Assembly: GCF_001039475.1 (NCBI RefSeq)
Contig: NZ_LELK01000001.1
Coordinates: 77,436 to 141,435 of the forward strand
Direction: 5' to 3'
Source: Guptibacillus hwajinpoensis
GTDB taxonomy: Bacteria; Bacillota; Bacilli; Bacillales; Guptibacillaceae
Length of the DNA: 64,000 bases
The number at the start of each line of letters is the position of its first letter. The first letter of the stretch is position 1. This document shows positions 1 to 64,000 of the stretch, in pieces. The notes beneath the pieces are model-generated. The model was not told the origin of the DNA. It did not search any database and saw only the letters and a program-made list of their open reading frames with translations. The translations under genes were made by a program, and so were the position numbers.

Positions 1-165
1 CGAACTGATCTTCCAGGTGGGAATCAAAAACAGCTTTTAGACAGTATACATAATCGACTTCTTGAACTGCCCGAGCAAACAATTGTCGCTTCAGGACATG
101 GACCTGTGACAACAATTGAACAAGAAATGGTAGGCAATCCTTTTCTTAATGGCTTCTCATTATAA
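1..165 (+). CDS. yqgX: YqgX-type metallo-beta-lactamase fold hydrolase, C-terminal end (partial)
   Basis: The frame is open from the window edge to a TAA at 163-165 and gives 54 residues. The segment SGHGPVTTIEQEM followed by NPFL is the typical C-terminal end of YqgX/GloB-like hydrolases of the metallo-beta-lactamase fold, where the His of GHGP is a metal ligand. The start lies outside the window. The next gene begins 4 bases after this stop, so the two are probably co-transcribed. The family includes hydroxyacylglutathione hydrolases, but B. subtilis YqgX has no firmly known substrate, so only the fold is claimed. Confidence 0.75.
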   Translation, partial: RTDLPGGNQKQLLDSIHNRLLELPEQTIVASGHGPVTTIEQEMVGNPFLNGFSL

Positions 166-168
166 CTA

Positions 169-1248
169 ATGGAGCTTCTAGAAATAATAAAGAATGAAAT
201 CAGGGATAGCGATGAAAATGCCATTACTTATGAAAGATACATGTCGCTAGCTTTATATCACGAGCAGTTTGGGTACTATCGTTCAGATAAACAAAAAGTA
301 GGGCGAGATGGTGATTTTTATACGTCTACAACCGTTCATGATGTATTTGCTCGTGTGATGGCAAGCGTGATGAGTAAGGATTTTTCAAACCAGCTAATCG
401 ATCCCATTATTGTCGACGTAGGATCAGGAGACGGAAGATTTATACAAAGTTTTCTGAAAGAACTAAAGAAAATTGATGCCTTGTTATACAATAAGCTCAT
501 TTATTTTGTAATTGAATCAAGTCCGTATCATCATCGTTTAATAAAGGAACGTATAGATTCAGCTAATGTTCGAATTTTTTCTTCGCTTACGAACCTTCAG
601 CAGGTATTGCCGAAATTAAACGGTCTTCTTTTCTCAAACGAATTGTTAGATGCATTTCCAGTTCGAGTAGTAGAAAAATATGATGGTGAGCTATTGGAAG
701 TATGTGTTGGTATTGATGATAGAGATCATCTTATTGAGGTGTACAAACCATGTACAGATGTAGAAATCCAAAGATGGATAAGAGAATATGGGTATCCAAT
801 CTCTGAAAATCAACGATTTGAAGTGCCATTAATGATGACGGAATGGTTGCATCGTACTGGTGAATGGTTAGGGAGTGGAAAAATATATACCATTGATTAT
901 GGTTATAGAGATGAAGAATGGAGAGAACCTGCTAGGATGAATGGAAGCTTGAGGGGCTATCGCAATCACAAACTTATAACCGATTCCCTTTTATCTCCTG
1001 GCCAAATGGACTTAACAACGCATATCCCAATTGACACCGTTCGTAAGGTTGGCGAACAACACGGGATTAACTGGCTTTCTTGTGAACCGCAGGGAACGTT
1101 TCTTTCTAAACATGGTCTGTGGAATTATCTTCGTACTTCTAATCCAGACAAGCCATTTTCACTTGAACAGAAGCAGAATCGAGCTGTTAGATGGCTTATT
1201 GAATCTAACCAATTTCAAGTTATGGTGCAAGAGAAAAATAGACATTAA
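169..1248 (+). CDS. MidA/NDUFAF7-family class I SAM-dependent methyltransferase
   Basis: The product has 359 residues. Residues about 81-92 read IVDVGSGDGRFI, the glycine-rich S-adenosylmethionine loop. NELLDAFPV near residue 160 is the signature of the DUF185/COG1565 family that includes mitochondrial NDUFAF7, an arginine methyltransferase acting on a complex I subunit. The bacterial substrate is unknown. The ATG follows the stop of the yqgX-like gene by 3 bases and has no strong ribosome binding site, which suggests translational coupling. A bidirectional terminator follows directly. The family assignment is good; a specific protein target cannot be read from the sequence. Confidence 0.82.
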   Translation: MELLEIIKNEIRDSDENAITYERYMSLALYHEQFGYYRSDKQKVGRDGDFYTSTTVHDVFARVMASVMSKDFSNQLIDPIIVDVGSGDGRFIQSFLKELKKIDALLYNKLIYFVIESSPYHHRLIKERIDSANVRIFSSLTNLQQVLPKLNGLLFSNELLDAFPVRVVEKYDGELLEVCVGIDDRDHLIEVYKPCTDVEIQRWIREYGYPISENQRFEVPLMMTEWLHRTGEWLGSGKIYTIDYGYRDEEWREPARMNGSLRGYRNHKLITDSLLSPGQMDLTTHIPIDTVRKVGEQHGINWLSCEPQGTFLSKHGLWNYLRTSNPDKPFSLEQKQNRAVRWLIESNQFQVMVQEKNRH

Positions 1249-1275
1249 AAAGACGATGCCATAAGCATCGTCTTT
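1249..1275. terminator. Bidirectional terminator between converging genes
   Basis: The arms AAAGACGATGC and GCATCGTCTTT are perfect complements with a 5-base loop. They are flanked by A-rich and T-rich tracts, so the hairpin can serve both the methyltransferase gene and yqgY on the opposite strand. Confidence 0.8.
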
Positions 1276-1287
1276 CTAGTGTTCTAA

Positions 1288-1533
1288 TTAATGTCCGCCT
1301 GAACCAGGTGTCATCATGAACACAGACCAGTATGAAAACCCGACCATAAATAATGTTAAGTATACACCAAAAATATACAAATAAGTACGTTCTGTTAAGT
1401 TCAAATAACTTAACGCGAAAAACATGCCGGCCTGGCCAAGGAACAGCAATCCTAATACAGGCATCCCACCAACAAAGCCCATTAGTGAGAAAATGCCGGT
1501 CCAGAAAGCTAAAACTCGGTACATTCTAGGCAT
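1288..1533 (-). CDS. yqgY: YqgY, DUF2626 family small membrane protein
   Basis: The start ATG at 1533 is preceded by GGGAGGAA on the minus strand, which is why the longer open frame upstream is not used. The 81-residue product begins MPRMYRVLAFW and has two hydrophobic segments, about residues 5-45 and 52-74, linked by NLTERT. It ends in a short Gly/Pro-rich tail. Size, sequence and position next to mgsR match B. subtilis YqgY (DUF2626). The function is unknown; an integral membrane location is inferred from hydrophobicity. Confidence 0.78.
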   Translation of the reverse strand: MPRMYRVLAFWTGIFSLMGFVGGMPVLGLLFLGQAGMFFALSYLNLTERTYLYIFGVYLTLFMVGFSYWSVFMMTPGSGGH

Positions 1534-1714
1534 AAAAGGTTCCTCCCTTGCTCGTTCATTCCCCATACATATCGTATTATATATGAGTTCTTGTCTAAAA
1601 GTAAATGCTAGTCTTGGCAAAATCATGTCTTTTATTAAGTAACCTTGAAAAGGGTTCCAATTTATTATCCCAAATCGTTCACAAAAATACAAATCTTTTT
1701 CTTGTACAATGTTT

Positions 1715-1740
1715 GTTTAACTGATGTATAATATGGGTAA
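1715..1740 (+). promoter_or_regulatory. Sigma-B-type promoter of mgsR
   Basis: GTTTAA (1715-1720), 14 bases, then GGGTAA (1735-1740) fits the sigma-B consensus GTTTAA-N12-15-GGGWAW. B. subtilis mgsR is a known member of the sigma-B general stress regulon. The start codon lies 40 bases downstream. A TATAAT at 1727-1732 lies between the two elements, so a sigma-A promoter cannot be excluded. Confidence 0.7.
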
Positions 1741-1780
1741 AGTTAGTTATCAACGGAAAACAAATCGGGGAGGATTTAAA

Positions 1781-2164
1781 TTGGAAGATAAATTATTGTT
1801 TTATACTTATCCAAGTTGCACATCTTGTAGGAAAACAAAAGCATGGTTAAAAGAAAATGGTGTTGATTTTGAAGAGCGTCATTTATTTAAAGATACACCT
1901 TCAATTGAAGAGTTGAAAGAAATCATTACACTGTCTACAGAAGGAATTGAAGAAATCCTTGCTAGAAGAAGCAGTTCTTTTAAAGGGCTTGATATTGAAA
2001 TTGAAGATCTTACTCTATCAGAAATGCTAGAACTAATGCACAATGAACCGAAATTACTTAGAAGACCTATTGTAACAAATGGTAAAAAGCTAATTGTTGG
2101 CTACAACAAGTCAGGTTTACAAAACTTAAAGCAACGCAAAAAGAGACTAGCAGTTGTTTCGTAA
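1781..2164 (+). CDS. mgsR: MgsR (YqgZ), Spx/ArsC-family general stress modulator
   Basis: I place the start at TTG 1781, just after GGGGAGGA. It gives 127 residues beginning LEDKLLFYTYP, the usual start of this family; the ATG at 1724 lies inside the promoter. The redox motif CTSC is at residues 13-16. The C-terminal RRPIVTNGKKLIVGYN matches the ArsC/Spx fold. Family members bind the alpha subunit of RNA polymerase. MgsR controls a subset of sigma-B stress genes in B. subtilis and is itself sigma-B dependent, which agrees with the promoter seen upstream. A paralogous Spx function is possible, but the locus supports MgsR. Confidence 0.85.
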   Translation: MEDKLLFYTYPSCTSCRKTKAWLKENGVDFEERHLFKDTPSIEELKEIITLSTEGIEEILARRSSSFKGLDIEIEDLTLSEMLELMHNEPKLLRRPIVTNGKKLIVGYNKSGLQNLKQRKKRLAVVS

Positions 2165-2170
2165 AGGAAA

Positions 2171-2245
2171 TGGCTGGGCTAGCTGGATTCGAACCAGCGC
2201 ATGACGGAATCAAAATCCGTTGCCTTACCGCTTGGCCATAGCCCA
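2171..2245 (-). tRNA. tRNA-Gln (anticodon TTG)
   Basis: Read on the minus strand, the 75-nt gene has a 7-bp acceptor stem (TGGGCTA with TAGCCCA), discriminator G and encoded CCA. The anticodon stem is AACGGA/TCCGT, and its loop TTTTGAT carries anticodon TTG. The T arm GGTTCGAATCC is intact. It stands alone, convergent with mgsR. Confidence 0.95.
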
Positions 2246-2263
2246 AGAGTTCATTTCCCTGTT

Positions 2264-2293
2264 AGTATAATCATAAATAAAGATCTTATACAA
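2264..2293 (-). promoter_or_regulatory. Promoter of tRNA-Gln
   Basis: On the minus strand TTGTAT and TATACT are separated by 18 bases, with the -10 about 19 bases before the tRNA 5' end. This is a good sigma-A match at the right distance. Confidence 0.6.
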
Positions 2294-2425
2294 AGGGTTA
2301 TATAGTTTTAATAACTTATATTGTTTGATCATAACGTGGTGGAGTAATGATCTTATTTGCAAATGTACTTTAATGGAATGTCCTATAGAGTTAATGAATA
2401 AGATAAAAACATAATCCATGTCACA

Positions 2426-2461
2426 GCGATATGTGGAAAATACTCCGCGTGTCGCTTTTTT
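2426..2461 (+). terminator. Terminator-like hairpin in the leader of the alpha/beta hydrolase gene
   Basis: GCGATATGTGGA pairs along all 12 positions, with three G-U pairs, to TCCGCGTGTCGC and is followed by six T. It lies about 100 bases before the hydrolase start, and no annotated gene upstream on this strand needs it. It could end a small RNA or act as an attenuator. The rest of 2294-2562 is AT-rich with no convincing gene; GATCAT and ATGATC form an inverted pair near 2328-2352. Confidence 0.5.
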
Positions 2462-2562
2462 GTGTGCGGTAAAAATGGATGAGAATGAAAAAAGTCCGAG
2501 AGTATCAATCTCAAGTGAGTTATTCTAGACTTATAACTTATGGGGATTGGAGAGATGAGAAA

Positions 2563-3429
2563 GTGACATGGAATCAGAACTTCGTTGAAACAGATCGAGG
2601 TACGTTTGAAGTCTTCATAAAGGGAGAGGGGCCTCCACTCTGTGTAACGCATTTGTACTCGGAATTTAACGAGAGCGGGGATTATTTTGCGGACATTTTT
2701 AGCGAGTCTCATACGGTGTATTTAGTGAATTTAAGAGAAGCTGGTAGGTCAGATTGTGCAAAAGCACCACATGAACTATTTATGATTGAGACGGTCTTTG
2801 ATCTTGAGAGTATTCGAGTAGCACTGCAAATAAGTCAATGGGTATTTGCTGGGCATTCTACAGGTGGAATGTTAGCTTGCGTATATGGTATCCATGCTTC
2901 CTCATCGCTTAATGCACTGATTGCAGTTGGAGGAGCAGCAAGAGAATATGGGTCATCATCGCCTGCATGTATTTATCACAAAGAGCATCCTGATCACTAT
3001 ATAATGCAAGATTACATAGAAGCGTTGAAAGATCCATCACTTGATTACGAAAAACGTCAGTTCATTTCAACAGAGCGAACAAAGCTCTCCCTTTATAAAC
3101 CTGAACAGTATAGAAATTATTTCGATAAATCGATACATAAAAAGATGGCAGCAACTCGAATGGATTTCTTTGCAAGAGAAATTCTGCAATTTGATGTTAC
3201 AAAGCAACTTCACCAAGTGACTGCTCCAACTTTAATTCTGTGCGGTAAGCATGATGTTCAGTGTCCCGTAGTATTTTCAGAAGAAATGGCAAGAGAAATA
3301 CCAAAAGCTCAACTTGCTATTTTTAACGAAAGCAATCATTATCCATTTCTTGAAGAAGAACAGGCATTTATGGAAGTGATCGATGAGTTTATGGATACAG
3401 TTAATGGGCTCTTTCCAAATCAAGCATAA
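2563..3429 (+). CDS. Alpha/beta-fold hydrolase
   Basis: GTG 2563 is preceded by GGAGAG with 8-base spacing, giving 288 residues. The longer frame from ATG 2479 has no ribosome binding site and adds a tail unlike the family. The catalytic triad is visible: nucleophile elbow GHSTGG (Ser99), Asp231 in CGKHDVQCP and His259 in NESNHYPF. The early VFIKGEGPPL strand and the NLREAGRSD segment resemble the proline iminopeptidase and haloperoxidase-like branch. The substrate cannot be assigned. It is a single gene between the tRNA and the comG operon and is probably cytoplasmic, as no signal peptide is seen. Confidence 0.75.
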   Translation: MTWNQNFVETDRGTFEVFIKGEGPPLCVTHLYSEFNESGDYFADIFSESHTVYLVNLREAGRSDCAKAPHELFMIETVFDLESIRVALQISQWVFAGHSTGGMLACVYGIHASSSLNALIAVGGAAREYGSSSPACIYHKEHPDHYIMQDYIEALKDPSLDYEKRQFISTERTKLSLYKPEQYRNYFDKSIHKKMAATRMDFFAREILQFDVTKQLHQVTAPTLILCGKHDVQCPVVFSEEMAREIPKAQLAIFNESNHYPFLEEEQAFMEVIDEFMDTVNGLFPNQA

Positions 3430-3442
3430 TTTTTTTGGTACT

Positions 3443-3478
3443 AAGAAGGAATTGTCGAAGAGCTGGCGAATCCTTCTT
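3443..3478 (+). terminator. Possible terminator ahead of comGA
   Basis: AAGAAGGAATT and AATCCTTCTT pair apart from one bulged base, but the loop is long and only TTCT follows the stem. It may terminate the hydrolase transcript. The remaining bases to 3539 should hold the comG promoter, but I could not identify a convincing ComK box. Confidence 0.35.
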
Positions 3479-3539
3479 CTTACGGTTCCGAAATCTTCAC
3501 TGATTTTGCCGTCAATCGAATGAGAAGGAAGGTGTGTAA

Positions 3540-4622
3540 TTGCTGAACATTGAAGAAAAAGGTCAAGAAATCATTAAACAAGCGATGGAAGTTGGTGCAT
3601 CAGACGTCCATTTTCATCCGAAGGAGAAGGGAGCGCTTATTCAGTTTCGCGTCGATCATCGACTATATGATGCGATGTGGCTACCGTTAATGGTATGTGA
3701 AAAGCTCTTGTCTCATTTTAAGTTTCTAAGTGGGATGGACATTGGTGAAAAGCGTCGCCCTCAGAATGGCGCTATGGATATGATTCTCTATCCACGTAAG
3801 CTTCATCTTCGTTTATCCACGATCCCCACCCCGTACCACGAAAGTCTCGTCGTTCGAATTCTTCCTCAAGATGAAACCCATACATTTAAAGAGCTATTTC
3901 TTTACCCCTCAACAGCAAATCGACTCCTCCAAATAGTGAGCTGCAACAGTGGCCTATTTATGATTACAGGTCCAACTGGTTCTGGAAAAACAACGACTAT
4001 GTATTCACTTCTCCAAACCTTAAGCATTAAACGGCATAGACGTGTTCTCACAATTGAAGATCCTATTGAGAAAAGAAATCCTGATTTTATCCAAATGGAG
4101 GTAAACGAGAAAGCGGGTCTTTCCTATTACGAAGGCTTTAAAGCTGGACTTAGACATGATCCAGATATTCTAGTAGTCGGTGAAATAAGAGATGAACAAA
4201 CCGCACAACTCGCGATAAGAGCGAGTATGACTGGTCATCTAGTCGTATCGACTCTTCATACGGGTAGCACGCTTGAATGCATTCCAAGGCTTCTTGAATT
4301 TGGAATCCCACTTCATTACATTGCCCAAACCTTAAAAGGTGTTGCTACACAAAGACTTGTGCCTCTAAAATGTCCCTACTGTAAGGTGTGTTCTTTAGAA
4401 TGCTTAAAGCGTCGCAGTCGTAGAAAGCTTGCTGTTGTTGAAATCCTTGCAGGATTGCATCTACAAAAAGCTCTCAATGAGCCAGAAACCTTATCCATCC
4501 CAGGTCAATCCACCATTAAGGACTTAATTCTTCGAGCTTATGCGCTTGGCTATATCCAAAAAGAAACTGTAGAAAAAGAACTGGGGTTATGGAATCGTGA
4601 AACGATCCAATTGGAAGCTTGA
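3540..4622 (+). CDS. comGA: ComGA, traffic ATPase of the competence pseudopilus
   Basis: The 360-residue product is a PilB/GspE-type secretion ATPase that powers pseudopilus assembly at the inner face of the membrane during DNA uptake. Walker A GPTGSGKTT is at 144-152, the Asp box TIEDPIE at 171-177, Walker B DILVVGEIRD at 209-218 and the His box TGHLVVSTLHTG at 231-242. A CPYCKVC cluster follows near residue 277. Length is close to the B. subtilis protein (356). The start is TTG 3540 after AAGGAAGG. Its end overlaps comGB, and it is the first gene of the comG operon. Confidence 0.93.
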   Translation: MLNIEEKGQEIIKQAMEVGASDVHFHPKEKGALIQFRVDHRLYDAMWLPLMVCEKLLSHFKFLSGMDIGEKRRPQNGAMDMILYPRKLHLRLSTIPTPYHESLVVRILPQDETHTFKELFLYPSTANRLLQIVSCNSGLFMITGPTGSGKTTTMYSLLQTLSIKRHRRVLTIEDPIEKRNPDFIQMEVNEKAGLSYYEGFKAGLRHDPDILVVGEIRDEQTAQLAIRASMTGHLVVSTLHTGSTLECIPRLLEFGIPLHYIAQTLKGVATQRLVPLKCPYCKVCSLECLKRRSRRKLAVVEILAGLHLQKALNEPETLSIPGQSTIKDLILRAYALGYIQKETVEKELGLWNRETIQLEA

Positions 4623-5625
4623 TCGGAAAGCGGATTTCCTCTCACGCATAGGGAAAATGCTAGAAGAAGGATATTCTCTTGCAAAGGCACTTGAAGTGTA
4701 CGCACTATATCAAAATGATCAAACACGATTCAACATAGAAACAATTATGAACAGACTGAAAGAAGGTGATTCATTTCACGACGTGCTTTCTGATTTCCAT
4801 TTCCCACCGGATATTCTTTCGTACTTGTATATGTCTGAGCAACGAGATTTTGCAACTGGCATATCAGCCTCAGGACAATTAATGAAAACGAGGAGCGAAT
4901 GGCAAAAGCGGCTTCGAAGCACGCTAGCTTATCCAATCTTTCTCTTTTGGATGACCGCAATTATGTTATTTGTGGTAGGAAAATATTTATTGCCTCAGTT
5001 TAACGCGCTGTATGAATCCCTCGATGTTCCATTACCGCTTGTATCAAGAATCTTCATGGAGCTTGTACGTTTTATGCCTGCTATTGTGGGGATTATCTTT
5101 CTTCTTTGTATCTTCTATTATCTCTCCTCCTTACTGAAGAATAAGCGAACTTCAGCTGTTAACAAAATGCTCTTCTATAGCAAACTCCCATTGGCACACC
5201 TTTTCATTCCCCTTTACCTCACACACCACACGTCTCTTCACCTTGGACTCCTTCTTCATAGTGGCCTCTCCATTTCTGAAGCATATGTCTTACTTAAAAA
5301 ACAATCTCATTTTATTTTCTTTCAAGAGGAAGCTGAGCGCGTCTCAAGTTCGTTAATGCGTGGAGAGCGACTCGAAGTCTTATTTGAAAACACTCGATTG
5401 TATGTTCCTGAATTTAGAGAGATTCTCATGCATGGTCAAGCTAGTGGAAACCTTGGACGTGAATTAATTCTATATGGGGAGGTGGTAGGTGAAAGATTTC
5501 AGGAGTTAGTAAAGAAAGGATTTGTTATACTGCAACCCGTTAGCTTTGTTGGTGTTGGTATTGTCGTTATGTTGATGTTTATGTCCATTTTATTGCCGAT
5601 GTTTTATTATTTACAATCCATTTAG
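4597..5625 (+). CDS. comGB: ComGB, pseudopilus inner-membrane platform protein
   Basis: The 342-residue product belongs to the GspF/PilC family, with the repeated T2SF architecture. The first cytoplasmic domain (LSRIGKMLEEGYSLAKAL) is followed by hydrophobic segments near 112-132 and 157-177. A second cytoplasmic domain (HTSLHLGLLLHSGLSISEAY) is followed by a C-terminal membrane helix near 314-337. It anchors the ComGA ATPase and the growing pseudopilus. The start GTG 4597 overlaps comGA by 26 bases, indicating translational coupling. Confidence 0.92.
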   Translation: MKRSNWKLDRKADFLSRIGKMLEEGYSLAKALEVYALYQNDQTRFNIETIMNRLKEGDSFHDVLSDFHFPPDILSYLYMSEQRDFATGISASGQLMKTRSEWQKRLRSTLAYPIFLFWMTAIMLFVVGKYLLPQFNALYESLDVPLPLVSRIFMELVRFMPAIVGIIFLLCIFYYLSSLLKNKRTSAVNKMLFYSKLPLAHLFIPLYLTHHTSLHLGLLLHSGLSISEAYVLLKKQSHFIFFQEEAERVSSSLMRGERLEVLFENTRLYVPEFREILMHGQASGNLGRELILYGEVVGERFQELVKKGFVILQPVSFVGVGIVVMLMFMSILLPMFYYLQSI

Positions 5626-5638
5626 AAGGAGATTGAAT

Positions 5639-5974
5639 ATGAGGAAATTAGTTCATTTCGTTAAACAAGAAAAGGGATTTACGCTTATTGAAATGATGAT
5701 TGTTATTATGATCATTTCCGTATTATTACTAATTGCCGTTCCGAGTTTAACGAAAAACAACGAGGTCGTTGAAGGTAAGAGTTGTGAAGCGACTGTTAAG
5801 GTTGCTCAAACTCAAGTGGCCGCATATAAAGCGGATAAAAAAACATATCCTGCTTCAATGGATGTGTTAGTTAGCGATGGATATTTAGATATGGATGAAG
5901 CAACATGCCCTGGTGGAGAAACTTTAACGATAACGAACGGGAAAGTGACATCAGTTGCAAAACCGACTACTTAA
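5639..5974 (+). CDS. comGC: ComGC, major competence pseudopilin
   Basis: ATG 5639 follows AGAAGGAG with 7-base spacing, so it is preferred over the TTG six bases earlier. The 111-residue product has a class III prepilin signal: KG before FTLIE, with cleavage after Gly13 and Glu at mature position 5. A hydrophobic helix runs to about residue 35. Cys49 and Cys90 can form the intramolecular disulfide known for ComGC, which BdbDC introduces in B. subtilis. The protein is processed by ComC and forms the body of the pseudopilus. Confidence 0.93.
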   Translation: MRKLVHFVKQEKGFTLIEMMIVIMIISVLLLIAVPSLTKNNEVVEGKSCEATVKVAQTQVAAYKADKKTYPASMDVLVSDGYLDMDEATCPGGETLTITNGKVTSVAKPTT

Positions 5975-6410
5975 CAGATTTTCTTCAAATGGTTACACAC
6001 TAATTGAAATGATAATTGTACTCTCCGCATTTTCTATTCTTCTTTCACTTGTCTTCCTTCAAATTTCACCAACCCAAACAGCCTCATCAACTCGTCATTT
6101 TCTTGAAGAGATGCAAGCGGATATTCGCTACACACAGGAAGTATCTTTTGCAGATGGAAAATCACACAGATTTTCCATCTCACCTGATACCCACTCGTAT
6201 AGTATCCAAAGTAACGTTTCAAATGTTATTAAAACACGTGAAATCCCAAAACACATTTCAATTGAGAAGGGGACGCTTGGGTATCAGATCGTATTTGGTG
6301 CAAATGGGAATGTTCAAAAAGCAGGAACACTTTTTATCAATGCGGAAGGAGGGGAGTACAAGCTTGTTGTTCAGGTTGGCGCCGGTCGTTTCTATGTTGA
6401 GGAACTGTAA
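5955..6410 (+). CDS. comGD: ComGD, minor competence pseudopilin
   Basis: The product has 151 residues. The prepilin motif NGYTLIEMIIVLSAF gives cleavage after Gly13 and keeps Glu at mature position 5. The start is TTG 5955, inside the end of comGC (20-base overlap), as in the B. subtilis comG operon where genes overlap tightly. The globular part has little recognisable sequence, which is usual for minor pseudopilins. It probably belongs to the initiation complex at the pseudopilus tip with ComGE, ComGF and ComGG; this is inferred from type II secretion homologues. Confidence 0.88.
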   Translation: MQNRLLNRFSSNGYTLIEMIIVLSAFSILLSLVFLQISPTQTASSTRHFLEEMQADIRYTQEVSFADGKSHRFSISPDTHSYSIQSNVSNVIKTREIPKHISIEKGTLGYQIVFGANGNVQKAGTLFINAEGGEYKLVVQVGAGRFYVEEL

Positions 6411-6717
6411 AGGCTACACACTACTTGATGCATTAACGGCTTTGTCACTTTTAAGTGTTTTGTCCGCAAGTGTCCTCCCGCTTTATGCCCATGTCTATGA
6501 AGAGCGCTCAATCATTAGAGAAAGAAAAGAGGCTACGATTCTACTCGGACAATTTTGGAATGAACTTGTGTTAGAAGAAAATAAGCCCCCGAATGAGCAA
6601 GTAAAAAATGATGTTACGTATACATTCAAAGAAATTTCAAACAAGCTTTGTGTCTCCTTTCAAGTTGCTCCAAAAAGAAATACAGTCATTTGTAGGAGTT
6701 TACCATATGCGAAATAA
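6394..6717 (+). CDS. comGE: ComGE, minor competence pseudopilin
   Basis: ATG 6394 lies within the end of comGD and gives 107 residues, close to the 115 of B. subtilis. The N-terminus MLRNCKGYTLLDALTALSLL carries a prepilin-like signal with cleavage expected after Gly7. Mature position 5 is Asp rather than the usual Glu. The hydrophobic helix extends to about residue 30. The open frame continues far upstream, but that part is a shadow of comGD. It is placed by order and signal peptide; the globular part alone would not identify it. Confidence 0.85.
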   Translation: MLRNCKGYTLLDALTALSLLSVLSASVLPLYAHVYEERSIIRERKEATILLGQFWNELVLEENKPPNEQVKNDVTYTFKEISNKLCVSFQVAPKRNTVICRSLPYAK

Positions 6718-7132
6718 TGAGAAGGGCATGACGTTGCTTGAGTTAATGCTTACAGTGACAATTCTTATAGCTATTGTGAGCGTAATGCCTCTTTTAATGA
6801 ATGCAGCAGTAAAAAGTACAGGTGTTGATCTTCAGCATCAGGAAGCGCAGTTGTTTTTCCGTCTTTTCTGTAAGGAAGTAAGGGAAGCTTCTCAAATAAC
6901 AATCGTGGGTGATAAGGTAGAACTATTGAAAACGGATGGTGCGCGGGTACTATATGAACGGTATGGCTCATCAATCAGAAGAAGAGTAAATGGCACTGGG
7001 CATGAGGTTGTACTGCAGGATATTCGTAGGGTAAAGGTTAATCTATTAGGGAAGAAAGTAACAATTGAGGTGGAGCTACAGAATGGAGAAAGTGAGCAGC
7101 GCATGGTTTTTCAAATTGCAGATGAGGCTTAA
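6707..7132 (+). CDS. comGF: ComGF, minor competence pseudopilin
   Basis: ATG 6707 follows TAGGAG and overlaps comGE by 11 bases. The 141-residue product begins MRNNEKGMTLLELMLTV, a prepilin signal with cleavage after Gly7 and Glu at mature position 5, then a membrane helix to about residue 30. The soluble part includes ARVLYERYGSSIRRRVNG, matching the ComGF family pattern of a Tyr/Arg-rich strand region. It acts with the other minor pseudopilins in assembling the ComGC filament. Confidence 0.88.
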   Translation: MRNNEKGMTLLELMLTVTILIAIVSVMPLLMNAAVKSTGVDLQHQEAQLFFRLFCKEVREASQITIVGDKVELLKTDGARVLYERYGSSIRRRVNGTGHEVVLQDIRRVKVNLLGKKVTIEVELQNGESEQRMVFQIADEA

Positions 7133-7508
7133 TGAGTTAGGGTATATGACTGCAATGGTCATGCTAATGAGTACACTTACTATTGGCTTTATCTTACATT
7201 TGTGCATCATCACAGAAAACGAAAGAGAGTTCTTGAATCGAGAAGAAGAGCAGGATCGAAAGGAATCCTTGCTTGTCCTGGGTATGAAAGATACAATTTC
7301 ATATATAACGAAAAGCGGAAGTACAGCTACTGAACAGACTTATACTTATGAAGAAGGTACAGTTACCTCGGTTATTTCATTTCAATCGACAGATGAATTG
7401 CGAGTAAAGTTAAATGGAGCAACGGAAACAGGCACGCGTATAGCAGCTACGTTTTACTATAATGTAGTAAAGGGAAAAGTTACAAAGTGGGGAGAAGAAT
7501 TAGGATGA
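7083..7508 (+). CDS. comGG: ComGG, minor competence pseudopilin
   Basis: ATG 7083, preceded by GAGGTGGAG, overlaps comGF by 50 bases and gives 141 residues. A second possible start is ATG 7122, which would make 128 residues, closer to the 124 of B. subtilis. One membrane helix lies at about 27-47 (MTAMVMLMSTLTIGFILHL). A Gly-Tyr precedes it, but no Glu is found at mature position 5, so processing is less certain than for ComGC. Identity rests mainly on position as the last comG gene. Confidence 0.78.
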   Translation: MEKVSSAWFFKLQMRLNELGYMTAMVMLMSTLTIGFILHLCIITENEREFLNREEEQDRKESLLVLGMKDTISYITKSGSTATEQTYTYEEGTVTSVISFQSTDELRVKLNGATETGTRIAATFYYNVVKGKVTKWGEELG

Positions 7509-8002
7509 GGGCGATATACTTAACAGGATTTATGGGTTCTGGCAAAACGACAATTGCAGAAAAGTTGTCATTCGAGTTAACCGTACCAACCATTGATACG
7601 GATGATCACATTGAGGAAGTAACAGGTAAAGCCATTCCTGATATTTTCGCATCAGAAGGTGAAGAAGCTTTTCGTAAGTATGAATCTCAGTCTCTGGAGT
7701 CAATTCCGAATAAGAATATTATTATTAGTACCGGTGGAGGAATTATTCTCAAAGAACAAAACCGAGAATTTATGAAGAAACATGGGATTGTTATTTACTT
7801 ACATTGTGACCCTGAGGAGATTTTGAAGCGTCTTGAAGGTGATTCTTCTAGACCTTTGCTTAAGGGGGACAATAGAAAAGCCAAAATCGAGTCGATTTTT
7901 TCTGAACGACTTTCATTGTATCGGGAAGCTCATTTTGAAATTGATACAACTAATCGTTCTGTTAGTGAGATTGCTGAAGAAATACAAGACATTATTGGTT
8001 AA
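7505..8002 (+). CDS. aroK: Shikimate kinase AroK
   Basis: This enzyme phosphorylates shikimate at the 3-hydroxyl using ATP in chorismate synthesis. The 165-residue product has Walker A GFMGSGKTT at residues 8-16, the shikimate-binding DTDD near 33-36 and the GGG motif near 78. The RPLL segment near residue 117 is the lid arginine region. ATG 7505 overlaps the comGG stop as ATGA and follows GGGGAGAAG. Location behind comG matches B. subtilis aroK (aroI). Confidence 0.93.
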   Translation: MRAIYLTGFMGSGKTTIAEKLSFELTVPTIDTDDHIEEVTGKAIPDIFASEGEEAFRKYESQSLESIPNKNIIISTGGGIILKEQNREFMKKHGIVIYLHCDPEEILKRLEGDSSRPLLKGDNRKAKIESIFSERLSLYREAHFEIDTTNRSVSEIAEEIQDIIG

Positions 8003-8059
8003 ATAGGTCAGAAGTTGGGCATCCTGAATATAGACTATACCTATAAAAGGATGAGTACA

Positions 8060-8242
8060 ATGTCATCAAATGATTTAGTAAAATACATGACACAGCAAGT
8101 GGTTTCTTATATTGATCAGCCTAAAGAAGAGAGACAGAATCAGCGAGCTGAACGAAAAGCTTCGAAACAGCCTTTTTTGTTTCGTTGGTTTGGCATCATT
8201 CCTATGGCAATTTCGATGTTTGTGAAGAAGAATAATCATTAA
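8060..8242 (+). CDS. yqzE: YqzE family small protein
   Basis: ATG 8060 gives a 60-residue protein beginning MSSNDLVKYMTQQVVSYI. A charged middle (PKEERQNQRAERKASK) is followed by a short hydrophobic C-terminal segment with WFGIIPMAISMFV. This is the YqzE pattern, and it sits between comG-aroK and yqhG as in B. subtilis. Function is unknown; a single membrane anchor is likely. The nearby ATG 8051 adds three residues and cannot be excluded. Confidence 0.8.
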   Translation: MSSNDLVKYMTQQVVSYIDQPKEERQNQRAERKASKQPFLFRWFGIIPMAISMFVKKNNH

Positions 8243-8269
8243 GCTCGGACAAATGTCCGAGCTTTTTTT
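8242..8269. terminator. Terminator between yqzE and yqhG
   Basis: AGCTCGGAC and GTCCGAGCT form a 9-bp stem around a short loop, followed by seven T. It ends the comG-aroK-yqzE transcript. The T-tract overlaps the stop codon of yqhG on the other strand. Confidence 0.9.
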
Positions 8270-9065
8270 ATGGGTTTTTTTGTAATTCAACGCCTGGCCC
8301 AAGATAGAAAATGCCTCCATTAACGATTTCGACAGTAATAACAGGCTCGTACTGTTTCCTAAGTGCTTCTTTCTCTACATGGTAGCTTTCCACTTCGGTA
8401 CTGCCATCGTAGAACTGATCGAGGAGAAGTTGATCAGCTGCCCACCTTTTTTTCGCCTCATCTGCCCAACTGTGTTCTTCTTGTGAGACAAGCATGTCAA
8501 CAACGCCTTCCAGACGCGTTAAACCACTTGATGGTTTAATGATAGGACTAATAGTAAAGGTGTAATCTGGAATCTTTGGTGTAAGTGATTTTGAGAGAAG
8601 TAAATCATGAAAGTCACTTACGACTGCGCCACTAACAAGATGCAAACCGAGTGATAACAGTCGGTGCTTTTTTCGATCGCATTGATAAGAGACCTTTATA
8701 TTGAGCCCAAGCCATGGATGGAGGGGGAGTTGTTGGTGCGGTGTTGTTGGAATTTCTTCATAAAGCCGAATAGACGACGCGAGCTTTTTAGTTGAAGAAA
8801 AGATCTGATGAAGCCTTGGAGCACCGAAATGAATAAACTCACCTTTCTCCTCGCTTTGCTGGTTTGTAATGAGAGAAAGTGACATGGGCCGTGGAGTGCC
8901 ACCAATTTTCTCTAAGTAATGCCAATAGAAAGGGCGGTTCATCAATTCTTTATCAAGTTGAACCGTTAATTGAACGGAAAGGACTCCGGGCCTTTCGTTC
9001 AGAATGGCACAATCGTTGGCCACGAAATACGAGCGCAGGTAATTATGAATATTTTCTTGTCGCAT
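8268..9065 (-). CDS. yqhG: YqhG family protein
   Basis: The 265-residue soluble protein begins MRQENIHNYLRSYFVANDC and matches the YqhG family by sequence feel and by place beside yqhH. It contains NRPFYWHYLEKIGGTP near residue 45 and a C-terminal ITVEIVNGGIFYLGPGVELQ strand pair. No catalytic motif is recognised and the function is unknown. Its start overlaps the end of yqhH by 23 bases, so the two are translated from one message. Persistent pairing with a helicase suggests a joint role in nucleic acid handling, which is inference only. Confidence 0.82.
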   Translation of the reverse strand: MRQENIHNYLRSYFVANDCAILNERPGVLSVQLTVQLDKELMNRPFYWHYLEKIGGTPRPMSLSLITNQQSEEKGEFIHFGAPRLHQIFSSTKKLASSIRLYEEIPTTPHQQLPLHPWLGLNIKVSYQCDRKKHRLLSLGLHLVSGAVVSDFHDLLLSKSLTPKIPDYTFTISPIIKPSSGLTRLEGVVDMLVSQEEHSWADEAKKRWAADQLLLDQFYDGSTEVESYHVEKEALRKQYEPVITVEIVNGGIFYLGPGVELQKNP

Positions 9066-10722
9066 CCGTATCCTCCTTCTGATTCTGCTGGTAGTTAATT
9101 AATTCCTTAATATTTTCCATCTTAATGCGGATTTCACCTTCACTTTCAGAGTGAAGTAATATATCAGAAATGTGCTTTTCGATATCACGCATGCCGAGTC
9201 GTGTTAGAATTTCATCTAACTGTCCAATTACGCTTTCAAAAAGTTGGATTTTTTCATAAAGCAGAGTTAGGATATGCTCTTCCACTGTATGTTTTGTAGC
9301 AAAATTGTAAATGTGAACGTCGCTTTCCTGTCCAAGCCGATGGATTCGGCCAATTCGCTGTTCAATTCTCATTGGATTCCAAGGAAGGTCATAATTGATA
9401 ACATGCTGACAGAATTGAAGGTTGATACCTTCACCACCAGCTTCTGTTGCAATAAGAACCTTTGCATGATTCTTAAATAGTTCTTTCATCCAATCCTTTT
9501 TGCCACGTTTAAAGCCACCTCTGAATGGAACAGAAGTGATCCCGTGTTCTTTTAGGAACCATTGAAGATAGAGTTGGGTTGCACGGTATTCTGTAAAGAT
9601 GATCACTTTACCTTCGATTGATTGGATGAGCTCAAGAGCTTTTTGAGCTTTCGAGTTTGTTGGAACACCCTCAATCTTTTTGATTAGCTCAGTCATTAAT
9701 GAGCGAGCTTGATCAGTGACGTTTTCTTTCTCTAGCATTTTCTTAAGTGTCATGTACGCGGCCTCTCGACTTGAACAGATTTCTCTTAATAAGGTAATAA
9801 TTGAGAATTGGCTTCTTGTTGCGACAGGTTCTTTCTTTAAAGCCTCAACGGATCGATAAAGATCCTCTTCTTCAGGGCTTAACGTAATTGGAACCGTTTC
9901 AACAATACGTTCAGGCCAGTCCATACCTGTATCTTCACGACGGTTTCGCACCATCACTTTCTGAATTAATGCTTTCAGTCTTTCCTCATCTTCTATACTT
10001 TTTTCTTTGCCTTTATAATCTTTCTCGAAGTTCTCATAGCTTCCTAGATGACCTGGTTTAAGAAGGGAGACGAGATTAAATACTTCATCCAAACGATTCT
10101 GGACGGGTGTTGCTGTTAAGAGAAGGCAGAATTTTTTAGGAAGGTGTTGAACAAACTCATAGTTTTTTGTTCGACTGTTTTTCAGTCTATGGGCTTCATC
10201 AATAATAACCATATCGTATTGCTGGTCATATACAATAGAACGGTGTGGCTCACGTTTTGCTGTATCAATGGAAGAAACAATTACATCACACTGATCCCAA
10301 ACGTAGCTTTTACGTTGAACAACCGCAGGAATATAGAACTTTTGATTTAACTCAATAGCCCACTGTGAAACAAGCGATGCTGGAACGAGAATCAAAACCT
10401 TTTTGACTAGTCCTCTAATCATATATTCTTTAATGATAAGACCAGCTTCAATGGTTTTCCCTAAACCTACCTCGTCAGCCAAAATTGCCTTTCCATTCAT
10501 TTCTTCGACAACTCGACGTGCAGCTTCGAGTTGATAGGGGTGAGGAGTTAGGTGCGGTAGGTGTGCTGGCGCCTGTAAACCCGTAAAAGATGGGATTGCG
10601 GTATGTTTTTCTGCTTCAATAGCAAGTTTAAAAAGCTCCCAATTTGCCCATGGGCCATCTTCTTCTATTTGCTTGATAAAATTATTCGTCCATTCTTGAT
10701 CGAAATGTAGTTCTGTCCTCAT
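9043..10722 (-). CDS. yqhH: YqhH, SNF2-family DEAH helicase-like ATPase
   Basis: I start at ATG 10722, giving 559 residues (B. subtilis YqhH 557). The upstream TTG 10743 has no ribosome binding site. Motif I is DEVGLGKTIEAG near residue 85, motif II DEAH near 180 with DEAHRLKNSRT, motif III LTATPVQN, and motif VI QRIGRIHRLGQ near 470. This is the bacterial RapA/SNF2 type: two RecA-like domains that translocate on double-stranded DNA without strand unwinding. No extra N- or C-terminal domain is evident. The target is unknown. It is the first gene of a two-gene operon with yqhG. Confidence 0.9.
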   Translation of the reverse strand: MRTELHFDQEWTNNFIKQIEEDGPWANWELFKLAIEAEKHTAIPSFTGLQAPAHLPHLTPHPYQLEAARRVVEEMNGKAILADEVGLGKTIEAGLIIKEYMIRGLVKKVLILVPASLVSQWAIELNQKFYIPAVVQRKSYVWDQCDVIVSSIDTAKREPHRSIVYDQQYDMVIIDEAHRLKNSRTKNYEFVQHLPKKFCLLLTATPVQNRLDEVFNLVSLLKPGHLGSYENFEKDYKGKEKSIEDEERLKALIQKVMVRNRREDTGMDWPERIVETVPITLSPEEEDLYRSVEALKKEPVATRSQFSIITLLREICSSREAAYMTLKKMLEKENVTDQARSLMTELIKKIEGVPTNSKAQKALELIQSIEGKVIIFTEYRATQLYLQWFLKEHGITSVPFRGGFKRGKKDWMKELFKNHAKVLIATEAGGEGINLQFCQHVINYDLPWNPMRIEQRIGRIHRLGQESDVHIYNFATKHTVEEHILTLLYEKIQLFESVIGQLDEILTRLGMRDIEKHISDILLHSESEGEIRIKMENIKELINYQQNQKEDTDATRKYS

Positions 10723-10813
10723 TATGAAAACCCTTTCTTGCAAGAGGTTAATTACGAATGATAAATAATAAATATGTATTAACGTTCGCTTTTAATTTAT
10801 TCGTACAAATACT

Positions 10814-10832
10814 TACAATCTTAAAAAGATTG
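10814..10832. repeat. Inverted repeat between divergent yqhH and gcvT leader
   Basis: ACAATCTT and AAGATTGT are perfect arms around AAA. There is no T-tract on either side, so an operator is as likely as an RNA hairpin. The rest of 10723-10930 must hold two divergent promoters, but I could not fix either with confidence. Confidence 0.35.
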
Positions 10833-10934
10833 TTGCCAACCTTACTCAGGTAGTGGTAGGATTGAAATCGAAAGCATTACTAGTATGAATCAAACAAAGT
10901 AATCCAATACCTTAAAACTGAAAATAGGCGAATG

Positions 10935-11095
10935 AAAGCAAGAGGAGAGACTGCTGTATGCAGCGCCGAAGGAGCAAGCAAATTTGTGAATCTCTCAGGC
11001 AAAAAGACTCTTGCTAGACGCACCTCTGGAGAGAGCTATAATAGCCGCCAAAGATGTAATTCTCGCTATTGTGAGAAGAAACTTTCAGGTCAACG
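10935..11095 (+). ncRNA. Tandem glycine riboswitch (gcvT motif)
   Basis: The first aptamer contains GGAGAGACTG, GCGCCGAAGGAGCAAGC, then TGAATCTCTCAGGCAAAAAGA. The second follows a short linker with CCGCCAAAG, AACTTTCAGGTCAACGGGACAG. These are the conserved core blocks of the two glycine aptamers upstream of gcvT in Bacillus. Glycine binding lets the transcript pass the terminator that follows, so the glycine cleavage genes are expressed when glycine is abundant. Confidence 0.95.
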
Positions 11096-11143
11096 GGACA
11101 GAGAAACTGCGCTTTTTACAGCGGGTTTCTCTGTCCTTTTTTT
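11096..11143 (+). terminator. Expression-platform terminator of the glycine riboswitch
   Basis: GGACAGAGAAAC pairs perfectly with GTTTCTCTGTCC, followed by seven T. The 5' arm is the tail of the second aptamer, so ligand binding and terminator formation compete. It lies 31 bases before gcvT. Confidence 0.92.
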
Positions 11144-11174
11144 GTACTGATAAACGACTCAGGGAGGTAATAAG

Positions 11175-12275
11175 ATGAATTCCTTATTAAAAACACCATT
11201 ATATGAAACCTATCAAGCAATGGGAGCAAAAACGATTGACTTTGGAGGTTGGGCACTTCCTGTCCAATTTTCGAGCATTAAAGAAGAACATGAAGCTGTT
11301 CGAACTCGCGCGGGTCTCTTCGATGTCTCGCATATGGGAGAAGTTGAAGTAAGAGGAGAGCAGGCACTTGCTTACCTTCAGAAGATGATGACGAACGATG
11401 TTAGTAAACTAAAGATAAATGGTGCTCAATATACAGCGATGTGCTACGAAGATGGTGGAACTGTTGACGATCTGCTTGTTTATAAACATGCAGAAGATCA
11501 CTATCTACTCGTTGTGAACGCGGCGAATACAGAGAAAGATTATGAATGGTTGGAAAAGCACCTTGAAGCTGGTGTTTCCATTAAGAATATTTCAAGTGAG
11601 ATGGCACAACTTGCTATACAGGGGCCTCAAGCGGAAGCGATTTTACAACGTCTTACTAGTACAGATTTAAGTTCAATTGGTTTCTTTAAGTTCCAAAGTG
11701 ATGTAAAGCTTGATGGTATTAATACACTTGTCTCAAGAACGGGATATACAGGAGAAGACGGATTTGAACTTTACACAGCTTGGGAAGATGCACCCGCTCT
11801 GTGGAACGTCATTCTAGCTACTGGAGAGCCTGAACACATTCTACCTTGTGGTCTCGGTTCACGAGATACGTTACGTTTTGAAGCAAAGCTCGCTCTGTAT
11901 GGTCAAGAATTAACAAAGGATATCTCTCCGCTTGAAGCTGGAATTGGCTTTGCTGTTAAGACCGGTAAAGAAGCAGAATTTATTGGCAAAAGTGCACTTG
12001 TGGCTCAAAAGGAAAACGGACTTAAACGAAAACTCGTTGGAATTGAAATGATTGATCGAGGTATTCCACGCACGCATTATCCGGTATATAAAGGTGAAGA
12101 GCTTATTGGTGAAGTAACAACAGGAACGCAGTCACCTACATTAAAGAAAAACGTTGGTCTTGCTTTACTTAAGAAAGAGTACACAGACATTGGTACAGAA
12201 CTAGATGTCGAAATCAGAAAAAAACGAGTAAGTGCAAAAGTCGTTCCATCACCATTCTATAAGCGAGAGAAATAA
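11175..12275 (+). CDS. gcvT: Aminomethyltransferase, glycine cleavage T protein
   Basis: The 366-residue enzyme releases ammonia from the aminomethyl group on the lipoylated H protein and transfers the one-carbon unit to tetrahydrofolate. [13 protein letters not shown] near 52-64, the folate-site Asp region MTNDVSKL near 92-99, and [13 protein letters not shown] near 189 are family motifs. The C-terminal barrel begins near residue 285. The start ATG 11175 follows CAGGGAGG. It is first in gcvT-gcvPA-gcvPB under the glycine riboswitch; gcvH is elsewhere, as usual in Bacillus. Confidence 0.96.
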
Positions 12276-12300
12276 AGGAATACCGAGGAGGAGAAGAGAG

Positions 12301-13644
12301 ATGAAACATCGTTACCTGCCAACAACTGATCAAGATCGCAAGGAAATGCTTGAAACCATTGGAGTAAAATCTGTTCAGGAACTTTTTGAAGATATTCCAG
12401 AATCTATCCGTTTTAAAGGTGTACTTAATGTAGAGAAACAGCTTTTTGAACCAGAGCTTATTCGCTATATGTCTAAACTCGCTTCCAAAAATGCCAATAC
12501 TCAAGAGAACGTATCATTCTTGGGTGCTGGTGTTTATGATCATGCCATTCCATCTGTTGTTGACCATGTTATTCGCCGCTCTGAATTCTACACGGCGTAC
12601 ACACCGTACCAGCCCGAAATTTCGCAGGGAGAATTACAGGCCATTTTTGAGTTCCAAACAATGATTAGTGAGCTTACAGGAATGGAAGTTGCGAACTCAT
12701 CTATGTACGATGGACCAACTGCTCTAGCAGAAGCAGGTCTTTTAAGTGCAGGTCAGACGAAGAAAAAGAAGATTATCGTTTCCAAGGCTGTGCATCCTGA
12801 AGCTCGCGCGGTTATTGACACATATGCAAGAGGGCAGCACCTTTCTGTTACAGAAGTAGACACTGTAGATGGTTTAACGGATCTTGATAAGCTTCAGAGT
12901 GAAATTGACGAAAACACAGCTTGTGTAATGATTCAATATCCAAACTTCTTCGGTCAGTTAGAGCCGTTACCAGAGATAGAGAAGCTTGTTCATGAACAAA
13001 AAGCAATGTTTGTTGTATCAAGTAACCCCCTTGCACTTGGACGTTTAACACCGCCAGGCGAAATGGGAGCAGATATTGTTGTAGGAGACTGTCAACCGTT
13101 TGGCATTCCTGCACAGTTTGGTGGACCTCACTGTGGGTACTTTGCTGTAACGAAAAAACTTATGCGTAAGGTCCCAGGTCGATTAATTGGGCAAACGACT
13201 GATGATGAAGGACAACGCGGGTTTGTTCTTACCCTTCAGGCACGTGAGCAGCATATACGACGTGATAAAGCGACTTCTAACATTTGTTCCAATCAGGCAT
13301 TAAATGCACTAGCTTCTTCAGTAGCGATGAGTGCGCTTGGTAAAGAAGGTGTTCGAAAGATGGCTGAGCAAAATATCAAAAAGGCTCATTATGCAAAGGC
13401 GCAATTGAAGAAAGCCGGTATTGAAACAGTGTTTGATGGTGTTTACTTCAATGAATTCGTCGTTAAATTAAATGGTTCCGTTAAAGAACTTAATCGTAAG
13501 TTAATCCAAAAAGGCTTTATTGGTGGGTATGATCTTGGTCGTGACTATCCAGAGCTTGCAAACCACATGTTGATTGCAGTAACGGAGAATCGTACGAAAG
13601 ATGAAATTGATGCATTTGCAGAAGAAGTGGGGGGAGCACAATGA
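12301..13644 (+). CDS. gcvPA: Glycine dehydrogenase (decarboxylating) subunit 1
   Basis: ATG 12301 follows AGGAGGAG, giving 447 residues and discarding an upstream extension that lies inside gcvT. It is the N-terminal half of the P protein, a fold type I PLP enzyme half without the Schiff-base lysine. Typical segments are [15 protein letters not shown] near residue 76 and [21 protein letters not shown] near 262. Bacillus and other Gram-positives split P protein into two genes, and the product pairs with GcvPB to decarboxylate glycine. The stop overlaps the gcvPB start as ATGA. Confidence 0.96.
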
Positions 13645-15104
13645 AAACAACTAAAGACCAGGCTTTGATTTTTGAACTGAGTGAGCCAGGACGAATTTCG
13701 TATAGTCTTCCGGAACTTGATGTTCCTGATGTTGATCTTGACGAATGGCTACCGGAAGAATTTAATCGCAAAAACGAACCAGAGCTTCCTGAAGTTTCGG
13801 AACTTCAACTCATGCGTCATTATACTGCGTTATCAAAGCGTAACCATGGTGTAGATTCAGGCTTCTATCCGCTAGGATCATGTACGATGAAGTACAATCC
13901 TAAGATTAATGAAGACGTAGCAAGATACCCAGGTTTTGCATTTATTCATCCACTACAGGAGGAAGAAACGGTGCAGGGTGCACTTGAAATGATGTATAAC
14001 CTCCAACAGAACCTTGTGGCTGTCACAGGTATGGACGAAGTTACACTTCAGCCTGCTGCCGGTGCGCATGGGGAATGGACTGGACTCATGATGATCCGCG
14101 CTTATCATGAAGCAAACGGAGATTATAATCGTACAAAAGTTATCGTTCCTGACTCTGCGCATGGAACAAATCCAGCTTCAGCGACGGTTGCAGGATTTGA
14201 AGCAGTAACAGTTAAATCAAATGAAAAAGGTCTAGTTGATCTTGAAGACTTGAAGAGAGTAGTAGACGGAGATACGGCTGCTCTCATGCTCACTAATCCG
14301 AATACACTAGGTCTATTTGAAGAACAAATTACGGAGATGGCTGAAATTATTCATAATGCGGGCGGAAAGCTTTATTATGATGGTGCGAACATGAATGCAA
14401 TCATGGGAGCAGCTCGTCCTGGAGACATGGGCTTTGATGTTGTGCATTTGAATCTTCATAAAACATTCACTGGCCCTCACGGTGGGGGCGGTCCTGGGTC
14501 TGGTCCGGTTGGTGTGAAGGCTGATTTAATTCCTTATCTCCCTAAACCTGTGCTAGTAAAAGAGGATGGAGCTTATCGTTTTGAATATGATCGACCTCAA
14601 TCAATTGGTCGAGTTAAACCTTACTACGGTAATTTTGGTATTAATGTTCGGGCCTACACTTACATCCGTACAATGGGTCCTGAAGGGTTGAAGCAAGTTT
14701 CGGAGAATGCTGTTTTGAACGCCAACTACATGATGAGACGTTTGGAAGGTGCATTTGTTCTTCCGTATAAACAGCATTGTAAGCATGAGTTTGTTATCTC
14801 GGGTAAGAATCAAAAGAAACTCGGGGTTCGTACGCTAGATATGGCGAAGCGACTGCTTGACTTTGGGTATCATCCTCCAACCATTTACTTCCCTATTAAT
14901 GTAGAGGAATGTATGATGATTGAACCAACAGAGACAGAATCGAAAGAAACCTTAGATGAGTTTTGTGATCGTCTGCTTCAAATTGCAAAGGAAGTAGAAG
15001 ACAATCCAGAGATTGTACAAGAAGCACCGCACACGACAGTTATCGGTCGTCTTGATGAAACAACAGCAGCTAGAAAACCGATTTTACGTTATCAAAAGGC
15101 GTAA
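13641..15104 (+). CDS. gcvPB: Glycine dehydrogenase (decarboxylating) subunit 2
   Basis: The 487-residue catalytic half binds pyridoxal phosphate through Lys274 in [33 protein letters not shown] near 73-87 and [12 protein letters not shown] near 171 are also diagnostic. With GcvPA it decarboxylates glycine and loads aminomethyl on lipoyl-H protein. The ATG overlaps the gcvPA stop by 4 bases. No plus-strand terminator with a good T-tract follows directly; the next structured sequence belongs to the repeat described below. Confidence 0.96.
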
Positions 15105-15107
15105 TAT

Positions 15108-15146
15108 AAAAAAACATCAGTGAGGTACTTGATCTCCTCATTGATG
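15108..15146 (-). terminator. Minus-strand terminator after yqhL
   Basis: CATCAGTGAGG and CCTCATTGATG pair over 11 positions with one G-T. The plus strand has seven A before the stem, so on the minus strand the hairpin ends in a T-tract. It would stop minus-strand transcription before gcvPB. Confidence 0.6.
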
Positions 15147-15241
15147 GTGAAATTGAATTTAATAGAAAAGCTTTGTTTATGGACAGTGGTGATTTTTGGC
15201 TCATTTACGTCCTGCGGTGACCAATCGCCTGAGCTGAAAGG

Positions 15242-15305
15242 CGAGTGAAACTGATGTTTCACTCGAATGAGCCAAAGAGAAATCAAAAATATGAGCTAAC
15301 ATAGC
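15242..15305. repeat. Structured interspersed repeat, copy 1
   Basis: This copy shares GAGTGAAACTGA, a matching 3' arm, ATGAGCCAA, GAAATCAA and ATATGAGCTAACATAGC with the sequence at 48997-49064. It begins with a perfect 10-bp inverted repeat (CGAGTGAAAC with GTTTCACTCG, loop TGAT). Here it is further enclosed by TTGGCTCATT at 15196-15205 and AATGAGCCAA at 15266-15275. It lies between the convergent genes gcvPB and yqhL. Only these two copies were noticed in the window. Confidence 0.7.
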
Positions 15306-15311
15306 TAATAG

Positions 15312-15342
15312 AAAAGCAGCTGCCGATGTGCAGCTGCTTTTT
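15312..15342. terminator. Bidirectional terminator next to yqhL
   Basis: AAAAGCAGCTGC and GCAGCTGCTTTT form a perfect 12-bp stem with loop CGATGT, with T-tracts available on both strands. It lies against the yqhL stop codon. Confidence 0.88.
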
Positions 15343-15723
15343 CTACTTCTTCTTCTTAACTTTGCCGCCCCATTTTTTGAAGCCGCCTTTCAGTTGATAC
15401 AAATCTTTAATGCCTTGTTTCCGTAGAATGCTTGCAGCACGGGCTACAATAACGCCGTTGTAATCGTACATATAGACAGGCTGATCTTTACGTATTTCTT
15501 TAATGCGCATTTTAAGCTGACTGACAGGAATATTTCTAGCGCCAAGAACATGACCGTTGTCAAACTCATTAGGTTCACGAACATCAATTAGTTGAGCTTT
15601 ACGATACCCTGCACGGAATTCTTCTTCAGTTAACGTTTTCACATTCTTCTTCTGCATGAATCGCGAAATGACAATATAGACAATAAACGCGACAAGTAGT
15701 GCGATTGCGATAATCCATTCCAT
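15343..15723 (-). CDS. yqhL: YqhL, membrane-anchored rhodanese-like protein
   Basis: The 126-residue protein has one N-terminal membrane helix (residues 2-20) and a single rhodanese domain with LIDVREPNEFDNGHVLGARNIP at about 50-71 and LKGGFKKWGG near 113. The active-site loop, normally CxxGxR, reads YDYNGVIVARAA, so the catalytic Cys is replaced by Asp. Sulfur transfer by the usual persulfide is therefore not expected, and a binding or regulatory role is more likely. The basic tail GGKVKKKK is typical of this family. It is transcribed towards gcvPB and away from lipM. Confidence 0.85.
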   Translation of the reverse strand: MEWIIAIALLVAFIVYIVISRFMQKKNVKTLTEEEFRAGYRKAQLIDVREPNEFDNGHVLGARNIPVSQLKMRIKEIRKDQPVYMYDYNGVIVARAASILRKQGIKDLYQLKGGFKKWGGKVKKKK

Positions 15724-15922
15724 AAAATGTGTTACACCCTTTCAAGTAAAATCGACAACTTTAAGTTTACACGTCTTTTCAGTTTTCCGCAAAAGAAAAT
15801 AACATGGAATAAATAAAAGAATGATCGATTGTACGGTCTTTCTAATCCTTTAGTCAAAAGGGAAGTAAATGTGGGAATGTAAGCTAGTTCATTAGTCATA
15901 AATAAGTAAGTTCAATGGTCAT

Positions 15923-15951
15923 CTATTTTATCCTCTGCTAGAATAAAATAG
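15923..15951. promoter_or_regulatory. Palindrome over an extended -10 upstream of lipM
   Basis: CTATTTTAT and ATAAAATAG are perfect 9-base arms around an 11-base spacer. The spacer and right arm contain TGCTAGAAT, an extended -10. The start of lipM is 37 bases downstream. A repressor site overlapping the lipM promoter would explain the symmetry, but no regulator is known to me for it. Confidence 0.45.
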
Positions 15952-15987
15952 GTGTTAGAATACTAGCGTAATAAAGGGGCTCCTATA

Positions 15988-16818
15988 ATGAAACAATGGG
16001 CATTTATTGATTCTGGTAAACGTTCTCCAGAGTATAATATGGCGCTTGATGAAGCGTTACTAAAATGGCACAGTGAAGGGTTAATTCCACCAGTTATACG
16101 TTTCTATGGTTGGAACCCTGCAACCTTATCAATTGGGTATTTTCAACAAGTTGAACGAGATATTAATTTAGAAGCTGTTAAAGAGTATGAACTTGGTTTT
16201 GTAAGAAGGCCGACTGGTGGAAGAGCTGTTTTGCACGATAAAGAAGTTACATACAGCGTAATTGTGACAGAAGACTATCCGGATATGCCTTCTACAGTGA
16301 CAGAGGCTTATCGGGTGATTTCGGAAGGCCTTTTAATAGGTTTTCAAAAGTTAGGGCTTGACGCATACTTTGCTGTTCCTAAGACCGAAGAAGAAAAAGC
16401 GGAGCTTCGCGAACCTCGATCAGGCGTTTGTTTCGATTCTCCCTCCTATTATGAGCTAGTTGTGGAAGGCAGAAAAGTTGCAGGAAGCGCACAAACAAGA
16501 CAAAAAGGTGTCATTCTCCAACACGGGTCGATTCTCCTTGATATTGATGAGGACAAGCTTTTTGATTGCTTTAACTTCAAAAATGATCGTATAAGAGAAC
16601 GAATGCAAAGAGGCTTTCGCAAAAAAGCAGTAGCAATTAATGCACTTCGTCCTACACAAGTATCGGTGGAAGAAGCGGTAGAGGCTTTCTACGTTGGATT
16701 TGAAAAAGGACTTAATATTGACCTGGTCCCATACAAATTATCTGATGAACAAGAGAGCTATGTTGTTCAACTTGCCAAAGAAAAATATGCAAGTGATGAA
16801 TGGAATTACAGCAAATAA
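15988..16818 (+). CDS. lipM: Octanoyl-[ACP]:protein N-octanoyltransferase LipM
   Basis: The 276-residue enzyme moves octanoate from acyl carrier protein to the glycine cleavage H protein, the first step of lipoate assembly in Bacillus. [11 protein letters not shown] at 73-83, the catalytic Cys148 in [12 protein letters not shown] and Lys163 in [11 protein letters not shown] are the LipM hallmarks. The neighbouring glycine cleavage genes supply the recipient pathway. The ATG follows AAAGGGGCTCC. It is monocistronic, with a terminator right after the stop. Confidence 0.94.
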
Positions 16819-16840
16819 GCACCTAACTAGGGTGCTTTTT
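16817..16840 (+). terminator. Terminator of lipM
   Basis: AAGCACC and GGTGCTT pair around a short loop and are followed by five T; the stem starts inside the stop codon. Confidence 0.85.
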
Positions 16841-16844
16841 CCTA

Positions 16845-16874
16845 TTGACTTAACAAGAACAAATGTTCTAATCT
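16845..16874 (+). promoter_or_regulatory. Putative SOS (LexA-type) promoter
   Basis: TTGACT (16845-16850) and TAATCT (16869-16874) are 18 bases apart. Between them, at 16856-16869, lies AGAACAAATGTTCT, a perfect palindrome matching the Bacillus LexA core GAACNNNNGTTC. A repressor bound there would block the promoter. Downstream come a possible 44-codon frame and then nrdJ, so this may give DNA-damage control of one or both. Confidence 0.65.
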
Positions 16875-16903
16875 TATAGATGGTACATAAGGTAAAGAAA
16901 TAA

Positions 16904-17038
16904 ATGAATTGGAAAGTGGTGGAGTCGAGTGCACAGAGATGTGCACGATGTGCAATAGACAAAATTCCTCTTTTTTCAATGTTCTTCGTAGTGTATCTTG
17001 AATATCCGAGTAAAATCTTTTGTTTTCACTGTATTTGA
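16904..17038 (+). CDS. Possible 44-residue SOS-controlled peptide
   Basis: A short frame starts at ATG 16904 behind a weak AAGG. It encodes MNWKVVESSAQRCARCAIDK and a more hydrophobic C-terminal half with IPLFSMFFVVYLEYPSK, ending CFHCI. Four Cys, two of them as CARC, are notable for so short a frame. It is the first frame after the LexA-type promoter. GTGCAC-AGAGAT-GTGCAC inside it could form a hairpin. I recognise no homologue, and it may not be translated. The rest of 16841-17230 is regulatory sequence for nrdJ. Confidence 0.22.
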   Translation: MNWKVVESSAQRCARCAIDKIPLFSMFFVVYLEYPSKIFCFHCI

Positions 17039-17068
17039 AAGTTGACAAATTCACTTCATTCACCATTT

Positions 17069-17117
17069 TTACTATATGTAGTATTGTCTGAATATTAATT
17101 GATACTATATATGGGTT
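17069..17117 (+). promoter_or_regulatory. Two NrdR-type boxes upstream of nrdJ
   Basis: TTACTATATGTAGTAT (17069-17084) and ATACTATATATGGGTT (17102-17117) match the NrdR consensus ACACWATATMTTGTGT at about 13 and 12 of 16 positions. They are 33 bases apart, about three helical turns, the usual arrangement. NrdR represses ribonucleotide reductase genes when dATP is high. Confidence 0.8.
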
Positions 17118-17124
17118 AAAATGA

Positions 17125-17153
17125 TTGTCTGTGTGATGGACATGTGCTACTAT
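17125..17153 (+). promoter_or_regulatory. Sigma-A promoter of nrdJ
   Basis: TTGTCT and TACTAT are separated by exactly 17 bases and lie just downstream of the NrdR-type boxes, about 78 bases before the nrdJ start. An alternative TTGTCT-N16-TATATA lies within the boxes at 17084-17111. Confidence 0.55.
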
Positions 17154-17230
17154 TAATCAATAAGAAACATTGCTTTTATACACATCTAGATAAACCTATA
17201 TATGTATAAATGTCGAAATGGAGGGGTTAT

Positions 17231-18022
17231 ATGACTATTCAAACTGATGAAAGAAGAAGGTCAATTAACATTGAACAGTTAAATAAAGACATTGAAATGT
17301 TTACGCAGGTTCAACCGATTAGCAAGGACATGCATTTAACACACAAAGGTGTTAGTCGTCTGGTTATGCTTGATCGCTATGCGTTTAAAGATACCGAAAA
17401 ACGCACGCTGCAAAAAGGTGATTTCGTCGTTCTTACAATTAAAGAAGATCCGAAGTTTCCGGCTCGTGGACTTGGGTTTATTGAAGAACTTCATTATGAA
17501 TCAAATAAAGCGACTGTAGCAGTACACGAAGATTATGTCGGTGTGCTAGATACTGAAGAAGAACGTGAGTCTGGGATGATTATTCGATCACTTGATGTGA
17601 TTGAGAAGCCACTTGAAGTTTTTTACGAGCAGATCGCACGCAGAAATGCACGTGGTCTTGCTGATGTAGAGAAAACAGAAGGGGAAAAGAAATATTGGGA
17701 AGGCCGGTTCTATAATGAACTTTCTTCTCTCAACTTTGTTCCAGCAGGTCGTGTTCTTTACGGAGCAGGAGCTGATACAGAAGTAACCTACTTCAATTGT
17801 TATGTTATGCCATTCCCGCAAGATTCAAGAGAGGGCATTTCGGAACACCGCAAACAGGTGATGGAAATAATGAGCAGGGGCGGTGGAGTTGGAACAAACG
17901 GCTCAACGCTGAGACCTCGAAATACGCTTGCAAGAGGAGTTAACGGCAAGTCTTCAGGGTCCGTTTCCTGGCTTGATGACATTGCGAAGTTAACACATCT
18001 TGTTGAACAAGGTGGGTCCCGT
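17231..18022 (+). CDS. nrdJ: NrdJ, B12-dependent (class II) ribonucleotide reductase, exon 1
   Basis: This exon encodes residues 1-264 of an 854-residue enzyme that reduces ribonucleotides using adenosylcobalamin. ATG 17231 follows GGAGGGG, preferred over the ATG-like start 21 bases earlier. Residues about 60-105 form a small beta domain. NFVPAGRVLYGAG and EVTYFNCYVMPF (Cys190, one of the reducing pair) are reductase motifs. The exon ends GGSR after a CGT codon; the next in-frame triplet is TAA, which belongs to the intron. The rest of the gene is at 18424-20196. Confidence 0.93.
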
Positions 18023-18423
18023 TAAGTCCATGGCGGGAATAAAATCTCGTGAATTGCTGGAACACCCTCAGAGCTTTCTTCACCACAACGTGACTGGCGA
18101 CAGTGAGCGTGATGGTTAAAAAAGAAGAAAGATTGGGCAATCAGCAGCCAAGTATCTTTGGAAACAAAGATAAAGGTTCAACGACTATTGAAACTTCCTA
18201 AAATCCAATATAATAGAGTCATCCTAAATAAGGTGGGAACTATCTTGGAGATAATGGAAGGAGTAAATCATAGTAATCGGCAACGGGGCTATGAGGCGCG
18301 AGACAAAGAAGAAATGATACAAGCTAATAATTTCTTTCTTTGATGATATAGTCTGATCTCATGTGAAAGCATGAGAGGATGGCAGAAATGACCATCCCCA
18401 CTAATTATAGTGAGTAACAATTG
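18023..18423 (+). mobile_element. Group I self-splicing intron in nrdJ
   Basis: The 401-bp insert has the group I core: P element AATTGCTGGAA (18052-18062), Q AATCAGCAGC (18139-18148), R GTTCAACGACTA (18176-18187) and S TGATATAGTC (18344-18353), with GACTA/TAGTC forming P7. The 5' exon end TCCCGT pairs with the internal guide GCGGGA (18033-18038), giving the required U-G pair at the splice site. TCCATG (18027-18032) pairs with the 3' exon CGTGGA as P10. Three P9 hairpins precede the terminal G at 18423. Splicing restores GGSR-RGAQM. No homing endonuclease motif is present in its short frames. Confidence 0.93.
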
Positions 18424-20196
18424 CGTGGAGCTCAAATGATTATGCTAGCTGACTGGCATCCAGATATTATTGAATTTATTATTTCTAAGATGCAAAATCC
18501 GCGTATTCTTCGTTTTCTTGTTGAGAATACGAAAGACGAGCAAATTAAAAAGCTTGCCGAAGATAAATTGAAATTCACTCCGTTATCCGAATCAGAAAGA
18601 TCAATGTACCAGAGTATCCTAAATTATCGAAGCATTCCCGGTACTGGTGGATTTGAAGAGAAGGTAATGCAAGATGCGCAAGAAAAGCTTCTTACAGGCG
18701 GCACGTATTCTGTCCATAACCCTGACTTTTTGACAGGTGCTAACATTTCAGTTTGCCTTACGAAAGATTTCATGGATGCTGTAGAGACTGATGGAGAATA
18801 TGAACTACGGTTCCCAGATGTTGAGAACTATTCTAAGGAGCAGATGGCTCTTTACAATGAGAATTGGCATGAATCTGGTGATGTTCGCGATTGGAAGGAT
18901 CAAGGTTTCCCTGTTAGAACTTACCGTAAAGTAAAGGCGAAAGACCTGTGGGATCTAATTAATATTTGTGCTACTTATTCTGCTGAGCCAGGTATTTTCT
19001 TTATCGATAATGCGAATGAAAAAACCAATGCTACATCTTACGGACAAAAGGTAGTTGCGACAAACCCTTGTGGAGAGCAACCTCTCGCTCCGTATTCGGT
19101 TTGTAACTTAGCAGCAGTAAACCTTGCAGAAATGGCAAACAAAGAAACGAAAACAGTTGACTTTGATAAGTTAAAGGAAACTGTTGAAGTTGGCGTACGT
19201 ATGCAGGATAACGTCATAAACGCAACACCGTATTTCCTAGACGAGAATGAAAAACAGGCTCTCGGTGAACGAAGAGTGGGTCTAGGTGTAATGGGGCTGC
19301 ATGACCTTCTTATTTATTGTGAAACGGTTTATGGATCAAAAGAAGGTAATGAGTTAACTGATCAAATCTTTGAAACAATTGCAACAACGGCGTATCGTGC
19401 ATCTGTTGACTTAGCGAAAGAAAAAGGCAGTTTCCCATTCCTTGAGGGCTCAACACTAGAAGAAACTAATCGTCTTCGTGAAGCATTTGTAAACACGGGC
19501 TACATGCAACAAATGCCGAATGATGTACGCGAAAGTATTCTGGATTATGGAATCCGAAATTCACACCTTTTGACAGTTGCCCCAACAGGAAGCACAGGTA
19601 CAATGGTAGGCGTATCAACTGGACTTGAGCCTTATTTCTCCTTCTCTTACTACAGAAGTGGAAGACTCGGTAAATTCATTGAAGTTAAAGCTGATATTTT
19701 AGCAGAGTACTTCGAAAGAAATCCAGATGCTGACACAGAAAAGCTACCTGAATGGTTTGTTTCTGCAATGGAGCTTGCGCCTGAAGATCATGCTGATACA
19801 CAATGCGTTATTCAGCGTTGGGTTGATAGTTCTATTTCCAAAACAGTTAATGCACCTAAAGGCTACACAGTTAAGCAAGTCGAAGCTGTATATGAGCGTC
19901 TTTATAACGGTGGCGCAAAAGGTGGAACTGTTTATGTAGATGGCAGTCGTGATTCTCAAGTTCTAACACTTAAAGCGGAAGAAAATTCGTTTGAACAGCT
20001 TGAATTCGATGATGGGATGCAAGAGAAAAAGCAAGTTGTTCTTGTAGACACCATTACCGACCTTCGTGCAACAGACGTTACGATTGGTTCAGAAGTAGGT
20101 AATACTTGTCCGGTTTGTAGAAAAGGACAGGTTAAAGAAATTGGTGGATGTAACACGTGTGATAACTGTAGTGCACAGTTAAAATGCGGACTATAA
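18424..20196 (+). CDS. nrdJ: NrdJ, B12-dependent (class II) ribonucleotide reductase, exon 2
   Basis: Exon 2 adds 590 residues. RGAQMIMLADWHPDIIEFI continues the active-site barrel directly from exon 1. NPCGEQPLAPYSVCNLAAVNL carries the thiyl-radical cysteine on the finger loop, and VAPTGSTGTMVGVSTGLEPYF is a phosphate-binding motif. The C-terminus CPVCRKGQVKEIGGCNTCDNC resembles the zinc-binding, redox-active tail of NrdJ proteins. No nrdI, nrdF or small subunit lies nearby, as expected for class II. Control is likely through NrdR and perhaps LexA. A terminator follows. Confidence 0.94.
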   Translation, partial: RGAQMIMLADWHPDIIEFIISKMQNPRILRFLVENTKDEQIKKLAEDKLKFTPLSESERSMYQSILNYRSIPGTGGFEEKVMQDAQEKLLTGGTYSVHNPDFLTGANISVCLTKDFMDAVETDGEYELRFPDVENYSKEQMALYNENWHESGDVRDWKDQGFPVRTYRKVKAKDLWDLINICATYSAEPGIFFIDNANEKTNATSYGQKVVATNPCGEQPLAPYSVCNLAAVNLAEMANKETKTVDFDKLKETVEVGVRMQDNVINATPYFLDENEKQALGERRVGLGVMGLHDLLIYCETVYGSKEGNELTDQIFETIATTAYRASVDLAKEKGSFPFLEGSTLEETNRLREAFVNTGYMQQMPNDVRESILDYGIRNSHLLTVAPTGSTGTMVGVSTGLEPYFSFSYYRSGRLGKFIEVKADILAEYFERNPDADTEKLPEWFVSAMELAPEDHADTQCVIQRWVDSSISKTVNAPKGYTVKQVEAVYERLYNGGAKGGTVYVDGSRDSQVLTLKAEENSFEQLEFDDGMQEKKQVVLVDTITDLRATDVTIGSEVGNTCPVCRKGQVKEIGGCNTCDNCSAQLKCGL

Positions 20197-20206
20197 AATA
20201 ATAAGA

Positions 20207-20244
20207 TTGAAGGATTGCCGAAGAGGTCAATCCTTCAATTTTTT
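20207..20244 (+). terminator. Terminator of nrdJ
   Basis: ATTGAAGGATTG pairs perfectly with CAATCCTTCAAT around a 9-base loop, followed by five T. Confidence 0.9.
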
Positions 20245-20430
20245 GTGTTGTTTCAAATCCTAGGTATTAAGTAATGAGCACTTGATTCCTTACTGTACTG
20301 CCTGGATAATGCTTTTCTTAACTCATTATGTTAGTCATAAAAGCGATGGAACCTTTCCTTGTATCAGCCCATACTATGGTGTATGCTTTTATTGTCTGGC
20401 TTAAATGGAATAAAAGATGGAGGGAATCCA

Positions 20431-20862
20431 ATGGCCACTACTCCAAGTATGGAAGATTATATCGAACGTATTTATGCACTAATAGACGGAAAAGGTTATG
20501 CCCGCGTATCCGACATCGCGGAAGCACTAGAGGTACATCCCTCCTCGGTAACGAAAATGATTCAAAAATTAGATAAAGGTAAATATGTCGTATACGAAAA
20601 ATATCGCGGCTTTATGCTTACTCCTAAAGGAAAAAAGCTTGGCAAGCGTCTCGTTGATCGCCATGCTTTGCTTGAACAATTTCTAAGTGTTATCGGGGTC
20701 AATGAGGAAAATATATACGAAGATGTTGAAGGTATTGAACATCATCTCAGTTGGGATGCAATTGATCGAATAGGCGATCTTGTTCAATATTTTGAAGAGA
20801 CGGGTAAACGTGTAGAAGAGCTGCGTGAAGTGCAGCGTCAAAATGAAGAGCAATCCGAATAA
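20431..20862 (+). CDS. mntR: MntR, manganese-responsive transcriptional regulator
   Basis: ATG 20431 follows GGAGGGAA, giving 143 residues, against 142 in B. subtilis. It is a DtxR-family dimer that represses manganese import genes when Mn(II) is bound. Metal ligands are visible: Asp9 and Glu12 in [10 protein letters not shown], His in [11 protein letters not shown] and the acidic [12 protein letters not shown] cluster. The winged helix includes [14 protein letters not shown]. The C-terminal SH3-like domain of DtxR is absent, as expected. It is monocistronic, with its stop inside the terminator palindrome. Confidence 0.95.
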
Positions 20863-20881
20863 TTATTCGGATTGCTCTTTT
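20847..20881 (+). terminator. Terminator of mntR
   Basis: AGAGCAATCCGAATA and TATTCGGATTGCTCT form a near-perfect 15-bp stem that contains the mntR stop codon, followed by a T-tract. Confidence 0.9.
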
Positions 20882-20942
20882 TGTGTACTAAAAGTCATTT
20901 GCTGAGCTTACGCTGTAATAAGGTGGAAAGGGGGGCGGGCAT

Positions 20943-21845
20943 GTGTTTATTGACGGCGTATTTTCCGGTGGTGGCGTAAAGGGAATTGCACTCGTAGGAG
21001 CACTTCAAGCCGTCGAAAAACGAGGTCTCACATTTAAGCGAACGGCTGGAACAAGCGCTGGGGCCTTGATGGCAGCTCTTATTATAGCTGGTTACAAGGG
21101 CAATGAACTTGAGAAAATATTACTCGATACTGATTTAACAACATTATTAGAACGAAATCCTGGCTTCACTTTTCCTCTTATGAGATGGCTGATGCTTTAT
21201 TGGAATTTAGGGCTTTACTCGGGAAAAGACTTAGAAAGTTGGGTTGGGGAACTTTTGAAGAAAAAAGGGATAGAGACGTTTGGTGACTTACCTGAAGGGT
21301 CTCTGAAAATTATTGTGTCTGATATCACAAAAGGCCGCCTAGTCGTCATCCCTGATGATCTTGAGCAATATGGATTTGTACCAGAGCAGTTTTCTGTTGC
21401 AAAAGCAGTGCGGTTGAGTGCGAGTTTACCATTCTTTTTTAAACCACAACCACTCTATACTATTGATGGCAAAAAACATTACATCGTAGATGGCGGTATA
21501 TTAAGTAACTTTCCATTGTGGGTTTTTCAGCCCGAAGATAAACAGAAAGCAGTGCGGCCAGTACTAGGATTTCAATTAAGTGCAAATTTCGAACACGTAT
21601 CGGAACATAAAATCTCGAACGCAGTAGATATGTATCATGCACTGTTTGAAACAATGAAACAAGCACATGATGCAAGGTATATTGATGAGCAAAAAGCTCA
21701 GAATATCGTCTTTATTCCTGTCAATCAAGATGTGACGACAGAATTCAAGTTGGAAAGACAAGGGCAAAAAAAGTTAATTCAACTAGGAAAAGATCGTACA
21801 TCGAAGTTCCTGGATACGTGGAGGAAACTACCTGATTTCACATAA
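20943..21845 (+). CDS. yqhO: YqhO, patatin-like phospholipase family protein
   Basis: The 300-residue protein starts at GTG 20943 after AAGGGGGG. The patatin catalytic layout is complete: oxyanion loop GGGVKG at 9-14, nucleophile Ser38 in GTSAG, and Asp in the YIVDGGIL motif near 182-185. The family consists of serine lipid acyl hydrolases with a Ser-Asp dyad. No signal peptide is seen; hydrophobic residues near 78-92 (MRWLMLYWNLGLYSG) may contact membrane. The substrate is unknown. Position after mntR matches B. subtilis yqhO. Confidence 0.88.
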   Translation: MFIDGVFSGGGVKGIALVGALQAVEKRGLTFKRTAGTSAGALMAALIIAGYKGNELEKILLDTDLTTLLERNPGFTFPLMRWLMLYWNLGLYSGKDLESWVGELLKKKGIETFGDLPEGSLKIIVSDITKGRLVVIPDDLEQYGFVPEQFSVAKAVRLSASLPFFFKPQPLYTIDGKKHYIVDGGILSNFPLWVFQPEDKQKAVRPVLGFQLSANFEHVSEHKISNAVDMYHALFETMKQAHDARYIDEQKAQNIVFIPVNQDVTTEFKLERQGQKKLIQLGKDRTSKFLDTWRKLPDFT

Positions 21846-21846
21846 A

Positions 21847-21876
21847 AACGCTAGCTGAATGGAGTCAGCTAGCGTT
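21847..21876. terminator. Terminator between converging yqhO and yqhP
   Basis: AACGCTAGCTGA and TCAGCTAGCGTT are perfect 12-base arms with loop ATGGAG. The plus-strand run of five A before the stem gives a T-tract on the minus strand, so it mainly serves yqhP. Confidence 0.85.
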
Positions 21877-21879
21877 CTT

Positions 21880-22269
21880 CTAAAATAGAGCTCTGTTTTT
21901 CTTTTTCCCTTTGCGGCCTTCAATGACTGTAAAGGGATTTTGCTTTTTATCGTCTTGCAAAGATCGTTTTTTAGGCATGAGTCGTTTAGATGGTATAACG
22001 CGCAGGTGAGGCGCATTTCTACGTGGTGCACTTTTCTTTTTCTGCATTTTGGATGATTGCTTTGCGGCTTTTTGATAGGACGTTGATTGTTTCCCCATTC
22101 TCTTTGTCATGAACTTCCTAACAAGGAAAATGACAAGAGCAGCAATCGCGGCGGTAATCAATAGCTGTGTGAAAAGACCCATTGGATCTGTGAACAGTTT
22201 CCAAATGAAACCGAGAGCAGCAAGACCAATAACCATATAAATCAGAGGTTGAACAACACGGCGCGACAA
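21880..22269 (-). CDS. yqhP: YqhP, SA1362-family small membrane protein
   Basis: The start is TTG 22269, 8 bases after a strong AGGAGG, giving 129 residues beginning LSRRVVQPLIYMVIG; the longer open frame lies inside yqhQ. Two hydrophobic segments at about 8-22 and 32-50 are followed by a very basic, probably disordered tail (KQSTSYQKAAKQSSKMQKKK and KGKKKNRAL). This matches the YqhP/SA1362 family, whose function is unknown. It is transcribed after yqhQ with a short gap. The basic tail may bind RNA or membrane phosphates, which is only inference. Confidence 0.75.
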   Translation of the reverse strand: MSRRVVQPLIYMVIGLAALGFIWKLFTDPMGLFTQLLITAAIAALVIFLVRKFMTKRMGKQSTSYQKAAKQSSKMQKKKSAPRRNAPHLRVIPSKRLMPKKRSLQDDKKQNPFTVIEGRKGKKKNRALF

Positions 22270-22291
22270 ATGATTCACCTCCTGTTCGTCA

Positions 22292-23239
22292 TTAAACAAC
22301 TTTAGTGTTTGAATCATCTTCCTCTCGTATTTTATCGCGAGAAAGCAATTCGTTAAATGAATGGATTGCCACATCAACTTGCTTGTCATCAGGGTTCTTA
22401 GTTGTGAGTAACTGGACCCAAAGACCAGGATAACCAAGTACTTTTAGAATAGGTACATTTCTTAATTTGTTTGTTAACTGCAGTACTTCGAATGAGACTC
22501 CTAGTACAACAGGAATAAGAACAACACGATAAACTAACCTTACCCATAAAGGATCTGTAGGTACTAACAGGTATATAAATACCCCAATTACAACAGTAAA
22601 TAAGATGAAACTACTACCACATCTGTAGTGCAAGCGAGATTGTTTCTGAACATTTTCAATTGTAATGGGAAGACCAGCTTCATAGGCATTAATCACTTTA
22701 TGCTCTGCTCCATGGTATTGGAACACTCGCTTAACAATGGGGGTCAACGAGATGAAGTAAATATAACCTAGGAGAAGAACGAGTTTGATAAATCCTTCAA
22801 TGAGGTTCTGCACGACATGCCCTGGGAAGATAAATTCCAATGAAGCAGCAGCTAGTGCGGGTAAAAGTGTAAAGATTGTTTTCACAAATGCAAAGGAGAT
22901 AACCCCTATTGCTGCGGCACCTAATAGCAAAGTAAGCTTAGAAGGTTCTTCTTTACCTAGTACTTCTTCATCTTCAGATGGATCGACATCATAGCGCTCA
23001 GTTGAGAAATTTAAATGCTTAGTGCCATTTCCACTAGCATCAATAATAGCGACTACACCACGGATAAAAGGAATTTTCTTGAGTTTTGTTCGTATTGGTT
23101 TCGGCTGCTTAGGGACTTCTAGATAATCAATTGAATCGTCCTTTCGCCGTATAGCAGTTACAGATGTATGCTTTCCTTGAAACATCACACCTTCAACAAC
23201 TGCTTGCCCACCATATGCAGGCTTGTTTGTATCTGACAA
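22292..23239 (-). CDS. yqhQ: YqhQ, DUF1385 family membrane protein
   Basis: The 315-residue protein starts at TTG 23239 after GGTGAGAG. The N-terminal YGGQAVVEGVMFQGK motif is the DUF1385 signature. Hydrophobic helices lie near 103-125, 139-170, 215-232 and 237-256. The conserved FQYHGAEHKVINAYE with its Cys-containing LHYRCGSSF follows the second helix pair and looks like a metal- or ligand-binding site. Members of DUF1385 occur in most Firmicutes with unproven function. It forms a pair with yqhP. Confidence 0.87.
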   Translation of the reverse strand: MSDTNKPAYGGQAVVEGVMFQGKHTSVTAIRRKDDSIDYLEVPKQPKPIRTKLKKIPFIRGVVAIIDASGNGTKHLNFSTERYDVDPSEDEEVLGKEEPSKLTLLLGAAAIGVISFAFVKTIFTLLPALAAASLEFIFPGHVVQNLIEGFIKLVLLLGYIYFISLTPIVKRVFQYHGAEHKVINAYEAGLPITIENVQKQSRLHYRCGSSFILFTVVIGVFIYLLVPTDPLWVRLVYRVVLIPVVLGVSFEVLQLTNKLRNVPILKVLGYPGLWVQLLTTKNPDDKQVDVAIHSFNELLSRDKIREEDDSNTKVV

Positions 23240-23461
23240 TATCTCTCACCAACCTATAATGTTAAGTAGAATGTATAACGATATTCTAGCAAATGCTAAT
23301 GTACTTAACTTACATTCTACAAGATATAGTCAAAAACCTCTAGGTAAGAGATTCTAATAATCATTTTCCCCAACAAAATGTATTTTAATCTTTTCAACAT
23401 GTCATTTTGTAATAAATAATTCACAAATAATTTGGAGAAGCTATGCCGTGAGGTGAATGAT

Positions 23462-23992
23462 ATGGAAAAAGAGACACAACAGGATCAAAACGATCAAGAG
23501 CAACTGGAGCAAGATAAGAAAGAACAACCTCTTACTTTCACATCAAAAGTTGTCACTATAGGTGTTGTGGGAGGGGTGTTCTGGAGTTTGATAGGGTACT
23601 TAACATACCTTTTTAAGTTCACGAAAGTACCTCCATCACTTATACTATCACCATGGGCACTTGGAGAGTGGAAGAATGAACAACTTGGCCAGTGGATTGG
23701 TATATTGGCAATCGGTCTCGTTTCAATTCTTGTAGCATTTCTTTACAAGGTAACGCTTGTGAAAATCAATAATATGCTTGCTGGAATTGGATATGGTCTA
23801 GTTCTTTGGGTAATTGTTTTCTATTTACTAAATCCGATGTTTCCAGAACTTCCTTCAATTATGAAGCTTGATAAAAATACAATGATTACTACTCTCTGTC
23901 TATATCTATTGTATGGAGTATTTATTGGTTATTCAATTTCGTTCGAATATCATGAAAACCAGCGGGATAGCACATCCTATTCAAACAAATGA
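23462..23992 (+). CDS. yqhR: YqhR, membrane protein
   Basis: ATG 23462 follows GAGGTGA, giving 176 residues. A hydrophilic Gln/Glu/Lys-rich N-terminus of about 28 residues precedes four hydrophobic segments near 33-50, 77-95, 105-128 and 140-158, with PPSLILSPWALGEWKN between the first two. It matches B. subtilis YqhR in length, topology and position, divergent from yqhQ. In DUF-level terms the family is uncharacterised. It has its own terminator. Confidence 0.82.
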   Translation: MEKETQQDQNDQEQLEQDKKEQPLTFTSKVVTIGVVGGVFWSLIGYLTYLFKFTKVPPSLILSPWALGEWKNEQLGQWIGILAIGLVSILVAFLYKVTLVKINNMLAGIGYGLVLWVIVFYLLNPMFPELPSIMKLDKNTMITTLCLYLLYGVFIGYSISFEYHENQRDSTSYSNK

Positions 23993-24001
23993 AGCTATGG
24001 T

Positions 24002-24033
24002 AGAATGTTCATGGAACATTCTCTTTTTTTTTT
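24002..24033 (+). terminator. Terminator of yqhR
   Basis: AGAATGTTC and GAACATTCT form a 9-bp stem with loop ATG, followed by C and a run of about ten T. Confidence 0.88.
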
Positions 24034-24092
24034 GAACGATATAAGGACAATCGCGATCATTTTTAGAATAAGTCATGGTAAAGGGGACAGGG

Positions 24093-24512
24093 ATGAAAAC
24101 TTTCTATGTGCTTAACGGACCGAATTTAAATAGGCTTGGCAAACGCGAGCCAGGGATATATGGAAGGGAAACCCTCGAAACGGTTGAACTTCGATTAGCT
24201 GAAGTAGCGAATGAAAATGAGATCTCGATTGTATTTCGACAATCAAATCATGAAGGTGATTTAATCGATTGGATCCATGAAGCAGAGGATGCAGCGGGTA
24301 TCGTTATTAATCCTGGTGCTTTTACTCATTATAGTTATGCGATTCGCGATGCAATTGCTAGTGTGTCTGTCCAAGTCGTTGAGGTACATATTTCAAATGT
24401 ACATAGCCGTGAACCATTCCGACATACATCTGTCATTTCACCAGTTACAAAAGGACAAATCGTAGGGTTTGGAACACAAGGGTATGAGCTAGCTCTAAGG
24501 TCATTTCTATAA
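24093..24512 (+). CDS. aroQ: 3-dehydroquinate dehydratase, type II
   Basis: The 139-residue enzyme dehydrates 3-dehydroquinate in the shikimate pathway. [18 protein letters not shown] carries the catalytic Arg and Tyr, [15 protein letters not shown] is the substrate loop and [14 protein letters not shown] holds the catalytic His. Type II enzymes form dodecamers of this size. ATG 24093 follows AAGGGGACAGGG and is preferred over ATG 24075. It leads into yqhT and efp, an order conserved in Bacillus. Confidence 0.95.
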
Positions 24513-24532
24513 TCCAGAAGGAGGACGAATAA

Positions 24533-25600
24533 ATGGAGCGTATTGAGAAACTACGTCAGTCATTTAAAGAATATGATATTGATGCAATGTTAATTACTTC
24601 TACAAGCAACCGCAGGTACATTTCTCATTTTACAGGCAGTTCTGGTGTAGTTCTTATAACAGAGAAGGAAGCAAAGTTTGTTACAGACTTCCGTTACATG
24701 GATCAAGCAGAGGAGCAGGCGAAAGGCTTTGACATCATTCAGCACAAAGGTCCTATAGTGGATGAAGTTGCAAAAGTTGCAAATCAACTAGGTGTTAAGA
24801 AGCTTGGTTTTGAAGAAACGCAGCTTACATATCAGATTTTTAAAGCGTATGAAAGCAAAGTTGAGGGAACACTGATTCCAATCAGTGGATTACTTGAGAA
24901 GCAACGCATGTTTAAAGATTCGAATGAATTAAAGGTTTTGAAGGAAGCAACTGAAATTGCAGATGCAGCTTTCCAACATATCACAAGCTACATTCGAACT
25001 GGTATAACAGAACTCGATGTTTCGAATGAACTAGAATTCTTTATGAGAAAAAATGGCGCTACATCATCTTCTTTTGATATTATAGTTGCGTCGGGTATTC
25101 GCTCAGCACTACCACACGGTGTTGCGAGTGATAAGGTTATTGCAAAGAATGAACTGATTACCCTTGATTTTGGTGCTTACTACAAAGGATACTGCTCTGA
25201 CATTACTCGTACAGTAGCTGTTGGAGATCCAGGAGAAGAACTGAAGGGTGTATATCACACAGTTCTTGAAGCTCAGCTAAAAGCGATGGAGCAAATTAAA
25301 CCAGGAATGAGCGGGAAAGAAGCAGACGCCATTTCTCGTGATCATATTGCTGCGAATGGTTTTGGAGATTTCTTCGGCCACTCACTTGGTCACGGTATTG
25401 GACTCGAAGTCCATGAGGGTCCTGGTCTTTCTGCGAAATCAGATACCGTGCTCGAGCCAGGAATGGTCGTAACCGTAGAACCAGGCATTTACTTGTCTGG
25501 TAAAGGCGGCGTTAGAATTGAAGATGATACTGTAATCACCGAGTCAGGAAACGAAAAGCTATCTCATTCCACTAAGGAATTGCTGATCCTCGGCGAATAA
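24533..25600 (+). CDS. yqhT: Xaa-Pro dipeptidase/aminopeptidase, M24 family
   Basis: The 355-residue protein has the creatinase-like N-terminal domain (about 1-125) and a pita-bread catalytic domain. Dinuclear metal ligands are seen as Asp in LDFGAYYKGYCSDITR (two Asp), His in GHSLGHGIGLEVHE, Glu in VVTVEPGIYL and Glu in VRIEDD. It cleaves X-Pro bonds. The ATG follows AGAAGGAGGA. It lies immediately before efp, whose product rescues proline-stalled ribosomes; the pairing is conserved in Firmicutes. Confidence 0.93.
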   Translation: MERIEKLRQSFKEYDIDAMLITSTSNRRYISHFTGSSGVVLITEKEAKFVTDFRYMDQAEEQAKGFDIIQHKGPIVDEVAKVANQLGVKKLGFEETQLTYQIFKAYESKVEGTLIPISGLLEKQRMFKDSNELKVLKEATEIADAAFQHITSYIRTGITELDVSNELEFFMRKNGATSSSFDIIVASGIRSALPHGVASDKVIAKNELITLDFGAYYKGYCSDITRTVAVGDPGEELKGVYHTVLEAQLKAMEQIKPGMSGKEADAISRDHIAANGFGDFFGHSLGHGIGLEVHEGPGLSAKSDTVLEPGMVVTVEPGIYLSGKGGVRIEDDTVITESGNEKLSHSTKELLILGE

Positions 25601-25618
25601 TAAAGAGGGGGACTACCT

Positions 25619-26176
25619 ATGATATCTGTTAACGATCTTAAAACAGGACTAACAATTGAAGTAGAAAACGGCATCTGGACAGTTATGGACTTCCAGCATG
25701 TTAAGCCTGGTAAAGGAGCTGCATTCGTAAGAACGAAGCTACGTAATCTTCGAACTGGCGGCATTCAAGAAAAAACGTTCCGAGCAGGAGAAAAAGTAGC
25801 AAAGGCTCATATCGAAAATCGTAAAATGCAGTATCTTTACGCAAGTGGAGATATGCATACGTTTATGGATACAAGCTCGTACGAACAAGTTGAACTCCCT
25901 GCGGAGCAAATCGAATATGAGTTAAAGTTTTTGAAAGAAAATATGGAAATTTCGATTCGTACGTATGGTGAGGAAACGATTGGTGTTGAACTCCCTAACA
26001 CGGTTGAACTTCTTGTAACTGAAACCGAGCCAGGAATTAAAGGCGATACTGCTTCAGGTGGAACGAAGCCAGCGACTGTTGAAACTGGATTAACTGTTCA
26101 AGTGCCATTTTTCGTTAATCAAGGTGACGTACTAATTATTGATACTTCAAAAGGGGAATATGTTTCCCGTGGATAG
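25619..26176 (+). CDS. efp: Translation elongation factor P
   Basis: The 185-residue EF-P consists of three beta domains, KOW-like at the N-terminus and two OB folds. The tip loop [12 protein letters not shown] puts Lys32 at the position that is modified (5-aminopentanol in B. subtilis) to reach the peptidyl transferase centre at polyproline stalls. The C-terminal TKGEYVSRG is usual. It follows yqhT by 18 bases behind a GAGGGGG site and ends at a strong terminator. Confidence 0.97.
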
Positions 26177-26187
26177 TAAGAACGTTT

Positions 26188-26214
26188 AAACCGCTCATTT
26201 CGAGCGGTTTTTTT
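26188..26214 (+). terminator. Terminator of the aroQ-yqhT-efp operon
   Basis: AAACCGCTC and GAGCGGTTT form a 9-bp stem with a short loop, continuing into a T-tract. Confidence 0.92.
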
Positions 26215-26347
26215 ATTTAGGCTCTTTTCGTATACATTGTTGCTGAAAGAGTGGGTCAATTTCCGCTCCAATTAGCTAAGTGTGGTTTTTTAAATTTTTT
26301 CCAAAGCAACAATCTTTTAGAAAAGAGCTTTTATTTAATACTTAAAT

Positions 26348-26408
26348 GAGTGATTACTCACTTTACAAATGTAGGTGATGAAATTAATATTAAAAGTGAG
26401 TACTCACT
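26348..26408 (+). promoter_or_regulatory. Promoter flanked by two TetR-type operators
   Basis: TTTACA (26362-26367) and TAATAT (26385-26390) are 17 bases apart. Just upstream is TGAGT-GATT-ACTCA, and just downstream AGTGAGTACTCACT (26395-26408), a perfect 14-base palindrome. Both share the TGAGT/ACTCA half-site. The TetR-family gene ends this same operon, so autorepression is the likely scheme. Of the gap 26215-26347 I can say only that it is AT-rich. Confidence 0.7.
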
Positions 26409-26431
26409 CATTCATAAGGAGGTAGGTTATC

Positions 26432-27142
26432 ATTTCCCATCCAATTCAATTGAGTATAACAAAACGGTATGGAAAAGCGACTATTCTTGATGGTATTGAA
26501 CTTTCGCTTCAAAGGGGGGAGATTTTTGGGCTTCTTGGACCTTCTGGTTCCGGTAAGACTACATTAGTTAAACTTCTTTGCGGTATTGAAGAAGCAACAG
26601 AAGGAAGTGTTCAAGTTTTTGAGGAACGAATGCCAGATCTGAAATTGATGAAGCGAATTGGTTATATGGCACAATCGGATGCTCTATATGTTGAGTTAAC
26701 AGCTAAAGAAAACTTAGAATTTTTTGCTAGCATTAGTGGGGTTAAACGCGCTGAATGCAAAGAGCGAATTCAAGATGTCATGAAGCTAGTGGACCTTGAA
26801 CAGCATCTCAATAAGAAAGTAGAAGCTTATTCAGGTGGGATGAAAAGAAGACTGTCTCTTGCCATTGCGTTACTGCATAATCCGGATATTCTTCTACTTG
26901 ATGAGCCAACAGTAGGAATCGATCCAGCGCTCCGTCAAAAGATATGGGATACCTTTGAAGAGTTGCGAAAGAAAGGTGTTCTTATTCTTGTTACTACCCA
27001 TGTTATGGATGAAGCTGATCGCTGTACGAGATTAGGGTTGATACGTGAAGGCAAATTAATTGCAGTAGGATCACCAGATCAATTAAAAACAAACACGCAA
27101 ACCACAACTATTGAGCAAGCTTTTCTTACTTACGGGGGGTAA
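26432..27142 (+). CDS. ABC transporter ATP-binding protein, probable ATT start
   Basis: The 236-residue ATPase has Walker A GPSGSGKTT, Q-loop YMAQSD, signature YSGGMKRR, Walker B ILLLDEPTVGID and switch His in TTHVMDE. It pairs with the ABC-2 permease that follows, a drug or lipid exporter type. The start is unusual. AAGGAGGT (26416-26423) is followed, 8 bases on, by ATT at 26432, giving ISHPIQLSITKRYGK, which completes the first beta strand. The first standard codon in frame is TTG 26450, 27 bases from the ribosome binding site, and it would cut that strand. Confidence 0.85.
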   Translation: MSHPIQLSITKRYGKATILDGIELSLQRGEIFGLLGPSGSGKTTLVKLLCGIEEATEGSVQVFEERMPDLKLMKRIGYMAQSDALYVELTAKENLEFFASISGVKRAECKERIQDVMKLVDLEQHLNKKVEAYSGGMKRRLSLAIALLHNPDILLLDEPTVGIDPALRQKIWDTFEELRKKGVLILVTTHVMDEADRCTRLGLIREGKLIAVGSPDQLKTNTQTTTIEQAFLTYGG

Positions 27143-27146
27143 TGAT

Positions 27147-28166
27147 ATGAGAATACTTGCATTAGTTATTCGGATTTTACGGCAGTTTATTCATGATAAG
27201 CGAACGATGGCTCTAATGATTATTGCGCCTATACTTGTGTTAACGATGTTATCACTTGTTTTTAATGGAGAAGAACTTAAGCTTAAAATAGGGGCAGTAA
27301 ATGTGCCGAATGCAATGATTGAAAGAATTGAAGGGAATAATGTAACGGTCACTAAGTTAGAGGCTACGGAGGATGTTAAAAGGGAAATAAAAGAAAACGA
27401 TTATGATGCGATCCTTAACTTCGGTAGATCAGAAAATGAAATTCACCTTGAAGGAAGCGACCCAACCATAAATAAAGCGATTGTTGAGCGAATTAGGTCA
27501 AGTATGGGTTCAGAACAAACGGAAGCCAATATGGCTATTCAGTATGTATATGGTTCTAGTGAGATGACTACCTTTGATCATTTTGGTCCTGTTCTAGTAG
27601 GGTTTTTTATCTTCTTCTTTGTTTTCCTAATTGCAGGAGTATCATTCTTAAGAGAACGCACCCAAGGTACTCTTCTCCGTCTTCTTGCAAGCCCGATTAA
27701 ACGATGGGAGCTTGTATTAGGATACGTGATTGGTTTTGGCTTATTTACGATGATTCAATCCGCTATTATAGCTCTTTATAGTATTTATGTCATCGACTTG
27801 AAGATGGAGGGTTCTTTCTTTTATGTCCTTATAATAACGCTAATGCTAGCCCTTAGTGCATTAACGCTAGGTATTTTGCTATCTTCATTTGCAAAGAATG
27901 AATTACAGATGATTCAATTCATTCCATTGGTAGTTGTTCCGCAGCTGTTTTTCTCAGGGTTGTTTAATCTTGATACAATATCAGATTACTTGAGTTGGAT
28001 CGGACCGTTAACTCCTCTCTATTATGGAGCCGAAGCTCTTCGGGATGTTATGATTAAAGGACAAGGAATATCAGACATATGGGTCGATGTGGTTGTTTTA
28101 ATTGGCTTCTCCCTGCTATTTATTATCTTGAATATTATTGCACTTAAAAAACATCGACGCATATAG
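27147..28166 (+). CDS. ABC-2 type transporter permease
   Basis: ATG 27147 follows GGGGGGT, giving 340 residues. One membrane helix near 19-37 is followed by an extracellular domain of about 110 residues. Five more helices follow at about 158-175, 205-222, 230-255, 270-290 and 312-332. The segment SFLRERTQGTLLRLLASPIKRWELVLGY is the typical ABC-2 coupling region. With the upstream ATPase it makes a half-type exporter acting as a dimer. The substrate is unknown. The TetR gene downstream suggests an efflux or membrane-stress role. Confidence 0.85.
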   Translation: MRILALVIRILRQFIHDKRTMALMIIAPILVLTMLSLVFNGEELKLKIGAVNVPNAMIERIEGNNVTVTKLEATEDVKREIKENDYDAILNFGRSENEIHLEGSDPTINKAIVERIRSSMGSEQTEANMAIQYVYGSSEMTTFDHFGPVLVGFFIFFFVFLIAGVSFLRERTQGTLLRLLASPIKRWELVLGYVIGFGLFTMIQSAIIALYSIYVIDLKMEGSFFYVLIITLMLALSALTLGILLSSFAKNELQMIQFIPLVVVPQLFFSGLFNLDTISDYLSWIGPLTPLYYGAEALRDVMIKGQGISDIWVDVVVLIGFSLLFIILNIIALKKHRRI

Positions 28167-28181
28167 TCCCAGGAGGAAAAG

Positions 28182-28835
28182 ATGAAAATGAATAACAGTA
28201 AAGTCGATTCGCTTCTAACTGGGGGAGAATCCGGAGAGTTGACTGATAAGCAGAAAAGAATCGTTGAAGCAGCGATTGAGATGTTCTCTGAAAAAGGCTT
28301 CGCAGCTTCTTCAACAAGTGAAATTGCAAAACGTGCTGGTGTTGCGGAAGGGACTATTTTTAGACATTACAAAACGAAAAAAGAGTTACTATTAGCAATT
28401 GTAACACCTGTTATGGGGAATCTTGTTGCACCTTTTATTGTAAAAGACCTTGAGAAGGTATTAGAAAAAGATTATGAGTTCTACGAAGAGTTTCTTGAAG
28501 CCATGGTCCGTAACAGGCAGGCATTTATACAGAAGCATTTGTCAATCGTAAGAATCTTAGTTCAAGAGATTCCCTTTCATGAAGAACTTCGAGGGCAATT
28601 TATTGAACATGTCGCAAAAGATCTCTATGCACGATTTGCAAATATCGTGAGTCATTTTCAGGAAAAAGATGAACTAGTTCAAATGCCACCATCTTCAGTA
28701 GTAAGGCTCACGATTTCATCTATTCTCGGTTTTTTCTTGGCTCGTTATATATTCTTGCCGGAGCATGAGTGGAATGAAGAAGAAGAAATAGAAATGACAA
28801 TTCAATTTATTATGAATGGAGTAAAAGCAAGATGA
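28182..28835 (+). CDS. TetR/AcrR family transcriptional regulator
   Basis: The 217-residue protein has an N-terminal helix-turn-helix at about 26-70: KRIVEAAIEMFSEKGF, then STSEIAKRAGVAEGTIFRHY. The remaining helical domain would bind an inducer. It starts at ATG 28182 after CCAGGAGG and follows the permease by 15 bases. As the last gene of its operon it probably binds the TGAGT/ACTCA palindromes at the promoter. The ligand cannot be inferred. Confidence 0.9.
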   Translation: MKMNNSKVDSLLTGGESGELTDKQKRIVEAAIEMFSEKGFAASSTSEIAKRAGVAEGTIFRHYKTKKELLLAIVTPVMGNLVAPFIVKDLEKVLEKDYEFYEEFLEAMVRNRQAFIQKHLSIVRILVQEIPFHEELRGQFIEHVAKDLYARFANIVSHFQEKDELVQMPPSSVVRLTISSILGFFLARYIFLPEHEWNEEEEIEMTIQFIMNGVKAR

Positions 28836-28866
28836 ACACCTGGCCAAACAAGCCAGGTGTTTTTTT
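28836..28866 (+). terminator. Terminator of the ABC transporter operon
   Basis: ACACCTGGC and GCCAGGTGT pair perfectly around a 7-base loop and are followed by six T. Confidence 0.92.
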
Positions 28867-28935
28867 ATGGGAAAGGTTCATTCTTAAATGAGCTCTTAGT
28901 TCATAAGTTGTACAAACAGGCAGGGGAGGCTTAGG

Positions 28936-29196
28936 ATGCTTCATACAGTTCTAGTTATGGGAGTTCTTCGACTTATTTCAGGCGTCATTGAACTTACAGC
29001 TGCCATTCTTATCCTTCTTATGAATGACATTAAAAGCGCGATGATGATCAATGCCATTCTTGCTATAGTAGGACCAATTATCTTACTAGTCACGATGACA
29101 GCAGGGTTAGTCGGTCTTGCAGGTGATTTATCAATTGGAAAAATTCTTCTGATAATGATAGGAGTTGCTTTCATTCTTGTCGGAACGCTCTCATAA
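28936..29196 (+). CDS. yqhV: YqhV, DUF2619 family membrane protein
   Basis: The 86-residue protein is almost entirely hydrophobic, with helices near 5-27, 36-60 and 66-84. MGVLRLISGVIELTAA is a recognisable start. B. subtilis yqhV lies in the same place next to the spoIIIA operon. The ATG follows CAGGGGAGG. The family is DUF2619 and the function is unknown; a sporulation link is suggested only by location. Confidence 0.82.
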   Translation: MLHTVLVMGVLRLISGVIELTAAILILLMNDIKSAMMINAILAIVGPIILLVTMTAGLVGLAGDLSIGKILLIMIGVAFILVGTLS

Positions 29197-29271
29197 ATAA
29201 GTTGAGACATAAACAGAATGGGTCAGGAATACTAGTGTAGGGAGAAACAAGCATAGAAAGGGGGGACATAT

Positions 29272-30207
29272 GTGGAGGAAATCCTTCGTCTCCTGCCAGA
29301 AGGTGTGAAAAGAATTATTCAGGAATTCTCTCGAACGGATAAAGAATCGATGGAAGAAATTCGAATGCGCATTAATCGTCCGCTCGAGATTATGATTGCC
29401 GGTAAACCCGTTTTCCCTCTCTTAAACGGTAGTGAGTACTATGTCTCTAAAAATGATGCGACGCAAATGATTAATAAACTAAGTCAATATTCGTTATATG
29501 CCTTAGAAGAAGAGTTGAAGAAAGGGTTTGTCACAATTCAAGGGGGTCATCGAGTCGGGCTCGCTGGGAAAGTCATTACTACGAATGGACATGTTAAAGC
29601 CATTAGAGACATCGCCTCTTTCAATGTGAGAATTGCCAGGCAAAAGCTTGGCATAGCAACACCCCTTATCTCATATCTTTATGCAGGAGGGTGGATGAAC
29701 ACGATCATTCTTGGTCCACCACAATCAGGTAAAACAACTATGCTACGTGATTTAACTCGTATTATGGGCGAAGGAGATGAGATGAGAAGAATTCAGTCAT
29801 CAAAAATAGGAGTTGTAGATGAACGATCTGAAATTGCAGGGTGTGTGCAGGGAATTCCACAACATCGGCTTGGTCATCGTGTAGACGTTCTAGATTCCTG
29901 TCCTAAAGCGGAAGGAATGATGATGATGATTCGCTCTATGAGTCCAGATATTATCATAGTTGATGAAATAGGACGCCGTGAGGATAGTGAAGCAATTATT
30001 GAAGCGATTAATGCAGGTATTCAACTCGTTGTCACTATACATGGTCATACATTAGAAGACTTGTATCGCAGACCAAGCATTCAAGAATTAATACGTTCTG
30101 GTGTTTTTGAACGAATTGTTGAGCTATCTCGTTCTGACGGACCTGGTACCATTAAAGCGATTAAAGATAAAACAGGGAAAGAAGTCAGAAGTAAAAAGGT
30201 GATGTAG
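29272..30207 (+). CDS. spoIIIAA: SpoIIIAA, stage III sporulation ATPase
   Basis: The 311-residue protein resembles secretion ATPases. Walker A is LGPPQSGKTTMLRD near 147-158, followed by GVVDERSEIAGC and Walker B DIIIVDEIGRREDSE. It works in the mother cell with SpoIIIAB-AH and SpoIIQ as a channel between mother cell and forespore, needed for late sigma-G activity. It starts at GTG 29272 after AAAGGGGGG. A sigma-E promoter is expected upstream (ATAAAC and GAATACTAG are near 29210-29235), but the match is weak. Confidence 0.95.
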   Translation: MEEILRLLPEGVKRIIQEFSRTDKESMEEIRMRINRPLEIMIAGKPVFPLLNGSEYYVSKNDATQMINKLSQYSLYALEEELKKGFVTIQGGHRVGLAGKVITTNGHVKAIRDIASFNVRIARQKLGIATPLISYLYAGGWMNTIILGPPQSGKTTMLRDLTRIMGEGDEMRRIQSSKIGVVDERSEIAGCVQGIPQHRLGHRVDVLDSCPKAEGMMMMIRSMSPDIIIVDEIGRREDSEAIIEAINAGIQLVVTIHGHTLEDLYRRPSIQELIRSGVFERIVELSRSDGPGTIKAIKDKTGKEVRSKKVM

Positions 30208-30208
30208 C

Positions 30209-30721
30209 ATGAAGCTACTTGGAGCAATTCTCATCATATTAGCTAGCACCTGGGCAGGGATCGAATGGTCTAGAACTGTAAGTGAGCGCTCGCGACAGCT
30301 CAGACAATTAAAAGCGGCACTTCAGTCGTTAGAAGCTGAAATCGTTTATGGAATGACGCCTCTCAGTATGGCGTGTGGTCATATATGCAGACAGGTTGGA
30401 CATCCTGTGTCGTGGTTTTTTGATTCCTTTAGGAAAAAGCTTGATGCAGGACATTCAACTGCTTATGAAGCCTGGATTGAAAGTATGGATGAGGTTTGGA
30501 AATATACTGCTTTCAAACAAGAAGAGAAAGAAATCATGAAGCAGCTTGGTGCAACAATTGGACAGCAAGATCGTGAGCACGAGCAGAAACAGCTTAAGCT
30601 TGCATTGATTCATCTTGAACGTGAAGAGCATGAAGCAAGAAATAATCAAACAAAGTATGAACGAATGTTTAAGAGTCTTGGGGTTCTCGGAGGCATTCTA
30701 CTTGTCATACTTTTGATTTAG
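30209..30721 (+). CDS. spoIIIAB: SpoIIIAB, stage III sporulation protein
   Basis: The 170-residue protein has N- and C-terminal membrane helices (about 2-18 and 152-169) flanking a helical domain with RQLRQLKAALQSLEAEIVYG. This layout resembles GspF-type platform proteins, and SpoIIIAB is proposed to act with SpoIIIAA in the SpoIIIA-SpoIIQ channel. It begins one base after the spoIIIAA stop, with its ribosome binding site inside the previous gene. Confidence 0.93.
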   Translation: MKLLGAILIILASTWAGIEWSRTVSERSRQLRQLKAALQSLEAEIVYGMTPLSMACGHICRQVGHPVSWFFDSFRKKLDAGHSTAYEAWIESMDEVWKYTAFKQEEKEIMKQLGATIGQQDREHEQKQLKLALIHLEREEHEARNNQTKYERMFKSLGVLGGILLVILLI

Positions 30722-30740
30722 CCACTGGGAGGAAATGCGG

Positions 30741-30947
30741 ATGAATCATGATGTAAATACAATTTTTCAAATTGCTGGTATTGGAATTATTGTTGCCATG
30801 CTTCATACAATTCTCAAACAAATGGGGAAGGAAGAATACGCCCACTGGGTAACATTAATTGGATTTATCGTTGTACTTTATATGGTGATTACGATAATTG
30901 ATGACCTTTTTCAGAAAATACGGGGCGTTTTTCTTTTTCAAGGGTAG
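30741..30947 (+). CDS. spoIIIAC: SpoIIIAC, stage III sporulation protein
   Basis: ATG 30741 has GGGAGGAA at good spacing, while ATG 30735 would touch it. The result is 68 residues, exactly the B. subtilis length. Two membrane helices (about 8-25 and 35-54) flank LKQMGKEEYAHW. It is a small integral component of the SpoIIIA complex in the mother-cell engulfing membrane, related in sequence to the first part of SpoIIIAD. Confidence 0.93.
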   Translation: MNHDVNTIFQIAGIGIIVAMLHTILKQMGKEEYAHWVTLIGFIVVLYMVITIIDDLFQKIRGVFLFQG

Positions 30948-30950
30948 GGG

Positions 30951-31349
30951 GTGTCTGCGATTGATATTATTCAAATTGTTGGCCTTGGTTTAATCGCAAC
31001 CTTCCTTGTCATTGTTGTGAAAGAGCAAAAGCCTGTGTTTGCATTTACCATTACTGTGTTCACAGGTGCTTTAATATTTCTCTATTTAATAGGAGAAATT
31101 CAACATATTATTCAAATGCTAGAGAGTTTAGCAGCAAAGGCAAACGTGGACCTTGTTTACGTAGAAACAGTTTTGAAGATCATAGGTATTGCATATATAG
31201 CAGAGTTCGGAGCTCAAATTGTAAGAGATGCGGGACAGGGTGCGATTGCTTCCAAAATCGAACTCGCAGGAAAGCTGTTGATTTTAACAATGGCGATTCC
31301 TATTTTGACATTAATCATTGAGACTGTTCTCAAGTTATTGCCAGCATAA
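30951..31349 (+). CDS. spoIIIAD: SpoIIIAD, stage III sporulation protein
   Basis: The 132-residue protein (133 in B. subtilis) starts at GTG 30951, three bases after spoIIIAC. It has helices near 5-22, 30-52, 75-93 and 105-130 and the conserved VKEQKPVFAFTITV and AEFGAQIVRDAGQGAIASKIE. It is a membrane component of the SpoIIIA-SpoIIQ feeding-tube channel. Confidence 0.93.
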   Translation: MSAIDIIQIVGLGLIATFLVIVVKEQKPVFAFTITVFTGALIFLYLIGEIQHIIQMLESLAAKANVDLVYVETVLKIIGIAYIAEFGAQIVRDAGQGAIASKIELAGKLLILTMAIPILTLIIETVLKLLPA

Positions 31350-31364
31350 GGGAGGGGGAAAGAC

Positions 31365-32555
31365 GTGCACAAACAAAAAATCATGTTGATGCTACTGTTC
31401 CTCTTTTTTTCCCTTTTTAGTTTTGCAAGCTCAGTTTCTGCACAGACAGGTCAAGACAAACCGATGCCTGATCAATTTGTAGACAAGCAGTTAACTTCAC
31501 TTGGTTTACAAGATATACAAGCATATTGGAATGAAGTAATTGAAGAGTACGGTGGCTTTTTACCAGAAAGCCAAAAAGGCTCGTTTATGGAATTTGTTAA
31601 AGGTGAGAAGAAACTATCACTTAAAGCCTATTTATTAGGATTAGTAAAGTTCTTGTTTCATGAACTACTTGTACATGGAAAGCTTCTCGGTAGCCTAATC
31701 TTACTCGCGATCTTTAGTATCCTTTTGCAGAATATGCAAAATGCGTTTGAACACAAAGCGGTTAGTACAGTTGCATATGGAATTACGTACATGGTTCTAA
31801 TCATTCTTGCTTTAAACAGCTTTCATGTTGCCATTCAATATACAGAGAATGCAATAGCAAATATGATGGGATTCCTTCTAGCGTTAATTCCTTTGTTATT
31901 AGCTCTTATGGCTTCTGTTGGTGGTGTTGCGTCAGTTGCCTTTTTTCATCCAATCGTTCTTTTCCTTGTAAATACTGGTGGATTACTAATTCAGAAATTT
32001 GTACTACCTATGCTATTTTTAGCAGCAGTACTAGCCATCGTTAGTACAATAAGTGAACATTATAAAGTGACGCAACTGTCTAATCTCATTCGTAATATAG
32101 CAATTGGAACCCTTGGAGTCTTTTTTGCAATCTTTCTTGGTGTTATATCTGTTCAGGGTGCAACAACTGCTGTGGCCGATGGGATTACAATACGAACAGC
32201 AAAGTTTGTAACTGGAAACTTCATACCTGTCGTAGGAAGAATGTTTACTGATGCTACAGATACGGTTTTAAGTGCTTCTGTACTATTAAAAAATACAGTG
32301 GGACTAGCTGGTGTAGTGATCCTTTTAATGATTTGTGCTTTTCCTGCCTTAAAAGTGCTTTCTCTCGTGTTGATTTACAATATTGCAGCAGCGGTCATCC
32401 AACCCCTAGGTGGAGGACCAATTATTCAATCTTTGAATGTTATTTCAAAAAGCATTTTGTTTATCTTTGCAGCTCTAGCGATCGTATCGCTTATGTTTTT
32501 TCTCGCTGTAACAATCATTATTGCATCAGGAAACATAACGCTAATGGTGAGATAG
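31365..32555 (+). CDS. spoIIIAE: SpoIIIAE, stage III sporulation protein
   Basis: The 396-residue protein starts at GTG 31365 with a cleavable-looking signal (LLFLFFSLFSFASSVSAQ, residues about 8-27) and then has about seven membrane helices from residue 105 on. It is the largest membrane part of the SpoIIIA complex and is predicted to be the channel core. VRNIAIGTLGVFF-type sequence and GGPIIQSLNVISKSILFIFAAL are conserved. A GGGAGGGGG ribosome binding site precedes it. Confidence 0.94.
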   Translation: MHKQKIMLMLLFLFFSLFSFASSVSAQTGQDKPMPDQFVDKQLTSLGLQDIQAYWNEVIEEYGGFLPESQKGSFMEFVKGEKKLSLKAYLLGLVKFLFHELLVHGKLLGSLILLAIFSILLQNMQNAFEHKAVSTVAYGITYMVLIILALNSFHVAIQYTENAIANMMGFLLALIPLLLALMASVGGVASVAFFHPIVLFLVNTGGLLIQKFVLPMLFLAAVLAIVSTISEHYKVTQLSNLIRNIAIGTLGVFFAIFLGVISVQGATTAVADGITIRTAKFVTGNFIPVVGRMFTDATDTVLSASVLLKNTVGLAGVVILLMICAFPALKVLSLVLIYNIAAAVIQPLGGGPIIQSLNVISKSILFIFAALAIVSLMFFLAVTIIIASGNITLMVR

Positions 32556-32566
32556 GAGGAGATTAA

Positions 32567-33181
32567 ATGGGTGTTCTTACAGGTTGGGTAACAAATATTA
32601 TTGTACTCATCCTGCTTGCGACGGTTCTCGAACTTTTACTTCCGAACTCCAGTATGCAGCGATATGTCAAGATGGTTATCGGGTTGATGTTAATGGCAGT
32701 CATCCTTTCGCCTGTTCTTACAATTTTTTCGAAAGATTTCAATACAATGCTAAGATCTGCTACATTAAACGATTTTGATCGAAGTACACAACTAGAAAAT
32801 ACAATTGAATCAAAGAAAAGTGAAATACAAGCATCGAATGCTGCATATATTGAAGAACAAATGGCTGTCCAATTGAAAAGTCAGGTTGAAAAGGAGTTGA
32901 GAGAGCGATTTAATCTTCAAATAAGTAATATTGCGCTTCATCTCACCGAAGAAGAAGGCGAGAAGAATATTGATCAAATTGCAGTGATGGTGGAAGAAGC
33001 GGCTCGTGATCAATCCGTAAGTGAAATTGAAGCTGTATCTGTTTCCTTTCAGATCGAAGAAAATGAACTAGAAGATTTTGATTCTACTGATAGCACTTCT
33101 AAGAAAGTAGCTTATTTTCTAGCAGATGAATGGGCGTTATATCCTAAGCAGGTCGGAGTTCAGGTGAAAGGAGGAGAATAG
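32567..33181 (+). CDS. spoIIIAF: SpoIIIAF, stage III sporulation protein
   Basis: The 204-residue protein has two N-terminal membrane helices (about 5-23 and 33-52) and then an extracytoplasmic domain. That domain has a coiled-coil-like stretch (residues 75-110) and a ring-building-motif-type alpha/beta part near 115-170. B. subtilis SpoIIIAF and AG share this ring fold with EscJ/PrgK secretion proteins. AGGAGGAG lies before the ATG. Confidence 0.92.
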   Translation: MGVLTGWVTNIIVLILLATVLELLLPNSSMQRYVKMVIGLMLMAVILSPVLTIFSKDFNTMLRSATLNDFDRSTQLENTIESKKSEIQASNAAYIEEQMAVQLKSQVEKELRERFNLQISNIALHLTEEEGEKNIDQIAVMVEEAARDQSVSEIEAVSVSFQIEENELEDFDSTDSTSKKVAYFLADEWALYPKQVGVQVKGGE

Positions 33182-33186
33182 GGTAC

Positions 33187-33825
33187 ATGGATGAAAAACC
33201 AACTAGCTGGCTCGATCAACTAAAGCAACCAAAAAAGAAAAAAGGCATGCCCTCTATCTATTTAATTATAGCAGCAGCACTTGGAATCATCTTTATGTTT
33301 GCCGGAAACTTCTTTTCTTCACCTGATTCGGTCCAGGAAGTGTTTTCGGAACAGGCAAGCTCGTCTGATAGTGAACCTGCTTTCGGTCAGAATAAGTCTA
33401 ATCCGTCGACAATGTCAGAATACGAGGATTTATACGAAACGCAATTGAAAGAAGCGCTTGATGAAGTTGCAGGCGTATCTGAAGCAACAGTAATAGTAAA
33501 TTTAGATTCTACTGAAGAAAAAATTGTTGAGAAAAATAGCACTTCTACTGATAAATATACTTATGAATCTCCTAAAGAGGGTGGATCACGAAAAATTGAA
33601 GAGCAATCCAGTGAAGAGCAGGTTGTGGTTGTACAAAGTGATAAAGGACAGGAACCAATCATAGTTAGAACAAAAAAGCCAGTTGTTAGAGGAGTTGTCG
33701 TTGTTGCAGTAGGTGCAGAAAATATGGAAACGAAGAAAATGATAGTAGATGCAGTGACGAGGCTACTTGATGTAAAAAGTCATCGCGTCATGGTCTTACC
33801 GAAGAAACTAAAGGGGGAATCATGA
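33187..33825 (+). CDS. spoIIIAG: SpoIIIAG, stage III sporulation protein
   Basis: The 212-residue protein has one membrane helix near 22-42, a low-complexity Ser/Glu linker, then LKEALDEVAGVSEATVIVNLDSTEEK and the TKKPVVRGVVVVAVGAENMETK strand-helix unit. This is the ring-building motif of SpoIIIAG, which forms the large ring in the intermembrane space of the forespore channel. It lies between AF and AH with only a few bases on each side. Confidence 0.93.
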   Translation: MDEKPTSWLDQLKQPKKKKGMPSIYLIIAAALGIIFMFAGNFFSSPDSVQEVFSEQASSSDSEPAFGQNKSNPSTMSEYEDLYETQLKEALDEVAGVSEATVIVNLDSTEEKIVEKNSTSTDKYTYESPKEGGSRKIEEQSSEEQVVVVQSDKGQEPIIVRTKKPVVRGVVVVAVGAENMETKKMIVDAVTRLLDVKSHRVMVLPKKLKGES

Positions 33826-33826
33826 G

Positions 33827-34381
33827 ATGGTCTTAAAAAAGCAAACGGTTTGGTTACTAACAATGCTAAGTTTAATTATTGTTCTATCGGCCTACTATAT
33901 TATGACACCTGGTACTGATAATGTAGCTTTTGTAGGAGATCAAGAGCAAAGTCAAGATGAAGCAACAAGTAATGAAGCGGAAGAAACAAATGCTGAAGGC
34001 GATGTTGTTTCATCAAGCCTATCAAGCGATGAAGCTTTTGCAGCATTAAGACTTGAAATTCAAGAGCAAAGAGATGCGGCAATTGAAGATTATACGGCCG
34101 TTATCGCAAGTGAAGCTTCTGCTGATCTTAGGAACGAAGCACATGAACAACGTCAGGAACTAATGGCGTTATCTCAGCAAGAATCGGTACTTGAGAATGT
34201 AATAAAGTCTGAAGGTTATAGTGATGCTGTTGTGTATACACTCGAAAACGATAAAGTGAGAGTTATTGTAAAAGCGGATCAACTATCTAATGAAGAAGCT
34301 AACAATATCATGGTACTTGCTCAGGAACAACTTGGAGATGGGCACCAAATTGCAGTGGAATTTCAACCAGTAGCGAAATAA
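33827..34381 (+). CDS. spoIIIAH: SpoIIIAH, stage III sporulation protein
   Basis: The 184-residue protein has an N-terminal membrane anchor (about 6-25), an acidic linker (GDQEQSQDEATSNEAEETN) and a C-terminal ring-building-motif domain with VLENVIKSEGYSDAVVYTLE and VRVIVKADQLSNEEANNIM. SpoIIIAH binds forespore SpoIIQ across the intermembrane space. It is shorter than the B. subtilis protein (218), mainly in the linker. It is the last gene of the operon and ends at a terminator. Confidence 0.93.
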   Translation: MVLKKQTVWLLTMLSLIIVLSAYYIMTPGTDNVAFVGDQEQSQDEATSNEAEETNAEGDVVSSSLSSDEAFAALRLEIQEQRDAAIEDYTAVIASEASADLRNEAHEQRQELMALSQQESVLENVIKSEGYSDAVVYTLENDKVRVIVKADQLSNEEANNIMVLAQEQLGDGHQIAVEFQPVAK

Positions 34382-34409
34382 AGATGGAGAATTTCTCCAT
34401 CTTTTTTTA
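34381..34409 (+). terminator. Terminator of the spoIIIA operon
   Basis: AAGATGGAG and CTCCATCTT form a 9-bp stem around AATTT, then seven T. Confidence 0.92.
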
Positions 34410-34457
34410 TTTATCTCTGATTCTTACCTGTATAATCATACTAAAAGAAGAAACATT

Positions 34458-34491
34458 CGTTTACTTTTATAGAAATGTAAACGCTTTTTTT
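34458..34491 (+). terminator. Second hairpin with T-run upstream of accB
   Basis: CGTTTAC with inner TTT pairs with AAA-T-GTAAACG, followed by GC and seven T. It lies 50 bases after the spoIIIA terminator and about 255 before accB. The right arm TGTAAACGC also resembles half of a CcpA cre site. The rest of 34492-34745 is AT-rich leader containing only promoter-like sequence. Confidence 0.4.
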
Positions 34492-34652
34492 GTTACACTT
34501 ATTGAGAAAACGCTTAATATATGCATTCTACCTTCTAAACTGAAGATATGATATGATGATTAGGCTTAGGACCAGCTTGTATATAATGGTCATAACATAG
34601 GGTTTTGATTCTTTGTGCCTTTTGAAGGAGATACTAATGTCAATTGAAATTA

Positions 34653-34661
34653 TGCTATAAT
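34653..34661 (+). promoter_or_regulatory. Extended -10 promoter of accB
   Basis: TGCTATAAT is a perfect extended -10 (TGnTATAAT) 85 bases before the accB start. No good -35 is seen at 16-18 bases upstream, which extended -10 promoters tolerate. Confidence 0.5.
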
Positions 34662-34745
34662 TGATAGTACTTGGAGCGTGTCTTCTGCACAGAATAAACC
34701 TCCTCACAAATGCAAGCGCAAAAAAAGAGACAGGGAGTGGAAACT

Positions 34746-35231
34746 TTGTTAAAAGTTCAAGAAATTCGCGAGTTGATCAAATTAATTGATCAATCAAGCA
34801 TCGATGAATTCGAATACGAAAACGACGGATCAAAAATTGTCCTGAAGAAAAATGAAGTTCAGTACGCACAGGCACCGGTGGAACAACCAACCCAACAGCC
34901 TGTAGCCAAAGAAGTGCAAGAGCCGGCTAAGCCTGCAGTTACTACTCCTGAACAACCGAAAGAAGAAGCAACAAATAAGCAAGTGGACGAATCTTTACAT
35001 AAAATTGAATCGCCGATGGTAGGTACTTTCTACGCTCGCCCTAATCCTGACTCAGATGTTTATGTGAAAACAGGAGAAAAGGTTTCAGAAAGTAGTGTTG
35101 TCTGCATCATTGAAGCAATGAAGCTTTTCAATGAAATAGAGGCAGAGGTAAATGGAGAAGTCGTAGAGATGCTAGTTGAAGATGGACAACTGGTTGAATA
35201 CGGACAGCCTCTGTTTTTAGTGAAAGCATAG
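34746..35231 (+). CDS. accB: Biotin carboxyl carrier protein of acetyl-CoA carboxylase
   Basis: TTG 34746 follows GGGAGTGG and yields 161 residues starting [14 protein letters not shown], the normal family start (159 in B. subtilis). The ATG at 34710 would add an atypical tail. A Pro/Glu-rich linker (about 45-80) leads to the biotinyl domain, where Lys in [12 protein letters not shown] near residue 127 carries biotin. It shuttles CO2 between AccC and the carboxyltransferase AccAD in malonyl-CoA synthesis. It forms an operon with accC. Confidence 0.95.
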
Positions 35232-35242
35232 GTGATCGTATT

Positions 35243-36610
35243 ATGGAAATTAAGAAATTACTTGTAGCCAACCGAGGAGAGATCGCGGTTAGAATTATTC
35301 GAGCTTGTGAAGAACTAGGAATTGAGACTGTAGCGGTTTACTCTCAAGCTGATAAAGAGGCATTGCACGTACGACTTGCAGACGAAGCTTACTGTATTGG
35401 GCCAACTGCAGCGAAAGACAGCTATCTTAACTTCACAAATATTATGAGCATTGCTACGGTTACTGGTGTGGATGCTATTCATCCAGGTTATGGTTTTCTT
35501 TCTGAAAACGCCGATTTTGCAGAACTTTGTAGAGAATGCAATGTAACATTTGTTGGTCCTAGCCCTGAAGCGATTAATCGTATGGGAACAAAAGATGTGG
35601 CTAGAACAACAATGAAGGAAGCTGGGGTTCCGATCGTTCCTGGTTCTGAAGGAATTATCAAGGACGCAGACGAAGGCGTAGCCCTCGCAAACGAAATGGG
35701 TTATCCAGTTATCATCAAAGCTACTGCCGGTGGTGGTGGTAAAGGAATCCGCATCGCTAAGGACGAGAAAGAACTAATCAAAGGGATTAATATCACGCAA
35801 CAAGAAGCTTCCCAAGCATTTGGGAATCCTGGGGTTTACATTGAGAAATTTATTGAAGATTTCCGTCACGTGGAAATTCAGGTTCTCGCTGATAACCACG
35901 GAAATGCGATTCACCTTGGAGAACGTGACTGTTCAATTCAGAGACGATTACAGAAACTTGTAGAAGAAACGCCTTCTCCAGCTCTTGACGAGAAGATTAG
36001 ACAAAAAATGGGTGACGCAGCAGTACGTGCTGCTAAAGCCGTTAATTATTCCGGTGCAGGTACTGTAGAGTTTATTTTTGAGCCAACAGGGAATTTTTAC
36101 TTTATGGAAATGAATACTCGAATTCAAGTCGAGCACCCTGTGACAGAGATGGTAACTGGAATTGACTTGATTAAAGAACAGATAAGGGCAGCTTCTGATG
36201 AAACACTTCGCTTTAAACAGGAAGATGTTACATTCAAAGGGTGGGCCATTGAGTGCCGAATCAATGCAGAAGATCCTGACAAAAAGTTCATGCCATCTCC
36301 TGGTAAAGTAGAAATGTATCTTCCTCCAGGTGGATTCGGTGTTCGAGTTGATTCAGCTGTTTATCCTGGATATGACATTTTGCCTTTCTACGATTCAATG
36401 GTTGCAAAATTGATTACTTACGCGGATACGCGTGAAGAAGCAATTGCAAGAATGAAGCGTGCGCTTGGGGAATTTGTAGTTGAAGGCGTTAAAACAACAA
36501 TACCGTTTCATATGCGTTTAATGAACCATGAGAAATTTGTTAGTGGAGATTTCAATACGAAATTCCTAGAGAAGTATGATTTAACAGAACAATCAACGAA
36601 TTCTAAGTGA
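35243..36610 (+). CDS. accC: Biotin carboxylase of acetyl-CoA carboxylase
   Basis: The 455-residue ATP-grasp enzyme carboxylates biotin on AccB using bicarbonate and [23 protein letters not shown] opens the protein, the glycine-rich lid [11 protein letters not shown] is near 163-173, [10 protein letters not shown] near 234 and the active-site [13 protein letters not shown] near 288-300. It starts 11 bases after accB. The following gene, yqhY, is conserved next to accBC in many Firmicutes. Confidence 0.97.
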
Positions 36611-36620
36611 GGTGTTCAAA

Positions 36621-37016
36621 ATGAATGAACTTCAATCATTTGAAATGGAAGAGCACGATACTGGACTTGGAAAAGTCGAGATTTCTCCAGAGGTTATCGA
36701 AGTCATCGGTAGCATCGCAGCTTCTGAAGTAGGCGGTGTAGCTGAAATGAGGGGTAATTTCGCTTCAGGTGTCGTCGAGCGTTTTGGTCGTAAAGACCAT
36801 CGAAAAGGCGTCAAGGTTGAGCTTGATGAAGATGGTATTATTCTTGATGCTTATGTGGTGGTAAGCTACGGATTATCAATCCCAGAAGTATGTGAGAAAG
36901 TACAAGAAAACATTCGACAGGCTCTACTAACGATGACAGCACTTGAAATTAGTGCAGTTAACGTCAGCGTTGTAGGCATCACATTTGATAAAAAAGAGAC
37001 TGAAAACGAAGAATAA
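36621..37016 (+). CDS. yqhY: YqhY, Asp23/Gls24 family protein
   Basis: The 131-residue protein starts at ATG 36621 after GAGGTG. VEISPEVIEVIGSIAASEVGGV and AYVVVSYGLSIPEVCEKVQENIRQAL are Asp23-family signatures. In B. subtilis deletion of yqhY disturbs acetyl-CoA carboxylase control and leads to suppressor mutations in acc genes, in line with its constant place behind accC. It is a small cytoplasmic protein without membrane segments, and a terminator follows. Confidence 0.9.
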   Translation: MNELQSFEMEEHDTGLGKVEISPEVIEVIGSIAASEVGGVAEMRGNFASGVVERFGRKDHRKGVKVELDEDGIILDAYVVVSYGLSIPEVCEKVQENIRQALLTMTALEISAVNVSVVGITFDKKETENEE

Positions 37017-37043
37017 GCAGGGGGGGCATTCCCCCTGCTTTTT
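37015..37043 (+). terminator. Terminator of accB-accC-yqhY
   Basis: AAGCAGGGGG and CCCCCTGCTT form a 10-bp GC-rich stem, then a T-tract; the stem begins at the yqhY stop codon. Confidence 0.93.
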
Positions 37044-37144
37044 AATTTGGAGAATGGAATTGAACAGTGGAAAACCTGTATTTGTCTGCTACAATATGCT
37101 ATTATCAATTGGTATAGCAATATTAGCGTAAAAGGAGTATAGCA

Positions 37145-37531
37145 ATGAAAAGAAGACATGCAAGAGAAAAAGCCATCCAGGTATTGTTTCAAATAGATGT
37201 GACAGACACCGATCCACGTGAGGCGTTAGAGCACGTATTAAATGAGGGAGAAGGTGACGAGTTTCTATCTGAGCTTGTCTTCGGAACGCTTGAAAACCTC
37301 GAGAAAATTGATGAAGTGATTAAAGAAAATCTGGTTAACTGGAGCTTTAGTAGAATTGGAAATGTCGATCGTTCCGTTCTTCGTATGGCATCGTACGAAA
37401 TGGTTATCAGAGATGATATACCGGTTAACGTAAGTTTAAATGAAGCTGTTGAACTAGCAAAGCTGTTCGGAGGAGAAGAATCAGGGCGTTTTGTTAACGG
37501 CGTTCTCTCTAAGATCATGCAAAAAAGCTAA
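37145..37531 (+). CDS. nusB: Transcription antitermination factor NusB
   Basis: The 128-residue helical protein starts MKRRHAREKAIQVLFQIDVT, a classic NusB start whose Arg-rich helix binds boxA RNA. VNWSFSRIGNVDRSVLRMASYEM and the C-terminal GRFVNGVLSKI are conserved. With NusE it promotes antitermination in rRNA operons. In B. subtilis folD follows; here xseA begins 20 bases later instead. Confidence 0.95.
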   Translation: MKRRHAREKAIQVLFQIDVTDTDPREALEHVLNEGEGDEFLSELVFGTLENLEKIDEVIKENLVNWSFSRIGNVDRSVLRMASYEMVIRDDIPVNVSLNEAVELAKLFGGEESGRFVNGVLSKIMQKS

Positions 37532-37551
37532 GACAGGCAGGAGGGATTGTT

Positions 37552-38910
37552 GTGAAAGCAGATCGCTACATATCTGTCACCGCATTAACGAGGCATGTTA
37601 AGCGAATGATTGATAATGAACCTGCACTTCAAGATGTATGGCTCCGTGGTGAATTATCTAATGTTAAGCTTCATAATAGAGGTCATCTATATTTTACAGT
37701 GAAAGATGATAAATCTCGTGTACAGGCGGTTATGTTTGCAGGAAATAACCGCCACATGAAGTTTAAGCCAGAGAACGGTATGAAAGTATTAATACGAGGA
37801 GAAATTTCAGTTTTTGAACCATACGGTCAATATCAGCTATATGCAAAGGAAATGCAGCCTGATGGTATTGGAAACTTGTACCTCGCTTATGAAGAATTGA
37901 AACGCAAACTGGAGTTTGAAGGATTGTTTTCTGAAGACCTCAAACAACCAATTCCACGATATCCTACAGAAATTGGTGTTATTACCTCTCCTACTGGTGC
38001 AGCAATCCGGGATATATTCACAACTATAAAAAGACGGTATCCAGCAGCTAGGATAACCGTATTCCCCGTTCTTGTGCAGGGGAATAGTGCTAAAAGTTCA
38101 ATTGTGCAAGCAATTGAAATGGCGAACGCAATGAATATGCTCGATGTATTAATTGTCGGACGTGGTGGCGGGTCTATCGAAGAGCTATGGGCATTTAATG
38201 AAGAAGATGTAGCTAGAAGTATTGCTCGGTCTCATGTACCGGTGATTTCAGCTGTTGGTCATGAAACGGACTTTACGATTGCTGATTTTGTGGCTGATCT
38301 TAGAGCGCCAACGCCTACTGGTGCTGCAGAACTAGCGGTTCCAAGTGTGGTTGAATTGAAAGAACGACTAAATCAGAGAGTACATAGACTAATGAGAGCT
38401 ATGAGAGAAAAGCATCTTTCAGAACGAGAACGACTGTCCAACCTGCAGAAATCTTATGCATTTCGATATCCTGATCAACTTTTGAGACAGAAAGAACAAG
38501 AGCTTGACCTACAGGTTGAACGACTACAGAAGACAATGAAAAGGCTGCTCGTTTATACCGAAGAGCGCGTCGACAGAAATCACAAACAACTTTTAAAACA
38601 GCATCCAAATCGCTTATTGAAAGATTCAACTCAGGAACTTAATGAATTAAAAGGATCTCTACAGAAAGAAATGCAACGAGTACTACATGGGAAACAGCGT
38701 GATTTCTCACTTTTTGCAGGCAAGTTAAATGCTCTGAGCCCTCTAAAGGTGATGGAGCGTGGTTACAGCCTTGCATATAAAGAAGACGAACTTATTAAAT
38801 CTGTCAAACAGGTTCAACCTGGTGATGTACTAAAGGTTGAGATGACTGATGGAAAAATAGATTGCCATGTTTGGGGATTAGAGGAGAGTGACTCGAATGG
38901 AGAAAAATGA
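37552..38910 (+). CDS. xseA: Exodeoxyribonuclease VII large subunit
   Basis: The 452-residue protein has an N-terminal OB fold (about 1-100, [23 protein letters not shown] split by conserved Gly-His) and the catalytic core with [14 protein letters not shown] and [43 protein letters not shown] follows. A long coiled-coil helix (about 265-390) precedes the C-terminal segment that binds XseB subunits. It degrades single-stranded DNA. It starts at GTG 37552 after GGAGGG and overlaps xseB. Confidence 0.96.
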
Positions 38911-39133
38911 GAATGTAACATTTGAAGAAGCGATGCAAAAGCTTGAACAAATCGTAGGTGCGTTAGAAGAAGGAAATGTTCCGCTTGAAAAAGCGATCTC
39001 TTTATTCCAAGAAGGAATGAATTTATCTAATATTTGTCACGAAAAACTTCAATCCATTGAAGGTAAAATGGATCAGATCGTGGAGGAGAATGGTGAGATT
39101 AAATCTTTCTCTGTTCAGGAGGATGAAGCGTGA
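38897..39133 (+). CDS. xseB: Exodeoxyribonuclease VII small subunit
   Basis: ATG 38897 has GAGGAGAG eight bases upstream, so it is preferred to GTG 38888. The 78-residue product [23 protein letters not shown] forms the expected pair of helices that wrap the coiled coil of XseA. It overlaps the end of xseA by 14 bases and the start of ispA by 4, showing tight coupling. Confidence 0.94.
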
Positions 39134-40011
39134 CCTCTGATCTCTCCTCATATATGACTACTTACAAGAAGCTTATAGACAAAGAGCTTCCACTCTTTAT
39201 CGAGAAAGTGGAAATGCCTGATACGCTTAGGGAAGCAATGCTTTACTCGATTCACGCAGGCGGAAAACGAATTCGTCCCATACTTATGCTCGCTACTGTG
39301 GAAGCATTTGGTCAGCCGATTGAAAAAGCCATTCCTGCTGCGTGTGCGGTCGAAATGATTCATACATATTCTCTTATCCATGATGATCTCCCGGCTATGG
39401 ATGATGATGATTTAAGGCGAGGAAAGCCGACAAACCATAAAGTGTTTGGAGAGGCAGCGGCGATTCTTTCGGGAGACGCTTTGTTAACACAAAGCTTCGA
39501 AATTATTGCAGACTCTTCCCTTACAAGTGATCAAAAAGTGGAAATCATCAAGCTTCTAGCCCATTCGGCCGGTCCTGGCGGTATGGTCGGGGGACAGATG
39601 GCTGATTTAGATGGAGAAAAGCAAGAGTTAACTCTTGAGAAGCTTGAATATATTCATCATCATAAAACAGGAAAGTTGCTTGTGTTCTCAGTCATTGCAG
39701 GTGCTATTATCGCACATGCTAGCGATTCGCAGCGCTCGCATCTAAAAGAGTTCGGAGAGCATATGGGTCTTTCATTCCAGATTAGCGATGATATTCTTGA
39801 TGTGGAAGGCGATCAAGAAAAAATCGGAAAATCACCTGGAAGCGATGAGAATAATGACAAAAGCACATATCCAAAGCTACTTACTCTAGATGGTGCTAAG
39901 GAAAAGCTTACTTTCCACTTTGAAGAAGCCTTAAAACACCTATCGGCCTCTGGGATTGATCATGAAAGGCTTCAATCAATCGCTAAGTTTATTGTCGAAC
40001 GTGATCATTAA
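39130..40011 (+). CDS. ispA: Farnesyl diphosphate synthase
   Basis: The 293-residue polyprenyl synthase condenses isopentenyl and allylic diphosphates to farnesyl diphosphate. The first Asp-rich motif is [19 protein letters not shown], and the second is DDILD in [23 protein letters not shown] near residue 46 binds diphosphate. It starts at GTG 39130, overlapping xseB. Downstream lie OLE RNA, oapA and dxs, the latter in the same isoprenoid pathway. Confidence 0.95.
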
Positions 40012-40018
40012 CACATAA

Positions 40019-40047
40019 TTGAGGATTACTATATTATATGGTATAAT
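40019..40047 (+). promoter_or_regulatory. Promoter of the OLE RNA
   Basis: TTGAGG (40019-40024) and a perfect TATAAT (40042-40047) are exactly 17 bases apart. They lie 7 bases after the ispA stop, and transcription would start near 40054, close to the expected 5' end of OLE. Confidence 0.65.
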
Positions 40048-40054
40048 AGGTTAA

Positions 40055-40662
40055 GCTAGAGTGGTGCAGTATTCTAGTCAGTTCGCCATTTCTGAAGGCG
40101 GGCCTAAAAATCCGCCATAGGGCACATCGATGAAGTTCCTGGTGTTGGCTTGAGTCGCCCAGACTTGGGTCGATGCTGGGAGTTAAGGTCGCAGGGCGAT
40201 CCACAAAGGCATGTGGGCGTTGACCCTGCTTCCGCGGAGGCCCATTCTTGTAGCAGTGCGGTTAACGCTGCCTGCTATGAATTGGGGTATGAACCTGTTT
40301 CAGCTGCATGGGAACGCAGTTGAACAGCGTAGCCTGCCTTGAGTGGAGCTAGAGGGGATTATGGATTATTGGAAATTTGCAGCTCGGCCGGCCGCGTTTT
40401 TCCTACCACCCATATGAAATCTGCTCTGCAAAAGAGGCTAGGAAATGTGTGGGGCTGTTGAGGAAAACTCCTAGACTGTTCCGAGTGACACTTAAAGGGG
40501 ATTATAGTGCGGACTAAGTGGTAATCCAGTCTAGCGCCTGGTGACTACGCTAAGGTTGATGTAAAGGGAAACCGCCTGAATGGCGACGTTCAGGTATCGA
40601 TCTGGGAAAACCTACTGGACCTAAGCCGCAGTCTTTACTCTTTAAGTGACCACTCTTCACTA
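40055..40662 (+). ncRNA. ole: OLE RNA (ornate large extremophilic RNA)
   Basis: About 600 bases without a protein gene lie between ispA and an oapA homologue, exactly where OLE occurs in Alkalihalobacillus halodurans. The sequence is far more GC-rich and structured than other intergenic DNA here. Recognisable conserved-looking blocks are GCCATAGGGCACATCGATGA, GGTGTTGGCTTGAGTC, GGGGATTATAGTGCGGACTA and CGCCTGGTGACTACGC. OLE forms a membrane-associated ribonucleoprotein with OapA and is linked to tolerance of cold, ethanol and magnesium stress in A. halodurans. The exact ends are estimated from the promoter and the family length of about 610 nt. Confidence 0.93.
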
Positions 40663-40780
40663 CATACTTTAACAAGGTTGTTTGATTGATAGGGAACAGG
40701 GGCCGTTTTGACTGACCCTTGAGCTACCTGTTAATTGAACACCTATTTTTATGTGATTATATAATGGACAAGGAGTAGAT

Positions 40781-41389
40781 ATGAAAGCTTCCGTATCAAA
40801 ATCCATAAACTGGAGTTTAGCTATTGCCGTTATCACACTTGTGTTAGCGGCTATTTTTTCAATTATTGCCACAGCAGTATTGACTGGTGTATCTTGGGCA
40901 ATTGGAATGATTGTTGTACTATTGATCGTTCTTATTGGTATTTTCTTTGATACAATTGGTGTAGCTTCAACAGCTGCTAATGAAGTACCCTTTCATGCGA
41001 TGGCTGCTGAACGACTCACTGGAGCAAAGCATGCGATATTTGTTACGCGTAACGCAGATCGCGTAGCTAGCTTTTGTAATGATGTGATAGGTGATATTTC
41101 GGGTATTATAAGTGGTACAGCCTCTGCAACTGTTGTCGTGCAATTAACACTTCAACTTGGACATAGTGATGGATCAATGTTTCAATATATAATATCAGTA
41201 GTATTTACTAGTGTAGTTGCAGCATTAACGGTAGGGGGAAAAGCGCTCGGTAAAACGTTTGCCATCCACTTTTCTACTGGAATCATTTTTCAAGTAGGTC
41301 GGTTCCTTTATTATGTTGAAAAAACATTCAAAATTAATATGGTAGGTAATCAGTCAAAAAAGAAAAAAGGCAACCGTAAATCGAAATAA
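40781..41389 (+). CDS. oapA: OapA, OLE-associated membrane protein
   Basis: The 202-residue protein has membrane helices near 12-33, 38-58, about 92-115 and 128-150, and ends in a basic tail (NQSKKKKGNRKSK). A DxxxD element (DVIGD in FCNDVIGDISG) matches the motif known to matter in OapA. IFFDTIGVASTAANEVPFHAMAA is strongly conserved in appearance. OapA binds OLE and holds it at the membrane. The ATG follows AAGGAG. The pairing with OLE directly upstream supports both calls. Confidence 0.93.
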   Translation: MKASVSKSINWSLAIAVITLVLAAIFSIIATAVLTGVSWAIGMIVVLLIVLIGIFFDTIGVASTAANEVPFHAMAAERLTGAKHAIFVTRNADRVASFCNDVIGDISGIISGTASATVVVQLTLQLGHSDGSMFQYIISVVFTSVVAALTVGGKALGKTFAIHFSTGIIFQVGRFLYYVEKTFKINMVGNQSKKKKGNRKSK

Positions 41390-41407
41390 AGAAGGGGAGG
41401 AAATCCC

Positions 41408-43300
41408 ATGGATTTAGAAAAAATCGATAGTCCAAAATTCCTGAAAAATTATGATACGAATGAAATGACAGAACTTGCTGAAGAAGTTAGATCCTTTCTA
41501 ATTAACAAACTATCCGAAACTGGGGGTCATCTGGGTCCAAATTTGGGCGTTGTTGAGCTTACAATTGTATTGCATAAAATATTCGATAGCCCAAAAGATA
41601 AGTTTATTTGGGATGTAGGACATCAAGCATATGTCCACAAAATACTAACAGGTAGAGCTTCGAAATTTGATACATTGCGTAAGTATAAAGGGCTTTGTGG
41701 ATTTCCTAAGCGTAATGAAAGCGTTCATGATGTTTGGGAAACCGGACATAGTTCCACTTCATTATCTGCAGCTATGGGTATGGCAGCGGCTCGTGATATG
41801 AAGGGTACCGATGAGAGCGTTGTAGCAGTTATCGGTGATGGTGCTTTGACTGGCGGAATGGCATTGGAAGCGTTGAATCATATTGGTCATGAACAGAAAG
41901 ATATGCTAGTCATCCTAAATGATAATGAAATGTCAATAGCACCAAACGTAGGTGCGCTTCATAATGTGTTAGGGCGACTTCGTACAGCTGGTAAATATCA
42001 TAAAGCGAAAGAAGAACTTGAATACTTATTAAAGAAGATTCCTGCATTCGGTGGTGCTTTAGCGTCTACTGCTGAGCGAGTTAAGGATGCACTAAAGTAC
42101 TTACTAGTATCGGGTATTTTCTTCGAGGAACTAGGTTTTACGTATCTTGGTCCAGTAGATGGTCACGATATTGAAGCGTTAATGGAGAATATCAAATATG
42201 CAAAGAAAACAAAAGGCCCTGTCTTAATCCATGTTCTTACGAAAAAAGGAAAAGGTTATCATCCAGCAGAGAACGATGAAATTGGCGTATGGCATGGCGT
42301 AAGCCCATATAAAATTGAAGCTGGCGAGCAAATTAAACCGAAAGTAGCGGCACCAGGCTATAGCAAGGTTGTGAGTGAAACCGTACGAAAGTTAGCAGAA
42401 GATGATGATCGGATATCTGTGATTACGCCTGCTATGACTGTTGGATCGAAGTGGGAAGGATTTGAGAAACAATTTCCTGAGAGGCTTTTTGATGTTGGAA
42501 TCGCTGAGCAGCACGCTACGACAATGGCAGCTGGTCTAGCTACCCAAGAACTCAAGCCTGTATTATCTATTTATTCAACATTTCTACAAAGAGCGTATGA
42601 TCAATTAGTTCATGATGTTTGTCGACAGAATTTAAACGTATTCATTGCAATTGATCGATCAGGTTTAGTCGGTGCAGACGGAGAAACGCACCAAGGGGTC
42701 TTCGACGTTTCCTTCCTTCGCCATATGCCGAATATGGTCTTGATGATGGCGAAAGATGAGAATGAGCTACAGCATATGGTTTATACGAGTCTTCAATATA
42801 ACCAGGGACCGATTGCCGTTCGCTATCCTAGAGGCAATGGAATAGGTGCGCAAATGGACAAAGAGCTTAAAGAAATTCCTATCGGTACATGGGAAGTTCT
42901 TAGAGAAGGTAAAGATGTAGCGCTACTTTCATTTGGTCCTACGCTTCAGGACTTATTAAAGGCTGCTGAAATACTTGAAAAAGAAGGCATTTCTGCACGC
43001 GTCATTAATGCGCGATTCATTAAGCCTCTTGACGAGTTGATGATGGCTGAATTGATGGAGGAAGGTATTCCGATGCTAACAGTTGAAGAAGCTATTCTTC
43101 AAGGAGGCTTTGGTAGTGCTGTCTTAGAATACGTAAATGATAGCGGCTATCAACATGGCACCATCCAAAGAATGGGTATTCCAGACGCGTATATCGAACA
43201 CGGAAGTGTGAATGAGTTGCTGAAGGAAATAGGATTAACACCAAACGATATTGCTGCAAAAGCAAAGAAAATGATACCAGCAAAACAAAAGAGGGCATAA
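41408..43300 (+). CDS. dxs: 1-deoxy-D-xylulose-5-phosphate synthase
   Basis: The 630-residue thiamine diphosphate enzyme joins pyruvate and glyceraldehyde 3-phosphate, the first step of the non-mevalonate isoprenoid pathway. [18 protein letters not shown], the cofactor motif [18 protein letters not shown] with [12 protein letters not shown], and [18 protein letters not shown] in the pyrimidine domain are diagnostic. A C-terminal transketolase-like domain completes the fold. It lies after oapA with a GGGGAGG site and is followed closely by yqxC. Confidence 0.97.
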
Positions 43301-43306
43301 AAAAGC

Positions 43307-44113
43307 ATGGCAAAAAAAGAAAGACTTGATGTAATTCTTGTGAATCGTGGATTAATCGATACTAGAGAAAAAGCAAAGAGAGCCATTATGGCTGGTCTAG
43401 TGTTCTCTGAAACAGAGAGAATGGACAAGCCTGGCATGAAAGTAAATGAAGATATTGCATTGCAAATCAAGGGCGACACATTACGTTATGTTGGACGTGG
43501 TGGATTAAAGCTCGAGAAAGCGATTGAGGTTTTCTCATTAGAACCAGCGAATAAAGTTGTACTCGATATAGGTTCTTCTACAGGAGGATTTACTGACTGT
43601 GCGCTCCAAAATGGCGCAACGCTTGTTTATGCTTTAGATGTAGGATACAACCAGTTAGCGTGGAAACTTCGTGTTGATGATCGTGTCGTTGTGAAAGAGA
43701 GAACCAATTTTCGTTATTCTGTAAAAGAGGATTTCGATAAAGGTCTACCGGATTTAGCAACAATTGACGTGTCCTTTATTTCATTGAAATTAATTTTACC
43801 TGTCCTTAAAGGAATTCTTAAAGAAAATAGTGAGGTGGTTGCGCTTGTTAAACCTCAGTTTGAAGCAGGTAGAGGAGAAGTAGGTAAAAAAGGGATTGTA
43901 CGTGATAAGAAAATTCATCTTCGTGTACTAAAAGAGATGATGGATTTTGCGACTCGCGAAGGGTATCAGATCAACGGACTTTCTTATTCTCCAATAACCG
44001 GTGGTGAAGGTAATATTGAATTTCTTCTTCATCTTGGGTGGAAGCAAGAGATGTTGACTGAAGATGTTCCGGACCCAGAAGACGTAGTAGTACAGGCGCA
44101 TCAGGAGTTTTAA
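43307..44113 (+). CDS. yqxC: YqxC, TlyA-family RNA 2'-O-methyltransferase
   Basis: The 268-residue protein has an N-terminal S4 RNA-binding domain (RLDVILVNRGLIDTREKAKR) and an FtsJ/TlyA-like methyltransferase domain with VLDIGSSTGGFTDCAL as the SAM loop. Candidate catalytic residues of the K-D-K-E type follow, including Lys in ALVKPQFEAGRGEVGKKG. TlyA proteins methylate rRNA at cytidine 2'-OH and can affect capreomycin sensitivity. It starts at ATG 43307, six bases after the dxs stop. Confidence 0.92.
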   Translation: MAKKERLDVILVNRGLIDTREKAKRAIMAGLVFSETERMDKPGMKVNEDIALQIKGDTLRYVGRGGLKLEKAIEVFSLEPANKVVLDIGSSTGGFTDCALQNGATLVYALDVGYNQLAWKLRVDDRVVVKERTNFRYSVKEDFDKGLPDLATIDVSFISLKLILPVLKGILKENSEVVALVKPQFEAGRGEVGKKGIVRDKKIHLRVLKEMMDFATREGYQINGLSYSPITGGEGNIEFLLHLGWKQEMLTEDVPDPEDVVVQAHQEF

Positions 44114-44141
44114 AGGGATACACCATGTGTGTCCTTTTTTT
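44114..44141 (+). terminator. Terminator after yqxC
   Basis: GGATACAC pairs with GTGTGTCC (one G-T) around a 3-base loop, followed by seven T, ending the isoprenoid operon before ahrC. Confidence 0.8.
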
Positions 44142-44282
44142 CTACTTACGTAACGATCTTTTAAGTCAATTTGTTATGTAGTCATAGTGCTGAATATTTA
44201 TGAATGCCTATACAAAAGTAGGAAAGGGCTATATAATAAGGCTGTCACAATTTACTTACCGGAATTTCTGGAGGTTTTACTT

Positions 44283-44732
44283 ATGAATAAAGGACAACGT
44301 CACATTAAAATTCGTGAATTAATTGCTAATCAAGATGTTGAAACTCAAGATGAGCTCGTTTACAGTCTCAAAAGTGCAGGTTTTAATGTCACGCAAGCTA
44401 CAGTTTCAAGAGATATTAAAGAGCTGCATCTTGTTAAAGTACCAACTATAGACGGAAGGTATAAATACAGTCTTCCTGCTGACCAGCGCTTTAATCCATT
44501 GCAAAAGCTTAAAAGAACTTTAACCGATGCATTTATAAGTATTGATCATGCGGACCACCTTATCGTTATGAAAACGTTACCGGGTAATGCGAATGCGATC
44601 GGAGCGTTAATTGACAATCTTGATTGGGAAGAGATTATGGGTAACATCAGTGGGGACGATACGATTCTTATTATTTGTAAGAGCGCAGATGCAGCTCCTA
44701 TGCTATCTCAACGCTTTATTGATATGCTATAA
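44283..44732 (+). CDS. ahrC: AhrC/ArgR, arginine repressor
   Basis: ATG 44283 follows TGGAGGT and gives 149 residues, identical to the B. subtilis length. The N-terminal winged helix ([19 protein letters not shown] and [17 protein letters not shown]) binds ARG boxes. The C-terminal domain [18 protein letters not shown] and GDDTILIIC binds arginine and forms hexamers. It represses arginine synthesis and activates catabolism. TGAATATTTATGAAT at about 44191-44205 upstream resembles an ARG box, suggesting autoregulation. Confidence 0.95.
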
Positions 44733-44765
44733 GAGCAGAACGATGATCTTTGAAGGTGGGAGAAT

Positions 44766-46460
44766 ATGTTAGCCGAACTATCCATTCGTAATTTTGCGAT
44801 TATAGAAGCGATTACCGTTTCTTTTGAACGCGGTTTAACGGTTCTTACTGGCGAAACGGGTGCGGGGAAATCAATTATTATTGATGCAATCGGACTGCTA
44901 GTAGGTGGCAGAGGTTCAGCAGAGTTTGTTCGATATGGCACAAAGAAGGCTGAAATTGAAGGTTTATTTCATATAGACCCAGCACACCCTACAGTTCAAA
45001 AGTTAGAGGATATTGGAATTGAGTTTACCGATGATATGGTCGTATTACGTCGAGACATATCCAGCTCAGGCAAAAGTATTTGCAGGGTAAATGGGAAATT
45101 AGTAACACTCGGAATACTAAGAGAGATTGGTCAAACGCTAATTGATATTCATGGACAACATGAACACCAGGATCTTATGCAGTCAGACAAACACTTATCT
45201 CTACTTGACCAATTTGGTGATGGATCGATAGGACCCGCATTAATTGAATACAGGGAAATTTATTCACGGTTTAAGAAGATCCAACTGCAGATGAGGAATC
45301 TAACAGAGAATGAACAACAAATGGCCCATAGGCTTGATTTAATACAATATCAGCTTGAAGAAATTACGAAAGCAGAACTCTCTCCAAATGAAGACGAAGA
45401 GCTTATGGAAGAGAAAATGCGTTTAGGTAATTTCGAGAAGCTATTTTCTGCTCTACAAGATGTCTATCATTCATTACACGGGGATAATAAAGGACTTGAC
45501 TGGGTTGGCCTTGCGATGTCGCAGCTTGAATCAGTTTCAGATCTTGATGAAGAGTTAAAGAGTTATCATGAGGAAGTTGCAAACCAATATTATTTACTTG
45601 AAGAAACCGTAGGTAAGCTAAATACATACCGCGATCAACTTGAATTTGATCCAGCACGATTAGATTTTGTAGAAGAACGTTTGAATGAGATCCAGGTTTT
45701 GAAAAGAAAATACGGTGAATCCGTAGAAGAAATTCTGGAATACGCTGCTTCCATTGAGGATGAAGTGGATGAGTTAGTAAATAGAGAAGATCGTGTAGAG
45801 GAGCTAGAATCTGATTTAAAGAGCATTAAAGCGGACTTATCCGTTGAGGCCGATAATTTAACGGGTCTTCGTAAAACGGTTGCCAGAGTCCTTGTAGACG
45901 CGATTCATCACGAACTTAGAGATTTGTATATGGAGAAAACGAAATTTGCGATTCACTTTAACGAAATAGATAACAAAAATGAACCATTTCATAAATCGGG
46001 AAAAGATGATATTGATTTTATGATTTCAACTAATCCTGGTGAGCCATTAAAGCAATTATCCAAAACGGCTTCTGGTGGTGAACTTTCACGAATTATGCTT
46101 GCGTTAAAATCAATTTTCTCGAGGCATCAAGGCATTACGTCAATTATCTTTGATGAAGTAGATACAGGTGTAAGTGGAAGAGTTGCACAGGCGATGGCTG
46201 AGAAAATTCAGCGTCTTTCTTCTGGTTCACAAGTTCTTGTCATCACTCACCTCCCACAAGTAGCTGCTATGGCTGATCATCACTTGTATATCTCAAAAGA
46301 AGAGACGGGTGAGGGTCGGACAAAGACAAGTGTTGGAAATTTAAGCAATGAAGAACAAATTGAAGAACTTGGTAGAATGATTTCAGGTGCTGAAATGACT
46401 GAACTTACGAAAAAACACGCGCGAGAATTATTGCTTCAAGCTAACCAAATAAAATCATGA
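44766..46460 (+). CDS. recN: DNA repair protein RecN
   Basis: The 564-residue SMC-like protein has Walker [18 protein letters not shown] at about 26-42, a central coiled coil (about 155-370), then the ABC signature [14 protein letters not shown] and Walker [14 protein letters not shown]. It gathers DNA ends during double-strand break repair. It lies 33 bases after ahrC, the common Bacillus arrangement, and ends before a terminator. Confidence 0.96.
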
Positions 46461-46464
46461 TATG

Positions 46465-46500
46465 AAATGCTATCCAACTAAGGGTAGCATTTTCATTTTT
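46465..46500 (+). terminator. Terminator of recN
   Basis: AAATGCTATCC pairs with GGGTAGCATTT (one G-T) around a short loop, followed by TTCATTTTT. It lies inside a longer open frame that could be mistaken for the start of spoIVB. Confidence 0.75.
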
Positions 46501-46584
46501 ACAGGTTATAATAACGAGCTCTCAAGGCAAAATTATAGATACAGCCATGTTGGAGGTGTGGGCAAGAGCGAGGAGAGTGAAGAA

Positions 46585-47880
46585 TTGAGGACAGACATGA
46601 TTCGTAAATTGTTAGGTGTAGTTCTCCTTGGATGTTTAATTGCACTTGGTTTTATGAAACCGGTACAATTGTTTATATCGATTCCAGATGAGATTGTCAT
46701 GTTTGAAGGAGATCAAGCAACGATCCCATCTGTTATACCAGCCGCGGCTACTATTGGAAGTTCGGAAGTAGTAAGTATTGATAAGCAGCAAAAAGAACTG
46801 ACGATTAGTGGTAAAAATAGCGGTTCGGATATACTTGACTTAACGGTTGGTGATTTTCCCGTTAAGAAGGTTGATGTTAAGATTCTTCCTGAATTCAAAG
46901 TGATTCCAGGAGGTCAATCAATTGGTGTGAAGCTTAATACGCGCGGTGTCCTTGTTGTAGGTCATCACCTCATTCACACAAATCAGGGAGATCGATCCCC
47001 AGGAGAGTTAGCAGATATACAAGTTGGAGATATTATTACCAAAATTAATGGTCAATCTGTAAAGAAAATGAGTGACATTGGTTCAATAGTGAAGAAAGCT
47101 GCTAATGAAGGCAATGCGCTACAAGTAACGATCGTTCGAGAAAATAAAGAACTTAGTAAGAAGCTTGTTCCGGTAAAAGACAAACAGAATGAATCCTATC
47201 GTATTGGGTTATATATTCGAGATTCAGCAGCAGGTGTTGGAACTCTAACTTTTTTTCATCCTAATACTAAAAAGTATGGAGCATTAGGTCATGTTATATC
47301 CGATATGGATACTAAAAAACCGATTGTTGTTCACCACGGAGAAATTTATCCATCTTCTGTTACTTCGATAGAAAAAGGAAGTAATGGACACCCAGGAGAA
47401 AAGTTAGCAAGGTTTTCGAATACCGATCAGAAACTTGGTACCATTACTCGAAATAGTCCATTTGGGATCTTTGGAGAAATGAATAATGAAGTGAAAAAGG
47501 GATTGTATGACAAGCCAATGCCGATCGCTTTATCGCATCAGGTGAAAGAGGGACCTGCAAAAATATTAACAGTTGTTAAAGGCAGTGAAGTAAAGGCTTA
47601 TGATGTTGAAGTGGTAAGTTCTATACCACAAAAATTCCCGGCAACTAAGGGTATGGTCATTAAAGTTACAGATCCAGAATTGTTGAAAGAAACTGGTGGC
47701 ATCGTTCAAGGAATGAGTGGAAGTCCTATTATTCAAGAAGGAAAAGTTATTGGAGCAGTAACTCATGTTTTTGTTAACGATTCAACATCAGGTTATGGTG
47801 TTCACATTGAGTGGATGTTAGAAGAGGCTGGAATTAACATCTATCAGCAAAATCATAATAATAAGCGGGCAGCGAGCTAA
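46585..47880 (+). CDS. spoIVB: SpoIVB, sporulation serine peptidase
   Basis: TTG 46585, nine bases after GAGGAG, gives 431 residues; earlier codons in frame overlap the recN terminator. One N-terminal membrane helix (about 10-26) is followed by a PDZ domain ([23 protein letters not shown]). The S55 catalytic domain then has His in GALGHVISD and Ser in [17 protein letters not shown]. SpoIVB is made in the forespore and cleaves SpoIVFA, triggering pro-sigma-K processing in the mother cell. ATG 46597 is an alternative start. Confidence 0.93.
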
Positions 47881-47905
47881 AAAAGCTCACTGTTCGCTTT
47901 CTTTC
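47864..47905 (+). terminator. Probable terminator of spoIVB
   Basis: AGCGGGCAGCGAGCT and AGCTCACTGTTCGCT pair with three interruptions around a run of A, followed by a broken T-tract (TTTCTTTCGTTTT). The stem includes the stop codon region. Confidence 0.65.
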
Positions 47906-47940
47906 GTTTTCTTGACGTGATATACTTGGTATGAAGAAAA

Positions 47941-48077
47941 TTCGACAAAATTGAAAGACTATTCAGAATTTTATGCTATGTAGAGGTATGGCGAGAATGG
48001 AAGAGATATTTGTTGAATAAATATTGTTTATAAATGTTTTTCGAAATTTTAGAGGAAATATACCAAACCCGTTGAAT
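47941..48077 (+). promoter_or_regulatory. spo0A control region: 0A boxes and sigma-H promoter
   Basis: TTCGACAAAA at 47941-47950 is a perfect reverse 0A box (TTTTGTCGAA). TTTTTCGAAA near 48038-48047 is a one-mismatch box. AGGAAAT (48053-48059), 14 bases and GAAT (48074-48077) fit the sigma-H consensus, which drives the sporulation promoter of spo0A. The layout matches autoregulated spo0A of B. subtilis. Confidence 0.72.
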
Positions 48078-48124
48078 GTTTATACTACTACGGTAACCAA
48101 ACTTGTGGAAGGAGAGACGGAGCC

Positions 48125-48928
48125 GTGCAAAAAATCAAAGTATGCTTAGCTGATGATAACCGGGAATTAGTCAATTTGATTGAGGAATATATGTCGAGGC
48201 AGGAGGATATGGAGGTAGTCGGAACCGCTTCCAATGGCCAGGAATGTTTAGAAGTGCTCGAAGACGAAGAGCCTGATGTATTAGTTCTTGATATTATTAT
48301 GCCACATCTTGACGGTCTTGCTGTACTTGAACGCTTAAGAGAAATGAATTACACGTGCAGTGTAATAATGTTAACTGCGTTTGGCCAAGAAGATGTAACA
48401 AAGAAGGCTGTTGATCTTGGGGCATCCTATTTTATCCTGAAGCCGTTTGACATGGATAACCTTGCAAGTCACGTGAGACAGGTAAGTGGCAAGAAAACGA
48501 CTTTCACAAACAGTAGCTCTAGTTCCTACAAGCGTCAGCCAAGAGAGAACCGTCCAAGAAATCTTGATGCAAGTATTACGAGTATTATTCATGAAATTGG
48601 AGTTCCTGCACATATTAAAGGTTACATGTACTTAAGAGAAGCCATTACAATGGTATATAATGACATTGAACTACTTGGTTCAATTACTAAAGTTCTTTAT
48701 CCTGATATTGCAAAGAAATTTAATACAACTTCATCACGTGTGGAGCGAGCGATTCGACATGCGATCGAGGTTGCATGGAGTAGAGGGAATGTTGAATCAA
48801 TCTCTAATTTGTTTGGTTATACAGTAAGCATGTCAAAAGCTAAACCAACAAATTCAGAGTTCATTGCAATGGTCGCAGATAAATTACGCATTGAGCACAA
48901 CATGGATAACTACTCTCATACGAGATAA
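48125..48928 (+). CDS. spo0A: Spo0A, sporulation master response regulator
   Basis: The 267-residue protein has a receiver domain (1-125) with acidic Asp10/Asp11, phosphoacceptor Asp56 in [13 protein letters not shown] and Lys near 106 in LKPF. The C-terminal DNA-binding domain includes the recognition region [21 protein letters not shown]. Phosphorylated through the phosphorelay, it switches cells to sporulation by binding 0A boxes. It starts at GTG 48125. Place next to spoIVB is universal in Bacillus. A strong terminator follows. Confidence 0.98.
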
Positions 48929-48956
48929 TAAGCACTTTTAATCCTCTTATATTAAA

Positions 48957-48988
48957 AAACAAAGCCTGAAAAACGGCTTTGTTTTTTT
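48957..48988 (+). terminator. Terminator of spo0A
   Basis: AAACAAAGCC and GGCTTTGTTT form a 10-bp stem with an 8-base loop and continue into a T-run. Confidence 0.92.
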
Positions 48989-48996
48989 GTTTGGTT

Positions 48997-49064
48997 CGAG
49001 TGAAACTGAGGTTTCGCTCGTATGAGCCAACAATCGAGAAATCAACAATATGAGCTAACATAGC
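48997..49064. repeat. Structured interspersed repeat, copy 2
   Basis: This copy matches 15242-15305 over most of its length. The stem arms are CGAGTGAAAC and GTTTCGCTCG; the A-to-G change in the second arm keeps pairing as T-G. The tail ATGAGCCAA, GAGAAATCAA and AATATGAGCTAACATAGC is conserved, with a 4-base insertion. Like copy 1 it lies between convergent genes (spo0A and the DUF2627 gene). Confidence 0.7.
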
Positions 49065-49081
49065 CTGTTATTAATTGATTA

Positions 49082-49339
49082 TCAACGATTAGAGCCATTT
49101 TTAGCACTTCTAGTAGAGAATCGATCCTGTACTTTGTTTCGTTTACGATCTCGATAGAAGATGAACCCTCCAACGAAAGCTAACCCTAAGATAAGAAAAA
49201 GTAATCCGAGTATAAATTGGACTACAAGAGAAGTAAATGGTGCATTTAGAACGCCAAAAAGTACATCTCTCATTAATTTAATACCTATTACTCCGAAAAT
49301 ACCTGGAATCAAAACGATAAGTAATGCTATTAAACGCAT
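49082..49339 (-). CDS. yqzF: DUF2627 family small membrane protein
   Basis: The 85-residue protein begins MRLIALLIVLIPGIFGVIGIK after AAGGGTG; an upstream GTG at 49366 is less likely. Two membrane helices (about 3-21 and 38-60) are followed by a basic tail with FYRDRKRNKVQDRF. B. subtilis has YqzF of this type between spo0A and bkdR. The function is unknown. It is convergent with spo0A and divergent from bkdR. Confidence 0.75.
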   Translation of the reverse strand: MRLIALLIVLIPGIFGVIGIKLMRDVLFGVLNAPFTSLVVQFILGLLFLILGLAFVGGFIFYRDRKRNKVQDRFSTRSAKNGSNR

Positions 49340-49451
49340 TGATTGTGCACCCTTTCTACACTTCACTATTGCTATTGTAGCGAAGTGAATGTGATGTGTC
49401 TATGGGTGTCAGTTGCTGTCTTATCATTAAGAAAAGAAAAACCATGCATGA

Positions 49452-49468
49452 TTTGTCAAAATGTCGAA
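49452..49468 (+). promoter_or_regulatory. Tandem Spo0A-like boxes before bkdR
   Basis: TTTGTCAAA (49452-49460) and TGTCGAA (49462-49468) both fit the 0A box TTTGTCRAA core and lie directly in tandem, 58 bases before the bkdR start. They may place bkdR under Spo0A, or they may be chance. A -10-like TATGAT and TAGTATGAA follow. Confidence 0.4.
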
Positions 49469-49525
49469 AGAGATGTATGATTAGTATGAAATATATTGCA
49501 TGTAGAGAATGCAGGTGATGAATGT

Positions 49526-51592
49526 TTGCGAACGTGTATGATTGTTGGTGCTGGAAAAGGTGGCCAAGCGCTTCTCAATATTCTTAGAGAAACGAATATG
49601 ATGAATGTTATTGCGATAGTGGATTGTAATTTGGATGCCCCTGGCATACAAATAGCGCGTGAAGCGGGTATCGCAGTTTACTCTGATTGGAAAGTGGTTT
49701 TAACTCGTTTTGAAATCGATGTCATTATCGAGGCTACGGGTAATGAAGCAGTTTTTGAAGAAATTAGAGATAAGCGAGAGAAACATACTGTATTAATTCC
49801 TGGATCAGTTGCGAACATTGTTCTAAATCTAATTGAAGAAAAAGAAATACTTATTGATACATTGCAACATCAGTCGAAACAGCAGGAAATTATTCTTGAC
49901 TCTACGCATGATGGAATGATTGCTATCAACGTAGATGAAGAAGTAACGTTGTTTAATCGAAGTGCTGAGAAAATTACTGGAATTAGGAAAGCTCAAGCTA
50001 GAGGTAAATTAATCGGGTCACTTATGGCCTCGAGTATGTTACCAAGAGTTTTGTCGTCAGGACAGCCTGAAGTTAATCAAGAACAACTGCTGCCAAACGG
50101 TAGGAAAATAATTACCACGCGCATCCCGATGTTTGACGAGGAAGGTAAACGGATTGGTGCACTTGCGGTTTTTAAAGACATGACAGCAATAGAAGAGATG
50201 GCGCAAGAGGTAACCAATCTGAAAAGTATTCAATCCATGCTTGAGGCTATTATTCAATCTTCAGATGAAGCGATATCAGTAGTTGATGGGGATGGGAAAG
50301 GTCTTATGATTAATCCTGCTTATACAAGACTAACTGGTCTAGAACGTGATGAAGTAATAGGAAAACCCGCCACTACAGATATTTCTGAGGGTGAAAGCAT
50401 GCATATGCGTGTACTGAGGACACGAAAACCTGTCCGTGGCGCCCAGATGAAGGTAGGACCAAGCAAGCGGGAAGTTGTTGTAAACGTTTCTCCGGTGATT
50501 GTGGATGGTCGATTAAAGGGTAGCGTCGGAGTTATTCACGATATTTCAGAGCTCCATTCTTTAAATAATCAACTCCAGCGAGCGAGACAAATCATTCGCA
50601 CTTTAGAAGCGAAATATTCTTTTGAAGATATCATTGGGAATTCTGAGGAAATGACATTCTCAATTCAACAAGCAAAGTTAGCGGCCTCAACGCCTGCAAC
50701 AGTATTGCTTCGTGGAGAGTCTGGGACAGGTAAAGAACTTTTTGCGCACGCTATACATAATGCAAGCGATCGTAAATATAACAAGTTTGTCAGAGTGAAC
50801 TGTGCAGCTATTTCTGAGTCTCTTTTCGAAAGTGAACTCTTTGGGTACGAAGAAGGGGCCTTCTCTGGAGCTAAACAAGGAGGAAAAAGAGGTCTGTTTG
50901 AAGAGGCGAACGGAGGCAGTATCTTTCTTGATGAAATAGGCGAAATTTCCCTTACTACTCAGGTGAAATTACTTAGGGTGCTGCAAGAGCGTGAGATTGT
51001 GCGTGTAGGTGGATCGAAACCAATCTCAATCAACGTTCGAGTTATTGCGGCAACCAATGCAAAGTTAGAAAAAAGAATAATGGATGGTTCATTTAGGGAA
51101 GATTTATACTATCGATTAAACCGTCTTCCCATTCAGATTGCACCACTCAAACAGCGGAAAGAAGATATTGCTGCATTAGCCAATCACTTAATAACCAAAA
51201 TAAATCAAGATTATGGAAGAAACGTTGAAGGGATTACACCGGCAGCTGCTGAGTATTTGAAAGAGTACGATTGGCCTGGGAACGTAAGAGAATTCGAGAA
51301 TGTACTTGGAAGAATAGTCATTCATATGGATTCGTCAGAGTCCATGATTGACTTAGCGCATATTCCTTCTTTATTGAGTGAACAAAAAGATGCTGAAATA
51401 CTTTCAGTAGAACGAACACCCGAAAAGACGTTATCTCAACTTGTCGATGAGTTTGAAAAGAAAACGATTAGCCAGACCCTTGAACTTTATGACGGGAATA
51501 AAACAGCCACTGCAAGAGCGCTGGGAGTGTCACTTCGCAATCTTTATTATAAAATGGAAAAGCACGATATTGAAAAATCTAGCATGCAATAA
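49526..51592 (+). CDS. bkdR: BkdR, sigma-54-dependent activator of branched-chain keto acid genes
   Basis: TTG 49526, seven bases after AGGTGA, gives 688 residues. Order of domains: Rossmann-like N-terminus ([16 protein letters not shown], about 4-110), two PAS domains (about 125-240 and 245-355), then an AAA+ domain with Walker [10 protein letters not shown] and the sigma-54 contact loop GAFSGA in place of GAFTGA. Walker [10 protein letters not shown] follows, and a Fis-type helix-turn-helix ([20 protein letters not shown]) ends the protein. It activates the bkd operon from upstream sites. The Rossmann domain may sense a nucleotide or CoA compound; this is inference. Confidence 0.92.
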
Positions 51593-51619
51593 ATTTCACA
51601 CTACGCAATAAATTGCATG
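51584..51619 (+). promoter_or_regulatory. Upstream activating site for BkdR
   Basis: GCAATAAATT occurs twice (51586-51595 and 51605-51614), 19 bases apart, and the outer ends CATGCAAT and ATTGCATG are inverted. The site overlaps the 3' end of bkdR and lies about 40 bases upstream of the -24 element, a plausible enhancer position for an activator of this class. Confidence 0.6.
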
Positions 51620-51659
51620 ATATTTTTTACTGGAACGTTTAGTTATCAAGGATCCGAAG

Positions 51660-51676
51660 TTGGCACGGAACTTGCA
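51660..51676 (+). promoter_or_regulatory. Sigma-54 (-24/-12) promoter of the bkd operon
   Basis: TTGGCACGGAACTTGCA matches the sigma-54 consensus TGGCAC-N5-TTGCA at every key base. It stands 34 bases before ptb. The B. subtilis bkd operon is also sigma-L dependent and BkdR activated. Confidence 0.92.
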
Positions 51677-51709
51677 TATTAGAAGAAGGGCGTATAAGGA
51701 GGGACACCA

Positions 51710-52606
51710 ATGAATCTAGATCAACTTTTGACTCAAGCTTCTGATCACCCCAATAAAACTGTTGCATTGGCTGCGGCTGCAGATAAGGAAGTCATCGAAG
51801 CAGTTAAATTAGCAGTTGAGCAGAAACTTGCCTCATTCATTTTATATGGAGATCAAGATAAGATCACTAATCTGTTAAACGAGTTCAGCTTATCTCAATC
51901 TGCAGATGTCAAGGTAGTTCATGAGTCATCTGATAGAGAGGCATCGAAATCCGCTGTAACCGCTGTCAGTAATGGAGAAGCGGATGTCTTAATGAAAGGC
52001 ATGGTTTCTACATCTGTTATTTTGAAGGAAGTATTAAATAAGGAATACGGACTTCGTAAAGGAAAAGTTCTTTCACATGTAGCTGCTTTTGATGTGTCTG
52101 GATATGATCGCTTAATTTTTGTTACAGACTCAGGTATGAACATTGAACCTGATCTTACACAGAAAGTAGAGATTGTTAAAAATGCGGTGAGTATTGCTAG
52201 AGGTGTTGGGATAGAATCACCAAAGGTTGCAGCACTTGCTGCAGTTGAGGTAGTTAATCCTTCTATGCAGGCTACGCTAGATGCTGCTGCACTTACACAA
52301 ATGAATACACGAGATCAAATTACAAATTGCGTCATTGATGGCCCATTGGCCCTTGATAATGCTATCTCGATAGAAGCTGCAACACACAAGGGAATCAAAA
52401 GTGAAGTAGCAGGGCGAGCCGATATTTTACTTGTTCCTTCAATCGAAGTAGGTAACGCCTTATATAAATCACTCGTCTATTTTTCAAATGCAAAAGTTGG
52501 AGGAGTCATTGCGGGTGCTAGAGCACCAATTGTACTAACATCGCGAGCCGATAGTGCAAAAAGTAAAGTATATAGCATTGCACTAGCAGTAAGTTCAACT
52601 AACTAA
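51710..52606 (+). CDS. ptb: Phosphate butyryltransferase
   Basis: The 298-residue protein belongs to the phosphate acetyl/butyryltransferase family and interconverts branched acyl-CoA and acyl phosphate. GEADVLMKGMVSTSVILKEVL and FVTDSGMNIEPDLTQKVEIV are family motifs, with VIDGPLALDNAISIEAA near residue 205. It is first in the bkd operon, and with Buk it lets the cell gain ATP from isovaleryl-, isobutyryl- or methylbutyryl-CoA. Confidence 0.94.
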   Translation: MNLDQLLTQASDHPNKTVALAAAADKEVIEAVKLAVEQKLASFILYGDQDKITNLLNEFSLSQSADVKVVHESSDREASKSAVTAVSNGEADVLMKGMVSTSVILKEVLNKEYGLRKGKVLSHVAAFDVSGYDRLIFVTDSGMNIEPDLTQKVEIVKNAVSIARGVGIESPKVAALAAVEVVNPSMQATLDAAALTQMNTRDQITNCVIDGPLALDNAISIEAATHKGIKSEVAGRADILLVPSIEVGNALYKSLVYFSNAKVGGVIAGARAPIVLTSRADSAKSKVYSIALAVSSTN

Positions 52607-52636
52607 TTTAGAGGAAAATCAGGGAGGAAGATTGCA

Positions 52637-53734
52637 ATGGAACTTTTTACTTATATGGAGAAATATGATTATGAGCAAGTCGTAGTTTGTCAGGACAAAG
52701 CTTCTGGATTAAAAGCAATAATTGCTATTCACGATACAACACTTGGACCTGCTTTAGGTGGAACGAGAATGTGGACATATGCTTCAGAAGAAGCGGCATT
52801 TGAAGATGCTCTTCGCCTTGCAAAAGGAATGACGTATAAGAACGCTGCGGCTGGTCTTAACCTTGGTGGAGGAAAAACGGTAATCATTGGCGACCCTCGT
52901 AAAGATAAGAACGAAGCAATGTTCCGTGCATTTGGTCGTTACATTCAAGGGCTAAATGGCCGTTACATTACAGCAGAGGACGTAGGTACAACGGTTCAAG
53001 ACATGGATACCATTCATGAAGAAACAGAATACGTAACAGGAATTTCTCCAGCGTTTGGATCGTCTGGTAACCCTTCTCCAGTAACAGCTTACGGCGTTTA
53101 TGTTGGAATGAAGGCCGCTGCGAAAGAAGCATTTGGTACTGACTCTCTTGAAGGTAAGACAGTAGCTGTGCAAGGTGTTGGAAACGTGGCGTATAACCTT
53201 TGTAAGCATCTACATGAAGAAGGAGCTTCACTCGTTGTAACAGATATTAACAAAGAATCTGTAGATCGTGCTGTGGCTGATTTTGGTGCTAAAGCCGTTG
53301 ACCCTGATGACATCTATGAAGTGGATTGCGATATTTTTGCGCCGTGTGCACTAGGTGCTATCATCAACGACGATACAATTGGGAAAATTAAAGCTAAAGT
53401 AATCGCAGGAGCAGCTAACAACCAGCTTCGTGAAACGACTCATGGTGATCAGATTCACGAAATGGGTATCGTTTATGCACCTGACTATGTAATCAATGCA
53501 GGCGGTGTAATCAATGTAGCGGATGAGCTTTATGGCTATAACCGTGATCGCGCTATGAAACGTGTTGACGGCATTTACGATACGATTGCTAAAGTAATTG
53601 AAATCTCTAAACGTGATGGTATTCCTACTTATGCAGCTGCAGACCGTCTTGCTGAAGAGAGAATTGCCCAAATGAAGCATTCAAGAAGCCAGTTCTTAAT
53701 GAACTCTCAGCATATTTTAGGGCATCGCAAATAA
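52637..53734 (+). CDS. bcd: Branched-chain amino acid (leucine) dehydrogenase
   Basis: The 365-residue enzyme deaminates leucine, valine and isoleucine to keto acids with NAD. Catalytic Lys lies in the segment [21 protein letters not shown], and [21 protein letters not shown] precedes it. The NAD-binding fold has [13 protein letters not shown] near residue 180. It feeds the keto acid dehydrogenase encoded downstream. It starts at ATG 52637 after GGGAGGAAG. Confidence 0.96.
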
Positions 53735-53748
53735 TCGGAGGGTTTCAA

Positions 53749-54855
53749 GTGATAGATAAAGAATTTCGACTTCTAGTTATTAATCCAGGATCAACTTCAA
53801 CGAAGATTGGCGTATTTGATAATGAACGTGCCGTATTTGAGAAATCATTACGGCACGATACAAATGAAATAAATCAGTTCGAAACAATTATTGATCAGTA
53901 TGAATTTAGAAAGAAAACCATTCTTGAAGCATTAGATGAGGAAGCTATTAATATATCCAAGCTTGATGCGGTTGTGGGTAGAGGCGGATTGTTAAGACCA
54001 ATCGAAGGTGGTACTTACTCAGTAAACGACCAAATGCTTGAAGATCTCAGAAACGGTTACTCTGGAGAGCATGCATCTAATTTAGGTGGGATTATTGCTT
54101 TTGAAATTGCAGAACAACTGAATATTCCATCTTTTATTGTTGATCCGGTTGTCGTAGATGAGCTACAGGACGTGGCTCGCCTTTCAGGTGTGCCGCAAAT
54201 TGAGCGAAGAAGTATTTTTCATGCGTTAAACCAAAAAGCAGTCGCACGTAGAGTAGCGACCCAGCTAAACAGTAAATACGAAGAATTGAACTTGATTGTT
54301 ACGCATATGGGCGGCGGTATTACAGTTGGTGCGCATAAAAAGGGAAAAGTGATCGATGTAAACAATGGTTTACATGGAGAAGGACCTTTCTCTCCTGAAC
54401 GTGCAGGAACAGTACCCGTTGGTGATCTTGTGTCGATGTGCTTCTCTGGTGAATACTATGCCGAAGAAATTATGAAGAAGCTAGTAGGACAAGCTGGGTA
54501 TGTTGGATATCTAGGTACAAATGATGCTGTGAAAGTTGAGAAACGTATTAGTGAAGGTGATGAGAAGGCAAAGCTAGTGTTCGATGCAATGGCTTATCAA
54601 GTAGCTAAGGAAATTGGAGCAGCTAGTGCCGTTCTTGCAGGTGAAGTCGATGCAATCGTCTTAACCGGAGGACTTGCATATGGTAAAGATTTTGTTTCTC
54701 AAATTACCGAGAATATTAAATGGATTGCAGACGTTATTGTTCATCCCGGTGAGAATGAACTACAAGCACTTGCAGAAGGTGGATTGCGGGTGTTAAGAAA
54801 TGAAGAAGATGCTAAGATCTATCCGGTTTCCTCTGTAGAGTCCATAGTATTATAA
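53749..54855 (+). CDS. buk: Butyrate kinase (branched-chain fatty acid kinase)
   Basis: The 368-residue ASKHA-fold kinase forms acyl phosphate and ADP from branched or straight short acids and ATP, or the reverse to make [19 protein letters not shown] is the first phosphate loop, [21 protein letters not shown] the second and [14 protein letters not shown] the adenosine motif. It starts at GTG 53749, 14 bases after bcd, after CGGAGGG. Confidence 0.95.
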
Positions 54856-54879
54856 TACGTTCTGTAAAGGAGAATTTGA

Positions 54880-56301
54880 ATGGCTGAAGAATACGATCTT
54901 GTCATAATGGGCGGAGGTACTGGTGGATATGTTGCCGCAATACGTGCTTCTCAGCTCGGTCTCAAAACAGCAATAGTTGAAAAGCGTGAGCTTGGTGGAA
55001 CATGTTTGCATAGAGGGTGTATCCCAAGTAAAGCATTACTTCGTAGCGCAGAAGTGTTCGCAACTGCAAAGCATGGCGAGAAATTTGGAGTTATGGCTAA
55101 AGAAGTAGCGCTTGACTTCAAGAAAGTGCAGGAAAGAAAGCAAAGTATCGTTGATCAACTTCATAATGGTGTGAAGCATTTAATGAAACAGGGGAAGATT
55201 GATGTATTCGAAGGATTTGGTAGAATTCTTGGGCCATCTATTTTTTCGCCTATGCCAGGTACTGTATCTGTAGAGATGAACAATGGTGAAGAAAACGAAA
55301 TGTTAATTCCTAAAAATGTCATTGTTGCAACAGGATCTAAGCCAAGAACCCTTCCTGGCCTTGATGTGGATGGGGAATTTGTTATGACATCTGACGAGGC
55401 ACTACGGATGGAATCCCTTCCTTCATCAATCATTATTGTCGGTGGGGGAGTCATTGGTATTGAGTGGGCCTCAATGCTAGTTGATTTCGGTGTAGATGTT
55501 ACCGTTCTTGAATATGCGGATCGGATTGTTCCAACTGAAGACCATGAAATTTCCAAAGAAGCTGATAAATTAATGAAGAAAAAAGGTATTAAGCTGTTCA
55601 CAGGTGCTAAAGTGATGGGTGACACTCTTGAAAAAGGGGACGGCGTATCAATTCAGGCTGAGCATAAAGGAGAAACAAAAACATTTAGTGCTGATAAAAT
55701 GCTTGTTTCTGTCGGACGTGAAGCCAACGTCAAAAATATTGGTTTAGAAAACACAACAATTGAAGTAGAGAAAGGTGTTATTCAAACAAATGAATATTAC
55801 CAAACAAAAGAATCACATATCTACGCAATTGGTGATGTGATTGGCGGTATGCAACTTGCGCATGTGGCTTCTCACGAAGGCATCACGGCTGTTGAGCATT
55901 TAGCAGATCAAAATCCTGAACCTATTGACTACTCAATGGTATCTAGCTGTATTTACAGTAGTCCTGAGATGGCAAGTGTTGGTTTAACAGAAGAGGATGC
56001 AAAAGCAAAAGGACTTAATGTTAAAATTGGTAAATTTCCATTTAGAGCAATTGGTAAAGCGCTTGTTTTTGGTGAATCAGATGGCTTTGTTAAGATTGTC
56101 GCTGATGCAGATAATGAGGACTTGCTTGGTGTACATATGATTGGTCCTCATGTAACAGACATGATCTCTGAAGCTGGACTTGCCAAAGTTCTTGACGCAG
56201 CTGCATGGGAAGTTGCTCATACAATTCACCCGCACCCGACTCTATCTGAAGTGATTGGGGAAGCTGCTCTTGCAGTAGATGGAAAAGCAATCCACTCTTA
56301 A
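54880..56301 (+). CDS. lpdV: Dihydrolipoyl dehydrogenase (E3) of the branched-chain complex
   Basis: The 473-residue flavoprotein reoxidises the lipoyl group of BkdB. FAD motif VIMGGGTGGYVAAIRASQLG, redox disulfide GGTCLHRGCIPSKA, NAD motif VGGGVIGIEWASML and the C-terminal catalytic pair in HTIHPHPTLSE are all present. CLHRGC instead of the more common CLNVGC is a feature of LpdV. It precedes the E1 genes in the same order as in B. subtilis. Confidence 0.96.
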   Translation: MAEEYDLVIMGGGTGGYVAAIRASQLGLKTAIVEKRELGGTCLHRGCIPSKALLRSAEVFATAKHGEKFGVMAKEVALDFKKVQERKQSIVDQLHNGVKHLMKQGKIDVFEGFGRILGPSIFSPMPGTVSVEMNNGEENEMLIPKNVIVATGSKPRTLPGLDVDGEFVMTSDEALRMESLPSSIIIVGGGVIGIEWASMLVDFGVDVTVLEYADRIVPTEDHEISKEADKLMKKKGIKLFTGAKVMGDTLEKGDGVSIQAEHKGETKTFSADKMLVSVGREANVKNIGLENTTIEVEKGVIQTNEYYQTKESHIYAIGDVIGGMQLAHVASHEGITAVEHLADQNPEPIDYSMVSSCIYSSPEMASVGLTEEDAKAKGLNVKIGKFPFRAIGKALVFGESDGFVKIVADADNEDLLGVHMIGPHVTDMISEAGLAKVLDAAAWEVAHTIHPHPTLSEVIGEAALAVDGKAIHS

Positions 56302-56329
56302 TCTTGGTTAAATAAAGGAGGTAAATACG

Positions 56330-57322
56330 ATGGCTGAAAAACGACATGAAGCACTTGGTCTATCTGATGAACGTGTGCTTGAGATGTTCGAAACAATGTT
56401 GATGGCTCGTAAAATTGATGAGCGTATGTGGCTTTTAAACCGCGCTGGTAAAATTCCATTCGTTATTTCTTGTCAGGGACAGGAAGCTGCTCAGGTAGGA
56501 TCTGCATTCGCAATGGATCCAGAAAAGGATTTTGTAGCTCCATATTATCGTGATATGGGTGTTGTTCTTGCTTTTGGAATGACAGCAAAAGACCTTATGC
56601 TATCAGGGTTTGCTAAGGCAGAAGATCCAAACTCAGCTGGACGCCAAATGCCGGGTCACTTTGGACAAAAGAAAAACAACATCATTACAGGTTCTTCTCC
56701 AGTAACAACACAGGTTCCACATGCAGTCGGTTTTGCATTAGCAGGCCGGATGGAAGGAAAGGATCTTGTAACGTTCTGTTCATTTGGAGAAGGTTCTTCT
56801 AACCAGGGAGATTTCCATGAAGCAGCTAACTTTGCTGGTGTTCACAAGCTTCCAGTTCTTTTCGTTTGTGAAAACAACAAGTATGCTATTTCGGTTCCTG
56901 TTTCTAAACAGCTAGCTTGTGAGAAAGTATCAGATCGTGCAATTGGCTACGGAATGCCGGGTGTAACGGTTGATGGTAATGATCCACTTGCTGTATATGA
57001 AGCTGCAAAGGAAGCGGTTGAAAGAGGTCGTCGAGGCGAAGGTCCGACACTGATTGAAACGGTGTCCTATCGTTTAACACCACACTCAAGTGATGATGAT
57101 GATCGTGCTTATCGTACTCGCGAAGAAGTTGAAGAAGCAAAGAAAAAGGATGCAGTTATTACATTTGCCGAGTACTTAAAAGAAGTTGGCGTTCTCACTG
57201 ATGAGAATGAAAAAGAAATTCATGATCGTGTTCAAAAAGAAGTAGACGAAGCAACAGAATACGCCGAAAATGCTGATTATGCACCTGCTGAAGATGCAAT
57301 GAAGCATGTTTACGGAGAGTAA
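56330..57322 (+). CDS. bkdAA: Branched-chain keto acid dehydrogenase E1 alpha
   Basis: The 330-residue subunit holds the thiamine diphosphate motif FGEGSSNQGDFHEAANFAG (GDG-type) and the phosphorylation-loop-like RLTPHSSDDDDRAYRT. MPGHFGQKKNNIITGSSPV is conserved in 2-oxoisovalerate dehydrogenases. It decarboxylates branched keto acids with BkdAB. The ribosome binding site is AAAGGAGGT. Confidence 0.96.
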   Translation: MAEKRHEALGLSDERVLEMFETMLMARKIDERMWLLNRAGKIPFVISCQGQEAAQVGSAFAMDPEKDFVAPYYRDMGVVLAFGMTAKDLMLSGFAKAEDPNSAGRQMPGHFGQKKNNIITGSSPVTTQVPHAVGFALAGRMEGKDLVTFCSFGEGSSNQGDFHEAANFAGVHKLPVLFVCENNKYAISVPVSKQLACEKVSDRAIGYGMPGVTVDGNDPLAVYEAAKEAVERGRRGEGPTLIETVSYRLTPHSSDDDDRAYRTREEVEEAKKKDAVITFAEYLKEVGVLTDENEKEIHDRVQKEVDEATEYAENADYAPAEDAMKHVYGE

Positions 57323-57334
57323 GGGGGAACCATT

Positions 57335-58318
57335 ATGCCAGTTATTTCATATATTCAAGCGATAACTCAAGCCCTCAGGGAAGAAATGCAACGTGACGAG
57401 AAAGTCTTCGTTCTAGGTGAAGATGTAGGCGTACGCGGAGGCGTTTTTAGAGCTACTGATGGTCTTTATGATGAATTTGGTGAGCAGCGCGTTATTGATA
57501 CACCACTTGCAGAATCAGCGATTGCAGGAGTTGGAATTGGTGCAGCCATGTACGGCATGAGACCTGTTGCTGAAATGCAGTTCGCTGACTTTATTATGCC
57601 TGCTGTTAATCAGATCGTATCTGAAGCTGCAAAGATTCGCTATCGATCAAATAACGATTGGAATTGTCCAATTACGATCCGTGCTCCATACGGTGGAGGA
57701 GTACATGGAGCTCTTTATCACTCACAATCAGTTGAAGCACTATTCGCAAATGTACCTGGACTAAAAATTGTTATGCCTTCCACTCCTTATGATGCAAAAG
57801 GACTTCTTAAGGCGGCGATTCGTGACGACGATCCTGTCCTGTTCTTTGAGCACAAGCGAGCTTACCGCTTAATCAAAGGTCAAGTACCTGAAGAAGAGTA
57901 TACGCTTCCAATCGGAAAAGCTGATGTGAAACGTGAAGGAGAAGATATCACGGTCATTACATATGGTCTAAGCGTGCATTTCGCTCTTCAAGCTGCAGAA
58001 AAGCTTGAGAAAGATGGAATTTCAGCTCATATTCTTGATCTACGTACAGTTTATCCGCTTGATCGTGAAGCAATTGTAGAAGCTGCTAAAAAGACCGGAA
58101 AAGTCCTTCTCATAACAGAGGACAATAAAGAAGGAAGCATCATTAGTGAAGTATCTGCCATTATTGCAGAAGAGTGTCTGTTTGATCTAGATGCACCTAT
58201 TCAGCGCCTTGCAGGGCCTGATGTTCCATCTATGCCTTATTCACCACCAATGGAGAAATTCTTTATGCTTAATCCGGATAAAGTTGAGAAAGCGATGCGT
58301 GACCTAGCAGAATTCTAA
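57335..58318 (+). CDS. bkdAB: Branched-chain keto acid dehydrogenase E1 beta
   Basis: The 327-residue subunit has VFVLGEDVGVRGGVFRATDGL near 25-45, the DTPLAESAIAGVGIGAAMYG pyrimidine-binding motif, FADFIMPAVNQIVSEAAK and a C-terminal transketolase-like domain (HILDLRTVYPLDREAI). It forms a heterotetramer with BkdAA. The gene follows 12 bases after bkdAA with GGGGG before its ATG. Confidence 0.96.
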   Translation: MPVISYIQAITQALREEMQRDEKVFVLGEDVGVRGGVFRATDGLYDEFGEQRVIDTPLAESAIAGVGIGAAMYGMRPVAEMQFADFIMPAVNQIVSEAAKIRYRSNNDWNCPITIRAPYGGGVHGALYHSQSVEALFANVPGLKIVMPSTPYDAKGLLKAAIRDDDPVLFFEHKRAYRLIKGQVPEEEYTLPIGKADVKREGEDITVITYGLSVHFALQAAEKLEKDGISAHILDLRTVYPLDREAIVEAAKKTGKVLLITEDNKEGSIISEVSAIIAEECLFDLDAPIQRLAGPDVPSMPYSPPMEKFFMLNPDKVEKAMRDLAEF

Positions 58319-58341
58319 TTGCAAGAAGAGGAGGGTTTCAT

Positions 58342-59646
58342 GTGGCAGTTGAAAAAATACTGATGCCTCAGCTTGGGGAGAGTGTCACCGAAGGAACAAT
58401 TGAGAAGTGGCTTGTAGAAGTCGGGGATACTGTTAATAAATACGATCCAATTGCAGAGGTTAATACAGATAAAGTAAATGCGGAAGTTCCTTCTTCCTAT
58501 ACAGGCGTTATTAAAGAGCTTATTGCAGGAGAAGGAGATACAATTGAAGTTGGCGAGCTTGTTTGCTACATCGATGTTGAAGGTGGCGCTACTAAAGAAA
58601 AACAAGAGGAGTCTACCGGCCAACAAGCTATTGAGAATATCTCAGAAGACAAAAAAGAACAGACACAGGATGAAGAGCAACCAATGAAACGCCGTTACTC
58701 ACCTGCTGTTCTTCGACTTGCTCAAGAGAATGATATAGATCTTGAACACGTTAATGGATCTGGTAAGGGCGGTCGTATTACTCGTAAAGACATCCAAAAG
58801 GTTATCGACTCTGGTGAGATTCCTGCACCTAAGCAAGAAGAGAAAGCGCCAGAACCTAAGCAAGAGAAGAAGGAAGCGCCAGCAGCAGCTCCAAAACCAG
58901 CAGCACCTGAAGCTTCTAAAGGATCCGATGTACCTGTTTCAGAAGGGGACATCGAAATTCCGGTTACGGGTGTTCGACGAGCAATTGCAAACAATATGTT
59001 ACGCAGTAAGCATGAAGCACCACATGCGTGGACAATGGTTGAAGTTGATGTGACAAGTCTGGTTGAATACAGAAACGGCATTAAAGACGATTTCAAGAAG
59101 AAGGAAGGCTATGGTTTAACGTTCTTTGCTTTCTTCGTTAAAGCGGTCGTTGAAGCTCTTAAAGAATTCCCGCAAATGAATTCAATGTGGGCAGGAGATA
59201 AGATAGTTCAAAAGAAAGATATCAACATCTCCATTGCAGTTGGAACAGATGAGTCTCTCTTCGTACCAGTGATTAAAAATGCAGATGAAAAGTCCATCAA
59301 AGGCATTGCACGAGAAGTAAAAGAGCTTGCTCAAAAAGCTAAAACAGGCAAACTCAAAGGGGAAGAAATGCAGGGTGGTACGTTTACAGTGAACAATACT
59401 GGATCTTTCGGATCGGTACAATCTATGGGGATTATCAACTATCCTCAAGCTGCTATCCTTCAAGTTGAAAGTATTGTGAAACGTCCAGTCGTAATGAACA
59501 ATGGAATGATCGCTGTGCGAGATATGGTTAATCTGTGTCTCTCACTTGACCACCGTGTTCTTGATGGGATGATTTGTGGTAAATTCCTTGCACGAGTTAA
59601 AGAGAATCTTGAGACTATTTCTAAAGAAAACACTTCTGTCTACTAA
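58342..59646 (+). CDS. bkdB: Branched-chain keto acid dehydrogenase E2 (lipoyl acyltransferase)
   Basis: The 434-residue protein has a lipoyl domain (Lys44 in EVNTDKVNAEV), an acidic linker, a peripheral subunit-binding domain (RRYSPAVLRLAQENDIDLEHV) and a Pro/Ala/Glu-rich linker. The catalytic acetyltransferase domain follows, with His and Asp in LSLDHRVLDGMICGKFL. It transfers the branched acyl group to CoA for fatty acid priming. It starts at GTG 58342 after GAGGAGGG and is last in the operon. Confidence 0.96.
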   Translation: MAVEKILMPQLGESVTEGTIEKWLVEVGDTVNKYDPIAEVNTDKVNAEVPSSYTGVIKELIAGEGDTIEVGELVCYIDVEGGATKEKQEESTGQQAIENISEDKKEQTQDEEQPMKRRYSPAVLRLAQENDIDLEHVNGSGKGGRITRKDIQKVIDSGEIPAPKQEEKAPEPKQEKKEAPAAAPKPAAPEASKGSDVPVSEGDIEIPVTGVRRAIANNMLRSKHEAPHAWTMVEVDVTSLVEYRNGIKDDFKKKEGYGLTFFAFFVKAVVEALKEFPQMNSMWAGDKIVQKKDINISIAVGTDESLFVPVIKNADEKSIKGIAREVKELAQKAKTGKLKGEEMQGGTFTVNNTGSFGSVQSMGIINYPQAAILQVESIVKRPVVMNNGMIAVRDMVNLCLSLDHRVLDGMICGKFLARVKENLETISKENTSVY

Positions 59647-59652
59647 GTTAAA

Positions 59653-59687
59653 TGGCTATCCCGTCTAACGGGGTGGCCACTTTCTTT
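59653..59687 (+). terminator. Terminator of the bkd operon
   Basis: TGGCTATCCCGT pairs with ACGGGGTGGCCA, with two G-T pairs and a 3-base loop, followed by CTTTCTTT. Confidence 0.75.
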
Positions 59688-59775
59688 GCAGAGAATGAAA
59701 GCCTTTCTTGGAAATTATCGGGGTTTCGCGATACAATATAAAGTAAGGTGTCACGAAATAAGGGAGGAATATAGA

Positions 59776-60204
59776 ATGTCAATGGACTTTAATTTATTCA
59801 TGAATGACGTTGTAGCAACTGCGCGCGAAGAAATCAAAGCAGCAGGTTATCAGGAGCTTACAACACCAGAAGCTGTTGAGGAGGCTATCACTAGCGAAGG
59901 AACAACGCTTGTCATGGTTAACTCAGTATGTGGTTGTGCTGGTGGAGTTGCTCGTCCTGCAGCAAGACTTGCAATTGCTAATGAGAAAACACCAGATAAA
60001 CTTGTAACGGTTTTTGCTGGTCAAGACAAAGAAGCAACTGCAAAAGCTCGTTCATACTTTACCGGATTCGCTCCATCGTCCCCCTCATTTGCTATTTTAA
60101 AAGATGGGCAAATTATCAATATGGTAGAAAGACATGAAATTGAAGGTAGCGATCCAGAAGAAGTTTCTGGCATGTTGCAGTATTTATTTGATAAGTATTG
60201 CTAA
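59776..60204 (+). CDS. brxB: Bacilliredoxin BrxB (YqiW)
   Basis: The 142-residue thioredoxin-like protein has the CGC active site at 52-54 ([18 protein letters not shown]). Bacilliredoxins remove bacillithiol from oxidised protein cysteines. [25 protein letters not shown] is a family signature. ATG 59776 follows AGGGAGGAA; the longer frame overlaps the bkd terminator. It has its own terminator. Confidence 0.95.
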
Positions 60205-60216
60205 ATAGTTCATTCG

Positions 60217-60246
60217 AAGCATCAGGCCCTGTCCTGGTGCTTTTTT
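60217..60246 (+). terminator. Terminator of brxB
   Basis: AAGCATCAGG and CCTGGTGCTT pair (one T-G) around CCCTGT and run into six T. Confidence 0.88.
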
Positions 60247-60485
60247 GTATGCATTAATATGTGGAAAAATCGGAGGTAATGAAAGAGTGTATACGCTGAC
60301 TGGAGTTTAATTCTTCAACCACTACTTATATAAATATAGAATTCCTCGCAAATAAGTCAGAAAATATAAACATTAATTTATATTAAAATATATGTATAAA
60401 AATGTAGATTAATGTTTTATTGTCTGGTATAGTGATAAATATTCAAGTTAATGAATTAATATACAATATTACAGGGGGATATAAC

Positions 60486-61286
60486 ATGAAAAGAAATTGG
60501 TTAGTTGGACTAGTTGGACTACTTTTGGCGATAGCACTTGTGGCGTGCGGGGCTTCTAATGAAGACGGAGCGTCTAATGGAGATACAAAAGAATCAAAAG
60601 AAACACTTGTGATGGGAACGTCAGCGGATTATCCACCGTTTGAATATATAGACTCATCAAAAGGTGACGACATTATCGGATTCGATGTAGACATAGCGAA
60701 CTACATTGCTGATGAACTTGGTTATACAATTGAAATTAAAGATATGGATTTTAGTGGACTAATTACAGCACTTAGTAGTGAACGAGTTGATTTTGTTCTT
60801 GCAGGTATGACTCCAACAGAAGAACGAAAGGAAAACGTAGACTTCTCTGAGATTTATTACACAGCAAATCACATGATTGTGTCTTCAGCAAGTAACAAGA
60901 TCACAACTCCTGAGGAACTAGAAGGCAAGAAAGTTGGCGTGCAACTTGGCTCTATTCAAGAAGATAAAGCGAATGAGATAAAAGACGGCGGTGTAGGCAT
61001 GGAAATTATTACACTTAACCGTATACCAGAACTCATTCAGGAACTTAAATCTGGTAGATATGACGCTATTGTTATAGAGGATACGGTTGCGAATGGCTAT
61101 TTAAAGAGCAATGATGATTTGTCAGGAGAAAACCTTCCAAATACTGAAGAAGCTGGATCGGCAGTAGCATTTCCTAAGGACAGTGAGCTTACAGAAGAGT
61201 TCAATAACGTAATTAAAGATATGAAAGAAAATGGAAAAATGGACGAACTTATCGAGAAATGGTTTGCACAGGACACCGTAGAATAA
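60486..61286 (+). CDS. artP: Amino-acid ABC transporter substrate-binding lipoprotein
   Basis: ATG 60486 follows AGGGGGAT. The 266-residue product has a lipoprotein signal with lipobox LVAC (Cys21), then a family 3 solute-binding domain (LVMGTSADYPPFEYID, IGFDVDIANYIADELGY and DFVLAGMTPTEERKENVDFS). Homology to YqiX and gene order suggest arginine uptake, though other polar amino acids are possible. The 240-base AT-rich leader may hold a CodY-type site (CAGAAAATA near 60357). It is first in artPQR. Confidence 0.9.
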   Translation: MKRNWLVGLVGLLLAIALVACGASNEDGASNGDTKESKETLVMGTSADYPPFEYIDSSKGDDIIGFDVDIANYIADELGYTIEIKDMDFSGLITALSSERVDFVLAGMTPTEERKENVDFSEIYYTANHMIVSSASNKITTPEELEGKKVGVQLGSIQEDKANEIKDGGVGMEIITLNRIPELIQELKSGRYDAIVIEDTVANGYLKSNDDLSGENLPNTEEAGSAVAFPKDSELTEEFNNVIKDMKENGKMDELIEKWFAQDTVE

Positions 61287-61315
61287 CAATACAAGAAGAG
61301 AAAGGTTGAACAGGC

Positions 61316-61975
61316 ATGAATTTGGACTTCACCCAATTCGTGCCTAATATTCCATACATCTTACAAGGAATATTGGTCACGTTAAAATTCGTAAGTGTAT
61401 CTGCAATTGTCGGGTTCGTTCTAGGAACGATTCTCGCACTATTTAAAATCGGTAGAGTTAAGATCCTAAGCTGGATTGCGGATGCTTATACATCTGTATT
61501 TCGTGGAACACCACTTATTTTGCAACTCTTACTATTCTATCATGCGACTCCGCAGTTAACTGGATATGATATTAGTGCGTTTGAAGCAGGGGTACTATCA
61601 TTCGGGTTAAACTCCGCTGCATATATATCTGAAATTATACGAGCTGGAATTAGAGCTGTTGATACTGGTCAGAATGAAGCGGCAGCTGCACTTGGGATTC
61701 CATATCGTCCGATGATGAAAGATATCATTTTACCGCAGGCAATGAAAAATATACTACCTGCCTTGATGAATGAATTTATTACACTAACGAAAGAGTCTGC
61801 GATTGTTTCGGTTATCGGTGTTTTTGATATTATGAGACGAAGTCAAATAGTTGCTGCAGAGAAATTTAAATACTTCGAGCCATTACTTATTGCTGGAGTA
61901 ATTTACTACTTACTCGTTATGATTCTAACGCTTGCTGGCAAAATGGTAGAAAGGAGGATGAGCCGAAGTGATTAA
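61316..61975 (+). CDS. artQ: Amino-acid ABC transporter permease
   Basis: The 219-residue HisM/GlnP-type permease has about five membrane helices and the EAA loop ([29 protein letters not shown], conserved Glu-Ala-Ala then Gly) that contacts the ATPase. It matches YqiY of the arginine transporter. It overlaps artR by 8 bases. Confidence 0.92.
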
Positions 61976-62690
61976 GATAGAGAATCTCCAGAAGAATTTC
62001 GGGCAGAATGAAGTCCTGAGTGGGATTACGACTGAAATTAATAAAGGTGAAGTAGTGGCAATTGTTGGACCATCTGGTTCAGGTAAATCCACGCTACTTC
62101 GCTGTATGAATCAGTTAGAAGAGCTAACATCCGGTACCATTTGGATAGACGATCAACAATTGAACGATTCAAAAACAAACGTGATGGAATTACGTCAAAA
62201 GATCGGTATGGTTTTTCAACATTTCCATCTCTTCCCACACAAAACAGTATTAGAGAATTTAATATATGCTCCAATGAAAGTGAAAGGTGAAGGTAAGGAA
62301 GAAGCAGAATCAAAGGCTCATCAGCTTTTAGACCAGGTTGGTCTTTCTATGAAAGCTGATGAATACCCTAAGCGTTTATCAGGAGGACAGAAACAACGTG
62401 TTGCTATTGCTAGGGCACTTGCGATGGAGCCTGAATACATGCTGTTCGATGAGCCAACATCTGCACTTGATCCTGAGATGGTTAAAGAAGTACTCGATGT
62501 AATGAAGTTACTTGGCACAACAGGAATGACGATGGTCATTGTGACTCATGAAATGGCGTTTGCAAGGGAGGCGGCTGATCGGGTTCTGTTTCTTGATGAA
62601 GGAAAGCTTGTTGAAGAAAACTCCCCTTCTGAGTTCTTTAATGAACCGAAAACGGAACGCGCCAAAGCCTTTCTTGATAAAGTATTGTAA
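61968..62690 (+). CDS. artR: Amino-acid ABC transporter ATP-binding protein
   Basis: The 240-residue ATPase carries Walker [11 protein letters not shown]-loop [14 protein letters not shown], signature LSGGQKQR, Walker [12 protein letters not shown] and His switch VTHEM. This is the polar amino acid transporter ATPase type (GlnQ/ArtP). It starts at GTG 61968 inside artQ after AAAGGAGG. The operon ends at a terminator. Confidence 0.94.
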
Positions 62691-62716
62691 AAGCGAACCT
62701 TAAAGGTCGCTTTTTT
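62690..62716 (+). terminator. Terminator of artPQR
   Basis: AAAGCGAACC pairs with GGTCGCTTT, with one bulged A, followed by a T-run. Confidence 0.78.
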
Positions 62717-62735
62717 AATGGAATGATTTTACCTA

Positions 62736-62749
62736 TGTAAACGTTTTTA
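62736..62749 (+). promoter_or_regulatory. cre-like site upstream of yqjA
   Basis: TGTAAACGTTTTTA matches the CcpA cre pattern TGWNANCGNTNWCA at all but one fixed base. It lies 97 bases before yqjA and may place it under carbon control. Confidence 0.35.
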
Positions 62750-62845
62750 TGGAAAAAGATGCTGTTCAACTTGTAGAAAATGGTTTAGACTCTGTAAGTT
62801 GAAGGATATTAATGGAGTAACTACTAGTGGAAGGAAGTATCGTGA

Positions 62846-63814
62846 TTGAAAGTGAAAATTGGTTATCGAACGCTAAAAACAGCAGTAGGGACAGGAGTAG
62901 CAATTACGATTGCACAATTGCTTTCCCTAGATAATTATGTATCAGCTGGAATCTTAACGATCCTCTGTATAAAGCCGACTACAAAACGTTCATTTAGAAG
63001 TTCGTGGGAAAGATTTCTAGCCTGTTTATTAGGGATTGTATTTAGTGCTGTATTCTTTGAAGGTATTGGTTATACGCCATTTAGCATCTCGTTATTGTTA
63101 CTCTTCTTTATACCTGTAGTCGTTGCAATTAAAGCGACAGAAGGGGTTATCACAAGTTCTGTTATCATATTGCATATTTATAACTTTAATACCGTAAGCT
63201 GGGATATTGTTTGGAATGAAGTAGCCATCATAGTTATTGGGATAGGTGTCGCGCTTATCTTTAACCTTTATATGCCAAGTCTCGAGAAAGATTTGTTGCA
63301 TATTAGAAAACAAATTGAAGATAAGTTCTCAACTATTTTAGAGGAATACGCTGTTTATCTGAGAGAAGGGGAAAGCCACTGGGGTGGCAAAGAAATCTTA
63401 GAAGTCGAAGAACTCCTTCGAGATGCAAAGAATCTTGCTCTGAAAGATATTGAGAATCATATGCTTCGGGATGATGATAAGTACTACGTGTATTTTAAAA
63501 TGAGGGAGAAACAATTTGCGATTCTTGAACGGGTTCTTCCAATCATTTCATCTCTCGATCAAACGTATATTCACGGTAAGAAAATGGCGGAGTTCATGGA
63601 AAAGCTAAGCCGATCAGTGAAACCTGAAAATACAGCGAATGTATTTCTTCATGAATTAGAAGAAATGCGTGAAGAATTTAGGAATTCACCGCTTCCTGCT
63701 GATCGAGATGAATTTGAAACACGTTCTGCTCTGCTATATTTTCTAAATGAAATTGAACAATACTTATTGCTCAAGCGCTATTTTAAACCAGGTGCCTTCT
63801 CAAAAGCTGAATGA
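62846..63814 (+). CDS. yqjA: YqjA, aromatic acid exporter family membrane protein
   Basis: The 322-residue protein has an N-terminal membrane domain of about five helices (residues 10-150) with the FUSC/DUF939-like KTAVGTGVAITIAQLLSLDNYVSAG and TTKRSFRSSWERFLACLLG motifs. A soluble helical C-terminal domain with long charged helices follows. B. subtilis YqjA occupies the same place. The start is TTG 62846 after GGAAGGAAG, with GTG 62852 as an alternative. The transported compound is unknown. Confidence 0.85.
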   Translation: MKVKIGYRTLKTAVGTGVAITIAQLLSLDNYVSAGILTILCIKPTTKRSFRSSWERFLACLLGIVFSAVFFEGIGYTPFSISLLLLFFIPVVVAIKATEGVITSSVIILHIYNFNTVSWDIVWNEVAIIVIGIGVALIFNLYMPSLEKDLLHIRKQIEDKFSTILEEYAVYLREGESHWGGKEILEVEELLRDAKNLALKDIENHMLRDDDKYYVYFKMREKQFAILERVLPIISSLDQTYIHGKKMAEFMEKLSRSVKPENTANVFLHELEEMREEFRNSPLPADRDEFETRSALLYFLNEIEQYLLLKRYFKPGAFSKAE

Positions 63815-63859
63815 ATCAACGGAATGGACGCATGCTAATGAGTAAAAGGAGATAACAGT

Positions 63860-64000
63860 ATGATCCAACTCTTCTTGTCTTTATGCTTAACAGCATCCAT
63901 TCTGTTTCCTATCGGAGATCAACCAAACCCTGGAGATCCATTTATTATTGTAAATAAAGCATCGAATGAACTCGCTTTTATTAATGAAAATGAAATTAAG
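63860..64000 (+). CDS. yqjB: YqjB-like L,D-transpeptidase, N-terminal part (partial)
   Basis: ATG 63860 follows AAAGGAG. The 47 residues before the window edge contain a signal peptide (LFLSLCLTASILFPIGD, about 3-19) and then NPGDPFIIVNKASNELAFI, the usual opening of YkuD-type L,D-transpeptidase domains. The catalytic Cys region lies beyond the window, so the class is inferred from this start and from B. subtilis yqjB following yqjA. Confidence 0.68.
   Translation, partial: MIQLFLSLCLTASILFPIGDQPNPGDPFIIVNKASNELAFINENEIK

Follow-up and report, generated by a model that had tools for sequence, protein, structure and literature searches.

The DNA analysed here, referred to as the window, is a stretch of 64,000 nucleotides from Guptibacillus hwajinpoensis (contig NZ_LELK01000001.1), and it carries an nrdJ gene for a class II ribonucleotide reductase whose reading frame ends at a TAA at position 18023 and resumes at 18424. 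The break, the restart and the 401 bases between them were described in an initial annotation made from the sequence alone, and its coordinates proved exact to the base. Both flanking segments match NF005991, the model for NrdJ, with scores of 464.9 bits for exon 1 and 1159.9 bits for exon 2 (the latter passes the cut-off of 854 on its own), and the two matches occupy adjoining model positions with neither gap nor overlap. The features of the interrupted gene are collected in Table 1. Elsewhere in the window are a full-length OLE RNA (40045-40669, + strand, 527.8 bits), a glycine riboswitch aptamer (10932-11020, + strand, 73.7 bits) and an open reading frame at 13641 that we take to resemble a glycine dehydrogenase subunit.

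Table 1. Features of the interrupted nrdJ gene and its insert, in window coordinates.
Feature	Position	Strand	Description
ORF with nrdJ exon 1	17210-18025	+	Likely start is the ATG at 17231; TAA at 18023-18025 ends the frame
nrdJ exon 1	17231-18022	+	264 codons, ending ...GGSR with TCCCGT; NF005991 positions 5-263; Pfam PF00317 and PF02867
P1 exon strand	18017-18022	+	TCCCGT, terminal U.G
Group I intron	18023-18423	+	401 nt, 5' TAAG, 3' AATTG; RF00028, single fitting cut, covariation
Internal guide	18027-18038	+	P10 strand TCCATG (18027-18032); P1 strand GCGGGA (18033-18038)
P3, 5' strand	18045-18051	+	Partner 18297-18303; 100% of cells paired, both-side changes in 3 of 7 pairs
P4 enclosing P5 and extensions	18054-18147	+	P4 is 18054-18059 with 18142-18147
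P7, 5' strand	18183-18187	+	GACTA; partner TAGTC at 18349-18353; 98.3% of cells paired
LAGLIDADG homing endonuclease, N-terminal stub	18254-18319	+	MEGVNHSNRQRGYEARDKEEMI...; overlaps the ribozyme core; compared with intact relatives
Same endonuclease, C-terminal stub	18331-18351	+	FLSLMI and stop, in another frame; FSSLMI is the ending in intact relatives, for instance L022
nrdJ exon 2	18424-20196	+	590 codons and stop, beginning R-G-A-Q-M; NF005991 positions 264-858 (match 18424-20193)

The insert has the properties of a group I intron. Specifically, the Rfam covariance model for this class (RF00028) places the core at 18013-18375 of the + strand, where it scores 82.3 bits (gathering score 50, E 2.1e-19), the match spans model positions 1-253 of 253, and a search of the whole genome returns the same place at E 3.3e-21. 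When cuts from 0 to 6 nt past the first Arg codon are tried, only the cut between the two arginine codons (R/R, with the slash marking the splice junction) keeps a U at -1, a terminal G in the intron and Arg-Gly over the junction, and the 3' end of the intron then reads AATTG/CGT. At this cut the exon end and the guide form a P1 of six pairs that closes in U.G at the 5' splice site, and the P10 strand of the guide forms six more with CGTGGA at 18424-18429, which are the pairings that the initial annotation had proposed. Its assignment to group I with one precise splice is also upheld by covariation among relatives and by intronless alleles, both treated below, and the ribozyme class leads us to expect that the intron is spliced. 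An intein is excluded because the insert starts with an in-frame stop. A second RF00028 match in this genome (contig 14, 984753-985037) reaches 35.4 bits, below the gathering score, and lies inside a gene that we read as recA, where an open reading frame is weakly like DUF559, just below the cut-off.

The core fold is kept in related introns. The window intron was aligned with 22 others of the 36-member family described below, all of at most 600 nt and with the near-duplicate L068 left out, and the structure scored on these 23 sequences consisted of 71 pairs taken from the sequence of the window copy, whose own pairs therefore fit by construction. P1 and P10 were excluded because the aligner misplaces both in some introns, namely those spliced one codon further downstream. 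In this alignment 96.5% of cells are paired versus 84.0% in shuffles, both sides are changed in 217 cells versus 57.8, and the covariation score is 0.415 versus 0.166; none of 500 shuffles reached the real value on any of five measures, and controls with the structure slid out of place gave 36.5-45.7% paired. Changes on both sides occur in 36 of the 71 pairs, including all eight pairs of one helix in the P5 extension. Core helices from P3 to P9 are thus kept by covariation, except that P4, P5 and P7 are nearly invariant (four of the five P7 pairs never vary) and so are uninformative either way. The fit is poorer for one pair of the P5 extension, which forms in only 6 of the 23 introns, and for the last helix ahead of the 3' end, which fits 83.6% of cells.

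No intact homing endonuclease is encoded in the window intron, whose longest open reading frame has 29 codons. The description 'endonuclease-free' given in the initial annotation is therefore functionally right, but remnants of a LAGLIDADG gene persist, one stub from each end. Close relatives carry the gene at the same place: among the 36 family introns, nine have an open reading frame of at least 240 codons, three have a long but broken one, and in 24, including that of the window, the gene is deleted. The endonuclease of L022 was the one scanned, and it matches LAGLIDADG_3; the others were judged by eye.

The window intron is one member of a family that occupies three successive codon boundaries of nrdJ, with 26 introns at R/R (the window included), eight at RR/G and two at RRG/A. 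This set of 36 combines the window, sampled loci and 29 new loci found among the matches listed from a search of 397 genomes of the order, of which 156 have a match to at least part of the intron. Those 29 loci among the listed matches all lie in nrdJ (21 at R/R, six at RR/G and two at RRG/A) and are 70-85% identical to the window intron in a single stretch covering 170 to 392 of its 401 bases; below the best matches, the rows represent mainly the core stretch at about 27-165 of the intron. The splice cuts of two loci, L090 and L042, were placed by hand. Family members in the nrdJ genes of other Bacillales include L022, L014, L015, L036 and L067.

Our sample of 51 nrdJ loci, chosen by likeness of exon 2, indicates how commonly this gene is interrupted. 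Inserts lie at R/R in four loci, at RR/G in two and at RRG/A in nine, and further sites are found 10 codons downstream of R/R and at two more places in exon 2. With 15 of the 51 loci carrying an insert at the motif and 22 carrying at least one somewhere in nrdJ, an intron in a chromosomal nrdJ is not the less usual occurrence that the initial annotation had supposed. The Bacillales nrdJ gene is an intron hot spot. Inserts in exon 2 were observed past codon 217 in seven loci (L045, L048-L053) and past codon 389 in five (L044, L046, L047, L052, L053), with lengths of about 170 to 1220 nt as judged from tblastn gaps, and some genes have two or three.

Guide and exon are matched throughout the family. 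All 36 introns form six of six P1 pairs, in four combinations: TCCCGT with GCGGGA (24 introns), CGTCGT with GCGACG (eight), AGTCGT with GCGACT (two) and CGTGGT with GTTGTG (two). The guide was taken as the best-scoring 6-mer starting with G near the intron start, and the last combination, which belongs to RRG/A, is thus weaker and possibly wrong; GCCTCGTC is another possible reading for these two introns. Non-cognate guides and exons also reach six of six pairs in 49% of cases, because one combination is common to most introns. P10 has six pairs in the window and two to five in the other family members.

The exons carry corresponding marks. TCCCGT precedes the intron in 24 of 26 R/R genes and is found in none of the 37 genes that are empty at the three boundaries, some of which have inserts elsewhere in nrdJ, while CGTCGT is present in all eight RR/G genes and in two of the 37 empty ones; related genomes are not independent in these counts, so a Fisher value cannot be used at face value. 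The 51-locus sample alone has TCCCGT in four of four R/R genes and in none of 36 empty genes. These marks fit a choice of target by the intron, flank exchange on homing, or selection for P1. A comparison of the window with the intronless L003 did not reveal flank exchange on homing: the -1 codon is CGT in place of AGA, yet downstream no difference occurs in the first 45 nt.

The initial annotation had proposed comparing nrdJ from relatives with and without the insert, and the empty site is indeed present in relatives (L003-L008, L037 and L038). In six of these (L003 to L008, entered under Pseudalkalibacillus, Alkalihalobacillus or Bacillus sp.) the site is uninterrupted and the exon 2 protein is 91-98% identical to that of the window, a likeness by which the host is probably a Pseudalkalibacillus. 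The nrdJ gene of L038 (Bacillus sp. RAR_GA_16) is matched in overlapping pieces, as would result from frameshifts or sequencing errors. Searching 13 same-genus genomes with the intron gave no match in nrdJ; six of them are without any match, and the other seven match the core stretch at loci that lack nrdJ. Two of those seven were read (L056 and L061), and in both the related core stretch follows ...AVLQLLR of a gene that its translation suggests is flagellin. The core nearest to that of the window is instead found in a distant host, L022, where the intron is spliced one codon downstream at RR/G and its LAGLIDADG gene is intact; the two cores are 92% identical, and the final 600 nt of exon 1 are 68% identical. 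Across the family, intron and exon distances are correlated (Mantel r 0.50, a value reached in 0 of 2000 permutations), and part of the history of these introns looks vertical by this measure.

A tree of the 36 introns, which holds nrdJ introns only, requires at least nine changes in endonuclease presence and at least five in splice site, and its inner branches are weak (13 of 37 are starred when four outgroup rows are included). With all columns used, a single clade is rejected both for the eight RR/G introns (p-AU 0.002) and for the 26 R/R introns (0.005), although paired columns are not independent in these tests, and once only a single strand is kept for most helices a single origin per site is no longer rejected (p 0.225 for RR/G and 0.177 for R/R). 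Among nine endonuclease proteins, the two from RR/G introns as one clade give p 0.063. A pairing of the window with L022 is absent from the best tree and is not rejected (p-AU 0.45).

That one intron family occupies several nrdJ sites is well supported by these sequences, whereas a history of several site shifts is not well supported. The boldest reading, which we hold tentatively and regard as slightly more apt to fail than to stand, is that one group I lineage might repeatedly step between adjacent codons by retuning its guide, with synonymous host codons (TCC CGT, AGT CGT, CGT CGT) recording each state and the R/R intron of the window being closest to an RR/G intron. The rival with the best prospects, which we nevertheless consider unlikely, holds that neighbouring boundaries were invaded independently by introns that were already distinct, with no shifts of a single lineage. 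Such invasions would fit the tests with one strand dropped and are in keeping with a second lineage at RRG/A, represented by nine inserts with a different 3' half, of which the four placed in the tree form one separate clade. The endonuclease of one of them (L025) matches DUF559 and, weakly, Vsr, so that two unrelated kinds of endonuclease are found at boundaries no more than six bases apart. Against independent invasion, the R/R and RR/G introns have a common core and the same LAGLIDADG kind of endonuclease, and the window intron at R/R is nearest to one at RR/G. Another insert of the second RRG/A lineage (L042, 1953 nt, with exons flanking about 1258-3210) holds two endonuclease-like open reading frames, the second of which matches LAGLIDADG_2, and it ends in A, not G.

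A phage origin of this exact intron was also considered and rejected, as matching phage records all cover less than 80% of its length. Relatives of the L022 endonuclease occur in 141 phage records and are all less than 60% identical, and a viral_contigs scan returned four relatives of 23-38% identity. The one phage nrdJ gene inspected was H40, the most similar to part of exon 1 (71% identity over residues 172-264), and its annotation shows a single CDS without interruption.

The initial annotation had further suggested that splicing could couple the output of nrdJ to Mg or to growth state. With a stop as its opening codon, the intron does make this output hinge on splicing, and a regulatory element responsive to Mg, GTP or growth state could in principle exploit this arrangement. 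However, such an in-frame stop opens all 34 introns at R/R and RR/G (33 TAA and one TGA), and same-genus relatives manage without the intron. The use of TGA in place of TAA hints that selection acts on the presence of a stop and not on particular letters, and an opening stop in introns of this type is usually attributed to keeping ribosomes off the ribozyme fold. A search of Rfam, the one resource used for this purpose, placed no other family inside the intron at gathering score. The coupling proposal thus found no support, and we regard a regulatory role as very improbable.

The weakest rival, which we judge to have scarcely any chance of being correct, is that the intron has decayed beyond splicing and nrdJ is a pseudogene whose work is done by a class I reductase, as might be argued from the additional reductase genes of this genome and from the loss of the endonuclease, but against this stand exons that are open and apparently under purifying selection (although some of their differences may predate the intron) and a window copy in which P1, P10 and the core helices are all able to form. 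Compared with the intronless L003, 245 of 271 nucleotide differences fall in synonymous codons (83 to 12 others in exon 1 and 162 to 14 in exon 2) and length is unchanged, and on this evidence both exons look to be under purifying selection. The interrupted nrdJ is very probably a whole gene, and one that automatic annotation is likely to split or to label as broken. Elsewhere in the genome there is a second large-subunit reductase gene, with a 751-codon frame free of stops, and two small-subunit matches of 355 and 305 codons; with these available, nrdJ may be non-essential.

Taking these sequence comparisons together, we are almost certain that the nrdJ insert is a group I intron that would fold and splice at 18022/18424, that was probably gained horizontally and has since lost its endonuclease, and that belongs to a family found at several adjacent sites. 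In the sequence of events that we propose, the transcript would fold so that the 5' exon TCCCGU lies paired with the guide GCGGGA, guanosine would attack past the U, and the exons would be ligated as ...GGSR-RGAQ..., as is expected of this ribozyme class. On unspliced RNA, translation would halt at the stop that opens the intron and yield a fragment of 264 residues. The intron probably arrived by way of a LAGLIDADG endonuclease that cut the empty site, and later deletion of that gene in the window copy would have left an intron able to splice but not to spread by itself. Across the family, the place of the intron may have moved by one or two codons, with the guide changed to match.

We believe that this family amounts to a natural experiment, in which one intron is present in one gene at consecutive splice positions, its guide matched to each, and its endonuclease gene ranges from intact to gone. 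Change of insertion site by a group I intron could accordingly be tested with a single ribozyme and a handful of short exons.

Introns of the same ribozyme class are well known from genes of the same kind. Passages of the RNRdb report describe more than 100 curated group I introns in ribonucleotide reductase genes (PMC2795772), a review covers those of Bacillus recA, nrdE and nrdF (PMC3984707), and split phage reductase genes have been tabulated with nrdJ listed twice (PMC3653736). Conserved regions host most group I introns, according to passages of Swithers et al. (PMC2814812). In the open-licence literature, no item joins 'intron', 'nrdJ' and 'Bacillaceae', and none of the titles and abstract openings listed describes this nrdJ intron family, although RNRdb may list this site; PMC11878797 has no passage on nrd. 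For introns of fungal nuclear rDNA, passages of one study propose that introns reach new sites through reverse splicing and that endonuclease genes pass into introns inserted at neighbouring positions (PMC1299323). Those introns lie in nuclear rDNA, whereas the window intron is in a bacterial protein gene, and steps of one codon are absent from those passages.

The introns in same-genus genes that read as flagellin and in Staphylococcus phages are 77-82% identical to the window intron over about 139 core bases, but they interrupt other genes. The introns in nrdE, nrdF, nrdA, nrdB and nrdD of Bacillus, cyanobacteria and phages are alike in ribozyme class and in the kind of host gene. The window intron differs from these in that it interrupts the class II gene nrdJ of a bacterial chromosome, at a site within GGSR/RGA. 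It is a further case of a known ribozyme class in ribonucleotide reductase genes, and not an oddity.
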